IMG/VR virus record: IMGVR_UViG_3300043536_000027
Coordinates: 1 to 45,645 of that record
Direction: 5' to 3' (one strand)
DNA: 45,645 nucleotides
Source: a virus
In this document: positions 1-45,645 of the stretch, in pieces
Layout: every line of letters begins with the position of its first letter
Position numbering within the stretch: the first letter of the stretch is position 1
Position numbers and translations under genes: made by a program
The notes under the pieces: generated by a model
Seen by the model: only the letters and a program-made list of their open reading frames with translations
Databases searched by the model: none
What the model was told of the DNA's origin: nothing

Positions 1-47
1 CGCCAATTCCCCATTACACGGGATTTTGACTACCGGAGGCCCCCAAA

Positions 48-899
48 ATGAAGCGTTACACCCCCGACGAGCTGAAAGAAATCATCCGACTCCATGCCCT
101 CTGGCTGGCCGATGCCGATGGCGGAACCCGTGCCGACCTGAGCGGTGCCGACCTGAGCAGTGCCGACCTGCGCGGTGCCAACCTGAACGGTGCCAACCTG
201 AACGACGCCAACCTGCGCGGTGCCGACCTGCGCGGTGCCAACCTGTGCGGTGCCAACCTGACCGATGCCTACCTGAGCGGTGCCAACCTGTGCGGTGCCT
301 ACCTGTGCGGTGCCAACCTGACCGATGCCGACCTGAGCGGTGCCAACCTGTGCGACGCCAACCTGAACGGTGCCGACCTGCGCGGTGCCAACCTGTGCGA
401 CGCCAACCTGTGCGACGCCGACCTGAGCAGTGCCGACCTGAGCAGTGCCGACCTGCGCGGTGCCAACCTGAACGGTGCCGACCTGAGCAGTGCCGACCTG
501 AGCAGTGCCAACCTGCGCGGTGCCAACCTGAACGGTGCCAACCTGCGCGGTGCCAACCTGCGCGGTGCCAACCTGAACGGTGCCAACCTGCGCGGTGCCA
601 ACCTGCGCGGTGCCGGGGAAATATCATCCATGGCCGTGTTCTTGGGACTCTACAATTACCAGTGCTGGGCAGTCATCACGGAAGCGGGCGCCCCCTGGGT
701 TCGCATGGGGTGCCTGTTCAAATCTCTGGAGGAGTGGGACTCCATTGGTGGTATCCGCCCCAGCAATACGAGAGAGTTCCCTGATGACGGGTCCGAGAAA
801 TGCGAGCGCCGGGTCCGAGCATTCGCGTTCACCAGGGATGCTGCCGAACGCATGGCTGCTAAATGGGCCGCTGAGAACCCAGCCAAGGCCACGGACTAA
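48..899 (+). CDS. Pentapeptide-repeat protein, first copy
   Basis: A 283-residue protein. After an N-terminal helix-like segment (about residues 1-28, motif YTPDELKE then [10 protein letters not shown]) come about 32 tandem A(D/N)LxG pentapeptides (about residues 29-190), which in known families fold as a right-handed beta-helix. The roughly 90-residue tail has a W-V-I, RMGC and SLEEW pattern that I recognise from other phage pentapeptide proteins; its function is unknown to me. GGAGG at 35-39 precedes the ATG. At DNA level the repeats are near-identical 15-bp units, suggesting recent expansion. The first about 30 residues are shared with the gene at 45090. No membrane segment is seen. The role is unknown; a DNA-mimic or protein-binding function is only an analogy to other pentapeptide proteins. 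Confidence 0.9.
130..613 (+). repeat. 15-bp coding tandem repeat array (pentapeptide units)
   Basis: About 32 copies of a unit close to GGTGCCNACCTGNNC, in register with the codons for A(D/N)LxG. The repeat is conserved at nucleotide level, not only in protein. This is why two other frames and the opposite strand stay open here; those readings are artefacts. Confidence 0.9.
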
Positions 900-903
900 G
901 CAT

Positions 904-923
904 GTCCAGGATCACGCCTGGAC
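904..923. repeat. Intergenic inverted repeat GTCCAGG/CCTGGAC
   Basis: GTCCAGG (904-910) and CCTGGAC (917-923) form a perfect 7-bp stem with a 6-nt loop in the gap before the next gene. No T-run follows, so it is not a classic terminator. It contains the TGTCCAGGATC motif that recurs in several gaps of this operon (1797, 2039, 2353). Confidence 0.6.
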
Positions 924-938
924 CCTAAGGAGAGAATC

Positions 939-1205
939 ATGACCCCCGAAATGAAAGCCTACCTTCAAATGCCGAATTGCCCGGCTCCCGTGTCGCTGGA
1001 CATTGATGGTCCGGTTCCCGAACTTAAATCCCAGATCGACATCCTCGTTGATCGGTTCCTCTCCTGCCCTCTGCCCGACAGCGTGTGCGCCGACCCGTGC
1101 GCCACCCGCCAGGGACCGGGGCGTTCCGGGACCAACCTCTTGAGCGGGACCGAGGCGAAGGAAGTGCTGTCGAAGGTGCTAGCAGGCTGCCACATCACCC
1201 TTTAA
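939..1205 (+). CDS. Hypothetical protein (88 aa)
   Basis: Not recognised. The ATG is preceded by AAGGAGAG at good spacing. The protein is soluble-looking, with an acidic first half and three cysteines in the middle (CPLPDSVCADPC), then a short C-terminal segment that reads like a helix. It lies second in the left plus-strand operon between the pentapeptide gene and a coiled-coil gene. Function unknown. Confidence 0.7.
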   Translation: MTPEMKAYLQMPNCPAPVSLDIDGPVPELKSQIDILVDRFLSCPLPDSVCADPCATRQGPGRSGTNLLSGTEAKEVLSKVLAGCHITL

Positions 1206-1248
1206 CCGATTTTGTCCAATCGCCGGAACCCCGGCAGAAAGGAAACCG

Positions 1249-1503
1249 ATGCAAGACCGTCCCGAATATGTTGAACGCCCCGTCATGCAGGAGCGGGATG
1301 AGGCCCGCGCCCGAGTCGCGGACTTGGGGGCGCAGCTTGACGATGCCTCAGATGGCATCCATATCCTGATCGATCAGCGGGATGCCCTCTGCGCACGGGT
1401 CGCGGAACTGGAGGCGGACAAGACCCGCATCCTGGATGCTCTGGGCAACGGCACCGATGAATACGTCTGGGTGCCCGGAATGTCCTGGGTTGACGCCGCC
1501 TGA
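1249..1503 (+). CDS. Small coiled-coil protein (84 aa)
   Basis: The start is ATG after GAAAGG. Residues about 12-65 are rich in E, R, A and L with heptad-like spacing (ERDEARARVADLGAQ, then RDALCARVAELEADK), pointing to a coiled coil. The tail is WVPGMSWVDAA. No catalytic motif is visible. Short predicted coiled-coil proteins of this type are common in phage early regions, without known function. Confidence 0.7.
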   Translation: MQDRPEYVERPVMQERDEARARVADLGAQLDDASDGIHILIDQRDALCARVAELEADKTRILDALGNGTDEYVWVPGMSWVDAA

Positions 1504-1607
1504 TCCGGTTGGGGGCCTTCGGGTACACCGGCTATCTCGCCGCAGGCTGGCCCGCCCACCGTCGATAACGAATGCCCAGGCACTGCCCTGGAAGAAAGGA
1601 AACCGAA

Positions 1608-1796
1608 ATGGAACACGAAAACCGAATTTGGGCCACCGACGACCGGAGCAAATCCGGGAAGGGCCACCTCTACGAGATCAGGGGCAACAACGCCTTTTCG
1701 GTCTGCGGCCATCGTGCCTGTGAGTGGGGCCACCTCCAGGCCGAAATCATCGGGCATTGCGCCCTCTGCGAACGCAAATCCCAGCCGAAAGGCTGA
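1608..1796 (+). CDS. Small Cys/His-rich protein, putative zinc-binding (62 aa)
   Basis: I chose the ATG at 1608, preceded by GAAAGGAAACCGAA, over an upstream in-frame ATG at 1572 that lacks a clear ribosome binding site. The C-terminal half has a Cys/His cluster (CGHRACEWGH, then HCALC), compatible with one zinc site. A C-to-H spaced arrangement followed by CxxC resembles small treble-clef or ribbon proteins, but no family can be named. Its stop overlaps an alternative start of the next gene (TGATG). Confidence 0.65.
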   Translation: MEHENRIWATDDRSKSGKGHLYEIRGNNAFSVCGHRACEWGHLQAEIIGHCALCERKSQPKG

Positions 1797-1813
1797 TGTC
1801 CAGGAGACTGCCG

Positions 1814-2035
1814 ATGAAAAACGCTATCGCCCGACAAGCGGCAAGGATTCAATTCCACGTCTACCTCGCGTTCAAGTCGGCAGTCCCGCCCTACAGCGTG
1901 TTCGATCTCCAGCGGGTGCCGTGCCGGAACTGGAGGGACGTTCACTGGTCCTTCAGATTCGCCCGGAAATACGGCTACACCGTCGCCAGGGTCAGCAAGC
2001 ACCCTCTCAACTACCCCATAACCCCAGCCCGTTGA
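1814..2035 (+). CDS. Hypothetical basic protein (73 aa)
   Basis: The start at 1814 is chosen because CAGGAG lies seven bases upstream; an in-frame ATG at 1796 overlapping the previous stop is possible. The product is basic and aromatic-rich (RARFARKYGYT-like C-terminal half, many R/K plus W, F and Y). No domain is recognised. Confidence 0.55.
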   Translation: MKNAIARQAARIQFHVYLAFKSAVPPYSVFDLQRVPCRNWRDVHWSFRFARKYGYTVARVSKHPLNYPITPAR

Positions 2036-2084
2036 GGCTGTCCAAGATCCGCCCCGGCGGTCCCCGGGAGAAAGGAACACCACC

Positions 2085-2348
2085 ATGACATGTGGCGAGC
2101 CAGTCAGCACGTCTCCCAGCGCCCGGATGATGCACTACGCCGACCATTGCAGGAAACCGGTCGAAGCCCCTCCCGAGATCACGAACCTCTGCCCCTGGGG
2201 GAAGGACGAGGACGGAATCTGGCACCCGCTCTGCGACAAGGATGGGGAGAACCAATTCCGCTTCACCGATGAAGGACCGGAGGCGAACGGTTTCAAGTTC
2301 TGCCCGTTCTGCGGTCGCCCCATGGTCGAAGTCAAACCCCAGGTGTAG
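2085..2348 (+). CDS. Small zinc-ribbon-like protein (87 aa)
   Basis: ATG after GGGAGAAAGGAAC. The C-terminal FKFCPFCGRPM carries a CxxC knuckle of zinc-ribbon type; C22, C36 and C50 could supply other ligands. Short phage proteins ending in CPFCG are often called Lar-like or zinc-ribbon proteins, but nothing here proves a restriction-alleviation role. It is the next gene in the packed small-gene operon. Confidence 0.65.
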   Translation: MTCGEPVSTSPSARMMHYADHCRKPVEAPPEITNLCPWGKDEDGIWHPLCDKDGENQFRFTDEGPEANGFKFCPFCGRPMVEVKPQV

Positions 2349-2370
2349 AGCCTGTCCAGGATCACTAACC

Positions 2371-2544
2371 ATGACCACCGACTACAACGATGACCTAGAC
2401 CTAGACGACCCGTTTAGCCCTGCCAAACTCAGGGAGATCGCCGCCAAGGTGAAGGACGCCATCAAGGCGAGCAAAGAGGGGCCCCTGCCATCGTGGATCA
2501 GGGCCCCGAAACCGAAACATAAGGAGGAATACCGTGGACGTTAA
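2371..2544 (+). CDS. Small acidic/basic bipartite protein (57 aa)
   Basis: The start is the ATG at 2371, seventeen bases after the TGTCCAGGATCAC intergenic motif. The N-terminus is strongly acidic (DYNDDLDLDDP) and the C-terminus basic (KPKHKEEYRGR). It overlaps the SSB start by 11 bases, indicating translational coupling. Function unknown. Confidence 0.55.
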   Translation: MTTDYNDDLDLDDPFSPAKLREIAAKVKDAIKASKEGPLPSWIRAPKPKHKEEYRGR

Positions 2545-2920
2545 CAACTGCTACCACTGCACCGGGAGAATCGGCCGGGATCCCGAATTGAAGGCCACCC
2601 CCACCGGGACGGCCATCTGCAAGTTCTCCCTGGCCGTGGACCACGGCTGGGGCGACAAGAAGACGACGATGTGGTTCAACTGCACCGTGTTTGGCAAGTC
2701 TGCTGAACGGGCCGAGAAGCTTCTGGCCAAAGGCAAGCAGATCCAGGTGGTCGGTTCCCTGAACCTGCGGGAATACGAGAAGGACGGCGTGAAGCGGCAG
2801 TCCAATGACATCGATGTGGACGACTTCAAAATGATCGGGCCCAGGGAAGACGCGGCACCGAAGCCTGCCCAAGCAGCATCGACTGGTGGGTACGAGGAAG
2901 ACGAAACATTGCCATTCTGA
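2534..2920 (+). CDS. ssb: Single-stranded DNA-binding protein (SSB)
   Basis: A 128-residue OB-fold SSB. It starts with GTG at 2534 after AAGGAGGAATACC. The N-terminal core shows typical SSB landmarks: GRIGRDPELKATPTGTAICKF, then the MWFNCTVFGKSAERAEKLLAKG block and the QVVGSLNLREYEKDG strand. The C-terminus ends in the acidic tip DETLPF, which in bacterial SSBs recruits replication and repair proteins. It coats ssDNA during replication and recombination. It is the only clear replication-associated gene besides the RepL-like protein at 42715, which suggests that the phage uses host replisome enzymes. Confidence 0.95.
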   Translation: MDVNNCYHCTGRIGRDPELKATPTGTAICKFSLAVDHGWGDKKTTMWFNCTVFGKSAERAEKLLAKGKQIQVVGSLNLREYEKDGVKRQSNDIDVDDFKMIGPREDAAPKPAQAASTGGYEEDETLPF

Positions 2921-2931
2921 TGGAGACGACC

Positions 2932-3126
2932 ATGACCAAGACTCGTGACCTGATTGTTTCCGGGACGTTCGTCGCCCCGCCACCGCCCAGCCAGATCCAG
3001 GAGTATGCCCAGTGGGCGGCCCTGTTCGGCATCCCGTTCAAGGCCAGAACGCCCCACCAGTTGAAGGAATCTCTGAATCGGGTCAAAGCGGCGGCGCTGG
3101 TGGGGGCAGACGATGAGCAAGCCTGA
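2932..3126 (+). CDS. Hypothetical protein (64 aa)
   Basis: The ATG at 2932 is preferred because GGAG sits seven bases upstream; an in-frame ATG at 2920 overlaps the SSB stop (TGATG). The sequence has a PPPP stretch near the N-terminus followed by an amphipathic helical region. Not recognised. The last 14 bases overlap the next small gene. Confidence 0.6.
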   Translation: MTKTRDLIVSGTFVAPPPPSQIQEYAQWAALFGIPFKARTPHQLKESLNRVKAAALVGADDEQA

Positions 3127-3241
3127 CGGGCAACCGCTCTGGACCAACAACGAGGCTGACGACGAATCGGAAGATGACGGGAGAGTCATCGAGGCCAGCG
3201 ACGAAGTGAACCAGTCCGCAGATGGAGAGGACGACGAATGA
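3113..3241 (+). CDS. Tiny acidic protein (42 aa)
   Basis: Begins MSKPDGQPLWTNN and continues with about 40 percent Asp/Glu, ending DGEDDE. It overlaps the gene before it and shares ATGA with the gene after it, the coupling seen throughout this operon. It is probably disordered. Small acidic phage proteins can mimic DNA, but that is only a possibility here. Confidence 0.55.
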   Translation: MSKPDGQPLWTNNEADDESEDDGRVIEASDEVNQSADGEDDE

Positions 3242-3579
3242 CTGACAACGTGGAACCACTGAATACCGAACCTCCCGAGCAACCCAGTGATGAGCCGGCG
3301 CGGGTTACCGTGAATTATCCGAGCCCTATCTTCCCCGACTTTGACCAGGCCGGGATGCCGTGCCCCACTTGCCACACGAAGGCCCCCCTACCGACCGTGC
3401 GCTGCCCCCTGCCGAATGCCACGCCGGTCAACGGCCAAGTCCCATGCGCACAGGTACACAAATCGTGCTGGGACTTGGTAGCCGTGATGCAACACCATGC
3501 CACGGTAGCGGCAAAGAAGAACGGCCACAAACTGGCGCTTCCCCCTGCCAAACGTCTTATCCTCCCCCCTGGGATGTGA
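3238..3579 (+). CDS. Hypothetical Cys/His-containing protein (113 aa)
   Basis: ATG at 3238 overlaps the previous stop; GGAGAGG lies upstream. A proline-rich N-terminus is followed by CPTCH and later cysteines (VRCPLPNATP, then VPCAQVHKSCWDL), enough for one zinc site. A basic tail ends KRLILPPGM. No named family; zinc binding is inferred from spacing only. Confidence 0.65.
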   Translation: MTDNVEPLNTEPPEQPSDEPARVTVNYPSPIFPDFDQAGMPCPTCHTKAPLPTVRCPLPNATPVNGQVPCAQVHKSCWDLVAVMQHHATVAAKKNGHKLALPPAKRLILPPGM

Positions 3580-3582
3580 CCC

Positions 3583-3783
3583 ATGATGACCGACCATCAA
3601 GTGAAAATGACCAAGCGGGTGGACATCTACCTGACGTGGGACGAGGCCCTGTCAGCCGTGGAACTGCTGGTCAAGTCAGCCAACCCTGAAGATCTTCGGT
3701 GGCGTCACGTCGAACGGCTGGGTGCGGCCTTGACGGGAATCCAGAACAAATACGCATCCAGAGGAGAACCCAATGCTGAATAA
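3583..3783 (+). CDS. Hypothetical protein (66 aa)
   Basis: Starts three bases after the previous stop. Contains an amphipathic segment (YLTWDEALSAVELLVKSA) and a basic C-terminal half. Overlaps the next gene by 11 bases. Not recognised. Confidence 0.6.
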   Translation: MMTDHQVKMTKRVDIYLTWDEALSAVELLVKSANPEDLRWRHVERLGAALTGIQNKYASRGEPNAE

Positions 3784-4192
3784 ACTTTTCACCGCCGCCC
3801 ATACGATGGACCTGGACGAGCGCAAGTCCGTTACCCGATGGGCCGGGGCCGCCGCTGGGATTGCCGTGCTGGTCATCGTAGCCCTGGCCGTGGACGCCGC
3901 CAAGACATCCGTGGGGTCCGACTCCGCGTGGTGGGACGCCGTGCTTCAGGCAAGGCTAGTTCTGGTCCGTCTGGTCCTTGCCGCAGCGATCATTGCCATC
4001 GGCTACTTCACCAGCCTCGTCCTCTATCACGCCTTTGCCAAGACGGCTATCGGGAGAAGCCTCGTCGTGTTCAAGGAGGACGACACGGACGGAGCCAACA
4101 TGCACTCTTTCAAAACGTCAAATGGTGGTTTCATCCAGGCCATGCTCTTTGTTGCCTGCATTGGCGGTCTGCTGATTGGAGTTTTGCGGTGA
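3773..4192 (+). CDS. Three-TM membrane protein, candidate holin
   Basis: A 139-residue protein with strong GAGGAG upstream of the ATG. It has three hydrophobic segments, about residues 24-42 (AGAAAGIAVLVIVALAV), 62-88 (LVLVRLVLAAAIIAIGYF) and 122-138 (AMLFVACIGGLLIGVL), with a charged loop between the second and third. Its last bases overlap the lytic transglycosylase gene (GTGA), and the following gene is spanin-like. Position and topology suggest a holin or other lysis-timing membrane protein. I cannot link it to a known holin family by motif. Confidence 0.7.
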   Translation: MLNKLFTAAHTMDLDERKSVTRWAGAAAGIAVLVIVALAVDAAKTSVGSDSAWWDAVLQARLVLVRLVLAAAIIAIGYFTSLVLYHAFAKTAIGRSLVVFKEDDTDGANMHSFKTSNGGFIQAMLFVACIGGLLIGVLR

Positions 4193-4767
4193 TCCGCTAC
4201 CTGATGTTGTCGGCGCTTTCGGTCGGGGCGGTGCTGCTTGCCGCTCCGGCCAAGCCGGGCCCCGGGGAGATCGTCCCGTGGCAGGGGATCTTCCAGAGGG
4301 TAGCAGGGCCCCGATGGGTAGATCGTGCGGCACAGGTCCAGGCAGAGTCCGGGTTCAACGCCTCTGCCCAGTCCTGGATCATCAATAAGCAGGGAGTCCG
4401 GGTGCCCTGCGCCTACGGGCCGGCCCAGTTCACAATGCCAACGTGGAAGGTATGGGCCAAACCTCCCACGTCCGATCCGCATGACCCGAGTTACGCCATC
4501 CCGGCCCAGCATTCCTATATGTCTTTCCTGGAAGCGAAGTGCGGGGGAGACTTCGATGCGAGCTGCGGCAGTTACAACGCCGGGCTGGGGTCTATTCTGA
4601 AGGCCCAGAGACTCGCCAATAGCCTCGGGTTGCCGGGTGAGCAGGGGTGGCTATATCAAGCGCTTCCGCGTGTCACAGGGCCATCCAATGCCCAGCAAAC
4701 GCAGGGATACGTCAAGCACATCACCCAGAACCGGGCGCACATCCATGCGCTAGGAGGCAGGCCATGA
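4189..4767 (+). CDS. Signal-peptide SLT-type lytic transglycosylase (endolysin)
   Basis: A 192-residue protein starting at GTG 4189, overlapping the previous stop. Residues 1-21 form a signal peptide or signal anchor (YLMLSALSVGAVLLAAPA). The SLT (goose-lysozyme-like) fold is shown by AESGFN with catalytic Glu53, GPAQFTMPTW (about 77-86) and SYNAGLGS (about 128-135). Such enzymes cleave peptidoglycan between MurNAc and GlcNAc with anhydro-sugar formation. The neighbours are a multi-TM protein and a spanin-like protein, making this the lysis enzyme rather than a virion-associated hydrolase. The signal sequence implies export of the enzyme through the host secretion system. Confidence 0.88.
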   Translation: MIRYLMLSALSVGAVLLAAPAKPGPGEIVPWQGIFQRVAGPRWVDRAAQVQAESGFNASAQSWIINKQGVRVPCAYGPAQFTMPTWKVWAKPPTSDPHDPSYAIPAQHSYMSFLEAKCGGDFDASCGSYNAGLGSILKAQRLANSLGLPGEQGWLYQALPRVTGPSNAQQTQGYVKHITQNRAHIHALGGRP

Positions 4768-5528
4768 CAAATCGTGAAAAGGTAATCACCACCCTCGCCG
4801 TGGCATTCGCTTTGCTCCTGGTGTGGGCGCTGGTGCGAGGGCACAACGCATCCGTGGACGCAGCCAAACAGGCCAGCATCGCCACCGCTGCCACCCAGAA
4901 GGCCGCACAGTTCGAGGCCCAGAAGGTTGCCGCCGACAAGGACCGGGACGCCGCACAGGCCACGGCAGAGGGCTACAAGGCCGATGCTGAGAACTTCCTA
5001 GCGCTGTCCATGGCCAAGGACGCCAGCATTGCCAAACTCCAAGCCAAGATCGCCGCCATGAAACCCCAAGCCCCCGTGGCCAATCCGTCCAGCTTTCCGA
5101 CCGATGCCAAGGGACTGGCCGCCGCGTTCACCACCGAAGGGTTCCCGCCCAGTGAAGTCGGCCCGACGATGGGGTTTCCGCTGGTCATGGCTCCCCCGAT
5201 GCTCGGGCTCATTCAGGACGGAAAGCAGTATCCTGAAGCGCTGACCCGGATCGACGCGCTTGGCCAGGAAGTCACGCTGCATGAGCAGAAGGAAACCGAT
5301 CTGGCGTCCGCAGTGGACAACCAGACCAAGCGGGGGGACTCGCTGGATTCCGCCCTGGCTGACTCCAAGGCTGCCGAGTCGGATTGCGAGCAGGCCGGAG
5401 CGCAGAAGGACATCGTAATCGCCGCCGACAAGGCTGAGATCAAGGACGTGAAGAAGCAACGAACCACGTGGGGTGTGATCGGAGCTGTGGTAGGCACGGT
5501 GTTCGGCGTCCTCATCCACCTACTGTAG
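4764..5528 (+). CDS. Spanin-like protein with TM segments at both ends
   Basis: A 254-residue protein whose ATGA overlaps the transglycosylase stop. The N-terminal TM is about residues 8-24 (ITTLAVAFALLLVWALV). A long Ala/Lys/Asp-rich coiled coil follows (about 30-95), then a Pro/Gly-rich middle (about 97-150), a second coiled coil (about 155-230) and a C-terminal TM (GVIGAVVGTVFGVLIHLL). Gene order and coiled-coil architecture fit a protein bridging inner and outer membranes during lysis. Known unimolecular spanins have an N-terminal lipobox and one C-terminal TM; here no lipobox Cys is seen. The spanin call is therefore an inference. Confidence 0.65.
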   Translation: MTNREKVITTLAVAFALLLVWALVRGHNASVDAAKQASIATAATQKAAQFEAQKVAADKDRDAAQATAEGYKADAENFLALSMAKDASIAKLQAKIAAMKPQAPVANPSSFPTDAKGLAAAFTTEGFPPSEVGPTMGFPLVMAPPMLGLIQDGKQYPEALTRIDALGQEVTLHEQKETDLASAVDNQTKRGDSLDSALADSKAAESDCEQAGAQKDIVIAADKAEIKDVKKQRTTWGVIGAVVGTVFGVLIHLL

Positions 5529-5537
5529 AGGACAATC

Positions 5538-5942
5538 ATGGCTCCTATCTTGTGTATCGACTTCGACGGAGTTCTTCATTCTTATTCCAGCGGGTGGAAG
5601 GGTGCCCGGAACATCCCGGACCCCCCGGTGACCGGCGCCATCGAATGGCTGGACTCTCTGGTGGAGGACGGGGAAGCGGTATGGGCCATGGCTCCCCGGT
5701 TCCGCGACTTCGATGTGTGCATTTACTCCAGCCGGTCCCGCTACTGGGGCGGCAGGAGCGCCATGCGGAAGTGGCTTCTGAAGTGGGGATTCCCCAAGGA
5801 CAAGTTGGAAAACATCCGGTTCCCCCTGATGAAGCCCCCAGCGTTTCTCCAGTTGGATGACCGGGCCATGACATTCACGGGAGTATTTCCGAGTGTCCGC
5901 GAAATGCTTTCATTCAAACCGTGGCATAAAATCAGAAAATAA
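5538..5942 (+). CDS. HAD-superfamily phosphatase-like protein
   Basis: A 134-residue protein with GAGGA upstream. Motif I is CIDFDGVLH with nucleophile Asp8 and acid/base Asp10. Motif II is CIYSSRS (Ser64/65). A conserved Lys (about 99, MKPPAF) and LQLDDRAM (Asp107/108) supply motifs III and IV. The KPPAFLQLDDRA block is typical of a small phage HAD group of unassigned substrate; nucleotide or polynucleotide 3-prime phosphatase roles are common in HADs. It sits last in the uninterrupted early/lysis operon, before a promoter. Confidence 0.8.
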   Translation: MAPILCIDFDGVLHSYSSGWKGARNIPDPPVTGAIEWLDSLVEDGEAVWAMAPRFRDFDVCIYSSRSRYWGGRSAMRKWLLKWGFPKDKLENIRFPLMKPPAFLQLDDRAMTFTGVFPSVREMLSFKPWHKIRK

Positions 5943-5954
5943 TTCAACCCAATC

Positions 5955-5983
5955 TTGACCATGCCAGTATGTGAGAGTATATT
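5955..5983 (+). promoter_or_regulatory. Sigma70-type promoter
   Basis: TTGACC (5955-5960), a 17-bp spacer and TATATT (5978-5983), a near-consensus match on the plus strand. It lies after the HAD gene and would give a leader of about 135 bases before the gene at 6125. Confidence 0.7.
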
Positions 5984-5989
5984 CAGTGC

Positions 5990-6124
5990 AGGACAGGAGG
6001 ACCGCCTGGGTATCCGCCTCTCCAGTTTAGCCCCGCTAAGCGGCCCCTGACAATGTGAGGTTCAGGGGTTATCGACCCAAGTGCGCTACAATACATCCGG
6101 GGGATTCCCCATTGGAGGTTCGAT
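5990..6124 (+). promoter_or_regulatory. Structured 5-prime leader RNA
   Basis: Three consecutive hairpins are visible: CCGC/GCGG with a TAA loop (6033-6043), CCCCTGA/TCAGGGG (6044-6050 with 6062-6068) and GGGG/CCCC (6100-6110), the last just before the GGAGG ribosome binding site. No named riboswitch class is recognised. The leader could hold a translational regulator or be an RNA in its own right. Confidence 0.4.
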
Positions 6125-6538
6125 ATGACCATCACCCCTGAATTGATCGGGCTCGCAATCCTGGCCCTGCTCGTCGTGTTCGCGGCCGGCGCGGGAAGCG
6201 GCACGTTCCTGGGCAATCTCTGGACGAAGGCCAAGGCGTGGGACGCTGCCGAAGCCGCCAAAGCCAAGGCTGAGTTCTCGAAGATCGAAGCTGCCGTTTC
6301 CACGGACGCCAAGGTCGTCAAGGCTACCGCCGAGGTTGGCTGGGATGAATTCGCTGGCCTGATCTCCGGATGGAAGACCGAACTCGCTGCCGCAGTTGCC
6401 GCCCGGGTCAAGGCCGATGCTGCCGCTACCGCTGCTGCCGCCGCACTCGCCGCTTCCAAAAACACTCCCATCGCCGCGAACCTTGCGGCCACCACAACCA
6501 CTTCCGCTGCCTCAGCGGACAGTGCTACTTCGGCTTAG
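6125..6538 (+). CDS. Membrane-anchored Ala-rich protein (137 aa)
   Basis: ATG after TTGGAGG. Residues about 6-30 form one TM helix (LIGLAILALLVVFAAGAGSG), followed by an Ala/Lys/Glu-rich helical body and a low-complexity Ala/Thr/Ser tail. It has its own promoter and a strong terminator directly downstream, so it can be expressed apart from the operon. The composition resembles phage proteins of unknown function with an N-terminal anchor; no catalytic motif is seen. Confidence 0.7.
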   Translation: MTITPELIGLAILALLVVFAAGAGSGTFLGNLWTKAKAWDAAEAAKAKAEFSKIEAAVSTDAKVVKATAEVGWDEFAGLISGWKTELAAAVAARVKADAAATAAAAALAASKNTPIAANLAATTTTSAASADSATSA

Positions 6539-6566
6539 GCGACCCCTCCTAAACCTAGACGAAGGG

Positions 6567-6592
6567 CGGGCGTCATCGGACGCCCGTTTTTT
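6567..6592 (+). terminator. Strong intrinsic terminator of the plus-strand operon
   Basis: CGGGCGTC (6567-6574), loop ATCG, GACGCCCG (6579-6586), then six T (6587-6592): a perfect 8-bp stem. It lies between the convergent plus operon and the minus virion operon, and its T-run overlaps the stop of the minus gene ending at 6591. A minus-strand T-run is absent, so it should act mainly on plus transcripts. Confidence 0.9.
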
Positions 6593-6899
6593 ATGCCTGG
6601 ATATCGGTCCAGGATATGTGAATCTGCACCTTTGGGCCGTCTGTGGCAATTCCGATTTGGTAGCCCTTGGATGTGAAGTGTCGGCAGATTAGGACCACAA
6701 GCGCCTTGAATCCGTTACTGAACGCATCCTTGTATTCTGGATCCTCGATCTGCACCAGGACCGAATTCGCACCTTCCTGTTTGGCCTTGGTGATGCCACC
6801 CTCGATGGTTGCGTAAATCTGGTCCAGTGCCTTCTGATCTGGGTCAGGCTGCTGAGATGCCACGGCAATGGTGGCTATGGTGATCGCTCTAAGCAGCAT
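6591..6899 (-). CDS. Hypothetical protein, last gene of virion operon (102 aa)
   Basis: ATG preceded by ACGAGG. A short hydrophobic N-terminus (MLLRAITIATIAVAS) could be a signal peptide. It is followed by a soluble domain (DQKALDQIYATIEGGITKAK, then a VLVQIEDPEYKDAF-like beta-alpha pattern) and ends WTDIQA. Not recognised. It is the promoter-distal gene of the minus operon. Confidence 0.65.
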   Translation of the reverse strand: MLLRAITIATIAVASQQPDPDQKALDQIYATIEGGITKAKQEGANSVLVQIEDPEYKDAFSNGFKALVVLICRHFTSKGYQIGIATDGPKVQIHISWTDIQA

Positions 6900-6913
6900 G
6901 GCGAACCTCGTGG

Positions 6914-7099
6914 TCAGTCTGGCCAGGGTCGCCAGTGGGTGAATGCTGAGAAGGTGGGGACGGAACGGATGGAGTATCCGGGGCCCAGGGAGAACTGCCG
7001 TGGGTCAGGGATGATCTCTCCGTTTCCTGAAAGGATAGCCAATTGGTAGAGCCCCGCACGTGGAACGTGGGGGCTATCTGCGAATGCGGTCCAGGTCAC
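6914..7099 (-). CDS. Hypothetical protein (61 aa)
   Basis: Starts with GTG overlapping the stop of the giant gene (GTGA), consistent with coupled translation. No domain is recognised; the sequence is rich in Pro, Ser and aromatics. Confidence is modest because the protein is short and the start is GTG. Confidence 0.45.
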   Translation of the reverse strand: MTWTAFADSPHVPRAGLYQLAILSGNGEIIPDPRQFSLGPGYSIRSVPTFSAFTHWRPWPD

Positions 7100-10000
7100 G
7101 GGGCGTCCTTCAGGTTGTCGTATTCGTCTCGCATCTTGTCGAACTCGTCCTTGAGTTTATCCCGTTCAGATACCCGGGTCTGCATCATCGCCTTGCGGAT
7201 TCCCTTGGCGATGGCAGGGAACGCCTTGACCTTCTCCTCGGGCTTCAAGTAGTTCTGGTAGATGTCCACGGCATCCTTGTAAGGCAACTTCCCGATTAGG
7301 GAATAGGTAGCCTCACCGATCCCATTCCCCCGCATCGCTTTGCGAGCGGCCGGGGACAGATCATCAAGGGCGTCCTCATTCACGTCTTCGCCATTATCCA
7401 TGCGTTTTTTGATGTCCCTAGTCTCTGCCTTCTGTTCGGCCAAGTCCTGGCCCTGGGGCAGCTTCACTTTCCCGTATCTGCGGAGAATTTCGTTCTGTCC
7501 TTCAGTCAATAGATGGGAAGACTTGGGCTTTTGGACAAATCCGGACTTTGCAGACTCCGCAACCGCCTGACCCCACGTCCCACCCTCTTTCAATACCTTT
7601 AATCCAGAGGTGGCGGTGATGGGAAGGAACTTGGAAGCCGCATTCTTAGCTTGGCTGTCGATAGTGTCACCGGCATAGTCCTTCCCCGTTCTGAATTCCT
7701 GTGCCTCGTGGTACAAAGGGGAAGCAGCAGAAGACAACTCGTCCGCGAACCCACCACCCTGCCCATGTGCCAGCAGCCCGTTCCAAGACAAATAGTCGTC
7801 GTATGCCTCTTTCACGTAGGAAGGGGTGTTTATTCGGTTGGCATTGGCATCACTGGAATCTCCCATGCGAGGGTAGATGAAGTCCTTGGCCCCGGCCTGG
7901 CCAGGAACGTCCTCCTTCTTCCTCCCATGGTAGAGCCAGTTCACAGTCCCAAGGGCGGTCGCCGTGGAAACCGTGATTGCCGCCTGACCGAGTGCCCACC
8001 CGAGTCGCTGAGTGAACTGGGCATGGGGAGCAAAATCACCTCTGGCCTGGGCCTCTTCAACTTCCTTGGCCAACTGGGCCTCTGTCGGTTTAGTCAAATG
8101 GAGTCCACGGGATATTTCCTTGGCCGTCATGGGTACAGCCTTAGCAAGGTCCACTGCCGCACCGTAGATGGCTCGCTTGGACCCCAACTTCCACCCTACA
8201 GACCGCAGGCCCAGCATCATGATCTGCTTGAATCTGGAGTTCCATGCCAGGTTTTCGTAGGTCAACTGCCCCATGGTGTTCTCAACCTGATCCCAATTAC
8301 GGGCCGCGTTGCGGGCGATGTCTGCCGCCTTGGCGTTGTCCGGGATGTATGGGCGTTCCTGCATATACATCGCATGAAAGATGCCCAACTTGGCAGCCGG
8401 GACGTAGTGCTCCATGATGGGCTTCATCGCAGCCTCGATGGCAGCAAAAGGCACGTCCTTGATCGTTTTGACCCCAAGATATGTCTTCATGGCCGACGAA
8501 ACATCGCGGTCTCGCAGCTTCCCCCAAGACTGGCGCATCTGGTCAATCGTGTTATTCACATACTCGGCAGACTGTTTGGTCCTACCTCCAGCCGCCAAGA
8601 AATACTCACGGAACTTTTCCCCGCCCAGTTCCTCGGGGATTGGTTTGTTGTTGTCCAGCATGTCCCGCAGGGCCGTCCCCTGTCGGTATACCTGGGCCTG
8701 AGCCAGAACCGGGGTCAGGCCAGTCGTGATGTTTTTGATCCCCTTGATGATGTTCCCATGTGCGATGTCCCGGAACCCGATACCAGCCATCGACGCGCCT
8801 ATCTCGTTAGAAATCACCAGGGCATGGAACGGGGACAGGCCAAGCTCCACCTGGTTCATCGTGTTGTTGAGGAACTTGGGCAATTCGTAGAACGGGTTAC
8901 CCTGGAACCCGGGCTGAAGGGCGTTGGTGATGATCCTTGCCACATCGGGATCGGCGTAGAAGTGTGTTCCACCATCCCCCTTGACAGGCTTTTTCTCCGA
9001 ACCGGTTAAGTCCTTCACCGCCTTGTCGGACAGATGGTAGAAGTTGCCCTTTCCCACATAGGCCCGAAGGACACGGGGGTCCAGTTCCACGTAACCGCCT
9101 ACCTTTGGCTTGTCCTCAAAGATAAGGCCCTCGTTCACCGCATCTTGGATGGCATCGTGGGCGAACACAAACTTTAATTTGTTCGCTGCATCAGCCAATA
9201 GGATACGGGCCGGGTTGTTCTCCTGAAACTCCAGTCCCAATTCACGGGCCAAGGCATGAGTCTTTGGGCCACGCCGGGTCATCATGTAACCCAGGTTCCC
9301 GTGCAGGCTTGCCACATGTTCAGAAATTCGTGTCTTTGCCGATTCCGGGTTTTTGTAGGCCATGTGGAGATAGTTCTGGATATAGCCTTCCTCTCCTCCA
9401 CGATTCTTGATCTCGGTCCACAGACCATCCGTGACGATTCCGATAGTTTCGGCGAACTTCCGAAGTTCGGGGTCCTTGATCCGAGCTAATTTATTGGGGT
9501 CCTCAACCGCGTCCGTGACCAAGTCCTGCATCTTTCGGCCAAGAGAGTCCAGACGAGACAGAGCCTTGTGGATTGAGTTTCCGATCTCCGAGATACCCAC
9601 TGCACGGCGGGCCTGATGCTCGCGCATGATGTCGTTCATCCGGAAGGTGTCCTTCGACACGGTGGACGGAGCGACCAACCCACGAATCCTTCTGTTCGCA
9701 TCCTCCAGCATCTTACCCGGGTGCTGGATGAAGTCTGGAGCATCCGCTTCATGCAGGACATTGGCAATCTCGGACGAAGCCTTCTTCCCAAACCCGTCAA
9801 ACTTGCTGTAGATTTTGAGCGCAGTTTCCTTGCTGGAAGACCCCATCTTGCCGATCTTGCCCCGCACGAAGTCTGCGATCTCACCAATGGTCGCATCTGG
9901 CTCAAGACCCAGTTTGGCCATCAACTTTTCGTAAGCCTGCTGGCCACCAAACAGGTCAGCCGTGGTCCGGATCATCTCCCTGCGGGCCTGCTTCTGAGCT

Positions 10001-12675
10001 GCCTTGATTTGCTCCTCTGTCGGGTCAACGTCGCCATTCAGGATGCCGTTGATCCGGTACATTTTGGTTCGGACCATCGGGTCCTTTTCGATAGCCTTGA
10101 CTAGTTCCTTCCGCTTGCTGGTGGTTTCCTGGTCAACCTTTGGCTTTGGCTTGGTGACGTTATCTGGTTCCTTGGCCAGTTCTTCCTTGATTCCTTTTGG
10201 GGCTTCATTGGCCGCGTGGATGGCCCGTTCAATCAGTTTACGAGTCGTTCCAGTGCTGGTTTCTACCTCGTAGACGCCAGGGGCAATCTCTCGCTTGACA
10301 GTCCCAACCTTCGCCTTACCCTGCTCCGTGTAGGCAACCTTCTGGTTGGCCTTGAACTTCCCACCGGGCTCTTTCTCTTCTCCTTCCAACGCTTGGGTCG
10401 CCTCTTTGGCCGGTTTGGGGAGAGCATCCTTAACCCGGGCCAGAACATCTTTGCGCTCGGCATCATCCAACGGGCGGTAGAGTGGTCCCTTGGGCAGTGG
10501 GACCTCGTCCTTGGCCGCCATCTTCGGTGGCTCGATGGTGATGCCTGCCGCCTTGACTTCTTCAGGGGTGATCCCAGTTTCCTTGAACAACCGCTTGGCA
10601 TCCCGACCACTGGCATCACCTTCCGCGATGTTCTTCAGCGCACCGATGGCACGGGCGGTCTGCGAGTCCTTGGCTTCAATCACTTTGACCGGGATGTCCT
10701 TGCCTGCTTCAATGGCCCCTGGGAGGCTGTGGTGTCCATCCACCACGACCAGCTTGCCATCCTCGTCCACCCAACCAAGATAGTCTCCGCTCTTCTTGGC
10801 CAAGGTGGGGTCGGGTTCCTTCGTATCTCGGAACTGGAGGCGGTCAGGGTCCAGGGTCATCTTCTCCGGGGGGACCATGTAGGTACCCCCTCTCTTTTTT
10901 AGGGAATCCAGGTCAATCAGTTCTTTCTCCGCTTGCTCGAAAATCTCAGGATGCGTCTCGCGCAGACGGGCATTCATCGCCTTACCGTCTGGTGTCTGAT
11001 CGGTAGATCCCCGATAGGGACCATAGCGACTGTGGGCCTCCACGTAAAGCTGTTCGGCCACGCCCTGGCGGCGGTTTTTCGGGTCCACCTCTACCTTGCG
11101 GACCTCGAAGCCATCCGGTTTCTTCGTCACCCACAGTTTGCCAATGTCGTTCCCCTTGGCATCCTTGGCAACCATCATCTCGTCGTCCGGTCCCATGAGC
11201 GAACCCTGGCGGACCCCCTTGTAGGAAGTCTGATCAACGATCTTGACCGGCGTCTTCGCTACTTTTTCTTCTTTTTGGGAGGTTTCTTCTTTCCGGGGAG
11301 TTTCTTCCCCTTGCTGGCCTTGTCCCATTCCTTCACGACCTTCGGGGAGATTTCCCCCCTCGCTTCCTTCACGTGGAACAGTCGTTGCTGGGCCTTGCTC
11401 TTGTAGGGCATCTTGCACCTCCTGCTTGGGCGTTTTCGCCGCGTCTACAACCTTGAGTGCATCCTTGACGTTCTCTGCTCCGGTAACGGCTTTCTTCCCT
11501 GTGAATGGGGTATTTGCCTTCTCTGCATAGGCTACAGCCTGCATCCGGGTGAACAGGTCATTGACCAGACTCTTATTCCCCTTGGCGTAGACATCGGCAA
11601 GCTTCGGTGCGATATCGGCATGGGCGTCTTCAGGAGACGCATATTCGCTGGCGATACGCTTCCCGCGCACCGCCAACTTGGCTTCGGGGATGAACCCGGC
11701 CAACTCGTAGCCGAGCATGGTCTTCACTGAATTCAGCAGGGATGAGCCGACTTCCTCTGGCCTCATATCCTTGTCCAGGATGTATTTGTCCACGGCCAGA
11801 TCGGCAGCACCGAAGCCTAGCCCCATCTTGGTCCCATTCGCAACCTTGGCCAATGCCATCTTAACCAGCGAGTCGTAAGCCTTCTCTCCGTTCCCACCGG
11901 AAAGGTGCATGAGTGTTGCCGCCGTAAGGGTGGAGACGCCTCCAGCCGCCAGGGCCTTCCCAAGCGGCTTGTTCTCATCCAAAGCCTGGGCCGTCTTGTC
12001 AATGCCGCCTTCAGCCGCAAAGTAGGGAAGAGCAGCGGGCCCAAGGGCGGTAGCCTTGAGGACACCACTGCCAATATCACCCAACGCGCTGGCTCCCTGT
12101 CCAAGCGGAGTGTCCTTGCTCACCCCCAGTTTGCTCTTGAGGATATCGTCTTCCTGCTGACGCCACTTGCGATTGTAGTTCACTACGTCTTCGCTCATCT
12201 CTTTGAGCGGGACGACCTTCTCAGCGGCAGTGGTTCCAAGCGCAAGGCCCGGGAACGAGTGAGACACCAGCCTCGCAAATTCAGGGTGGTCCTTCGACAC
12301 GCGGGCCATGATCTTCCCAGCGTTTCCCACCGTTTCTGCGGTCCCGTGAATGATCGACTGGGCCGCAGATACGGGGGCCCTGAGCAGATCCCTGGCGTCT
12401 CCCTCTTTGGCATAGGCACTGGCGGGAGGTTTGACTTCGGGTGCGCCAAGGTCAGCACCCTGATTCAGATCAAACGGGGTAGGTTTCTGCTTGGGTTGTG
12501 GCTTCGCCGGCTGGTTCTGCCGCATGATGTCCGGGACGACATGCTGTCCCCCCAGGCTAGGCTGAAACGGGTTACGAGGCTTAGGGGCAGGTGATTCGGC
12601 ATCGTCCACAAACTCAGGAACCCCCTTCGCACGGGGAGGCGCTTCAGCATCGTCTACAAACTGGGGGTTCGCCAT
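7096..12675 (-). CDS. Giant polyvalent-type ejection/internal virion protein (1859 aa)
   Basis: The largest gene, placed third after two smaller ejection-type genes in the same order as T7 gp14-gp15-gp16. The N-terminus has two copies of a PxFVDDAE motif (about residues 4-11 and 20-27), followed by a Pro/Ala-rich stretch. Residues about 490-575 look GNAT-like (VRKVEVDPKNRRQGVAEQLY). Residues about 600-710 look ParB-like (DYLGWVDEDGKLVVVDGHHS, then IPVKVIEAKD). Residues about 770-820 resemble a small beta-barrel (KFKANQKVAYTE, then GVYEVETSTG). The C-terminal about 900 residues are helical, with no fold I can name. Such fusions fit polyvalent proteins delivered with phage DNA. No transglycosylase domain is apparent, unlike T7 gp16. 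Confidence 0.8.
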   Translation of the reverse strand: MANPQFVDDAEAPPRAKGVPEFVDDAESPAPKPRNPFQPSLGGQHVVPDIMRQNQPAKPQPKQKPTPFDLNQGADLGAPEVKPPASAYAKEGDARDLLRAPVSAAQSIIHGTAETVGNAGKIMARVSKDHPEFARLVSHSFPGLALGTTAAEKVVPLKEMSEDVVNYNRKWRQQEDDILKSKLGVSKDTPLGQGASALGDIGSGVLKATALGPAALPYFAAEGGIDKTAQALDENKPLGKALAAGGVSTLTAATLMHLSGGNGEKAYDSLVKMALAKVANGTKMGLGFGAADLAVDKYILDKDMRPEEVGSSLLNSVKTMLGYELAGFIPEAKLAVRGKRIASEYASPEDAHADIAPKLADVYAKGNKSLVNDLFTRMQAVAYAEKANTPFTGKKAVTGAENVKDALKVVDAAKTPKQEVQDALQEQGPATTVPREGSEGGNLPEGREGMGQGQQGEETPRKEETSQKEEKVAKTPVKIVDQTSYKGVRQGSLMGPDDEMMVAKDAKGNDIGKLWVTKKPDGFEVRKVEVDPKNRRQGVAEQLYVEAHSRYGPYRGSTDQTPDGKAMNARLRETHPEIFEQAEKELIDLDSLKKRGGTYMVPPEKMTLDPDRLQFRDTKEPDPTLAKKSGDYLGWVDEDGKLVVVDGHHSLPGAIEAGKDIPVKVIEAKDSQTARAIGALKNIAEGDASGRDAKRLFKETGITPEEVKAAGITIEPPKMAAKDEVPLPKGPLYRPLDDAERKDVLARVKDALPKPAKEATQALEGEEKEPGGKFKANQKVAYTEQGKAKVGTVKREIAPGVYEVETSTGTTRKLIERAIHAANEAPKGIKEELAKEPDNVTKPKPKVDQETTSKRKELVKAIEKDPMVRTKMYRINGILNGDVDPTEEQIKAAQKQARREMIRTTADLFGGQQAYEKLMAKLGLEPDATIGEIADFVRGKIGKMGSSSKETALKIYSKFDGFGKKASSEIANVLHEADAPDFIQHPGKMLEDANRRIRGLVAPSTVSKDTFRMNDIMREHQARRAVGISEIGNSIHKALSRLDSLGRKMQDLVTDAVEDPNKLARIKDPELRKFAETIGIVTDGLWTEIKNRGGEEGYIQNYLHMAYKNPESAKTRISEHVASLHGNLGYMMTRRGPKTHALARELGLEFQENNPARILLADAANKLKFVFAHDAIQDAVNEGLIFEDKPKVGGYVELDPRVLRAYVGKGNFYHLSDKAVKDLTGSEKKPVKGDGGTHFYADPDVARIITNALQPGFQGNPFYELPKFLNNTMNQVELGLSPFHALVISNEIGASMAGIGFRDIAHGNIIKGIKNITTGLTPVLAQAQVYRQGTALRDMLDNNKPIPEELGGEKFREYFLAAGGRTKQSAEYVNNTIDQMRQSWGKLRDRDVSSAMKTYLGVKTIKDVPFAAIEAAMKPIMEHYVPAAKLGIFHAMYMQERPYIPDNAKAADIARNAARNWDQVENTMGQLTYENLAWNSRFKQIMMLGLRSVGWKLGSKRAIYGAAVDLAKAVPMTAKEISRGLHLTKPTEAQLAKEVEEAQARGDFAPHAQFTQRLGWALGQAAITVSTATALGTVNWLYHGRKKEDVPGQAGAKDFIYPRMGDSSDANANRINTPSYVKEAYDDYLSWNGLLAHGQGGGFADELSSAASPLYHEAQEFRTGKDYAGDTIDSQAKNAASKFLPITATSGLKVLKEGGTWGQAVAESAKSGFVQKPKSSHLLTEGQNEILRRYGKVKLPQGQDLAEQKAETRDIKKRMDNGEDVNEDALDDLSPAARKAMRGNGIGEATYSLIGKLPYKDAVDIYQNYLKPEEKVKAFPAIAKGIRKAMMQTRVSERDKLKDEFDKMRDEYDNLKDAP

Positions 12676-12678
12676 GGT

Positions 12679-14175
12679 CTACGCCTCGGGGCCCTTGCTG
12701 TGGTATTTCCCATCAGACCAGAGATAGTAATCCTTGCCATCCTTTTGGAGTTTGGCAGGTTGGCCGCTCTTGGGCTGGGGCTTCGATGCTGCTACTGGTT
12801 TGGCCGTGGGGGACTGGCCGGAACCGGGGCGGTTGGCCCCAACGTCCTGTGCGTTCTGAGCGTCAATAGTTGCCCTGACCTTGTCTGGCATCCGAAGGTA
12901 AAGAGCCGTGGCCGACTTTTTATCTGTCTTCATCGTAGAGTTGTAAATATCCAGCATCCGAGATGGGGTCATTTTGCGCTCGTCGTATCCCCCAGCCGGG
13001 TCCACATAGGGTTTCAGGATGCTATCGACTCTCTTTTCCGCCCTGGTGGACTCCATGTCGTCTTCTTTTAGTTTGTCGAGATCGGTCTTATCTCCATGCT
13101 CAATGAAACTAGCTTCGGCCTTGGTAGCCGCAGCGTCGTCCTCGCCCATGTGCCGATGCAGCATATAGACTCTCTGGGCCATGTCGGCCTTGGGGTCTCG
13201 CTGCGCTCTGAGGGTAGCCAACTGGACCCTGTTCTGCTCTTTCATCCTCTCAATTTCTATGGCCGAGTCCCGTTTCTTGGACATGAGATTTTCAGCGTTC
13301 TTAGTGTCGCTTCTCCATGCCTTCATCACGTCCGCCTGGGTAGCGATCCCCTGTTTGTATGCAGCCCAGATCAGTGGGGTTTCGATTATCATCTGCTGCC
13401 CATCCGGGAGGACAAGCGTATTGCCTTCTTTGCGTGCCCCTTGCCCAAAAGCATTCCCGAGACCTTCACCAGAGAACCATTTCTCCATCCCATCGATGGC
13501 CCTTTGCTTCTGATAGGATTCAGCCTTCCCCTTGTTGTAGTCGTTCAAGTCCTGCTGCAGCGCGTCAAACTTTGGCTTGTTGAGGCGGTAATAGGCTGCG
13601 TACAGGCGCTGCTTCCTAGCTGGGTCATCCCCTGCCAGCGCATCGACCTTGGCCAAATCCGCATCCACCTGTTTCTGGGCCTTCTCATACTTACCGTTCA
13701 GGTCCTTCAAAGCTGGGTCAGACGGTTCCCACCCCGCAGGGGGAGCGGTTGGTGCCGGACCGCTCTGCGGGATAGAAGATCCAGTATTCTGGGCGGCAGG
13801 AGCACCTCCCTGCCTTGCTGCCACAGCCTGCGCCAAACCTCCCTGAGTGGGTGTAGAAGCAGCCGAGGGGGATTGAGTGGACCCCTGTTGCGACGGAGTT
13901 GTCTGACCTTGTGCGGCCGCTGCCGGATTCTGTAGGTTCTGCCAATGCTGGTCAACCTGGTAGATCGGATGGATATTCGGGTCCCTGAGATTAGCAACAT
14001 TCCCGGCGTCCGTGATGTCCTGGACTGCCTTGGTGTCCTGCTGCTCGTTCCACAGTTGGTCCTGGCGATCTGTGACTCGCTTCTCTTTCTTGGCCTCGAT
14101 ATAGCCAGAGACACCACCAGTGATGGCCTCTCCGATCCCACCCAGCGCCGACGCCACATCGCCCATACCAGCCAT
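12679..14175 (-). CDS. Ejection/internal virion protein, gp15-like position (498 aa)
   Basis: ATG after AGGAGGGGATC. The N-terminus has a Gly/Ala segment (VASALGGIGEAITGGVSGYIEAKKEK) that could insert in membrane, then a Q/A/P-rich linker (about residues 85-145) and long helical regions with many charged residues. It lies between the 231-aa Q-rich protein and the giant protein, matching the three-gene ejection cassette of T7- and P22-like phages. The C-terminus ends with a small KDYYLWSDGKYHSKG motif. Function is inferred from context and composition. Confidence 0.65.
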   Translation of the reverse strand: MAGMGDVASALGGIGEAITGGVSGYIEAKKEKRVTDRQDQLWNEQQDTKAVQDITDAGNVANLRDPNIHPIYQVDQHWQNLQNPAAAAQGQTTPSQQGSTQSPSAASTPTQGGLAQAVAARQGGAPAAQNTGSSIPQSGPAPTAPPAGWEPSDPALKDLNGKYEKAQKQVDADLAKVDALAGDDPARKQRLYAAYYRLNKPKFDALQQDLNDYNKGKAESYQKQRAIDGMEKWFSGEGLGNAFGQGARKEGNTLVLPDGQQMIIETPLIWAAYKQGIATQADVMKAWRSDTKNAENLMSKKRDSAIEIERMKEQNRVQLATLRAQRDPKADMAQRVYMLHRHMGEDDAAATKAEASFIEHGDKTDLDKLKEDDMESTRAEKRVDSILKPYVDPAGGYDERKMTPSRMLDIYNSTMKTDKKSATALYLRMPDKVRATIDAQNAQDVGANRPGSGQSPTAKPVAASKPQPKSGQPAKLQKDGKDYYLWSDGKYHSKGPEA

Positions 14176-14184
14176 GATCCCCTC

Positions 14185-14880
14185 CTAGAACCAATCACCC
14201 GTGCCCGAAGCCGTAGTCGCAAGGTTCTGCTGCGTCTGATCTTCAAATGTACCAGTCTGCTGTTGCTTCGGTTGCTGACCAGTCTGCTGTTGCTCCGCTT
14301 GCTGTCTAGACACATACAGTTTAGCCAGATTACCGAGACCCTGTGCCGCTTGGCCATAGGCGCTAGTGGAAGTCTGCTTGTCCTGGTTTGACCACTGACC
14401 CTGAGCATTACCCATCTGGGTATTCGCACCCGTGGCGAGTTGCGCCCAACCGGGAGTTTGTTTGAGCGCCTGGGCCGTCTGCAGAGTGCCCTGGCGCTTC
14501 GCCACGGCATCCTGGAGGCTGATACCAGCCAACCCTTCGTCGGTGTTGAACGAGGTAGTCAGAGCCCGTGCGCCGGCCACCCCTTGTCCTGTCATCCCAG
14601 CATTACCCTGGATGTCCCGCTGGGTCTGTGCCGAGTTAGCCTTGAACCGATCTGTGGCAATCTGTGCTTCTGGGGTCAGATTCTTGGACTGGTATTCTCC
14701 CAGAAGGTTCTGCTCCGCAGCAGTAGCGGGGGCCTCCTGCTGTTTCACTTCCTGAGCAACCTGTTGGTTCCTTTGATATGCCTGTTCGGCAGCGGCACGC
14801 TCCCGCTTGGCAGCGTTCCCACTACTGATCCCGGAATAAATGCTGGCCCCAAGCCCGACTACGGCTATCGCTGCTGACAT
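14185..14880 (-). CDS. Ejection/internal virion protein, gp14-like (231 aa)
   Basis: ATG after AAGGGGGTG. A hydrophobic glycine-rich N-terminus (SAAIAVVGLGASIYSGISSG) is followed by an Ala/Gln-rich helical body (RERAAAEQAYQRNQQVAQEVKQQ) and a Gln/Thr-rich tail. T7 gp14 and similar ejection proteins share this layout: short, one N-terminal hydrophobic helix, Q/A-rich. It overlaps the cupin gene end by 16 bases. In related phages such proteins form the outer-membrane part of the ejection channel; that role here is an inference. Confidence 0.65.
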   Translation of the reverse strand: MSAAIAVVGLGASIYSGISSGNAAKRERAAAEQAYQRNQQVAQEVKQQEAPATAAEQNLLGEYQSKNLTPEAQIATDRFKANSAQTQRDIQGNAGMTGQGVAGARALTTSFNTDEGLAGISLQDAVAKRQGTLQTAQALKQTPGWAQLATGANTQMGNAQGQWSNQDKQTSTSAYGQAAQGLGNLAKLYVSRQQAEQQQTGQQPKQQQTGTFEDQTQQNLATTASGTGDWF

Positions 14881-15347
14881 GGCAGCACCCCCTTGAGTAG
14901 TTCCCCGGTTTCAAAATCCAATGTGCGCTGCGGCTCATCCTCGAACAACTCCCTTTCGATTTCCTTGAGGTCCGTCGAATGGGTGTGGTGGATTGTGCTG
15001 TAGAACGTGTCCTCATGCGCGAAGGCATACGGCTTCACCCCAGCCTTAGAAGTGAAACCATTAGGCCCGGTGAACCGTTGAAGCCCGTTCTCGGTCAGGA
15101 TCGAAATGTCACCCCAGTAGACCACCTGGAAGTCATCTTGCTTGTGGACCCGGCCGGTTAGGGCATACCCCTTCTTGAGCATGATTTCCCGGACGTATAG
15201 GCCATGAGCAAACTTGTGGACCACCGGGACTAGAACCTGTTCCCGCCCAAGGATCGCTTCCTCAAGGGTGTAGACAAACGAGCGCAGCAGATCAGGCGTA
15301 GCCTCGACTACGCCCCAGCCACTCGCGCCCATCTGATGGGTAATCAT
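14865..15347 (-). CDS. Cupin-like phage protein (160 aa)
   Basis: I chose the ATG at 15347 because TAGGAGACGAAGA precedes it and ATGA overlaps the previous stop. The pattern GLYVREIMLKKGYALTGRVHK, then GDISILTENGLQRFTGP, then KPYAFAHEDTFYSTIHHTHS matches a widespread phage cupin-fold family with histidines (about 66, 108 and 117-120 regions) able to bind a metal. Homologues are usually found among tail genes. The biochemical role is unknown. Confidence 0.75.
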   Translation of the reverse strand: MITHQMGASGWGVVEATPDLLRSFVYTLEEAILGREQVLVPVVHKFAHGLYVREIMLKKGYALTGRVHKQDDFQVVYWGDISILTENGLQRFTGPNGFTSKAGVKPYAFAHEDTFYSTIHHTHSTDLKEIERELFEDEPQRTLDFETGELLKGVLPCQQR

Positions 15348-15772
15348 TCTTCGTCTCCTACCGCATCCCAGTCGATGTAGAAATACCGCCACCATGCCAG
15401 ACCGATGATCTGGAGCCTTAGCCCATAACCCGATGTCCCATTGGGCAGGTGGAAGATGGAAGCCTGATTCGGGTCCTCAGCCAGGGTCACGTAGCCACGA
15501 GCAACTTCCGTTGCATCCACCAACGCCCGGATGAACAACTTCCCACCACCACCGAATCGGACGCCGTAGAACCGGCGCAGTACGGACGGATCCCCAATGA
15601 CCCCATTCGGCCCTGGATAGATCAGGTCAGTGTCTACAAACGGGAGCAACTGCCGATGCGGGTCCTCATTGAATGTTGCGTAGGCCAGAGTCGTCGTTGT
15701 GCTAGGCGGACTCATCCGCTGGAACGAGGTCCCAGCGGTCAAGTAGTCCGGATAGGCATCAACGAGCTTCAT
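15344..15772 (-). CDS. Hypothetical virion-region protein (142 aa)
   Basis: Soluble, beta-rich looking, with an aromatic C-terminus (GLAWWRYFYIDWDAVGDEE). It is coupled to the cupin gene by ATGA overlap and lies five bases after the stop of the repeat-containing protein. No ribosome binding site stronger than GAAAG is seen. The location suggests a tail or virion protein, but no family is recognised. Confidence 0.65.
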   Translation of the reverse strand: MKLVDAYPDYLTAGTSFQRMSPPSTTTTLAYATFNEDPHRQLLPFVDTDLIYPGPNGVIGDPSVLRRFYGVRFGGGGKLFIRALVDATEVARGYVTLAEDPNQASIFHLPNGTSGYGLRLQIIGLAWWRYFYIDWDAVGDEE

Positions 15773-15775
15773 GGG

Positions 15776-16603
15776 CTAGCTTTCGGTGAACTCGCAGGAG
15801 AAGGACATACTGGCAGCACCGGCCGATCCGTTAAATACGATCAGAGCAATCCCGGCCCCGGATGTCATTGCCACGCAGAGTCCGGTTCCGACCGCAGCCC
15901 CCGTAGCCTGGAATCGGGTTCCAACAGCCACATAACCAGACGCCCCTGCTGCGATCCACTGGGCCGGAGTAGTAGTCCCCATGGATGCGATTGAATAGGT
16001 CACGCCAGCACTCAGAGCCGTAGCCAGGACCAACGGCGTAACCGTTCCGGTTCCGGTCCCTGCTCCACTGGCTTGGAAGATCGAACCCACAACAGGATTG
16101 GCAAGCCCGCCTGTCGCGTAGGTGTTCCAAACGGTGTTCCCGAGAGACGCGATCATGTAGTAGTTCGTCCCCGTCATGGCCGATGCCGCAAGCGGGGCGA
16201 CAAGCCCAGGATCGATAGTGGGAGGCTGAACCTGGCCATTGTTCGTGAGATCAAGGATTGCAGCACCGAAGGCTCCGATTGCAGCCGGAGTCCAAATCAC
16301 GAAAGAGCCCAACACCACGCCAAGTGCCCCGGCCGTGGCCCCTGCAACCCGGATAGTCCCGCTGAAAGCAGGGTTGTTCGGATCACGGGGAGGGGCAGTT
16401 CCAGTAGTCCCGGAACCGACCGTGGTTTGCTGGTAGATGGCAATCGTCGTCAACTGGGCGGTCGTCATCATCCCAGGATTCCAGAGGAAAAGTCTCTGGA
16501 GCTGTAGTTTCTTGGAAGGTCCGGCCTCGATAATCCCCAGAACGTAATTGGCAGAAGCGGCCGCCACTGCGTTGTTGGAATACCGGTAGGTAGTCTTAGG
16601 CAT
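15776..16603 (-). CDS. Virion-associated protein with two G/T-rich repeat modules (275 aa)
   Basis: ATG after AAAGGAGGCGG. Residues about 1-140 are a beta-rich domain. Residues about 141-188 and 196-245 are two copies of a module with the pattern G-x-x-Y-x-I-x-S-x-G-x-T ... F-Q-A-S/T-G-A-G-T-G-T-G. The same module occurs in two other proteins of this operon (17678 and 22519 genes). Such repeats are found in virion proteins of environmental phages. Probably a decoration or tail-tip component; exact role unknown. Confidence 0.65.
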   Translation of the reverse strand: MPKTTYRYSNNAVAAASANYVLGIIEAGPSKKLQLQRLFLWNPGMMTTAQLTTIAIYQQTTVGSGTTGTAPPRDPNNPAFSGTIRVAGATAGALGVVLGSFVIWTPAAIGAFGAAILDLTNNGQVQPPTIDPGLVAPLAASAMTGTNYYMIASLGNTVWNTYATGGLANPVVGSIFQASGAGTGTGTVTPLVLATALSAGVTYSIASMGTTTPAQWIAAGASGYVAVGTRFQATGAAVGTGLCVAMTSGAGIALIVFNGSAGAASMSFSCEFTES

Positions 16604-17636
16604 GGTCCGCCTCCTTTGCGCTCAATTTGTTGAGGATCTTTTCACAACTCGCCCTTTCGGGTTCCATTCCGAGCGCCTTGTAGGCCTTCAACATGAGGGC
16701 GTAAGGCCCAGCGGTCAAACCGAACGTATTCCGATAGCCGATTCGGGGACGGATCAGATGCTCACCGTCATTGGTCCCGTTCGCTACGGCCATCCTAGCC
16801 CAGTAGACAGCCTTGTCGGGCTGACCGCCAGAGAAGGCAATCTCTCCGGCCAGCCATGCCAATTCAGCCATGGCGGGATAGCGGGCCAGACCACTCGCGC
16901 ATGTCTCGATGGCATCAAATGGTTGCTGTTGTTCTGCCTGGATAGTCGCGGCCCGGAAGCAGGCCCAGGCTGACTCCTCATCCCAACCCCGCAGGTCAGC
17001 GCAGGTTCGGAAGGCATCCAGGGCATCGTCCAGCCGGCCCAAGGTCGTCAGGGTATCCCCCAGGTAATACCACCACCGGGGGTTCCCCGGTTCATCCTGG
17101 GTGCTCTTGGTGAGGGCATCCACGATGGAAGCCGCCTTCTTCTGGGCCAGCTCCTCAGACTTGGGTAGTTCCGAAAAACACACCCCATTCATGTAAACCT
17201 GTGGCGTGTTCACGGGAGGAACGCATTCGTGAACATAGCCGATGAACTTGTCCAGAGCTGGCAGCTTGAAGAACCGTTCCTTGCAATACATCCCAGAGTC
17301 ATGGGGCACCAGGACAGTCCCGGCCCCAAGTTCCGCCAGCGCACCCTTGATGTCTACCCCATCGAAATGCATCCGCTCATCGGTGTCCAGGGTACAGGCC
17401 CAGTCAGCGCCCATCTCGGCCGCAGCATCCAGCCCGAAATTCCGGGGGCTGGGAACCTCCTCGTATTTCACGACTCGGAGTTTGTCGCCGACGATCTCCC
17501 GTGCCACCTGCACAGTGTTGTCGGTAATCCCAAGGTCTACCAGGATGCAAAGGTCCGCAAACCCCACCACGCTCCTCAGGGCATCGCCAATGATGCCCTC
17601 TCGGTTGGAAGTCATTGTGATCGTGGCCAGGATCAT
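16596..17636 (-). CDS. GT2-type glycosyltransferase with TPR-like C-terminus (346 aa)
   Basis: ATG after GAGGGACCA. The N-terminal GT-A fold is shown by MTSNREGIIGDALRSVVGFADLCILVD, NFGLDAAAEMGADWACTLDTDERMHF with the DxD at Asp84/Asp86, and FIGYVHE. Residues about 190-330 are helical repeats of TPR type (WWYYLGDTLTTLGRLDDALDAFRTCA). GT2 enzymes transfer sugars from nucleotide-sugars to protein or glycan acceptors. Placed within the tail genes, it may glycosylate a virion protein or alter host surface glycans; neither is shown. It overlaps the next gene by eight bases. Confidence 0.85.
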   Translation of the reverse strand: MILATITMTSNREGIIGDALRSVVGFADLCILVDLGITDNTVQVAREIVGDKLRVVKYEEVPSPRNFGLDAAAEMGADWACTLDTDERMHFDGVDIKGALAELGAGTVLVPHDSGMYCKERFFKLPALDKFIGYVHECVPPVNTPQVYMNGVCFSELPKSEELAQKKAASIVDALTKSTQDEPGNPRWWYYLGDTLTTLGRLDDALDAFRTCADLRGWDEESAWACFRAATIQAEQQQPFDAIETCASGLARYPAMAELAWLAGEIAFSGGQPDKAVYWARMAVANGTNDGEHLIRPRIGYRNTFGLTAGPYALMLKAYKALGMEPERASCEKILNKLSAKEADHA

Positions 17637-17677
17637 TGGTCCCTCAGATAGTTGGGGGGATTGCTCCCCCCGGGGTC

Positions 17678-18511
17678 CTACCGATTCATCAGGGTGACGC
17701 CACGGAGGGTGCCACCAACGCTAGCGAGGCCGGTGACGGTCCCATTCAGGACACGGAAGGTATCGTAGGCTGCGTAGTTGGAAGAAGCGGAACTCTCCCA
17801 GCTATTAGCCGGGGCGGCAGTGGTCAGAGCCAGAGCGCTGGAAATGTTAACCCAGTTCTGGCCGCCATCAAGGCTCCCCTGGACATAGGCGTTGGCCACA
17901 CTGCCGGTGTCAGCGGAGAACTGCTGGATCACCACCGTCTGGACCAACTCAGTAACCGACTCGGGGAACGAGGCAACGGCGGAAACCTGGTTCCGGAAGT
18001 GCCGGCCCTCGGTCATGCTGATGCCACCCGGGATGTTGATCGGGACCACATTGTCCAGGTAGTAGTTGCTCGCGCCGCCCGGGGTGCCGGTGCCGTCACA
18101 GCCGACGATGTGGGTCCCCGCCGGAACGCCAGGGGCGTTGAGCAGCAGGGAGTCCATCGACAGCATCACGGTCCCGGTGCCGATGCCGGCCACGGTAGCG
18201 GTGAACTGCTGGCCAACCGAGTTGGACGGGGAGCCGCACAGCAGGAAGTTGGTGGTCCCGAGTGTCTGGATGATGTAGGTCAGGCCGGCGACCATGGCGG
18301 TAGCGGCGATAGGCGCGGTGGGCGGCGTATACTGGATGTTGTTGCCGCCCGTGGTAACGGACGAAACGACCAGCACGGAGCCCTGGTTCCCGTAGCCAGT
18401 GGAGGTGTTGGCATACAGGGTGGAACCGGCGCCCGTCTGAGCCTTGTTCTGGATGGTCCCGACGAACACGAGGTTCGAAAACGGGAACTTGAAGATATGG
18501 GTCTTGGCCAT
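17678..18511 (-). CDS. Virion-associated protein with one G/T-rich repeat module (277 aa)
   Basis: ATG after AGGAGAACACC. Beta-rich sequence with many Gly, Thr and Ser. Residues about 70-116 carry the module seen in two neighbouring proteins (AGLTYIIQTLGTTNF ... TATVAGIGTGTV). The C-terminal part (VQGSLDGGQNWVNIS) resembles beta-sandwich repeats of phage structural proteins. Probably a tail or head decoration protein. It sits between the glycosyltransferase and a small membrane protein. Confidence 0.65.
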   Translation of the reverse strand: MAKTHIFKFPFSNLVFVGTIQNKAQTGAGSTLYANTSTGYGNQGSVLVVSSVTTGGNNIQYTPPTAPIAATAMVAGLTYIIQTLGTTNFLLCGSPSNSVGQQFTATVAGIGTGTVMLSMDSLLLNAPGVPAGTHIVGCDGTGTPGGASNYYLDNVVPINIPGGISMTEGRHFRNQVSAVASFPESVTELVQTVVIQQFSADTGSVANAYVQGSLDGGQNWVNISSALALTTAAPANSWESSASSNYAAYDTFRVLNGTVTGLASVGGTLRGVTLMNR

Positions 18512-18579
18512 GGTGTTCTCCTAGAGGAAGTAGTGGGTTGGTTGCCGAATTACAGAGGCCAAGTGGCGTGGCAAGGGCA

Positions 18580-18981
18580 TCACTTGGGGTGACAACTATG
18601 GGCGTCCTGACATTCACGAAAAACTCTCCAGATCTCCTTCTGATCTTGACGGTAGACATCGGCCGCCACGAAGTCTGAGTAGTTAGAGGCCAGGGCAACC
18701 TTCATCTCCGTCAGGGCGGTGGTGTTCTTCTCCAGGTTGTTCGTCATCACTTCTACCGCCGTCTTGAATTCGCTTCTGGTTTCCCTATTTTCCGTAGTAA
18801 AATTGTCAACTATCCTAGCTAGGGAGTTTCGAAATTCGGCCTTGTCCTCGTCTCGCTTTGCCTCGATCTTGTCAATTCTGGCGTCTTGACCACCCTTGAG
18901 AACAGTTAGAAGGTAACCTATGACGGCCAGAGATCCGACCACTAGCCCCCTCATCAGCCAAACCTCGAAGTCAGATGACAT
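18580..18981 (-). CDS. Membrane-anchored coiled-coil protein (133 aa)
   Basis: The ATG at 18981 is preferred over an in-frame GTG at 18993, since GGAGGG lies just before the ATG. One TM helix (about residues 8-26, LMRGLVVGSLAVIGYLLTVL) is followed by a charged coiled coil (about 30-110) and a C-terminal CQDAHSCH. Topology resembles inner-membrane spanin subunits or holin-associated proteins, but it lies in the tail cluster away from the lysis genes. Function unknown. Confidence 0.65.
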   Translation of the reverse strand: MSSDFEVWLMRGLVVGSLAVIGYLLTVLKGGQDARIDKIEAKRDEDKAEFRNSLARIVDNFTTENRETRSEFKTAVEVMTNNLEKNTTALTEMKVALASNYSDFVAADVYRQDQKEIWRVFRECQDAHSCHPK

Positions 18982-19015
18982 CCGGCCCTCCACCCGTCAT
19001 TTTAGCATAAGCCAC

Positions 19016-19570
19016 TTAGAACCTCATGAATTGACAAGCGGTGCCAATGCCAAACCGACGATAGTCAGTGCATCCGTCTTTATCTGTCGGGATCACCTTC
19101 CAGCCAAACCACACTCCCCATGACCTACATTGCCAACGGAACCCAACATATGGACCTGCCCAGCAGACGAACCATCCAGGAACGCCATCGGCAGGGATAG
19201 CAGCAACGTTACCGACCCAGTGGACATTCTTGGACGGAAGGGTCGAAACGATGGGCCAGAACCTCATGTTGCAGACCGGATTCCGCACGAACCAGGAATA
19301 GCGGGAGCCGCCCTGAGCTGCCCACCACGCCGGGAGCAGACCGTCCTCCCAGTTCCCCCAGATAGCCTGCGCCCATGGCCAACAGAAGACCTCGATCTGC
19401 TGGTCGGCGTTGACCCTGGATTCGGCCTTGACAACGGGAGCCCACTTGAGCAGCAGCGGCAGCAGCGCGAGGCCCAGCAGAAACAGTGGGGCAAAGACGA
19501 CCATCTCCACCAGGAGCCATGAGATGAGGCCACAGGGAAGGACCCACGATAAATTGAATTTACCTTTCAT
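19016..19570 (-). CDS. Trp-rich membrane protein (184 aa)
   Basis: The N-terminal half has one or two TM helices (VLPCGLISWLLVEMVVFAPLF, then LLGLALLPLLLKW). The rest is Trp-rich and soluble-looking (WPWAQAIWGNWEDGLLPAWW, then WFVRNPVCNMRF). The NWEDG...RNP..N.RF pattern recurs in phage membrane proteins of unknown function that I cannot name with certainty. It lies next to fibre genes and could be host-membrane directed. Confidence 0.7.
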   Translation of the reverse strand: MKGKFNLSWVLPCGLISWLLVEMVVFAPLFLLGLALLPLLLKWAPVVKAESRVNADQQIEVFCWPWAQAIWGNWEDGLLPAWWAAQGGSRYSWFVRNPVCNMRFWPIVSTLPSKNVHWVGNVAAIPADGVPGWFVCWAGPYVGFRWQCRSWGVWFGWKVIPTDKDGCTDYRRFGIGTACQFMRF

Positions 19571-19578
19571 AATGTTTC

Positions 19579-19653
19579 CTATGGCTTGGTGAGTGGGAAT
19601 GCGCTAACGGTGATTGGGTCGTGTGGTGATAGTTCTGCAAGTGTAAGTGTCAT
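19579..19653 (-). CDS. Possible micro-ORF (24 aa)
   Basis: An ATG after AGGATAAGAAATA opens a 24-codon frame (MTLTLAELSPHDPITVSAF...) that exactly fills the 97-base gap between the fibre gene stop and the next gene start. Composition is protein-like, but the length gives little statistical support. It could be a leader peptide. Confidence 0.35.
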   Translation of the reverse strand: MTLTLAELSPHDPITVSAFPLTKP

Positions 19654-19667
19654 TATTTCTTATCCTA

Positions 19668-20626
19668 TTAAACTAGAAAAATCGTGCCAGAAAAGTTTGT
19701 GGCTGTATTGTTAGAAAAAGTTGGCAACAGAATGACGCTATTACCATTACCCGTATACGCATTGCCATCTACTATATAACCAGCAATAATAAGTGGAAGA
19801 AGTGTTGTCCTGGCTGATGAAAATGGCATTGATAGGCTGGTGGACCCCATTGTTGATGTCATTGCCGTGCCATTAATTTGAACAGAGATATCTACCGTAT
19901 TCCCATGCTTTGCATAATGAGCGTTATAGGTAATACCTGTTCCGCCAAGTGCTGTAGCAACTGGCGTCCATGACCCATCAACAGTGTTATTACTTATTCT
20001 CTGCCATGTGGTTCCGTCAGATTTAAACTCGGCACATTCTCCAGGAATCATGAGGTAGGTAGTAGCCCCACCATCAAGTGTTCCTGTTACGGTCACGTTA
20101 TAGGTAGAGCTTGAGTCAATCCTGACCCCAACAATCTTTCCAGCACTTGCCAGGACTGGAGGCAGAGTCAAAGCATATGCCGCACTTGTCGCATAGCATC
20201 TATTCCACTGTGCGGTTGATGCTGTTGCCGCTGCTGAGATGGTTAGCTCTGGGTTGGCAAGATTGCTCAATCTATCGTAATTAGAGATGACCCCTGACTG
20301 GGTTGTCAATACATCAATGAAACCACTAACAGGGATTGCCCATGTGCCTAAAGGGTAACGGTTAGCCCCATTCGCTATTTTCACCGTTACTGATGATATA
20401 GAGGTATCTTGGTTATATACCCTAATAAAATCAACCTGGCGTTCATCGGACGTAGGGGCCGAAACAATTGTTACCTCCGTTGTCCCGTTAAGGATCCCCT
20501 TACTTGAACTTGTAACATTTGCAACGGCGTCTACCCACGACGAAGCAAATGATGGGTTGGTCGTGGTCGGAGCGCCAGACATGACGGCAACAATAGAATC
20601 ACCCGAACCGAGCACTACCACATTGC

Positions 20627-20630
<4 letters not shown>
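19668..20630 (-). CDS. Tail fibre / receptor-binding candidate (320 aa)
   Basis: The ATG at 20630 is preferred (GAGGAGGGGGCT directly upstream; ATGA overlap with the collagen-like gene). The sequence is beta-rich, with many Ser, Thr, Gly and Asn. The C-terminal part ([35 protein letters not shown]) resembles receptor-binding tips of phage fibres. Its codon use and base composition are more A+T-rich than the neighbours (TTA, AAT and ATA are common), a sign of recent exchange. It probably contacts the host surface. Confidence 0.65.
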
Positions 20631-21598
<968 letters not shown>

Positions 21599-21601
21599 GG
21601 T

Positions 21602-22522
21602 TTAGCCCAGCTCGGTTACCACTATATTCTGAACGCCTACCGACACAGAGGAATTCGCGCTCAGGGTGGCCTGGAGATCGATAGCCCCGCTGGTCAGGGT
21701 GCTGATGGCCGTAGTGCTTGCCGTCTCTGGGGTAGCCCCCGCAAACACAACCCCGGATGCGTTGGAGCCCCAGTAAGACAGGCTCCAGGAGAAGGCACCG
21801 GAAGCCCCAGCGGCGGAACAACTGATGATCAGTTCCACCTTCAGACTGGTCGTCGCACCGGCCGCCAGGGTCGCCCCGGAAGCGAGCGTCCCGAGAGAAA
21901 CCCCGTTGAACAAAGGCTTAAACGTCAAGGTTGCAGCCGAAGTGGTGGGAATAGTCAGCCAGAGTTCCACCTTAACGGACTTCTCCGCCACGAAGAAGTT
22001 GGCCGGCAAGGTCAGAGAACCCAGAGATACGTTCCCGGACAAGACAGAGTAGTAGGTAGTTGCCGTGGTGAACGTCACGATGGTCCCTACCCCAGACCCT
22101 TTGGCGATTACTCCGGTCTCGTAGATCGTAACCGGAGTCCCGCTCGCGCCTTCAGACGAACAAAGAACCTGCTGGGTTGGGTCAACCCACGTATCCCCTC
22201 TCGTTGGGCTTGCATTGGTCGTCGGAGTGAATGTGAGTTTGGTAGCCGCAGACACAGACCCAGTCGCCCCAGTCGCGCCGTTGGTCCCATTGGTCCCATT
22301 AGTACCTGCCGGGCCAGTCGGCCCCACTGGGCCCGTCGCCCCAGTAAGCCCAATAGGCCCTCTCTGGAAATAGGGGAGAGACGCCCAAGCGGTGGCTCCG
22401 TCACCGAGCTTTGCCAGCCCGGTATCGGTTTCGACCCCCCATTCCGCCATTGCCAGAACCGGATTGACCGAAGTCCACAAGGCGGCTGTCCCACGACGCC
22501 ACTGAGTCTGTGTAAATGTCAT
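21602..22522 (-). CDS. Tail fibre protein with WRRGTAALW N-terminus and short collagen stretch (306 aa)
   Basis: ATG after GGAGGCGTGTC. The N-terminus (QWRRGTAALWTSVNPVLAMAEWGVETDTG, then KLGDGATAWASLPY; quoted in parts) is a common phage fibre attachment module. It is followed by [17 protein letters not shown] collagen-like repeats (about residues 55-85) and a beta-rich C-terminal domain (about 95-306). It overlaps the large tail protein by four bases. Likely a fibre or spike subunit. Confidence 0.8.
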   Translation of the reverse strand: MTFTQTQWRRGTAALWTSVNPVLAMAEWGVETDTGLAKLGDGATAWASLPYFQRGPIGLTGATGPVGPTGPAGTNGTNGTNGATGATGSVSAATKLTFTPTTNASPTRGDTWVDPTQQVLCSSEGASGTPVTIYETGVIAKGSGVGTIVTFTTATTYYSVLSGNVSLGSLTLPANFFVAEKSVKVELWLTIPTTSAATLTFKPLFNGVSLGTLASGATLAAGATTSLKVELIISCSAAGASGAFSWSLSYWGSNASGVVFAGATPETASTTAISTLTSGAIDLQATLSANSSVSVGVQNIVVTELG

Positions 22523-25500
22523 GACACGCCTCCAAGGTCCAAAAGGTTCCCACGGAAATTAACCCCAGGGGTTCCAGCATCAAGGGGTTCTCCCCAGACG
22601 GTCGTGTCAGGTGCCCCACCATCGATTGGGCCCTGCACAAACAGCGGGCAGTTCAGGATCATGTGGACCCGTTCAAGCTCGTCCACAAATGCGTCCATTG
22701 GTTTGACCCCAATGACCGTGATCGGGTAGCCAGGGGCCCCAAAATCGATACAGAGCATGGTCTGAGCCGCGAATTCAGGGTAGTCCCCACCCCAATACAG
22801 GTAGTATTTACCGTATTTGATAAAGGATCGGAGTCCGTCCTGCTGGGTGAAGCGGGAAACCATATAGGGCATGAGGTCCCGAGGCGTCACGCCAGGCAAA
22901 TCAGCTCCCCGAAGGCGCTCATAGGCCGCATTCTGGAGGGGGGGGACCAGGAATTGGCCAGGGTCGGAGGTCCCAAGGTAGCGGGAATTAGCCAGCCAGA
23001 AGTCTCCAGGGATTTGGAGGTCAGTCAGGCACTCGGATTCCTGCCCGTTGAACCGCATAATCCCCTGGTCCGACAAATACAGGATCCGGTTGTTCAACAT
23101 CTGGACGCTACCGCCTGCACGGCACGGTGCAGCCTTGGTAGGGGACCAGATCAGGTTCGTGGGGTCAGATCCATCTGCCCGGTAGACCCCAGACTCACAA
23201 AAAACGCAGAGCGCCTGGTTGAAAGATGCCAGGGCCAAGACCCGGTAGTCAAAATCCTTGTAGAACTCGGGGACCCAGGCATCCATGTTGTTCAACGGAG
23301 TCCAGACAACCCGGTTGCTCCCAGGATCGAACGCGAACCCCATACTGTTGTGCTGGCACAGCCCAGAAAGGCCGAATTGGGCCGGCTCGTAGACCACATC
23401 CACTCCGTTGTAGGTGAACAGGGTCGGTAGGACCGCGCCGAGTCCCTGGTCTGGGATCGCGTCCAGGAATGTCAGTTCATCCATCGTGAGTTGTTTGCAG
23501 AGTTGGAAGCTGGTGGTCCCGCCTGCCCGGTAGATGTTCCGGTAAACCAAATAGTCGTTGAACGGGACAAATTGCAAGGCAGTAGTAGAGACCCCGCCGA
23601 CTCCAGGCTGGTATGTCGTCCCCAGGCTACCCGTCACGCCAGAAATAGAGGCGTTCAAGAGGAAGGCATTGGATGGAGTCGCCAGGACCGTATGCGCCTC
23701 TTGGAGGGTGATGCTGTTCACCACCATGTCGAAGTAGATAACGTCCCCAATGATTGGGCAAGGGGTGACTGTCCCGGTCCCTGATCCCGCGCCAGTGGCA
23801 TAGAAGGTTGTTCCTACCGTGTTGCTGGGCGCTCCGATGGCAGTGAAGTCTGTTGTCCCAATAGAGCAGATCATGTAATCAGTGTTAGCCACGGTAGCAC
23901 TTGCCGTGGTCGTCCCGGTGGTCGAGGCCCCACCCGTGGCCAAGACAATAGCCGTTACGGCCAGGCTGGCGAAGTGGGAGGTGGCCAGCCCAGAACCGGA
24001 CCCTGCCCCTGTGGCCACAAAGAATGTTCCCACGTTGCTGTTCGCCGCGCCGACTGTTGTGAAGTCGGTCGTGCCAGCGGAAACGATCTGGTATGTCGCC
24101 CCAGCGACCAGGTATGCCGCAAGAACGCTGAAGTTGGTGTCGGACGGGATCGACTTACCATCAACGAAGAACTGATTGACGTTGTTAGGGTCACCCAACG
24201 CCTGGATGAGTTGACTGTTCCATCCGGTATCGGTGAATCCCGTGAATAGCACCTTCTCATTGTTGAATGAATTAGGGACTGCCGTCTGCATGGCAATAGT
24301 CCCAGCCTGCGCATTGTAGTTGAACGATGCAATGCCTACCTGGGGAACCGCATACGCATTCACTCCCGACAACCCGGATCCAGGGCATACGAAATCCTCG
24401 CCCATGAGCAGGTAGCAGGTATTCAACATCGGGGCCGGGGCCAAGTCGGCGATGCTGGGAGAAACGATCTGGATCTCAGCCGGCGTGTTCTGGGTGTAGG
24501 TCGCCGTTCCCGTCCCATACCCTGGGCCAGTAGCCGTGAATACCACCCCCGCCGTGTTGCTAGACGCTCCGATGGCGACGAAGTTGGTTGTTCCGACCGA
24601 GAGAATCGTATAGGTGGTGCCAGTAACGAAGCTCCCGGCCAGAGTTGTCACGGTATCTGAGAACGGATTGGGTGACAGGCCAGTGAAGAAAATGTGCTGG
24701 CCGTTATAGAAATTGTGGTTGGATGCGAACGTGACCAGAACCCGGTTGGTCCCGGTTTCCAGGGCGATGGACTCCACTCCGATGGTATTGGTGGCACCCC
24801 CATCTGACGAATACCCGAGCAGGCCAGTGACACTTCGCAGGTTGAAAGGTACGGTCCAGGTAATAGTGTTGTCGGATTGCAAGATCCCTTCAGCCCATGG
24901 GGACACCGTGACCTGCCTGGACGACTTGGCAAAGACAGACGGGGAGGGGGATGACGGCCCACTTTCATCCACGACACCGTTCACGTCCCGGGTGTAGGTA
25001 GTGCAATACTCGTAACTCACCGACTGATCGTAGTCTGAGGCCAGTTCACCACTTGCGGTGAGGGCATTGGGGTAGGAATAGGACGTGACCCGAGGCATCA
25101 AGGTTGCCAGGAGTTTTTCGTCCCCGCCGACTACCCCCATGAACAAGAGAATCTGGGTAGCAGGGGTATCCATGACGGGGTTATTCCACGACAGAGTTAC
25201 CAGCGACCCATCCGTGGAGATCGTCGGTTGGACGATTCCACTAGGGGGGAGCACTCCGAAAGCCGTTTGGTAGGCCAATCGGAATGTCACTTCCGTCCCC
25301 TTGGCCAGGGAACCACCAGTTGATACGGTGGCCATGATGTTCTGAGGAGATACATCGGTCCCAGCGTAAACCCCGGGCGGGACATCGGGGCGGACCGTCC
25401 CGAGCGGGACGATTGTCCCGTCGATCATTTTCATCGGGTTCCCGCCATATTCAGTCCAGTAGATCCGCTCCCGATTGTCCTCATACTCGGCCGCATAGGA

Positions 25501-25725
25501 CCGCCGAGCTGCGCTGAAAAGAAGACGCTGCCGGTAGGAGAACACCTGGACCGAATCGGCGGGGACCGTAATGTTCGGATTGAGAAGCGGCATCTGGTAG
25601 GGGACTGCCTTGCCCCCACGAACGTCCAGATTCTCCATGTAGGCTACGTGCTTGCCATCAGAGAAAGCAGTGTCCACGACCGCGCTGATGCCGCCCGCAA
25701 CACTGACCTTGAATGATTTCGGCAT
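22519..25725 (-). CDS. Large tail protein, nozzle/hub or propeller type (1068 aa)
   Basis: ATG after GAGGTAGGCT. The N-terminus (GGISAVVDTAFSDGKHVAYMENLDV) and later blocks such as RVLALASFNQALCVFCESGVYRADG and RILYLSDQGIMRFNGQE look like beta-propeller blades seen in podovirus tail-tube and nozzle proteins. Three G/T-rich modules interrupt it (about residues 365-410, 538-582 and 612-655), probably decoration insertions. Position after the adaptor genes and before fibre genes matches a gp12-like tail protein. The exact subunit role is inferred. Confidence 0.7.
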   Translation of the reverse strand: MPKSFKVSVAGGISAVVDTAFSDGKHVAYMENLDVRGGKAVPYQMPLLNPNITVPADSVQVFSYRQRLLFSAARRSYAAEYEDNRERIYWTEYGGNPMKMIDGTIVPLGTVRPDVPPGVYAGTDVSPQNIMATVSTGGSLAKGTEVTFRLAYQTAFGVLPPSGIVQPTISTDGSLVTLSWNNPVMDTPATQILLFMGVVGGDEKLLATLMPRVTSYSYPNALTASGELASDYDQSVSYEYCTTYTRDVNGVVDESGPSSPSPSVFAKSSRQVTVSPWAEGILQSDNTITWTVPFNLRSVTGLLGYSSDGGATNTIGVESIALETGTNRVLVTFASNHNFYNGQHIFFTGLSPNPFSDTVTTLAGSFVTGTTYTILSVGTTNFVAIGASSNTAGVVFTATGPGYGTGTATYTQNTPAEIQIVSPSIADLAPAPMLNTCYLLMGEDFVCPGSGLSGVNAYAVPQVGIASFNYNAQAGTIAMQTAVPNSFNNEKVLFTGFTDTGWNSQLIQALGDPNNVNQFFVDGKSIPSDTNFSVLAAYLVAGATYQIVSAGTTDFTTVGAANSNVGTFFVATGAGSGSGLATSHFASLAVTAIVLATGGASTTGTTTASATVANTDYMICSIGTTDFTAIGAPSNTVGTTFYATGAGSGTGTVTPCPIIGDVIYFDMVVNSITLQEAHTVLATPSNAFLLNASISGVTGSLGTTYQPGVGGVSTTALQFVPFNDYLVYRNIYRAGGTTSFQLCKQLTMDELTFLDAIPDQGLGAVLPTLFTYNGVDVVYEPAQFGLSGLCQHNSMGFAFDPGSNRVVWTPLNNMDAWVPEFYKDFDYRVLALASFNQALCVFCESGVYRADGSDPTNLIWSPTKAAPCRAGGSVQMLNNRILYLSDQGIMRFNGQESECLTDLQIPGDFWLANSRYLGTSDPGQFLVPPLQNAAYERLRGADLPGVTPRDLMPYMVSRFTQQDGLRSFIKYGKYYLYWGGDYPEFAAQTMLCIDFGAPGYPITVIGVKPMDAFVDELERVHMILNCPLFVQGPIDGGAPDTTVWGEPLDAGTPGVNFRGNLLDLGGVS

Positions 25726-25728
25726 AGC

Positions 25729-26421
25729 CTACCTCACAGCAAGAGACCAGTAGCGGATGACGAGGGCTCCAACGCTGCCCCAATCGGTCTGGTTCCAGAC
25801 AAGGGACCTGGACCCAGGAGACGACTCCTCAATACGCGTCCAACCGCTTGATGTCCCGGTCCCAGACCACCCGTTAGCCGCCCACCCATAACCAAGTTCC
25901 TGGTCAGGGGTTGCCACGGCACCGTCCGATTTAAAGGTCGCGTAGGGGATGGTGAAGAAAGATGTCCCAGTGTTCGACGTGATGTCTGAGTACTGCGCCT
26001 GGAACGTGCTGCACAGGAAGGCGATATCCGAAGCCGTGGTGCTCTGCTGGAATTGGCTCAGGAACTGCTGCCTTACCTGAGTACTGATCTGGTCGTAGAG
26101 GTCCTTTTGGAGGTTCGACAGGTCTATCTGGAGCGCTACGGGGAATCCATCCTGGTCAATCGTTCCCAGGAAATTCGGGCTGTCCAGGGGCGGGAGGTTT
26201 GGGGCATCCAATAGGGGCCCAGTCATCGTGTCCCCGGACACCATGACGGCACCACCCATGTTGTTGTTCACGTTCCCGAACGCCGTCCAAACGGTATTGG
26301 TCGTGTCTCGATAATACATCTCACCAGAGGTAGGCTGGATCCACTGCTGGCAGGCAATGACGCCAGTCGTAGGCTCCGAATCACCTATCCAAGTGTTTCC
26401 AGATAAAGTAGTTGCCGCCAT
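25729..26421 (-). CDS. Tail-associated structural protein (230 aa)
   Basis: ATG after GAGAGAGGTGAACC. The N-terminal LSGNTWIGDSEPTTGVIACQQWI resembles modules that begin phage tail or fibre-associated proteins. A coiled-coil-like middle (IDLSNLQKDLYDQISTQVRQQ) and a Trp-rich C-terminus follow. Its first codons (LSGNTWI) are duplicated 680 bases upstream on the far side of the HNH cassette, which marks it as the interrupted or copied locus. Function not known. Confidence 0.6.
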   Translation of the reverse strand: MAATTLSGNTWIGDSEPTTGVIACQQWIQPTSGEMYYRDTTNTVWTAFGNVNNNMGGAVMVSGDTMTGPLLDAPNLPPLDSPNFLGTIDQDGFPVALQIDLSNLQKDLYDQISTQVRQQFLSQFQQSTTASDIAFLCSTFQAQYSDITSNTGTSFFTIPYATFKSDGAVATPDQELGYGWAANGWSGTGTSSGWTRIEESSPGSRSLVWNQTDWGSVGALVIRYWSLAVR

Positions 26422-26438
26422 GGTTCACCTCTCTCTTC

Positions 26439-26466
26439 TTGACATAAATGGTAACAACTCTATACT
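26439..26466 (+). promoter_or_regulatory. Sigma70-type promoter of the HNH cassette
   Basis: TTGACA (26439-26444), a 16-bp spacer and TATACT (26461-26466), near consensus on the plus strand, against the direction of the surrounding virion genes. It gives the endonuclease its own expression. Confidence 0.75.
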
Positions 26467-26544
26467 GGTGATGTCTGGATGGAACCTAGGCTGAACACCA
26501 ATTTCTCGCCTTCGCTCACCCTCTTGCTGATGCCTTCGGGATCA

Positions 26545-26570
26545 GGTTCCACTGGAGGGTGGGCGGAACC
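26545..26570 (+). promoter_or_regulatory. Leader hairpin before the HNH gene
   Basis: GGTTCC (26545-26550) pairs with GGAACC (26565-26570), enclosing a GGAGGG. It could mask an upstream GTG start at 26559 and leave the ATG at 26583, with its own GGAG at 26573, as the used start. Confidence 0.4.
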
Positions 26571-26582
26571 TTGGAGAGCGCT

Positions 26583-27071
26583 ATGAACATGAAGAAAGGA
26601 GAAACCCACAACAACCTTTTTTGGGCGAAGGTGGATAGGAATGGACCTATCCCAGAAGCTTGCCCAGAACTGGGACCATGCTGGGTATGGAAGGCCAGTG
26701 GCGTTAAAGGATACGGTAGGGTCAAAGTCAACGGGAAGATGGTATTCGCCCATCGGTATGCCTACATGTCCATGGTCGGGCCTATCGAACATGAGCTGGA
26801 TCATCTTTGCCATAACCACGCATGTGTTAACCCGAAACATCTTCGCCCAGCGACACGCCAAGAAAACGGTAAAAACCAAAACATCAATCAGCGCAACACA
26901 AGCGGCTTTAAAGGGGTTTCCTACAATGTCCAAAGGGGCAAGTGGTGTGCCCATATCGGTTGCAATGGGAGGGTATTCAACCTTGGGCGTTATGACACCC
27001 CCGAGGAAGCCTACCATGCGTACTGTGAGGCGGCGAAACGCCTCCACGGCGATTTCGCGAATCTTGGCTAG
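26583..27071 (+). CDS. HNH endonuclease with AP2 DNA-binding domain
   Basis: A 162-residue free-standing homing-type endonuclease. The N-terminal part is FWAKVDRNG ... CWVWKASG ... GYGRVKVNG. The HNH core is HRYAY ... ELDHLCHNHACVNPKHL, with Asp73-His74, His79 and Asn83/His86. An AP2-type domain (about residues 107-160, GFKGVSYNVQRGKWCAHI) should bind DNA. I chose ATG 26583 (GGAGAGCGCT upstream) over a GTG at 26559. It is the only protein gene on the plus strand inside the virion operon, has its own promoter and is flanked by a copied fragment of the adjacent gene, the hallmark of a mobile intron-less homing gene. Confidence 0.92.
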   Translation: MNMKKGETHNNLFWAKVDRNGPIPEACPELGPCWVWKASGVKGYGRVKVNGKMVFAHRYAYMSMVGPIEHELDHLCHNHACVNPKHLRPATRQENGKNQNINQRNTSGFKGVSYNVQRGKWCAHIGCNGRVFNLGRYDTPEEAYHAYCEAAKRLHGDFANLG

Positions 27072-27112
27072 ATCATGTATCCAAGTGTTACCAGATAGTG
27101 ACATTTACCACC

Positions 27113-28054
27113 TCACGATGTTGTAACAACAGGGTTCGATATCGACCATGCTCCCTCCCCACTGTAACCATTCAAAACATCTTGGTCACTTGGGCTTGGG
27201 TTGTTGTCAGTCTGGCATTGATTCCCAGAAGAATCCTCTATCATGAACGGGTATTGCATCCCGAAAAGGTCATCCGGTATTGTTATATTTATATTATTGT
27301 CATTTAAAATTAAAAAATCACATACTTCTCCATTCATAATGACAGAAGACGTATTGCTCAGACCTACCCCACATGCAGACGTAAGGCCCCCCCCATTCAT
27401 CGGGAATAGAGCCACTACCCCAAAGCCAGTCGAATCAACCCCCATGACTTTACCATTATCACCAGTTCCGTTTGGCCATATCCCGGTTGGGTCATTCCCC
27501 TGGCACGTAATGGTAAAACCACCATTGCCATTAGGAAGAACCCATAAAGAACCGTCACCGACTTGGTAAGGGGAATCGACTAGAATATTACTCACATAAA
27601 CACCCTCACCGTGGGACTCTGATCTCAAATATGCAAAAATAGTTACGGGATTCGCAAACCCACCAGTCTCTACCACCTCTCCCACGAAAACCACAGGGAC
27701 ACCGTCCGTTCGTAACGGTTGGCTAGCTATGGGAATAGAAACATAGAAAGTAGATGGGATATATGGAGGTAATCCAATTGCGACCCTCACAATTTCAATA
27801 TTGTCCGAAGGGATAGGTACGCTGCCAAAGGCACCAGGAGTCGTCGGCATACCGGTAGGCGGGACGCCGGCCGATACAGGAAGGTCCGACTCAAAGTAGA
27901 ACGTAGACCCCAAAAGCGTAGCCGCTTGCTCCTGGGACCATTGGATAGCGGCATCGACGTTTGTGTAGTCACCACTCGGCGCAAACGTGGAAGATCCCTC
28001 TGCTGTATCCCCGAGCAGTTCGAGCGTCTTCTTCCGTATCTGCGCTAGGTTCAT
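27113..28054 (-). CDS. Adaptor/neck-type structural protein (313 aa)
   Basis: ATG after AAGGGATAGGGC. The N-terminus (NLAQIRKKTLELLGD ... VDAAIQWSQEQAATLLG ... LPVSAG) has the look of phage head-tail adaptors. The rest is a beta-rich, Gly/Asn-rich extension (about residues 90-313) not found in small adaptors. The A+T content of the C-terminal half is higher than in the neighbours. Probably a tail completion or decoration protein. Confidence 0.6.
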   Translation of the reverse strand: MNLAQIRKKTLELLGDTAEGSSTFAPSGDYTNVDAAIQWSQEQAATLLGSTFYFESDLPVSAGVPPTGMPTTPGAFGSVPIPSDNIEIVRVAIGLPPYIPSTFYVSIPIASQPLRTDGVPVVFVGEVVETGGFANPVTIFAYLRSESHGEGVYVSNILVDSPYQVGDGSLWVLPNGNGGFTITCQGNDPTGIWPNGTGDNGKVMGVDSTGFGVVALFPMNGGGLTSACGVGLSNTSSVIMNGEVCDFLILNDNNINITIPDDLFGMQYPFMIEDSSGNQCQTDNNPSPSDQDVLNGYSGEGAWSISNPVVTTS

Positions 28055-28057
28055 GCC

Positions 28058-28435
28058 CTATCCCTTCACCGTCTTGCTGGCTTGCCCAAGCGGGCCTAAC
28101 CCAATCCCGGCGACAAACGCGGCGTAATACTCACTCGACTTTTTGAGATTCTGGCCCTGCCCAGACTGTTTCAGGAGCCAAGATGCCGCAGCGAACTTGA
28201 GATACTGGTGGAGGTAGGTTTTGATCCTGGCATCCGGAGTATCGGTCAGGTTCACCATTGCGGTGGGTTCTTGGATGTAGCCAACCAGCACATACCCCGT
28301 AGAAGGCTGCCCGTTTAGGAGGATCGTCTGACCGTCCGACTGAATCCACACGGTAGGCTCACCTGTCCGGGACCTCCAGTTCGGGTTCTTCTGGTCCTCG
28401 GTCATGATCTCGCTTTCCCACAGAACCTTGCCCAT
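28058..28435 (-). CDS. Head-tail completion-type protein (125 aa)
   Basis: ATG after GGAGGCATAGGCC. The pattern WRSRTGEPTVWIQSDGQTILLNGQPSTGYVLVGYIQEP followed by YLHQYLKFAAASWLLKQSGQG (quoted in parts) fits small phage adaptor or tail-completion proteins that have a beta half and a helical half. It is flanked by two adaptor-like genes. Exact assignment is not possible. Confidence 0.6.
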   Translation of the reverse strand: MGKVLWESEIMTEDQKNPNWRSRTGEPTVWIQSDGQTILLNGQPSTGYVLVGYIQEPTAMVNLTDTPDARIKTYLHQYLKFAAASWLLKQSGQGQNLKKSSEYYAAFVAGIGLGPLGQASKTVKG

Positions 28436-28438
28436 GGC

Positions 28439-28975
28439 CTATGCCTCCACGTATTGGACGACTTGCGAAAGGGTTTGTGCCACCTGACCAGGAACCGTCA
28501 CTACGCACGTCACATCCAGATATTCCCCAACGCTCAGGCTGACGGAAGATATGGACACGACTTGCCCGTTTGTGGGAGAGAACGACACAGAACCACCCCC
28601 TGATGGGGTCATGGTCCAGGCGTAGGTCACGGGGGTAGGGCCGCCCAGGGGGAGGACATCTACCTCCCACAGCAACGGCAGGTTCAAGAACCCTTCCTCC
28701 GCTGGGACATCCCAGACGGCGGTGAATGCCCCAGCCGGCGAGGTAGCGACGGTCCCAATCTGAACCCCCACTACTCGGCTGACATCAGCCGGCATGATCG
28801 CCGTGTTGCTAGAAACCGGCAGCATCACGTCAACCCGGGTGATGCCCATAAGCTCCGCGACTTCATCGCAGGCAAAGTTGATCGCGTCTGTCGTCATCTC
28901 CTGGGAGAACAGGCGATCATAGGCTCCGTAGCCGATCAGGTTCCGAACATCTGCGGTCAGGTCGGCTAGGTCCAT
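28439..28975 (-). CDS. Adaptor-like protein with Ig/PKD-like insert (178 aa)
   Basis: The N-terminal MDLADLTADVRNLIGYGAYD ... TTDAINFACDEVAELMG ... VMLPVS resembles the adaptor fold, as in the 313-aa gene. Residues about 105-175 (VTYAWTMTPSGGGSVSFSP ... GEYLDVTCVVTVPGQ) look like an Ig/PKD-type beta-sandwich, common on phage virion surfaces. It begins directly after the ATP-grasp gene stop, within GGGGATGGATTTAGATG. Confidence 0.6.
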   Translation of the reverse strand: MDLADLTADVRNLIGYGAYDRLFSQEMTTDAINFACDEVAELMGITRVDVMLPVSSNTAIMPADVSRVVGVQIGTVATSPAGAFTAVWDVPAEEGFLNLPLLWEVDVLPLGGPTPVTYAWTMTPSGGGSVSFSPTNGQVVSISSVSLSVGEYLDVTCVVTVPGQVAQTLSQVVQYVEA

Positions 28976-30259
28976 CTAAATCCATCCCCAAGCCTGAAGC
29001 TTGTCGCGGTCGTTGTTCCACTTGAAACCGATGTCAGTTCGGTATGCCATGTCCGGGATACTCACGGACTTGACCCGTTCGTAGACGTTCTCCTTCGCTT
29101 CCTCCATGGTCTGCCCGAGCCCGACACAGATCACAGCGTAGCCACTGTTCCCGGCCAGGACCCATTCGTTTCCAACCAGCTTCACATCCGAGAGGTAGAT
29201 GCCACTGAGGGTCGGGTCCTTGAACTCCAGTTTTCTCCCCTCTGCGTATTTCTTGAACCCTTCGGGATCCTCGAATGGGTAGGGAGCCACGGTGCAGACC
29301 ACGCACATCTGGAACCCGGATTCCACCTGGAGATTGAACTTGTTGCCATTCCCAAGCGCATCAAAGAAGTCGCCCAAGTTGGATTTGATCCCTTCCATCT
29401 GAAGCCAAACGGTAGGGAAACCGAAACGAGGAGTAAATTCCAGAGGATAGGCCGCCTCCTTGGTGCATATCAGGTTGATGTCAAAATACCCGCTGTAGCC
29501 GGCCGCCCGCAACGGAGCAGCCATCTTCTCTAGCGTTTCATGGTAGAGACGCCCACCACGCTGCCAATAGGCGGTGGTCCCGCTCTCTCCGCAATTTGGG
29601 CCCAGATCATCATTCATAAACTTCTTGTATTCCGTGTTGATAAAGATAGGCTGGATGAACTCCTTGCCATTGAAAAAGCCACCACAGGCAATCTCAACCC
29701 CCTTCACGAACTGCTGGAGTTGAATTTCGTGGATCTTGTGGCCCCACTTCTTCTTGTAGTTCTCCAGGATGGCGAGCACGTCTGAGCCGTCTTCCTGCTT
29801 CCCTACGTAGGTCAGGGCCTTCTCATCCTGGGCCTTGCCACTGGGCTTTGCCACGTAGCGCCCCGGGTTCTGCTTCACGAAGGCTATGGCCTCATCGAAC
29901 GAGGTGAAGTTCCAGTCCGGGATCACCGTCATCCCGGCCTTTTCCATCTCCTCCGACCCGAAGCCACGGTCCATCTCAAGTTTGTCGGAGTAGGGACAAG
30001 GCCCGACGACCGCCTTGCCCTGGGCCCGCAGTTCATCGGCCACCTTGCCGAAATTTGTGTCATCGAAAACGATCAGGTCCGACTCCGCAACGTAAGGCTC
30101 CCAGCGCTTCACCTTCTGGATCAGGCCATCGTTGATGTCCTGGCTGGGCTTATCCTTGATGCAGTAGCGGACACGGTTCCCTTCTCCAAGGAACCGTTTG
30201 CACAACTCGCCGACCCCGCCGAAGTGGGAAACCACCAGGATGGACCGGCCCTTTGCCAT
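28976..30259 (-). CDS. PurD-like ATP-grasp ligase (427 aa)
   Basis: The full length matches GAR synthetase (PurD, about 430 aa). The N-terminal preATP-grasp part is ILVVSHFGGVGELCKRFLGEGNRV. The ATP-binding Lys is in YVAKPSG (Lys138). The central part has QLQQFVKGVEIACGGFFNG, DLGPNCGESG and PLEFTPRFGFP (Glu274, Arg278). The C-terminal domain (GYAVICVGLGQTMEEAKENVYERV ... YRTDIGF) closely follows PurD. PurD joins phosphoribosylamine and glycine. Here the NTGGMGA and E-F-N-x-R-F-G-D signatures are altered (EFTPRFGFP), so the substrate may differ. It is embedded between adaptor genes with 1-base spacing on both sides, favouring a virion-linked or late-infection role. Confidence 0.85.
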   Translation of the reverse strand: MAKGRSILVVSHFGGVGELCKRFLGEGNRVRYCIKDKPSQDINDGLIQKVKRWEPYVAESDLIVFDDTNFGKVADELRAQGKAVVGPCPYSDKLEMDRGFGSEEMEKAGMTVIPDWNFTSFDEAIAFVKQNPGRYVAKPSGKAQDEKALTYVGKQEDGSDVLAILENYKKKWGHKIHEIQLQQFVKGVEIACGGFFNGKEFIQPIFINTEYKKFMNDDLGPNCGESGTTAYWQRGGRLYHETLEKMAAPLRAAGYSGYFDINLICTKEAAYPLEFTPRFGFPTVWLQMEGIKSNLGDFFDALGNGNKFNLQVESGFQMCVVCTVAPYPFEDPEGFKKYAEGRKLEFKDPTLSGIYLSDVKLVGNEWVLAGNSGYAVICVGLGQTMEEAKENVYERVKSVSIPDMAYRTDIGFKWNNDRDKLQAWGWI

Positions 30260-30922
30260 TTAATACCTCAGAATGTTGGAGTGGAACCCCTGACCGAAAT
30301 GGTGCCGCTTGGGGGCGACCGACGCCCGCTTGTAGCCAGCATCTCCGACCAGATTAGCACCACGGAGCGAGCTGCACTCGGTAATGAACTGCGTCTCTAG
30401 CCGCCTGGCCTCGGACTTGTCTTGTCCGGAGCCAGGCAGCGCGAGGAAATGGGCGAGGGCACCATGGACAATAGCGTCCTCGAACTCAGGCCCAAAGCCG
30501 ACTTCATCGAAGTCGCCGATTGGTTTGTAGGCAACATCTGCGATGACCTGGGTGTCGGCTGCGGGCGGGCGATTGGGCCAGAACTGGCCCTGGTCAGTGG
30601 TGTAGGCTGCAATCGTCCCCTCGAATGGGGACAGATTGTGGTAAAGATCCTCCAGCGCCTCTTGGTTGTAGAGCGGTAGGTCCCGCCGATGGCCACTGAG
30701 TTTCGCCCTAAAAATGTAGATCGCCTCTCTCTCGTAAGTAGGGTCGTAGATCGGCTGACAGATCGTGCCGGCCGGGATCGTGAACTCGACAAATTCGCGT
30801 AGAGCGAGGGTTTCCAGAGCCACTTGCCTACACGCGACCTGATACGAAAGCTGGGCCACGCGAGGTTTCAGGTCGTCGCGGAATGGCTCGATTCGGTCAC
30901 GGATGTAGGCATACTGGGTCAT
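30260..30922 (-). CDS. Head-tail adaptor (tail tubular A-like, 220 aa)
   Basis: ATG after GGGGCAACACC. The pattern YQVACRQVALETLALREFVEFTIPAG, then ADVAYKPIGDFDEVGFGPEFEDAIVHGALAHFLALPG and a helical tail (DKSEARRLETQFITECSSLR) is typical of podovirus adaptor proteins that extend the portal (quoted in parts). It follows the small gene after the capsid gene, the expected position. Confident as adaptor type; subunit naming is by analogy. Confidence 0.75.
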   Translation of the reverse strand: MTQYAYIRDRIEPFRDDLKPRVAQLSYQVACRQVALETLALREFVEFTIPAGTICQPIYDPTYEREAIYIFRAKLSGHRRDLPLYNQEALEDLYHNLSPFEGTIAAYTTDQGQFWPNRPPAADTQVIADVAYKPIGDFDEVGFGPEFEDAIVHGALAHFLALPGSGQDKSEARRLETQFITECSSLRGANLVGDAGYKRASVAPKRHHFGQGFHSNILRY

Positions 30923-30934
30923 GGTGTTGCCCCG

Positions 30935-31360
30935 CTAGACGGCCACTGGTTCACTTGGCTTCATGCCCTTTTCGATCTCGGTCAGGATGCGCAGAACCGT
31001 GACCTTCTTCTTGGTCCCAGGTTTCACGTCCACCTTGAACCGCTTGGCCATCTCCCGCAGCTTGGTATCGTCATCGGGAGGGTCCAGACCGAGCAGAAAT
31101 TCGTTGGTGATGTTGGACAGGTCGGTCCCGTTGATGATCGCCTTGCCTTCTTCACTGTCGGCCATGATCAGCCGGCAATGGCCCTGGAGAGACTTCTGGG
31201 TCATCGCGGCATGAACCTGCCACACCCAGAATTCCTCGGACACGCCGCTCGACCTGATCTGGTCAGCGGGACGCTTGCCAGAGGGGAAGGCATCGTATCG
31301 AATGGCAACGGCCTTTCGCGCTTCCTCCCGGTGGTCTTCCATTCCGTCTTTGAGTGCCAT
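30935..31360 (-). CDS. Hypothetical protein between capsid and adaptor (141 aa)
   Basis: ATG after AAGAGGTTTCAC. Charged, probably helical; the C-terminal part (DTKLREMAKRFKVDVKPGTKKKVTVLRILTEIEKG, quoted in parts) looks like a compact basic domain. Not recognised. Separated from the capsid gene by a 67-base gap containing a hairpin. Confidence 0.65.
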   Translation of the reverse strand: MALKDGMEDHREEARKAVAIRYDAFPSGKRPADQIRSSGVSEEFWVWQVHAAMTQKSLQGHCRLIMADSEEGKAIINGTDLSNITNEFLLGLDPPDDDTKLREMAKRFKVDVKPGTKKKVTVLRILTEIEKGMKPSEPVAV

Positions 31361-31384
31361 GTGAAACCTCTTAAAAGGGCGGGA

Positions 31385-31412
31385 CCAGGAGAAGGAACCA
31401 TCCTCCCCCTGG
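31385..31412 (-). terminator. Hairpin after the major capsid gene, weak terminator candidate
   Basis: On the minus strand CCAGGGGGAG pairs with CTTCTCCTGG (with G-U pairs), and TCCCGCCCTTTT follows. The T-run is short and displaced, so partial termination or RNA 3-prime end protection is more likely than full stop. Such elements after capsid genes help set high capsid expression in other phages. Confidence 0.35.
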
Positions 31413-31427
31413 CGACCGCAGGAGAGT

Positions 31428-32393
31428 CTAGGCGACCTTCAGGGGGAAGGCGCCCATGTAGCGGCTATCGGACAGCCCGTAGCCGAACACGTCGAAGGTC
31501 CGGCAAGCGCGGCCGGCCTTGGTCTGCATCTTGAAGTTGATGTCCGTTTCCATGATCTGGCGAACGAACCCGAGCCCGTTCACGTGGCCCAGGACACCCT
31601 GGCAGATATTGGAGACGCTGCCATAGGTCGCGGTGGGGATGGCATCGGTCACGATGATGTCGAACCCAGCCACGCGCATGGAGAAGTCGCCGTCTTCAAT
31701 CGCCTTGGCATTGCGCTCGCCGTTGATCTGGTAAGTGAACTGGTCGGACTGGAGCAGGATCTGCTCAACGTCACTGTTGACCATCGCATACCGGCCCTTG
31801 CGGGGAATACCCATCTGGTTGTAGGCCTTCCGGGCGGCAAGGAACTGGTTGATGATGTAGTCGGGATCAGTCCGGTCGGTGCTGGACACGTAGGTCGGCA
31901 CGGCCGGGTTGTAGGCGACGGTGCCCGGGATCTGGCCTTCGTAGACCATGGTAGGAGCGCCATAGACCGTGGTGATGAGCCCGGCGACGACCACCAGGTA
32001 TTCGTTCTCGGCCATCGCGTCGGCCATCATCCTGGCGATCTGGGACATGAGCGGGAGGTTGATCTCCTTGATGTCCACGATGTCCAGGGTGGGATAGGCG
32101 TAGAAGGCGTTGTTGACCTGGACCGTGAAGTTCGTGCCAGTCGTGACGGTTGGCACCAGGTCCATATTGGCGTAGTACGGCTGGATCGGAGGAGGATTCA
32201 GGACGCGGAAGGTGATCTGGTCACCGAACTGCTCCAGCTTCTTGAGCGCTTCGGTGTTGGCGATCTTGCCGAGATAGGATTCCCGGCGCATCACATCCAT
32301 GGTCAGACCTTCGACGATCTCCTCAATGAGGAGAGCCTGGGAGGCAGCGGGGATACCGGTATTAGCGGTAGGGACGACACGGGTAATAGCCAT
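31428..32393 (-). CDS. Major capsid protein (321 aa)
   Basis: ATG after AAGGAATTCATC. Directly downstream of the scaffold gene. The sequence has the look of an HK97-fold capsid protein: N-terminal arm (residues about 1-40), an E-loop-like stretch (QITFRVLNPPPIQPYYANMDL), a spine helix region (MSQIARMMADAMAENEYLVVVAG) and the P-domain/A-domain block (GRYAMVNSDVEQILLQSDQF, then GDFSMRVAGFDIIVTDAIP). The C-terminus is CRTFDVFGYGLSDSRYMG. The size is in the usual 300-350 range for podovirus-like capsids. Position in the packaging-to-tail order supports the call. Confidence 0.88.
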   Translation of the reverse strand: MAITRVVPTANTGIPAASQALLIEEIVEGLTMDVMRRESYLGKIANTEALKKLEQFGDQITFRVLNPPPIQPYYANMDLVPTVTTGTNFTVQVNNAFYAYPTLDIVDIKEINLPLMSQIARMMADAMAENEYLVVVAGLITTVYGAPTMVYEGQIPGTVAYNPAVPTYVSSTDRTDPDYIINQFLAARKAYNQMGIPRKGRYAMVNSDVEQILLQSDQFTYQINGERNAKAIEDGDFSMRVAGFDIIVTDAIPTATYGSVSNICQGVLGHVNGLGFVRQIMETDINFKMQTKAGRACRTFDVFGYGLSDSRYMGAFPLKVA

Positions 32394-32417
32394 GATGAAT
32401 TCCTTTGTTCAAAGGAA

Positions 32418-33662
32418 CTAGGCCCGCATCAACGTGGACGCAGTGCGCCCATTGAAGTTGAGGCTTTGGGTCAGTTCAAGTCGTTGGCGGAAGAGGTTCC
32501 TCTGCTCCAAAGACCCTTCAGAGAGTCCTTCTCTCATGAACCCTGGCTGGGCCATTTCTTCTGGAGTAAACGGAGTCGGTTGGTTGTTCCTGGGAGCCCG
32601 AGGGACTTCCGGGAGCGCGGACCCGGTGCGCAGATTCGGCGTCGTGTCCATTTCAGGACGGCGTTCTCGCTTCTGGGGCTGTGCGACGGGGGCATTGATC
32701 CCGATGTCCGTCCCAGTGGCCCTGGAAAAGTCGTGCAGCACTTCGAGCACATCGTTCGGGTCGAGAGTGCTTGCCGGACCATCCATGGCGGCGAAAATGT
32801 AGTTCTGCTTTTTCTTGGGCAGAGCGGTGATCCAGTCCAGGAACTCGGGACTGGCCTTGATCTGCTCCAGTTTGGCGGCCGGCACCACTTTGTATATCTC
32901 GGCCTGCACCGCTTCGCTGCGTTGCTTGGCGAAATGCTCGCCCACGCGCTGTGCGGTTGCGTTGGTCTGTTCTCGGATCTGGCTGAGTGCAGCATAGACC
33001 GGAGCGACCAGGGCTTCCATGACGGAGACGGCTTCGGGGAAGTCCTCACGGTAGGTTCGGATCGTAGCCTCATCGGCAGGGTTCAGGTCCGGGGGGACGA
33101 ATGCCGACCCGGTAGCCTTGAGCACTTCCGCCTGTTGGATAAGATCCTGGAACTCCGCGATCTTGGATTCCACCTCCAGCTTGGTTCGATCCAGGCTGGT
33201 CTTCGTCTTCATCATCTCCGACTGTGCCTTGCGGGCGTCGGCTTCCCGCTTATCGAGGCCCTTGGGCTTAGGCTGGGGTTCTGGCTCCGGCTCGGGCCCT
33301 GCCTCGGGTCCTTCCGGGGGAAGGGCTTCCTCGTCGGGCTGGACCTTGTCCTGCTCGTAGGGGCTGACGACAACTTCATGATCGGTCTGGAGGAGGGTGG
33401 ACCCGAAGCCGGTTTCTTCACCGCCCAGGGGGTCCGCGTCTCCTTCGTAATTACTTCCTTCGATGGCTTCGTCCTTGAACACCGTGGCCTTGCCTTCGGC
33501 GTCCACGCTGACCTGGAACCCGGAACCGGAACTCAGTTCGCCAGTCTTCGGGTCCACCGTAATGCCAAGACGTTCCTGGAGTTTGTCCAAGGCCGCCTGA
33601 TCGTTCGGGGACATCTTGGGAACCTTGTAGTCCTTCTTGTGAGGGTTGATGACCTGTGGCAT
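32418..33662 (-). CDS. Scaffold protein (414 aa)
   Basis: ATG after CAGGAGCTAACTA. Strongly acidic N-terminal half with a Pro/Glu stretch (PEGPEAGPEPEPEPQPKPKG), then coiled coil (about residues 140-200, KREADARKAQSEMMKTKTSL) and helical segments. A basic, disordered C-terminus follows (about 320-414), which in scaffolds contacts the coat protein. It lies immediately upstream of the capsid gene. No protease motif is seen. It should direct procapsid assembly and then leave. Confidence 0.8.
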   Translation of the reverse strand: MPQVINPHKKDYKVPKMSPNDQAALDKLQERLGITVDPKTGELSSGSGFQVSVDAEGKATVFKDEAIEGSNYEGDADPLGGEETGFGSTLLQTDHEVVVSPYEQDKVQPDEEALPPEGPEAGPEPEPEPQPKPKGLDKREADARKAQSEMMKTKTSLDRTKLEVESKIAEFQDLIQQAEVLKATGSAFVPPDLNPADEATIRTYREDFPEAVSVMEALVAPVYAALSQIREQTNATAQRVGEHFAKQRSEAVQAEIYKVVPAAKLEQIKASPEFLDWITALPKKKQNYIFAAMDGPASTLDPNDVLEVLHDFSRATGTDIGINAPVAQPQKRERRPEMDTTPNLRTGSALPEVPRAPRNNQPTPFTPEEMAQPGFMREGLSEGSLEQRNLFRQRLELTQSLNFNGRTASTLMRA

Positions 33663-34039
33663 TAGTTAGCTCCTGGCCCCTGGGGATCAGCGAAATGCTG
33701 ACGACCCAGCGTTGGGGCAACGTTGATTTGTTCGATCTGGTTGGGGATGTTGAGGAACAGGTTGAGCAACTGGACCTGGCCCTGGACCCTTGGGCCCTCA
33801 GTGGCAAGGTCGCAGTCCCGCAGAACGTCCACAGCATCCTGATACATGTGTTCGATCATCGTCTTGAAGGTGCTGCCATCCCGGAACAGACTGGACGCCT
33901 GATCTGGCGTAACCCCGTATTGGGAAACGAAGTCCTCGGTCAGGAGGTCCGACTTCTCAGACACGTCCTCGGTCGTATCAGCCATCTCCGGCATGAGCGA
34001 CTTAATCCGCGCGTTGAAGATGTCCCTCTGGTTGGCCAT
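33662..34039 (-). CDS. Hypothetical protein between portal and scaffold (125 aa)
   Basis: ATG after AGGGGATGTAA; its stop shares a base with the scaffold start. Acidic and helical-looking (TEDVSEKSDLLTEDFVSQYGV). Its conserved position suggests a small head-assembly factor, but no motif allows a name. Confidence 0.65.
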   Translation of the reverse strand: MANQRDIFNARIKSLMPEMADTTEDVSEKSDLLTEDFVSQYGVTPDQASSLFRDGSTFKTMIEHMYQDAVDVLRDCDLATEGPRVQGQVQLLNLFLNIPNQIEQINVAPTLGRQHFADPQGPGAN

Positions 34040-36421
34040 TTACATCCCCTGGGGTGGCTGGGCTGGTTGAGACTGGGTGGCACCCTGTGGAGCCTGCTGG
34101 CCACCCTGTTGAGGCTGTGGAGTAAGGCCCCTGGCCTGCTTCTCTGCTGGGGTCAACTCGTTCGGGCTGTCGATGGGAACCGGAGCGCCCAGAACCTTGG
34201 CCTGCTCGGCCGTGGCGGACGCCGCTGCGAGGTATTGCTGGGACAACATGGTGGACCAGACAGCAAACGCGGCGATGGTCTTCTCGTCCATCTTCCCGGT
34301 GAGTTTGAACATCTGCTCGGCCGCCGGGATAACAATGGGAGGTGGAAGGCCATCCTTCCCTTGTGCCATGCCCGCCTTGAAAATCTCGGCCATGGTATCC
34401 AGAGCCGAAGCATGTGCCCGTTCCTTGTCCTTCTGAGCATTGGCCGGAGCATCGTTCAGCATCTTCTGCTGAAGTTCAAGCTGCATAGCCTCCACATACT
34501 GGTCCACTGTCTTGACAGCCAACTCCTGGTCTAGGCCCATCCCCTCAGAGATGGCCTTCAGGAACTCGATCTCATCAAGCCACTTCGGCAGACCGTACTG
34601 GTGCAGTTCCTTGAACAGTTCTTTGGCCTTGCGCCCAACGATCTCACGCCGCAAAGCGCCCTTGACGCCCTGGACCTTAAGATCAGCTTCGACCATGAAC
34701 TCGGCTCTGTTCTCGTAGTAGGTTTTGATCCAGTGGTAGCAGTCCCGGAGGTGGGGCTTCCACCAATAGCGGTCCACGTTGCCCACCACGTCCTTGATGA
34801 ATTCTTCCAGGGACTCCCAGATGCGTTCCAGCATGTCGTCCGTGCGAACACCAGACCCAAGGGCCTTCCCGTCCGCGTTTTCAGTGAACCCGGTCACCAC
34901 CGGGATCAGAGACTCGAAATACTTGGCGCACTCCAGGAGTTTGTCCAGGTTGGACGGGACGGTGAACAACTCAATCGGCTTGCCGGAGGAACCGACTTTC
35001 TTGTTCACGCCCTTGTCCCGCCAGAGCCACGTCTTGCGTCCACGGATGGTCAGGTCCTTGTTCTCGATGGCTCCAGCATCAATCATCGCCTGGAACCCAG
35101 ACGTGTCCGCCAGAGCATCGTCAATCGAACGACAGATGTTGATCAACATCTCGCACACTTCAAGGCCAGACTCGCCGGCCCCTACCCCGAAGATGCTGCC
35201 AGGGTCTACCCGGAACGGGATGAAGTGAACGTACATCCGCTTGGGCTGGAACTTGCGCTTGGAAACCTTCAGGATGTGCTTCCCGCACCACCAGATTTCC
35301 CAGATTCCATCTACCAGAGCCGCCTTCTGGGCCTTGTCGAGTCCCTTGTAGTCCCGATGCCCGACGACCACGCCTTCGTCATTGGTGATGTCCAGTTCCT
35401 TGATCTGCGCCTGGATGTCTTCGCCCAGGTCTTCCATCGCCTGCGAATTCAGAACTCCGATCCTTCGCCACACGATGTAACGGTTCAACATCGCGTTGCT
35501 GACATTCGTTGGGAAGGGGAAGATTTCCCAGCGCCGAAGGTTTCCAGCCCAGTTCCCGTCCGGCATGTCGATAATCAGGTCGGCCAACTCGGTATTGATG
35601 AAGGTCGGGTCGTCTTGGAGACTGCGAATCTGGTGGGCAGACATGACGTGGTGAATGTGGACGTATTCCAAACCCTGCTGGAAGCGCGTATTGGGGTCCG
35701 GGTAGACACGCTTCGGATCGATGAACTCCCACATGGGCTTTCGTATGTCTTCCTTGTCGATTTCCTCGTCCCCGTCATTCCAGCGAAGCGCCGGCTGGCG
35801 AAGTTGGGTCGGGCCGACAACGACTGAAGATCCCAGAGAGGACAACTGCGTACACATCTCGTCCATGCAGTTTTCCAACTCCATGGCTTCGTGGATGTCC
35901 TCGAATTCTTCCCGGAGGCGAGACACACGCCGTTCTTCTTCCTTCGGATCCATGGCTGTTCTGCGCCTGGGACTCGGTTTGATCTCCCACGGCCGTCCTT
36001 GGAGGGGGCAGACCTGCTTGTAGAGCTTGGCACGGCCGATCTGGACAATGCGAGGAAGGCGGCGGTAGAAGAAGGTGGATTCCTCGTAGCCTTCGCGGGG
36101 CTCATTCACGTCCTTGCCGCGCAGATACTTCTCGATTTTGCACCACGCCCACTCTTTGTCCCTGCGGGCATCATCGGAAAGCTGAATCTCGTTCTCAAAC
36201 TGGCCGATGAGCTTGCTTTCTTCGCTCATGTCGTTCAAGTCTTCGTGAGCAACTTCACCGATTGGCTTATCGTCAGGCGGAACGCTGTTCGGGCCTGACA
36301 TCGGGGGCTGAAGGGACATCATCGGAGAGCCCTGTGGGGCACTCGGCATCCTGGCCGCAGCCATTGACCCTAATCCCTGGCCTCCCGGATATGCCACAGC
36401 CACTCTCCCGGGGCCAATCAT
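34040..36421 (-). CDS. Portal protein (793 aa)
   Basis: The portal is recognised by size and pattern, in P22-like style: FYRRLPRIVQIGRAKLYKQVCP, the VVVGPTQLRQPALRW region, WEFIDPKRVYPDP, and the long central helices RPWEIKPSPRRR ... EEFEDIHEAMELENCMDEMC. Late blocks are RMYVHFIPFRVDPGSIFGVG and the FTENADGKALGSGVRTDDML stem-like region (quoted in parts). The C-terminal 100 residues are Gln/Pro-rich. A dodecameric ring at one capsid vertex is the family role. The start at 36421 lacks a clear ribosome binding site; ATG 36364, after GGGAGGCC, is an alternative (774 aa). Confidence 0.88.
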   Translation of the reverse strand: MIGPGRVAVAYPGGQGLGSMAAARMPSAPQGSPMMSLQPPMSGPNSVPPDDKPIGEVAHEDLNDMSEESKLIGQFENEIQLSDDARRDKEWAWCKIEKYLRGKDVNEPREGYEESTFFYRRLPRIVQIGRAKLYKQVCPLQGRPWEIKPSPRRRTAMDPKEEERRVSRLREEFEDIHEAMELENCMDEMCTQLSSLGSSVVVGPTQLRQPALRWNDGDEEIDKEDIRKPMWEFIDPKRVYPDPNTRFQQGLEYVHIHHVMSAHQIRSLQDDPTFINTELADLIIDMPDGNWAGNLRRWEIFPFPTNVSNAMLNRYIVWRRIGVLNSQAMEDLGEDIQAQIKELDITNDEGVVVGHRDYKGLDKAQKAALVDGIWEIWWCGKHILKVSKRKFQPKRMYVHFIPFRVDPGSIFGVGAGESGLEVCEMLINICRSIDDALADTSGFQAMIDAGAIENKDLTIRGRKTWLWRDKGVNKKVGSSGKPIELFTVPSNLDKLLECAKYFESLIPVVTGFTENADGKALGSGVRTDDMLERIWESLEEFIKDVVGNVDRYWWKPHLRDCYHWIKTYYENRAEFMVEADLKVQGVKGALRREIVGRKAKELFKELHQYGLPKWLDEIEFLKAISEGMGLDQELAVKTVDQYVEAMQLELQQKMLNDAPANAQKDKERAHASALDTMAEIFKAGMAQGKDGLPPPIVIPAAEQMFKLTGKMDEKTIAAFAVWSTMLSQQYLAAASATAEQAKVLGAPVPIDSPNELTPAEKQARGLTPQPQQGGQQAPQGATQSQPAQPPQGM

Positions 36422-36433
36422 AGCAGGATGCCA

Positions 36434-36480
36434 ACTTTTTATCCAGAACAGCTACTTTTTATACATGTGTATACTTTTTA
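36434..36480 (-). promoter_or_regulatory. Triple TAAAAAGT array with 14-bp palindrome upstream of portal
   Basis: On the plus strand ACTTTTTA occurs at 36434, 36454 and 36473, 20 and 19 bases apart (two helical turns). TATACATGTGTATA (36460-36473) is a perfect inverted repeat around TG between copies two and three. The minus-strand TATAAA in this block could act as a -10 element. This looks like an operator or activator array controlling the portal gene or the facing RNA. Confidence 0.5.
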
Positions 36481-36502
36481 GTCATATATTAAAATTTACC
36501 TC

Positions 36503-36530
36503 TTGCCAGCATTGCCCAGGGAGGTATACT
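36503..36530 (+). promoter_or_regulatory. Sigma70-type promoter of small RNA unit
   Basis: TTGCCA (36503-36508), a 16-bp spacer and TATACT (36525-36530) on the plus strand. An initiation point near 36537 is expected. Confidence 0.6.
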
Positions 36531-36536
36531 TCTTCT

Positions 36537-36604
36537 TGAGATGGTCGCCGTGCTAAGCGCCGCAACTATCGGGTCCCCCGGGTGAGAGCGGGGGACCTTT
36601 TTTT
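36537..36604 (+). ncRNA. Putative small RNA, about 68 nt, ending in strong terminator
   Basis: Bounded by the promoter above and a perfect intrinsic terminator (36572-36604). The transcript is too short for a protein and has no ribosome binding site plus ATG of any length. It runs opposite to the virion operon, in the gap between portal and terminase. It shares GCTAAGCG with the leader at about 6036. Function unknown; regulatory or antisense roles are possible. Confidence 0.5.
36572..36604 (+). terminator. Intrinsic terminator of small RNA
   Basis: GGTCCCCC (36572-36579), a 10-nt loop, GGGGGACC (36590-36597), then seven T (36598-36604). Perfect stem, strong on the plus strand only. Confidence 0.9.
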
Positions 36605-36626
36605 GTTGCGTCATCTCTCTGACTGC

Positions 36627-36851
36627 CTAAACTTGGTATTGGAACGCACCCCGACCACTCTCACAGCGGGCAATGCGTAGGGCAATTTGAGCGGCATACC
36701 CCGTCTTAGTATCCCTTCCATAGAACACAATTCCGATTCCGGGGTAAGTCCATCCCGGCGTGTGGCCTTGGAACAACCACCCACACGAATCCCCCGAGTC
36801 ATCATCCCGGCAGAGGGGAAACCGCCAATATGCGGGCAGCGCGACGAGAGG
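36627..36851 (-). pseudogene. Protein-like open frame without a usable start
   Basis: The minus-strand frame reads LPAYWRFPLCRDDDSGDSCG then WLFQGHTPGWTYPGIGIVFY then GRDTKTGYAAQIALRIARCE and ends at TAG 36627. It has protein-like composition over about 74 codons but no ATG, GTG or TTG until well inside. Upstream in the same frame a TAA (36852-36854) separates it from an ATG at 36914. It may be a decayed gene, a frameshifted gene or an assembly error. No family is recognised. Confidence 0.4.
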
Positions 36852-36854
36852 TTA

Positions 36855-37006
36855 CAGGTTGACCGGGCCTCGTTTGAGTCGCGGGGATGAGTCTGGACGA
36901 CGCCGTGGCTCCATGCCAAGCTGATTTCAGATCAAGCCTCCTGGAAATGGGGGCTTGTCTACACTCAACCGTTCACCATCCAAGCTGTTGTTTGACTGTT
37001 CTAGGA
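36855..37006. other. Intergenic stretch after terminase
   Basis: About 150 bases between the TerL stop and the decayed frame. It holds an AAGCC/GGCTT stem and the CTAGTCCTAG inverted repeat near 36997-37006, but no gene that I can support. The minus-strand ATG at 36914 leads to only 20 codons before TAA. Confidence 0.4.
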
Positions 37007-38980
37007 CTAGAACGGCTTCCCAAACTGATCGGTGATCGGAGGACCGCCACCAGCCTTGTAGGGACGCCAAACCTGTTCCTGAACCGGTTCCTCGAAGTCC
37101 TCGGCTGTCATCCAGGGCGGAAAATCATTCAGAATATGGGCATACTGGGTGATGTCCTTCACCCCGTAGCGCAAAGAGGTGATGATGTCGAATTTCCGGC
37201 TTGGAGTTTCCTCCATCGGCCCATCACCCTTCTTATTCCACTCATAATTCGCGTATTGATCGATCAGTTTTTTTAGATTTTTGCTGATAAATAGGCGATT
37301 TGTCTCCATCCGATGCCAGATTGCGCCCATCCCAGTCAAAAACGAGTTGTCCGCCTTGATAAACTTGCGCTTATCCTCATCAATGTTCTCCCAACCAGAA
37401 CCATGGGCCAGAGTCCAGTATTCCTCAAGGATCTTTTCGCCATCTTTCTGGGCCACCTGGTCAGAAGCGGGGTCGATCATGAACGTCATTGACCGTCCCC
37501 AGCGGTCCAACTCGCCGTAGTGGTAGACCGGAGGCCTGCGGTCCTGCTCGTAGTCCACGTAGCAGTAGACAACATCAGCCATCGGGTCCAGAGCGAGCCC
37601 TACGGCCGCCGTTGGGTGGGTCCAGCCAACGTCCATGCCGCCCAGGAACTTCCACCTCTTGCCGATGGAGATGAGCGCGGGGTCGTAGAGGATGTCTTTG
37701 GTAGGGAACGGGAAGATCAAGCCAGAATTGGACGTTGCATGGCCCTGTGTTCTAGCTGCGAGCATTGCCGGATCGTGCGACCAGCGGCGGATATTGCGGG
37801 CCTTCACCTCTTCCGAGATGTGAGTGATGTCGTCGTAGGTCATGTAAACCAGGAACACGTCCGGGCCTTCTTCCTCCATGGACTTCACGAAGGGGGTCCG
37901 CCCATGCTGGGGGCAGTAGGAGCAGTAGATATACCCGTTGGTCGTAGACATGCGGGCCTGGATCTCGTCCAGTATCTCCAGGGGGCATTCCTCATCTATC
38001 CATGCCCTGTCACCAGTCCATGAGGCCAGGGCCCCCGTCTCCATACCATGCGACTTGAAGGCGATAAGAGAAGTCGTGTCGCTCGGGACATGTTTCACCC
38101 GTACCATATCGATTGCCCCGGACACGGATTTGCGTGTGGGCTTGTCGATGATGTATTTCGAGTTGATCAGGGCCTCGTCACCCGGCTTGTCGGTCCATCC
38201 CGGCTTGTCGATGTTGGGGCCGAACAGTTTCTTCTGGGCCGAGTCACGGGTCAGTTCAGTGGTTTCACCAACCACCCAAGCGTTGATCCCACGTGCCGTG
38301 CGCGGTCCCCGATACCACTCCGGATAGATCCCAGTGGCATCCCAAGCTATGTTAACTGCTGCAGCCAAAGACTTTCCTGAGTTGGAAATCACAATATTGT
38401 TGCAAACAAATGCGTGATCAGGATGGGTGATGTTGATGTCCCAAGTGGGCTCATAGCCGATCTTCCCCTCGTAGGTCAACTCGGACAGTTCAGCATGGCC
38501 TTCCTTGTCCACCCAGACCGGGAGTTGGTGCTTCACGGCCCGCATGACGCGGACCATAGCAATGCGACCGGACGGGTATTGGACGGCTACCTTGTGCTTC
38601 TGGCTGCACTCTAACCACCCCTGGGAATGACGGAACCGGTGCAGGATTCGCCCGGGGTTGGTGAAGATCGCCTTGACCTGGGTAGGGACGAAATTCCCCG
38701 TGGCGAAGTCGAACGCCACCACTTCGTCATTCACCTCGATGCAGTCGATCCGCTTCTCATCGCCGCACCACATGAGAACGGCGGCATCCCCCCGTAGGCA
38801 CTGGTTGGCCCCGGAGATCGCCTTGATGTGGCGATTCGAGTTCCAGAACGCCATCTGGGGTTTATTGGGAGGACGCCGGTCCCAGATAGATATAAACGCC
38901 TCTGCCGCCTCCTGTTCAACCAGAGTGCTGAAGTCACTGAGTCCCTGGACTAGGCCGGCAAGGTCATTGTGTTTCGGCAT
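37007..38980 (-). CDS. terL: Terminase large subunit with in-frame intein (657 aa)
   Basis: The packaging motor ATPase and nuclease. The Walker A motif GANQSGKS is formed only after joining residues 57-60 to 201-204; residues 61-200 are an intein. Walker B is GDRAWIDEE (Asp329, Glu330), and the coupling motif region is TTNGYIYCSY. The RNase H-type nuclease is marked by LGGMDVGWTHP (Asp450) and KFDIITSLRYG (Asp598). The spliced length, 517 aa, is normal for podovirus terminases. It follows TerS and two small genes, including an FmdB-type zinc ribbon. Function depends on splicing, since the insertion breaks the P-loop. Confidence 0.93.
   Translation of the reverse strand: MPKHNDLAGLVQGLSDFSTLVEQEAAEAFISIWDRRPPNKPQMAFWNSNRHIKAISGANQCLRGDAAVLMWCGDEKRIDCIEVNDEVVAFDFATGNFVPTQVKAIFTNPGRILHRFRHSQGWLECSQKHKVAVQYPSGRIAMVRVMRAVKHQLPVWVDKEGHAELSELTYEGKIGYEPTWDINITHPDHAFVCNNIVISNSGKSLAAAVNIAWDATGIYPEWYRGPRTARGINAWVVGETTELTRDSAQKKLFGPNIDKPGWTDKPGDEALINSKYIIDKPTRKSVSGAIDMVRVKHVPSDTTSLIAFKSHGMETGALASWTGDRAWIDEECPLEILDEIQARMSTTNGYIYCSYCPQHGRTPFVKSMEEEGPDVFLVYMTYDDITHISEEVKARNIRRWSHDPAMLAARTQGHATSNSGLIFPFPTKDILYDPALISIGKRWKFLGGMDVGWTHPTAAVGLALDPMADVVYCYVDYEQDRRPPVYHYGELDRWGRSMTFMIDPASDQVAQKDGEKILEEYWTLAHGSGWENIDEDKRKFIKADNSFLTGMGAIWHRMETNRLFISKNLKKLIDQYANYEWNKKGDGPMEETPSRKFDIITSLRYGVKDITQYAHILNDFPPWMTAEDFEEPVQEQVWRPYKAGGGPPITDQFGKPF
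38381..38800 (-). other. Mini-intein inside TerL P-loop (140 aa)
   Basis: Starts at Cys61 (CLRGDAAVLMW, block A) and ends at Asn200, followed by Ser201 as the +1 residue. Block B is GWLECSQKHKVAV with His129. The C-terminal blocks are PTWDINITHPDHAF and NNIVISN. There is no room for a homing endonuclease, so this is a minimal splicing domain. The penultimate residue is Ser199 instead of the usual His, a known but uncommon variation that may slow Asn cyclisation. P-loop insertion is a favoured intein site in ATPases. Confidence 0.92.
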
Positions 38981-38982
38981 GG

Positions 38983-39156
38983 CTACTCGTAAAGTTCGTG
39001 GACCGGTTCAATATAGACGGAGCACCCAGGGAATTCCACCCGCTTCATCGTCTCGTCGCAGCACGGACAAGGGATGGGGGTATCCATCTGGGATACGGGC
39101 AGGATCACCTCCGCTTTCTTGGCACAGGTAGGGCACTTAAATGAGTACAGGGGCAT
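38983..39156 (-). CDS. FmdB-type zinc-ribbon protein (57 aa)
   Basis: The ATG at 39156 is preferred over an upstream in-frame start because GGAGAGGTTGAG precedes it. MPLYSFKCPTCAKKAEV ... IPCPCCDETMKRVEF matches the FmdB/CxxC family: four cysteines in two CxxC knuckles bind one zinc. Family members are small regulatory or accessory proteins of unknown precise role. It sits directly before TerL. Confidence 0.75.
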   Translation of the reverse strand: MPLYSFKCPTCAKKAEVILPVSQMDTPIPCPCCDETMKRVEFPGCSVYIEPVHELYE

Positions 39157-39157
39157 C

Positions 39158-39328
39158 TCAACCTCTCCGAACGATCTTGTGCTCAAGCGCAATGAGCTTT
39201 TGGTTGAAGGCGTCACACAACTCGGCGACCACGGCCTTGGTCTGGTCCGTCAGTTTCTCGGCCGGGTCTTCCAGGCCTGCCTCCACATTCTGGATCACGT
39301 GCTCGTATGAGATGGGGGATATGGGCAT
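39158..39328 (-). CDS. Hypothetical protein (56 aa)
   Basis: ATG after GAGGAGTGAACC, within the gap between TerS and the zinc-ribbon gene. Reads MPISPISYEHVIQNVEAGLE, then a helical DQTKAVVAELCDAFNQKLIA and a basic end. Excellent ribosome binding site and tight spacing support it despite its length. Confidence 0.6.
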   Translation of the reverse strand: MPISPISYEHVIQNVEAGLEDPAEKLTDQTKAVVAELCDAFNQKLIALEHKIVRRG

Positions 39329-39331
39329 GGT

Positions 39332-40129
39332 TCACTCCTCAGTGGGGTTGTCCAGTTCTAGGAAGTCATCATACACAGTCTCGGGTCGGACCGTTCCTTC
39401 CATACCCAACGCTTCCATTTCTTCTTCCTCGGGCACCACTTCGGCATCCGCCGTGGCCACCATGTCCTCACTCTCTCCAGGCATGATGACCTTGATCCCC
39501 GTCTTATCAAAGATCATCTGCTTGTAGACGCTCAGGACGCTGATGAACCGGCTCCACATTTCGGCTGGATTCGCGTCGTCGTGGCGGTTGATGTCGATGA
39601 CCTGCTTCTTCCCGTATTTCTTTGGGTTGAAGATTTCTGCTAGACGGACGCGAAGGTCTGATTGCACCTTATGCTTAAAAGTCTGGCTGCCATCCGGGTC
39701 CGGGAGGTCGACAATGTTGAGCGCCTGTTCAGCTAGGATGATAGCCCGCATCTGCTCAGCCACCGCCATCATGTCCGCGAACACCTTGTAGTCGTTCATC
39801 CAGGCCATGTAGGTGCGCGGCTTTGGCATCCCGGGCTGCTGGAGAATGGCAGGGATGGAGTATCCCCGGGCCGTGAGATCCAGGATCGTCTCCATGACCG
39901 ATGCCCGGTCAAGTTTCCGTCCACAGATAGTCCAGTGGTCCTGATGTTCGGTGCGCTGCAATGCTTCCAGGGTGATGTCTGCCCGGATGTCTCCGACCCC
40001 AAGGCTTGGGTTCTCTGAGAAGAACGTCTGCATCGCGTCCACAAGCGTCAAAGGCATACGGCTGGCGTTCACCCGGGCCTCCTCAATGAGAGGATCAACC
40101 GGAACGTCTGAGTCGCGCCGCTTACCCAC
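39332..40129 (-). CDS. terS: Terminase small subunit-like protein (265 aa)
   Basis: I chose GTG 40129 (AGAGGGGTAAAC upstream, overlapping the previous stop) over a longer upstream reading. The core GYSIPAILQQPGMPKPRTYMAWMNDYKVF (quoted in two runs: ILQQPGMPKPRTYMAWM) is the helix-turn-helix of small terminases. It is followed by AILAEQALNIVDLPD and SDLRVRLAEIFNPKKYGKKQV, a typical pattern before oligomerisation. The acidic C-terminus is longer than in the usual 150-170 aa proteins. It binds the packaging start site and stimulates TerL. Confidence 0.8.
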   Translation of the reverse strand: MGKRRDSDVPVDPLIEEARVNASRMPLTLVDAMQTFFSENPSLGVGDIRADITLEALQRTEHQDHWTICGRKLDRASVMETILDLTARGYSIPAILQQPGMPKPRTYMAWMNDYKVFADMMAVAEQMRAIILAEQALNIVDLPDPDGSQTFKHKVQSDLRVRLAEIFNPKKYGKKQVIDINRHDDANPAEMWSRFISVLSVYKQMIFDKTGIKVIMPGESEDMVATADAEVVPEEEEMEALGMEGTVRPETVYDDFLELDNPTEE

Positions 40130-40421
40130 GTTTACCCCTCTTGAACGTGACCCACTCGGGAGACAACTCAACCGTGGTTCGGTTGTAGCTTCCACCGATC
40201 CGTTCCACGACCTTGAGCATCCCCAGTTTGTGCATCTCCCACAGGCCCCTCTGGACAAGAGACTTACATACGCCGGACTTGGCGATGAGTTCCTCGTTGA
40301 CGAACGTGACCGTGGGGTTGTAGTCGATCATGGCCGCCAGGGCCAGGAAGATCCGCACGTCATACTGGGGAAGGTCCGGCAGGGCCGACCCCCAACGTGC
40401 AGCATCGAGAATGATCTTCAT
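40122..40421 (-). CDS. Winged helix-turn-helix protein (99 aa)
   Basis: VRIFLALAAMIDYNPTVTFVNEELIAKSGV, then SLVQRGLWEMHKLGMLKVVERI (quoted in parts), follows the HTH-plus-wing pattern. It resembles in layout the RepL-like protein at 42715. It is likely a DNA-binding regulator or replication accessory factor. It overlaps both neighbours by a few bases (ATGA with the 75-aa gene). Confidence 0.65.
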   Translation of the reverse strand: MKIILDAARWGSALPDLPQYDVRIFLALAAMIDYNPTVTFVNEELIAKSGVCKSLVQRGLWEMHKLGMLKVVERIGGSYNRTTVELSPEWVTFKRGKRG

Positions 40422-40648
40422 CAGATATGCCCCGCCAAGAATTCATCATCGTCCACCACGGGACGCGACTGTTTACGAGACAGCCGACTGATCTCAGAAC
40501 TGAGCCGGTCCACCTCAGCCTCCAGACTGGTGATGGTCGCCTCGGAGCGCAGGAACGTGTCATACCGCGTTCTACTAATAGAAACCATTTCTACTTGCGG
40601 GGGCCCATCGAACAGAGGGGCGGTCCCAGGGGCGCGGGGAATGGGCAT
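40421..40648 (-). CDS. Small coiled-coil protein (75 aa)
   Basis: ATG after AAGGAGAACGAC. Residues about 30-60 (SEATITSLEAEVDRLSSEIS) form a predicted coiled coil; the rest is Pro-rich or acidic. The QVEMVSISRTRYDTFL start resembles RIEIDHDTYVALVKE in the next gene upstream, suggesting related modules. Function unknown. Confidence 0.6.
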   Translation of the reverse strand: MPIPRAPGTAPLFDGPPQVEMVSISRTRYDTFLRSEATITSLEAEVDRLSSEISRLSRKQSRPVVDDDEFLAGHI

Positions 40649-40696
40649 GTCGTTCTCCTTTGTAACCAGAATATACCTTAGGTTGGTTTGTGCCAG

Positions 40697-41176
40697 TCAT
40701 TCGGCGGTGTAGTTCCCTAGCATGTTCAACGTCTGCCTGGCACAAGACTTCATGTGCTCCACATCACCGCGACCAGACGCATCGTATTCCGCGATTTCCT
40801 CCAGGGTTTTCCGGATAGCTAGGGCCGCAGCTACCTCACCGAAGGATTCCCCGAAGTCATCAGCGCCATTCCCAGCAAGGGCATCCAGCACCCAGTCCAG
40901 GATGGCCGCCCTTAACAATAGGTCCTTGGTCCGTCTTGATGCGTCAACCAGTCTTTCTTTGAGTGCATCCGTCTCCTTAATCTCAGCATCTCGTTCCGCC
41001 ATCGCCTGGATCCACGCTGGGCGGTAGGACTCCGCCTTTAGTTCCGCTATCCGAGCGAGAAGATCCGTGTAACTCGGCTCACCCACATGTTCTAGGTAGA
41101 AGTCACTGAGTTTGTCACGCTCCTTAACCAGAGCCACATAGGTGTCGTGGTCTATCTCAATCCTGTCACCGCTCAT
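40697..41176 (-). CDS. Hypothetical helical protein (159 aa)
   Basis: ATG after GAGGTGAACC. Mostly charged helices (DYVALVKERDKLSDFYLEHV-like N-terminus, then RIAELKAESYRPAWIQAMAE), with a Leu/Ala-rich C-terminal helix (LLLRAAILDWVLDALAGNGA). No known domain. Lies just downstream of the tRNA-like element. Confidence 0.65.
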   Translation of the reverse strand: MSGDRIEIDHDTYVALVKERDKLSDFYLEHVGEPSYTDLLARIAELKAESYRPAWIQAMAERDAEIKETDALKERLVDASRRTKDLLLRAAILDWVLDALAGNGADDFGESFGEVAAALAIRKTLEEIAEYDASGRGDVEHMKSCARQTLNMLGNYTAE

Positions 41177-41272
41177 GGTTCACCTCAAAAGTGATGGGTG
41201 GTGGGCTGGCGGTTATTGCATCCCGTGTTCCCCACTGTCACACTCCAGCCCAACAAAGGGCACCCATGTATT

Positions 41273-41391
41273 TGGTCCGGCTGGGAGGACTCGAACCTCC
41301 AGGGTGAGCCTACCTCGAAATAGGCGTGACGGTTGCGAACCGTGTCTCACCACCAGTTGCCTGTTGCATCTACCAATTCTGCGACAGCCGG
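41273..41391 (-). tRNA. tRNA-Leu-like element with oversized middle, encoded CCA
   Basis: The acceptor stem is CCGGCTG (41385-41391) with CAGCCGG (41277-41283), then discriminator A and encoded CCA. The D arm GCAGAATTGGTAGATGC is Leu-like and the T arm GGAGG-TTCGAGT-CCTCC is perfect. The element is about 119 nt, some 30 longer than a Leu tRNA. After the D arm there is only a short CAACAG-GCAA-CTGGTG hairpin in place of a 5+7 anticodon arm. Then GGTGA/TCACC encloses two hairpins (ACGGTTCGCAACCGT and GCCTA/TAGGC). A TTCGCAA loop would give anticodon CGC, which does not fit Leu. It may be a tRNA-like structure, a tRNA with an insertion, or a decayed gene. Confidence 0.6.
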
Positions 41392-41546
41392 GTTTGTTTC
41401 CGCCCCACCATTAGCCCACCTCAATGGGCCACCCTTTAGGAACCGGGTTTCAGCACAACTCTTAGAACTCGGATCGTCGTCAACGTCATGGGTTCCGATT
41501 GTCCCGGGTATGGTGCCGGCAAAGGCCGGTCGGGAAGGCAGGTTCA
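41392..41546. other. Gap upstream of tRNA-like element
   Basis: About 155 bases with no supported gene. A GCCGGC/GCCGG hairpin lies near 41515-41530. An open minus frame runs from here into the tRNA-like element and is rejected because its last part is the translated tRNA sequence. Confidence 0.4.
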
Positions 41547-41933
41547 TTAGCTCACATGCACAGTCAAGGTGCCGGACGTGGGGGAGTCGGTGGACAGGAC
41601 GGTCATCAGCCGGTTCCCATTCACCTCATGCTTGATCACCTCCACCTTCGCTGGGACCACGGTCGCAGAAGTCGAAACAGTCTCAGCCTCTCCGGCAGCA
41701 TCCAGTTCAGCCTGGGCGGCCGTCAAGGAAGCCTCCGCCGTGGCAAGGGACGCCTTCAGGGAGGCGATCTGGGCCTCATCTGTGGCGATAGACTGGTTTG
41801 CCTCGGACAGAGCCGCCTGGGTCGTCGTGAGCGCGGCATTGGCCGTGGTCAGGTCGGACCTGAGTTCAGAGATGAAGGTGAGGGCTTCGGCCTCAGTGAT
41901 CTGGTCAAGGGCCTTGTCGGTTGCGTCGGACAT
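41547..41933 (-). CDS. Coiled-coil protein (128 aa)
   Basis: The start lies after AGGAGACACA. A long Ala/Thr/Ser-rich coiled coil (about residues 15-85, LTTANAALTTTQAALSEANQ) ends in a small beta-like tail (VIKHEVNGNRLMTVL ... TVHVS). No TM. Composition resembles phage tail-fibre-type stalks or scaffolding accessory proteins, but the position is among early minus genes. Function unknown. Confidence 0.65.
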   Translation of the reverse strand: MSDATDKALDQITEAEALTFISELRSDLTTANAALTTTQAALSEANQSIATDEAQIASLKASLATAEASLTAAQAELDAAGEAETVSTSATVVPAKVEVIKHEVNGNRLMTVLSTDSPTSGTLTVHVS

Positions 41934-41985
41934 TGTGTCTCCTGTTGGTTGGGTTATTTATTTTGTTTCGGTGAAATTAATTATT

Positions 41986-42198
41986 CTATAGCACGGCCAG
42001 CGAGCAGTTCCCCGTTTCTGTCACACTGAAATGTCTACCATGGGTTTGGACCGAGAAGGTGACTCCCTGGGTATACCAAGGTTCAGACAATGCCTCTGCG
42101 ATGGGGTCACGGGACTTGAGTTTCCGAACCCGTTCTACTTCTTCGGTGAGATCACGAACTTGTATTTTCAAAAAGTAGATTTGCTCTTCTTGAGTCAT
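41986..42198 (-). CDS. Small protein with N-terminal coiled coil (70 aa)
   Basis: MTQEEQIYFLKIQVRDLTEE followed by VERVRKLKSRD suggests a short coiled coil; the rest (YTQGVTFSVQTHGRHFSVTE) is beta-like. Its ATG overlaps the stop of the preceding small gene. Not recognised. Confidence 0.55.
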   Translation of the reverse strand: MTQEEQIYFLKIQVRDLTEEVERVRKLKSRDPIAEALSEPWYTQGVTFSVQTHGRHFSVTETGNCSLAVL

Positions 42199-42374
42199 GG
42201 CTTCTCCAGGTTGTTCACCCTGACGGTCCGCAGCGCCTCTCGGGCCACATTCCCCGCCCAGGATAGCGCACCCCCGTCAGGGCAGTGCGCTGCGATCAGT
42301 TCAAGAGCCTGGCGGCAGATGTCCAGGTCTCTGACCGTCTTCCAAACCACTGGGTCCGAGATGTCAACCTTCAT
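42195..42374 (-). CDS. Hypothetical protein (59 aa)
   Basis: ATG after CAGGGGGAAAC. Reads MKVDISDPVVWKTVRDLDIC, then RQALELIAAHCPDGGALSWA, and ends in VRVNNLEKP. Good ribosome binding site, tight operon spacing and ATGA coupling to the gene after it. Function unknown. Confidence 0.6.
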   Translation of the reverse strand: MKVDISDPVVWKTVRDLDICRQALELIAAHCPDGGALSWAGNVAREALRTVRVNNLEKP

Positions 42375-42427
42375 GTTTCCCCCTGAGTTACATTCTACGT
42401 CTTATGCCAGATGGCGCAAGGGTGAAT

Positions 42428-42718
42428 TTACACCTTCCAACCATTCTTTCGGTGCAGTTCCTTCCGGGCCTTAGCAACAAAGGCTTCGTCCCAGGCGGAC
42501 ACACGCTCCACCCAGGTAGCGGGGTCGCCACCGGTATGGGTGGGGTTGAGCCAAACCAACATGTCATCCACCTGGATAAGCAGTGTCATGTGCTCCAAAT
42601 CTTTCAGGTCATCTGCTTCTACTCCCCCACGGGGGGCGATGCCAGACTCGTCAGCTCGCGCCACGAGGTAACGCCATGTCTGCAAGGCAGACTTGTGCTC
42701 GAACGCCGAGTCGATCAC
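42428..42718 (-). CDS. Hypothetical protein (96 aa)
   Basis: Starts with GTG overlapping the stop of the RepL-like gene (GTGA), so it is probably co-translated. An N-terminal helical segment is followed by LEHMTLLIQVDDMLVWLN and a basic Trp-containing C-terminus. Not recognised. A role tied to the replication protein is possible from coupling only. Confidence 0.6.
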   Translation of the reverse strand: MIDSAFEHKSALQTWRYLVARADESGIAPRGGVEADDLKDLEHMTLLIQVDDMLVWLNPTHTGGDPATWVERVSAWDEAFVAKARKELHRKNGWKV

Positions 42719-43095
42719 TCCTCTACCTTGGGCTCACCCTTGATCACGAACCGAACAGATGCCTCCTCTTTGAAGCAGGCAATCTTCTCAGCCAGTCCAT
42801 GTCCCTTCATCCAGTATGGGTGGACCACAGACGGGTTCAGGAAGATGGTTGACCAACTCTTGTTCCTACGGAGTAGTCCAGCAGCCTCCAGCCCAGAGAA
42901 CGCCCGCCAGATGGTCTGACGGCTGACTCCCTTCGTCATCTCTTCCGGAAGGTCAACTTTCGTGGTCAGGTATTGAGGGTCCGTAGTCTTCCACAGGTGC
43001 ATGAACAGTCTGAATCCAAACACGCTGTTGATCCTCCCCAGTGCTTCCTGATCCACCGCCCAATTGACAGGCATCCCCTTTTTGTCATCCCTCAT
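42715..43095 (-). CDS. RepL-like winged-helix replication/regulatory protein (126 aa)
   Basis: The ATG at 43095 is chosen for GAGGAGAACGTG upstream. NSVFGFRLFMHLWKTTDPQY, a TTKVDLPEEMTKGVSRQTIW recognition-helix region, LEAAGLLRRNKSWSTIFLNP and YWMKGHGLAEKIACFKEEA together follow the RepL-type plan, with the IFLNP ... W-M-K-G block. RepL proteins start replication of some plasmids and phages at an origin near or within the gene. It is the first gene of the minus operon and faces GTTACA-N-TGTAAC sites. An autoregulatory repressor is the main alternative. Confidence 0.7.
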   Translation of the reverse strand: MRDDKKGMPVNWAVDQEALGRINSVFGFRLFMHLWKTTDPQYLTTKVDLPEEMTKGVSRQTIWRAFSGLEAAGLLRRNKSWSTIFLNPSVVHPYWMKGHGLAEKIACFKEEASVRFVIKGEPKVEE

Positions 43096-43110
43096 CACGT
43101 TCTCCTCACT

Positions 43111-43123
43111 GTTACAGTGTAAC
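43111..43123. promoter_or_regulatory. Operator site GTTACA-G-TGTAAC (perfect)
   Basis: A 13-bp perfect inverted repeat lying 16-28 bases upstream of the RepL-like start codon. Occupation would cover the promoter or the 5-prime end of the transcript. Confidence 0.6.
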
Positions 43124-43176
43124 CCATAGTGATAGTTTCGCCATGCCAATTTTTGACCTGTTCTCAAAAAACGATG

Positions 43177-43189
43177 TTTACAATGTAAC
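43177..43189. promoter_or_regulatory. Operator site TTTACA-A-TGTAAC (one mismatch)
   Basis: Second copy of the same inverted repeat, 66 bases from the first. It is embedded in GATGTT ... AACATC, giving an extended imperfect palindrome (43173-43192). Confidence 0.55.
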
Positions 43190-43227
43190 ATCAGGTGAGT
43201 CGAAATAGGCCATTTGTATTTTGTGGT

Positions 43228-43240
43228 GTTACAATGTATT
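43228..43240. promoter_or_regulatory. Operator site GTTACA-A-TGTATT (half conserved)
   Basis: Third copy, 51 bases from the second; the left half is perfect, the right half degenerate (TGTAtt). A still weaker related stretch follows at about 43247. Confidence 0.45.
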
Positions 43241-43555
43241 TCTCAGTGTTAAAACGTGTCTTTGTAAGCCAAACTATTCCATCACTTACAATTTTGAAGA
43301 ACATAGCATTATAATTATCTACGTGTCTCCCAGGGCTATCGTTCCCAAGTACCGGTTCTCATGGCATCAGAGATCAAAAGCATCTCGCCTCGCTCGCAGC
43401 CTCATTGCCGGCAGGGCTAGACATTCAGAACGCACGGCTGGGAAGCGCCGCGCTTATCTGAATGCCGTGGTATATATATTTTCTCTTGGGATGGAATTCT
43501 CTTTCTCTTGAAAAAATAAAGTGAACCGCGTGAGCGAGTGAACGCCCTCCCAGTT

Positions 43556-43596
43556 AAATAATTAATTCCCATCTGAGAAAATAAATAAATTCCCAT
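43556..43596. repeat. A+T-rich direct repeat ending TTCCCAT
   Basis: AAATAATTAATTCCCAT (43556-43572) and AAATAAATAAATTCCCAT (43579-43596) are two near copies 24 bases apart. Easily melted DNA next to a replication-type gene fits a DNA-unwinding element, as an inference. Confidence 0.5.
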
Positions 43597-43860
43597 GGCG
43601 AAAATGCGCCGAATGCAATTGGGTGGGTATTTTCTTCCTTCTCTCCGCACCTCAGTCATTCCCCCAGCACCCCCCTCCCCAGGGACTATCTAGTCTTGTT
43701 ACGCGCTCAATGCAGCATCCGTACAGGCCAAGCGAGGCGGGCCGCGACTCGGATGGGCCGGCATCCACCACGCATACGCGTGCGCGACCCCACACCACCG
43801 ACCAGACCAGCTCGCGGGTGCGCCTGGAAATGTTCTCTGGGGAAAGGGAGGCGGAGGGAA

Positions 43861-43933
43861 CCGGTGAATCCTTCTCCTCTTACTCAGTGAATCCAATCTC
43901 CACATCCAATCACCACATCCGGTGAATCTTTCT
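43861..43933. repeat. Direct repeat CCGGTGAATC-Y-TTCT
   Basis: Copies at 43861-43875 and 43919-43933, with a partial CAGTGAATCC between. Both lie in the pyrimidine-rich part of the control region. Confidence 0.45.
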
Positions 43934-43972
43934 ACCCTTCCACCTCATCCTCAGCCGGCCAGCCAAGAGGAT

Positions 43973-44034
43973 ACATTCCAAATCAGAATGACTGACTCAA
44001 TGAAACATTCCAAATAGGAATGGACGACTGACTG
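43973..44034. repeat. Pair of ACATTCCAAAT palindromic repeats
   Basis: Copy 1 is at 43973-43997 and copy 2 at 44005-44034. Copy 2 contains the perfect inverted repeat CATTCC-AAATA-GGAATG; copy 1 is imperfect. Each is followed by a GACTGACT-type sequence. An operator pair is likely. Confidence 0.55.
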
Positions 44035-44035
44035 T

Positions 44036-44078
44036 CACCCCCTTACCCCCAAAGTCTAGCAGACGGTGCAAGGGGGTG
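44036..44078. repeat. Hairpin CACCCCCTT/AAGGGGGTG
   Basis: A 9-bp perfect stem (44036-44044 with 44070-44078) and a 25-nt loop, directly after the palindrome pair. Confidence 0.5.
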
Positions 44079-44162
44079 TAGGATGGATGGCGATTGCTGG
44101 GGCGTGGATAGGGCAAGGTGGCTTCGGGCGGATGGGATGGATGATCAGTGAGGCTCGGGGTC

Positions 44163-44189
44163 CAAGGGAATCTCTGCGAGCTTCCCTTG
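44163..44189. repeat. Hairpin CAAGGGAA/TTCCCTTG
   Basis: An 8-bp perfect stem (44163-44170, 44182-44189) with an 11-nt loop; further G+C-rich stems follow to about 44225. No T-run, so not a terminator. It could be a structured RNA or single-strand origin signal. Confidence 0.5.
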
Positions 44190-44326
44190 CGGTCGCAAGT
44201 GTGTGCGGCATCGCCGGCCGTCAAGATCGCTACCCGCTGCGCGGTCCGCTCAATGACTGCCAGCTTCGGAGGCGATGACGTGGACGGAGTGAATGGATCC
44301 GGAGTGGAATAGGTATGCGACGGGCC

Positions 44327-44355
44327 TTGCGGATGGTTGCGTTGCGCACGATACT
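44327..44355 (+). promoter_or_regulatory. Weak promoter candidate for right plus operon
   Basis: TTGCGG (44327-44332), a 17-bp spacer and GATACT (44350-44355). Spacing is ideal but both boxes deviate, and the leader would be only about ten bases before the gene at 44372. Confidence 0.25.
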
Positions 44356-44371
44356 GGGTCGAGGAGATCCA

Positions 44372-44758
44372 ATGGCCAGACCAACTACATTCCCGGCAGA
44401 GTGGAGGCCACTGCTTGACGTGGCCGGATCGGTGCGGGAGCTGGCAGGCCTGGTGGGGTTGCGGTCGTCCACGTCTCTGTGGCGCATGGCGCATGGGCGG
44501 ACGGTCCCGGGCCTGGCGGTAGTCGAGATGCTGAGACAGTTCTGCCAAAAGCATCACCTAGTCATGCCGAAAGAATTAATCTATTACGCCATCCAAAATG
44601 AATCGGAAGCGAATGTGAGGCTGATCGCCGCAGCTCCGGAACTGCTGGCTGCTCTTCAGAAAATGATCGACGTGGCACAGAATCAGAGATCCGCCGAACA
44701 GGAAGATGATGCACTGGAATCCGCACTGATCGCCATCAACAAAGCAGGGGATTTGTAA
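44372..44758 (+). CDS. Putative HTH protein, first gene of plus operon (128 aa)
   Basis: ATG after GAGGAGATCC; longer upstream reading rejected. The N-terminal half (VRELAGLVGLRSSTSLWRMA ... GLAVVEMLRQFCQ) looks like a helix-turn-helix of Cro/YdaS type. The C-terminal half (RLIAAAPELLAALQKMIDVA ... ALIAINKAG) has the APELLxAL pattern frequent in small phage proteins. As the first gene of the operon facing the control region, it could be a regulator. Confidence 0.65.
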   Translation: MARPTTFPAEWRPLLDVAGSVRELAGLVGLRSSTSLWRMAHGRTVPGLAVVEMLRQFCQKHHLVMPKELIYYAIQNESEANVRLIAAAPELLAALQKMIDVAQNQRSAEQEDDALESALIAINKAGDL

Positions 44759-44760
44759 TC

Positions 44761-44856
44761 ATGGACAAGGGACCATACACAAACAACCATCTCCTGCGCT
44801 ATCTGGCCAGACCTAGTGTTGATTTTGACGGAGTGGTCTACTGGATCCGGTCATAG
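44761..44856 (+). CDS. Possible micro-protein (31 aa)
   Basis: ATG two bases after the previous stop, with CAGGGG upstream. Reads [20 protein letters not shown] then [11 protein letters not shown]. The length limits support; spacing and ribosome binding site favour it. Confidence 0.45.
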
Positions 44857-44917
44857 TGACAGTCTGGCGGGCCTCTCACTGCTCGCCACACAATCACTAC
44901 CACCAATGGAGGACACC

Positions 44918-45088
44918 ATGCGCGACCCCCTCACAGTCCCGAATGACCCACGCGATACCCGCATGGTATCCCACCAGCTTGCGATGGCTGACCACCTGTA
45001 TGCCATGGCCAGAACTGCCGCCATCCACCAGATGTTTGTCGCGCTGGCCCAAGAAACACTTCTCACACTCACCCCCTCGGAGAACTGA
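44918..45088 (+). CDS. Hypothetical protein (56 aa)
   Basis: ATG at 44918 after TGGAGGACACC; upstream in-frame ATGs are rejected. An amphipathic helical protein ([20 protein letters not shown]). Its stop is one base before the second pentapeptide gene. Confidence 0.6.
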
Positions 45089-45089
45089 C

Positions 45090-45645
45090 ATGCGCCACTA
45101 CTACACTCCTGACGAACTAAAGGAAGTTATCCGTCTCCATGCCCTCTGGCTGGCCGATGCCGATGGCGGAACTCGTGCCGACCTGAGCCGTGCCAACCTG
45201 ATCGGTGCCGACCTGAGCCGTGCCAACCTGAGCAGTGCCGACCTGAGCAGTGCCGACCTGAGCAGTGCCAACCTGAGCAGTGCCGACCTGAGCCGTGCCT
45301 GCCTGAGCGGTGCCAACCTGAGCGGTGCCAACCTGAGCCGTGCCGACCTGAGCCGTGCCTGCCTGAGCGGTGCCAACCTGAGCGGTGCCAACCTGAGCCG
45401 TGCCGACCTGAGCCGTGCCGACCTGAGCGATGCCAACCTGAGCCGTGCCGACCTGAGCGGTGCCAACCTGAGCGATGCCAACCTGAGCGATGCCAACCTG
45501 AGCGATGCCAAAGGCGCGGACTTAGCGCTGGCGATGGGGATGCACATCCCCCCGTCTGGACCTTTCTGGGCATGGAAGAAGTGCCACTCCGAAAATGGTG
45601 ACGTGATTGTCAAGCTCCTAATTCCGGGAGATGCTAGGCGTTCCC
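45090..45645 (+). CDS. Pentapeptide-repeat protein, second copy (partial at window end)
   Basis: ATG one base after the previous stop; 185 codons are visible before the window ends. The N-terminus ([20 protein letters not shown]) is nearly the same as in the gene at 48. About 22 pentapeptides (about residues 30-140; mostly ADLS and ANLS) are followed by [20 protein letters not shown] and [14 protein letters not shown], a C-terminal module known from other phage pentapeptide proteins (DUF5758-like, from memory). If the window is circular, the frame adds PPIPHYTGF and stops at 27-29. Confidence 0.88.

Follow-up and report, generated by a model that had tools for sequence, protein, structure and literature searches.

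The 427-residue protein P0001, encoded in an IMG/VR virus record, is probably a working ATP-grasp carboxylate-amine ligase that has the fold of PurD and is not a GAR synthetase. It belongs to a large and hitherto unrecognised group marked by an E-x-T signature (T276, D260 and E210), for which a job on a protein amine appears the most likely one. The PurD-fold E-x-T ligases are a new subfamily. In the following, the window means the whole stretch of DNA analysed, 45,645 nucleotides in length. The gene and the neighbours that define its setting are as follows.

28976..30259, minus strand: gene of the PurD-fold ATP-grasp ligase P0001, 427 aa (ORF calling, Pfam, TIGR00877, AlphaFold2)
30260..30922, minus strand: gene immediately upstream, 220 aa, encoding a virion structural protein (phrog_437, E=8e-5)
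28439..28975, minus strand: gene immediately downstream, 178 aa, matching the N-half of an SU10-type adaptor (PF24175, E=1e-3, below the Pfam cut-off)
28058..28435, minus strand: second downstream gene, 125 aa, C-half of an SU10-type adaptor (PF24175, E=3e-5, below the Pfam cut-off)
31428..32393, minus strand: major head protein, a marker of the structural module (phrog_267, E=1.5e-24)
34040..36421, minus strand: portal-size protein, 'head-tail adaptor' (connector) (phrog_332, E=5e-11)

The open reading frame at 28976-30259, picked out in a previous sequence-only reading of this DNA, is real, encodes 427 aa and lies on the minus strand; inspection of open frames on the plus strand of the same interval found none. 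The terminase, the portal-size connector and the major head protein are all encoded upstream of it on the same strand, and together with the phrog_437 match of the upstream gene they bear out the proposed placement inside a head/neck structural operon, so that expression is probably late. One-base gaps had been described on both sides of the gene, but both spacers are 0 nt by sequence: the upstream TAA is followed directly by the ATG, and the gene's own TAG by the next ATG. The two SU10-type halves lie on the downstream side, and the virion structural gene occupies the upstream side.

Several other features of the window were recorded. The terminase ORF (37007-38980, minus strand) holds an apparent small intein (CLRGDAAV...VCNNIVISNS), whose match to Pfam Hint is under the cut-off (E=0.009). 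A homing-type HNH endonuclease with an AP2 domain and a zinc loop is encoded antisense within the tail genes (26559-27071, plus strand). A pair of collagen-like GPTG-repeat genes adjoins the tail genes (20627-22522, minus strand), and the tail region also encodes a glycosyltransferase-like protein with TPR repeats (16596-17636, minus strand; phrog_13126, E=3e-17). The plus strand carries genes for a pentapeptide-repeat protein (48-899) and an SLT transglycosylase-domain protein (3838-4767).

PurD fold and active-site signature

P0001 is recognised by Pfam as GARS_A (E=3e-10) and GARS_C (E=1e-9), both over the cut-off, whereas the GARS N-domain was not recognised in it by the Pfam sequence search. 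TIGR00877 aligns to residues 73-413 with E=4e-31 and 108.4 bits (107.8 bits in the genome search), and the equivalog cut-off, which requires 288 bits, is missed. An AlphaFold2 model, for which 47 sequences from relatives in phages and genomes were used, reached a pLDDT of 93.3 and a pTM of 0.90. This is the structure prediction that the sequence-only reading had called for, and its comparison with known structures gave a PurD fold: PurD accounts for each of the 13 best PDB chains (Z 31.2-34.3 over 375-397 residues, at 18-23% identity), PurK/PurT come next at Z 24, and the model aligns to PurD across residues 1-418. The earlier statement that all PurD domains are kept is thus borne out at the level of the fold and, by sequence, for the A and C domains, but not for the N-domain. 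The DIGF motif, which had been described as the C-terminal ending, occupies residues 409-412 of 427 and is not terminal. The model has no whole-length match in the BFVD viral structure library (best TM 0.46), and the protein matches none of the PHROG families. Given the TIGR00877 E-value and dN/dS ratios of 0.03-0.22 against relatives (seven pairs), the resemblance to PurD is not due to chance.

The altered and retained motifs map to the window as follows.

30203..30226, minus strand: residues 12-19, HFGGVGEL, site of the PurD GGREHA phosphoribosylamine/phosphate loop, not conserved (alignment)
29576..29602, minus strand: residues 220-228, GPNCGESGT, altered NTGGMGA, intein site in loci L008, L009, L014 and L015 (alignment)
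29411..29440, minus strand: residues 274-283, EFTPRFGFPT, altered EFNxRFGDPE, intein site in locus L007 (alignment)
29027..29044, minus strand: residues 406-411, YRTDIG, C-domain motif retained from PurD (Pfam, alignment)

The residues contacting ATP, Mg and glycine were placed on P0001 by alignment. In the passage of PMC8880213 that lists them with A. aeolicus PurD numbers, Asp212, Arg287 and Glu292 bind glycine, Lys103, Lys143, Glu185, Glu192 and Lys214 bind ATP, and E100 is also listed. Conservation was then read from 62 non-redundant sequences, obtained from 130 loci with a match by leaving out seven incomplete ones and L014 (its intein being unexcised), adding the window and collapsing rows more than 90% identical. 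Seven residues, E95, K138, K212, E274, R278, R407 and D409, are kept in all 62, and four of these (E95, K138, K212 and R278) correspond to E100, K143, K214 and R287 of PurD. Of the ATP-binding residues, K143 and K214 are therefore kept and E192 is kept in 54 of the 62 sequences, while K103 is replaced by Arg and E185 by Gln in every one. At the glycine site, Asp212, Arg287 and Glu292 become E210, R278 and T283 in P0001, and Glu292 is lost throughout the set.

Five positions are changed yet invariant: R98, Q182, E210, D260 and T276 occur in 62/62 phage relatives and in none of six cellular PurD proteins, which uniformly carry K, E, D, Y and N there. Four of them (R98, Q182, E210 and T276) also occur in 20/20 Paceibacteria rows and in nine further genome-borne genes, by comparison with 0/10 host PurD rows, and D260 is common to the same rows and genes except L146, which has Glu. 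The branch formed by Sphingomonadaceae and Roseomonas proteins has Asn at position 260 and Met at 182. Consistent with the sequence-only reading, the signatures at residues 220-227 (GPNCGESG) and 274-282 (EFTPRFGFP) are altered as claimed; in the latter motif E274 and R278 are retained, whereas Asn is changed to T276, Asp to F281 and Glu to T283, position 281 being mostly aromatic and not Asp across the family. Two further changes had gone unremarked, namely the loss of the N-terminal GGREHA loop, which is present in 6/6 cellular PurD proteins and absent from P0001, and the replacement of a PurD Tyr by Asp260. Membership in the ATP-grasp superfamily is supported by the fold and by K138, K212, D260 and E274, invariant in 62/62. 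We take D260 and E274 to be the acidic Mg pair usual in other ATP-grasp enzymes.

Inteins lie inside the gene in 5 of the 130 loci, at EFT|C in L007 and at PN|C or VN|C in L008, L009, L014 and L015. They start with Cys and end with Asn followed by Cys or Ser, and LAGLIDADG was found in the two that were scanned. Inteins prefer conserved active sites. Invariance in 62/62 sequences, the low dN/dS ratios and the inteins in both motifs together indicate that the altered signature is not decay.

Some individual loci deserve mention. The extein of L007 (7660-10011) equals the window protein except for P277C and V376A, and its silent changes cluster around and after the intein site, which is likely a homing co-conversion tract. 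In L001 (10001-11281), identity to the window gene dips at about residues 190-290, in the segment on the substrate side, with higher values on either flank, as recombination or diversification would produce. A 1139-aa frame in Paceibacteria genome G145 (contig C57:1838-5161) matches the family in three pieces with a break near model position 268; it is probably another intein-bearing member and stands outside the chromosomal copies counted below.

Distribution in phages and cellular genomes

A profile search brought up relatives in at least 566 IMG/VR stretches, and 80 loci were kept. The family's separateness is partly a product of the search design. An upstream gene was identified in 114 loci; in 100 of these the ligase gene starts no more than 10 nt from the upstream stop or overlaps it, 74 of them having an overlap of exactly 4 nt. 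This spacing indicates that the ligase is wired into operons and is not loosely inserted cargo. In the window's clade, the upstream gene is the same in 13/13 loci and an adaptor lies downstream in all ten loci where that side is covered. In a second phage clade the ligase presumably sits after P22-like ejection genes and ahead of lysis genes, and in a third it is presumably placed close to terminase, portal, GroES or scaffold genes. The neighbour scans covered picked loci and ORFs chosen by program, of which some lie on the wrong strand.

A tblastn search of the 'phages' collection returned 23 records, among which MW202796.1 is a member whose gene is unannotated there. The 'PurD' matches of Acinetobacter, Salmonella, Listeria, Staphylococcus, Y11 and one fecal record were rejected as members, as the six fetched sequences carry GGREHA and the classical signature. 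Five of these six came from the 23 records or copies of them and one, MT838306, from another search; the remaining tblastn records were classed by identity only. The PurD gene adjoins purH in two records of the collection (L133 and L134) and presumably also in the Y11 record, judging by the look of the encoded proteins. Because of the GGREHA loop, the classical signature and, in some cases, the adjacent purH, such records were taken as bacterial DNA.

Members also occur in cellular genomes. A strong copy (at least 496 bits) is present in 5 of 144 Paraburkholderia genomes, the rest scoring at most 176 bits, and the one copy whose surroundings were examined lies within an apparent P22-like prophage. 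All five bacterial genomes with the phage-type gene also carry a true PurD. Chromosomal copies are found in 54 of 285 Paceibacteria genomes (at least 390 bits), and in the trees these branch as sister to the clade of the window (SH-aLRT 99), the first tree leaving out 15 viral rows and low-scoring matches and the second being built on 47 picked rows. A Halarchaeum plasmid protein (L238) bears the full family signature and groups among the Paceibacteria. Matches at E<=1e-55 occur in 6 of 298 Sphingomonadaceae genomes; five of these are not of phage type, and the three of the five included in the tree form the separate branch with Roseomonas. On a plasmid of Roseomonas haemaphysalidis (L239, 12001-13275) the family gene adjoins genes for a type III polyketide synthase, a methyltransferase and an aminotransferase.

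Purine-synthesis genes are few in the 54 family-bearing Paceibacteria, which are drafts and may be incomplete: PurD exceeds its cut-off in 6, PurF reaches 200 bits in 11 and any PurM is found in 8. By comparison, of 19 relatives that have PurD and lack the family gene, 11 show PurM (Fisher P=0.0006 against the 54), and 12 likewise have no PurF match of at least 200 bits. Allowing for incomplete genomes, this suggests that the gene is not tied to purine synthesis.

Partner genes and the proposed reaction

SET and GNAT enzymes act on amines, mostly protein lysines. A SET-domain gene is convergent with and directly adjacent to the family gene in 5/5 Sphingomonadaceae chromosomes and also on a Sphingomonas daechungensis plasmid (1.5 kb read per side), and SET genes were found in 1 of 14 control genomes and are thus rare. 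Among the 54 family-bearing Paceibacteria, 10 of 30 SET matches lie within 3 kb of the family gene, in nine genomes, where 0.27 would be expected; the Poisson figure overstates independence since SET matches are phylogenetically clustered. This count comes from the unpicked 54, another scan having mixed in genomes picked for a nearby SET gene. In PurD-only Paceibacteria, one of eight SET matches is near the true PurD (G284). The interval between a P22-like tail gene and the ligase can be read in 45 phage loci, of which 8 have SET, 17 GNAT, 20 neither and none both.

The SET profile had no match in the window. The window protein at 14865-15395 (minus strand) is short-tail-fiber-like (phrog_12032) and has no SET part, and it clusters by blastp with phage genes bearing a C-terminal SET (L034:5060-5923).

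By analogy with PurD, we propose that K138, K212, R98 and E95 would hold Mg-ATP, that D260 and E274 would bind Mg, and that R278 would hold the carboxylate of the donor, from which an acyl-phosphate would form; attack by an amine would then yield an amide. Catalysis, the amide product and late expression are all inferred. Glycine and phosphoribosylamine are unlikely substrates, because both the glycine-amino clamp E292 and the phosphoribosylamine loop are lost. The ligase may instead join a small carboxylate to a protein amine, on a virion, ejection or assembly protein in phages and on another protein in cells, at an acceptor site of the kind also served by the recurring SET-domain or GNAT neighbours. 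The placement in the structural operon points to a virion or assembly protein as target in phages, and the cellular targets must differ: since members also occur in Paceibacteria, in Sphingomonadaceae and on a plasmid of a haloarchaeon, none of which offers a capsid to modify, the target cannot be capsid-specific across the family.

Because SET and GNAT enzymes recur beside the ligase, a protein amine is our best guess for the acceptor, held at somewhat less than an even chance; its main rival is a small amine, for instance a polyamine. SET is not universal, as 31 of the 54 Paceibacteria have no SET match at all and 20 of the 45 phage loci have neither partner. The neighbours within 6.5 kb of the Paceibacteria copies include HPF (18/54), SecA (17/54), MurB (15/54), polyamine genes (13/54) and LPG_synthase_C/GNAT (11/54), of which MurB and the polyamine genes point away from a protein amine; a small acceptor would also suit a PurD-type pocket. 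In addition, the N260 and M182 of the Sphingomonadaceae/Roseomonas branch speak against the explanation favoured here. A tentative extension, rather unlikely as it stands, is a hitherto undescribed two-enzyme amine modification in which the E-x-T ligase and a small SET methyltransferase would serve one target, virion or ejection proteins in phages and a cellular protein in Paceibacteria and Sphingomonadaceae.

A small-molecule ligase, which would couple an amino acid or some other acid with a small amine, a polyamine for instance, late in infection (for DNA packaging or the envelope) and in Paceibacteria metabolism, is an unlikely though serious alternative. The nearest folds, PurD, PurK and PurT, all use small molecules, and both the polyamine genes (arginine decarboxylase, AdoMet decarboxylase and members of the arginase/agmatinase, deoxyhypusine-synthase and saccharopine dehydrogenase families) and the LPG_synthase_C/GNAT gene recur near the Paceibacteria copies. 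However, 41 of the 54 loci lack a polyamine neighbour, MurB, HPF and SecA are commoner, and the polyamine gene seeds matched neither the phage loci nor the window. An unusual nucleotide, named in the sequence-only reading, is at most a conceivable target of the ligase.

That P0001 is a plain PurD, an auxiliary metabolic gene boosting purine synthesis by making GAR, is very improbable. The homology over residues 73-413, the fold and reports of viral PurD/GART, which may or may not be of the E-x-T family, as a purine gene in ocean (PMC11360552), snow and vent viruses speak for it. Against it stand the 108 bits where 288 are required, substrate residues changed in 62/62 sequences, hosts of the genome-borne phage-type copies that already have PurD (5/5), and the 54 Paceibacteria, drafts that may be incomplete, 48 of which have no PurD over the cut-off, 43 no PurF of at least 200 bits and 46 no PurM. 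The purine-booster label is probably wrong, since the active site consistently differs from that of PurD; the doubt raised earlier about a purine role is strengthened by the signature and by the true PurD of the hosts. A pseudo-enzyme, an old PurD that no longer catalyses and is retained for a structural or assembly role in the particle, would agree with the site between neck genes and the loss of several substrate residues but is just as improbable, given a catalytic Lys, Glu and Arg set invariant in relatives down to 26-36% identity, inteins in both motifs and cellular members without a capsid.

Comparison with known systems

PurD (TIGR00877; PDB 2yw2, 2yrw and 1gso) shares with P0001 the whole-chain fold, the ATP-site lysines, E274, R278 and the C-domain YRxDIG. 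P0001 differs from it in its score (108 against 288 bits), the missing GGREHA, the changed NTGGMGA and EFNxRFGDPE motifs, the Tyr-to-D260 and Asn-to-T276 replacements and the lost E292. Haloarchaea have 'extra' PurD-like proteins of similar description, Hlac_1553 and rrnAC0307; a passage of Brown et al. 2011 (PMC3261824) notes that their P-loop diverges and that the Asp of R[LF]GDPE is missing, and judges them 'not actual' GAR synthetases. That passage makes no link to phages, describes no signature for a family and names neither a partner nor a function; the Halarchaeum protein above, by comparison, carries the full signature of the P0001 family.

Among phage enzymes, the amidoligase clusters of the Pseudomonas phages TC6 and PA11, described in PMC6209634 as comprising an ATP-grasp protein, a COOH-NH2 ligase and a glutamine amidotransferase, resemble P0001 in that they place an ATP-grasp protein with predicted amide ligation in a podovirus. 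TC6_048, however, has 250 aa and lies in the replication half of the genome and not in a structural operon. Membership of the family in the TC6/phiEco32 amidoligase clusters was rejected, the family profile finding nothing better than E=2.5 in the TC6 ORFs and in phiEco32 1-40000 with filters off.

The TTL-like part of human TTLL12, a eukaryotic fusion, is an ATP-grasp-type ligase, and TTL is another ATP-grasp family. According to PMC3520985, TTLL12 unites SET-like and TTL-like parts in one protein. The R2K/CDC123 ligases of phages and eukaryotes (PMC4431377) are ATP-grasp enzymes, some of them phage-borne, with a predicted role in protein modification as proposed here, but they form another ATP-grasp clade than that of P0001, and that paper nowhere mentions 'PurD'. 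Literature searches, which are no proof of absence, returned nothing combining ATP-grasp, phage and 'phosphoribosylamine-glycine ligase' and, among the matches listed, no link between SET and PurD-like proteins; 'PurD-like' as a term was found in one paper.

In the ocean catalogue PMC11360552, viral PurD/GART is read as purine metabolism and is more than 2.8-fold enriched in viruses, and the accounts of snow and vent viruses read it in the same way. If such calls rest on the E-x-T family, the conclusion on purine auxiliary metabolic genes needs revision, and the signature T276, D260 and E210 offers a simple test for the purD/GART genes of surveys. Were the two-enzyme SET system true, viral 'purD' auxiliary genes in surveys would partly be that system. 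The SET linkage, seen in several unrelated lineages, offers a tangible starting point for finding a new modification of a protein or an amine, and the family copies in Paraburkholderia isolates (L142 and L143) open an experimental route. Three records, L133, L134 and L137, are filed as phages but carry bacterial purH-purD, a trap for counts of purD as an auxiliary metabolic gene.

Follow-up and report, generated by a model that had tools for sequence, protein, structure and literature searches.

A predicted class-1 mini-intein in the ATP-binding loop of a viral terminase, and further inteins in the same loop of related terminases

The terminase gene and the place of the insertion

The window, i.e. 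the whole stretch of 45,645 nucleotides analysed here (IMG/VR record IMGVR_UViG_3300043536_000027), encodes on its minus strand a 657-aa precursor of the terminase large subunit (TerL, 37007–38980). The open reading frame matches Terminase_6N (E = 6.8e-7) and a PHROG terminase large subunit family (E = 3.4e-12). Three parts of the precursor can be distinguished, all on the minus strand: an N-extein (residues 1–60, 38801–38980), an insertion of 140 aa denoted IntA (C61–N200, 38381–38800), and a C-extein (37007–38380) that opens with Ser201 as the +1 residue and holds the remaining ATPase as well as the nuclease. The N-extein ends in GANQ, corresponding to positions 1–4 of the P-loop, and the C-extein starts with SGKSLAAA, the first four residues of which are positions 5–8. 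Between them, IntA runs from CLRGD to IVISN and interrupts the Walker A motif (GxxxxGK[S/T]) after its fourth position (x4|S5). A preliminary description, made from the letters of this DNA, had placed a 140-residue insert between GANQ and SGKS, and its coordinates are borne out by the open reading frame and by alignment to relatives.

All four intein blocks that the description had listed were found on the same strand. Block A contains Cys1 (38798–38800), which is invariant in all intact IntA copies and is the predicted first nucleophile. Block B reads S66-Q-K-H69 (38594–38605), where most relatives have T-x-x-H, and blocks F and G comprise W120-D121...H129...S139-N140 (38381–38443). The reported lack of an endonuclease domain likewise holds, as the 140 aa of IntA show no LAGLIDADG or HNH match. 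The nearby K203|S204 junction (38371–38372) is empty in the window; it is occupied in several relatives (see below).

When IntA was removed in silico, TerL aligned without a gap at the junction to intein-free terminases of phage isolates and IMG/VR records. The P-loop is uninterrupted at the IntA site in L009, L040, L042–L049 and seven phage isolates, and L009, at 55% identity the nearest relative without an intein, carries an undivided GANQSGKT. Comparison with TerL of relatives without the insertion, as the preliminary description had proposed, thus revealed an intact P-loop at the exact junctions, and not the 140 residues retained as an unspliced, conserved domain. Together with the predicted HINT fold (see below), these empty sites uphold the view that a mini-intein splits the Walker A motif, which would be contiguous only after excision. 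Loss of IntA in L009 was considered, since the best tree nests this contig in the IntA clade; the tree that keeps the IntA carriers together was not rejected (AU p = 0.11), and the loss was not adopted. A scan of GTDB genomes for TerL returned no relatives, and therefore no host was inferred.

P-loop ATPases are favourite homes of inteins, and inteins in TerL are known. The mycobacteriophage inteins TerL1-a and TerL1-b lie in the P-loop of TerL, as IntA does, with site a at K7|T8 (PMC5050341); the site in the window (x4|S5) is three residues upstream of a. In the Baka TerL record (L079), site b is one residue beyond a, and the intein there ends in FIPTHN and contains two motifs that resemble LAGLIDADG. 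Site x4|S5 coincides with neither of these published TerL sites and is new. P-loop inteins were also noted within the TerL genes of Acinetobacter phage vB_AbaM_ME3 (L023, KU935715), Oceanotoga phage UFV02 (L056, OR420712) and Methanosarcina virus MetMV (L026, MK170447), the TerL annotation of which does not mention an intein.

Identity and probable splicing of IntA

Searched against Pfam, the single IntA sequence matched Hint (PF01079) at E = 0.009 and Hom_end_hint at E = 0.046; both matches miss the cut-off and are weak when taken alone. The PF14890 profile had no match on the window genome, no NCBIfam model reached its cut-off on IntA, the PDB search with the single sequence found no match, and tblastn against plasmids gave chance-level matches only. 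Alignment to intein and terminase families, another check put forward in the preliminary description, assigned TerL to the terminases, and the intein call was settled by the alignment of relatives and by the fold. An AlphaFold model of IntA built from that alignment reached a mean pLDDT of 93.2. Foldseek returned 64 PDB matches at E ≤ 0.001 for this model, headed by the Ssp DnaB mini-intein (1mi8, TM 0.84, E = 1.6e-8) and including the Npu DnaB mini-intein (TM 0.81). The same element is present in L033, L035 and L036 at 44–53% identity, and the catalytic residues are kept across lineages that are 44–94% identical. Cys1, Asn140 and Ser+1, i.e. the first, last and +1 residues, are invariant among all intact copies that reside in TerL. 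The HINT fold at high confidence, the precise empty sites and the conserved catalytic residues place the intein assignment beyond chance, and on sequence and model IntA is classified as a class-1 mini-intein without endonuclease.

Two other identities were weighed. A bacterial-intein-like (BIL) or Hedgehog-type autoprocessing domain deserves almost no credence, even though the IntA alignment profile matches the Tetrahymena BIL2 domain (E = 0.0013) and the Foldseek list includes BIL and Hedgehog domains. BIL domains are expected outside conserved motifs and without a conserved +1 nucleophile, whereas IntA is inserted in the P-loop with clean empty sites in relatives, ends in Asn and is followed by an invariant +1 Ser; moreover, the top structural match is a true mini-intein. 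Highly improbable, too, is a degenerate HINT domain that no longer splices, with TerL working with the insert in place or as cleaved pieces. That decay can happen is illustrated by a free-standing relative of IntA in contig L072, in which Cys1 is replaced by Met-Ser and the terminal Asn by Glu-Gly-stop, but this sole decayed copy lies outside TerL, and the L072 TerL itself contains another intein with a full catalytic set. The copies in place always retain Cys1, Asn and Ser+1 under strong purifying selection, and the insert breaks a P-loop that every TerL ATPase needs.

For the class-1 mini-intein, it is very probable that IntA undergoes canonical splicing in TerL and is an old, resident element, kept without a shown regulatory role. 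Its anatomy and the behaviour of tested relatives point to class-1 splicing of IntA as most likely, with TerL active as an ATPase only afterwards. After translation, Cys1 would attack the Gln60–Cys1 bond, the N-extein would be passed to Ser+1 by transesterification, and Asn140 would cyclise, upon which the exteins would be ligated as GANQ-SGKS to complete the Walker A motif. Prior to splicing, TerL would not be able to bind ATP normally. Splicing, the assignment of its steps and the reason for retention are what we infer from sequence, fold, empty sites, selection and composition.

Comparison of the window with L001 yields dN/dS values of 0.043 (IntA), 0.046 (C-extein) and 0.080 (N-extein), which are rough as dS is near 1; purifying selection acts on IntA and the C-extein with equal strength. 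The GC3 of IntA (0.76) is close to that of the exteins (0.70) and hence gives no sign of recent arrival. On these sequence measures IntA looks old, resident and functional. Across lineages, intein identity loosely follows extein identity, as would be expected under mainly vertical inheritance and some replacement. A homing endonuclease may have been lost from IntA or may never have been present in the TerL clade. Persistence could be explained by the rarity of exact deletion, as imprecise loss of the element or loss of splicing would kill packaging. Because an intein in a catalytic loop is removable only by exact deletion, no regulatory role is required for its retention.

The penultimate serine

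The usual penultimate His is missing from IntA and Ser139 (codon TCC, 38384–38386, minus strand) is found instead. The preliminary description had pointed to this residue and to the +1 Ser as unusual features. Both are present, but neither is an oddity: three residues are usual at +1 of inteins, Ser among them (PMC7664689), and penultimate Gly, Lys or Ser has already been described for phage class-1 inteins, Ser in those of mycobacteriophages (PMC5050341, Fig. 5B). Those phage inteins without the His reside in other host proteins and at other sites than IntA, and their function was assayed on the Gly variant.

Every intact IntA copy of this TerL clade carries the penultimate Ser (window group, L033, L035, L036/L037, L065–L067, L068/L070 and L071). 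As five codons are used (TCC, TCT, TCG, TCA and AGC), the residue is conserved as an amino acid and not as DNA. His is found in distant mini-inteins that share this P-loop position. One is the 137-aa intein of ME3 TerL (x4|T5), which is 26% identical to IntA over the full length, has the junctions GRR|CIPG...VCHN|TGKT, and differs from IntA in its penultimate His, its +1 Thr and its block-B T-x-x-H, in a distant TerL; the other is found in L076/L077 (GGNR|CLVA...VVHN|TGKT). The simplest reading of these sequences would be a single replacement of His by Ser in the ancestor of the clade, followed by adaptation to Ser. In block B, L068/L070 and the window lineage have Ser in place of Thr, and the other lineages have canonical T-x-x-H.

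The missing His and the block-B Ser cast doubt on the splicing efficiency of IntA. The preliminary description had suggested that slow splicing could time late packaging, and in this proposal the penultimate Ser, with the block-B Ser, would slow or condition splicing and delay TerL activation to late infection. The fixation of Ser in the TerL clade through several codons, indicative of selection, and the His of distant relatives at the same site speak for such a timer. Fixation is equally expected, however, if Ser is the residue to which the active site has adapted. Moreover, TerL is a late gene product in any case. All five TerL inteins that were assayed (b, c, e, f and g) spliced readily, and in a phage class-1 intein whose penultimate residue is Gly, splicing went to completion, whereas its G-to-H mutant was slow (PMC5050341). 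A non-His penultimate residue therefore need not mean slow splicing. We regard the timer as unlikely, and the packaging-timing idea derived from the penultimate Ser has no support.

Other inteins in the same loop

Three contigs with a TerL close to that of the window (L003, L004 and L005) carry a second insertion in the same P-loop, three residues downstream of IntA. This element, IntB, comprises 347 aa and is located at SGK|S (L003:2979–4019, L005:2864–3904 and L004:128–1168). The junctions read ...VVSN|SGK|ALPNN...FIPTHN|SLAAA, with only the end of IntA visible in L004 because that contig begins within it. IntB has Ala at position 1, i.e. no nucleophile, and W66, C327 and T345 form the class-3 WCT set (B:12, F:4, G:5), which is conserved in the TerL inteins of MetMV and Klebsiella phage YC1. 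PDB matches of IntB are mycobacterial DnaB inteins, including 6bs8, titled class 3, and its LAGLIDADG endonuclease domain matches PF14528 (E = 5.6e-11). By these sequence features, two predicted inteins of different class (class 1 and class 3) flank a three-residue extein, SGK. An AlphaFold2 model of the tandem arrangement (N-extein, IntA, SGK, IntB and C-extein) was uninformative, with a pLDDT of 39, and was given no weight.

The low GC3 of IntB (0.44) and its near-identity in the three contigs indicate recent arrival; a search for IntB elsewhere in IMG/VR returned only the same three contigs. The class-3 TerL inteins of MetMV and YC1 are 35% and 34% identical to IntB and occupy the same K7|S/T8 site but, unlike the pair in L003–L005, have no companion intein upstream. 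Within the limits of our literature access, no tandem or three-residue-apart pair of inteins was found. The nearest published parallel is the neighbouring pair in haloarchaeal MCM, one member of which is at Walker A of the ATPase (PMC10643990); it differs in the host protein, and the TerL pair, class 1 plus class 3, is only SGK apart.

The relatives L001, L002 and L006 contain IntA and lack IntB. Their DNA is identical to that of L005 over codons 132–199 and 206–317, whereas in codons 200–205, which have the IntB site at their centre, 11 of 18 nt differ, all synonymously. Random placement of 11 differing codons in codons 41–320 produced zero runs of six in 200,000 trials, in a test that was chosen after the pattern had been seen. 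The Ser201 codon is TCN in the window, in L005 and in the other compared lineages, and AGT is limited to the L001 type, so that much of the change lies with the L001 type. The pattern could stem from a short conversion tract or from selection for a target that resists homing. Tentatively, and with rather less than even confidence, the P-loop of this TerL family may be viewed as a hot spot for multiple inteins, in which the unrelated IntA (resident) and IntB (recent) would both have to leave the precursor of L003–L005 before one Walker A motif is formed, and in which the recoding of IntB-free relatives may resist homing.

At the IntB position, L065–L067 carry a relative of IntA instead, with about 50% identity to that of the window (GANQSGK|CLRY...VVSN|SHTAA; e.g. 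L066:2501–2923 at the K|S site). The L066 TerL is sister to that of L033 (support 98/99), in which the intein occupies the usual site. Simple sliding of the L066 intein by three residues is the less fitting account, as the two inteins (55% identical) have diverged beyond their sister TerLs (78%). The sequences rather suggest that a related intein re-invaded the loop or replaced the earlier one.

In contig L072, on which the following observations rest as a single example, the usual IntA site is occupied by an unrelated class-1 intein of 342 aa (3189–4214, plus strand) with the ending LNHN|SGKS and a stop-free frame. Opposite its linker, on the minus strand, runs a 244-aa HNH/HTH endonuclease ORF (3376–4110; PF13392, E = 1.6e-10). 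When the endonuclease codons were shuffled synonymously, the TerL frame acquired 6.1 stops on average and stayed free of stops in 0.02% of shuffles, which suggests that open frames are maintained on both strands. Among published cases, the HNH of the ShiLan insertion, encoded on the same strand and out of frame, comes closest (PMC11855218). Just upstream of the L072 TerL lies the free-standing IntA-like HINT ORF mentioned above (2495–2926), with the first Cys and terminal Asn lost; it could be either a displaced relic or a domesticated domain.

IntA alone is an ordinary addition to the known inteins, from an uncultivated podovirus-like clade and with a penultimate Ser fixed throughout. Of more use is the TerL clade, in which this loop was invaded more than once and one family offers comparable states of the site: empty, with one intein, with two, with one at a distance of three residues, or with an unrelated one in its place. 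The persistence of endonuclease-free inteins, the order of splicing in neighbours and homing escape by synonymous recoding, so far mostly theory, are now testable.

Elsewhere in the window, a gene at 7096–12675 (minus strand) encodes an 1859-aa protein, probably a large virion protein, with a short match to a PHROG family labelled as portal (E = 3.3e-9) and, below threshold, one to an acetyltransferase. A tail-fibre-like gene pair is located at 20627–22522 (minus strand), with matches to Mtd_N and a collagen repeat in 21602–22522 and to tail fibre families in 20627–21598.
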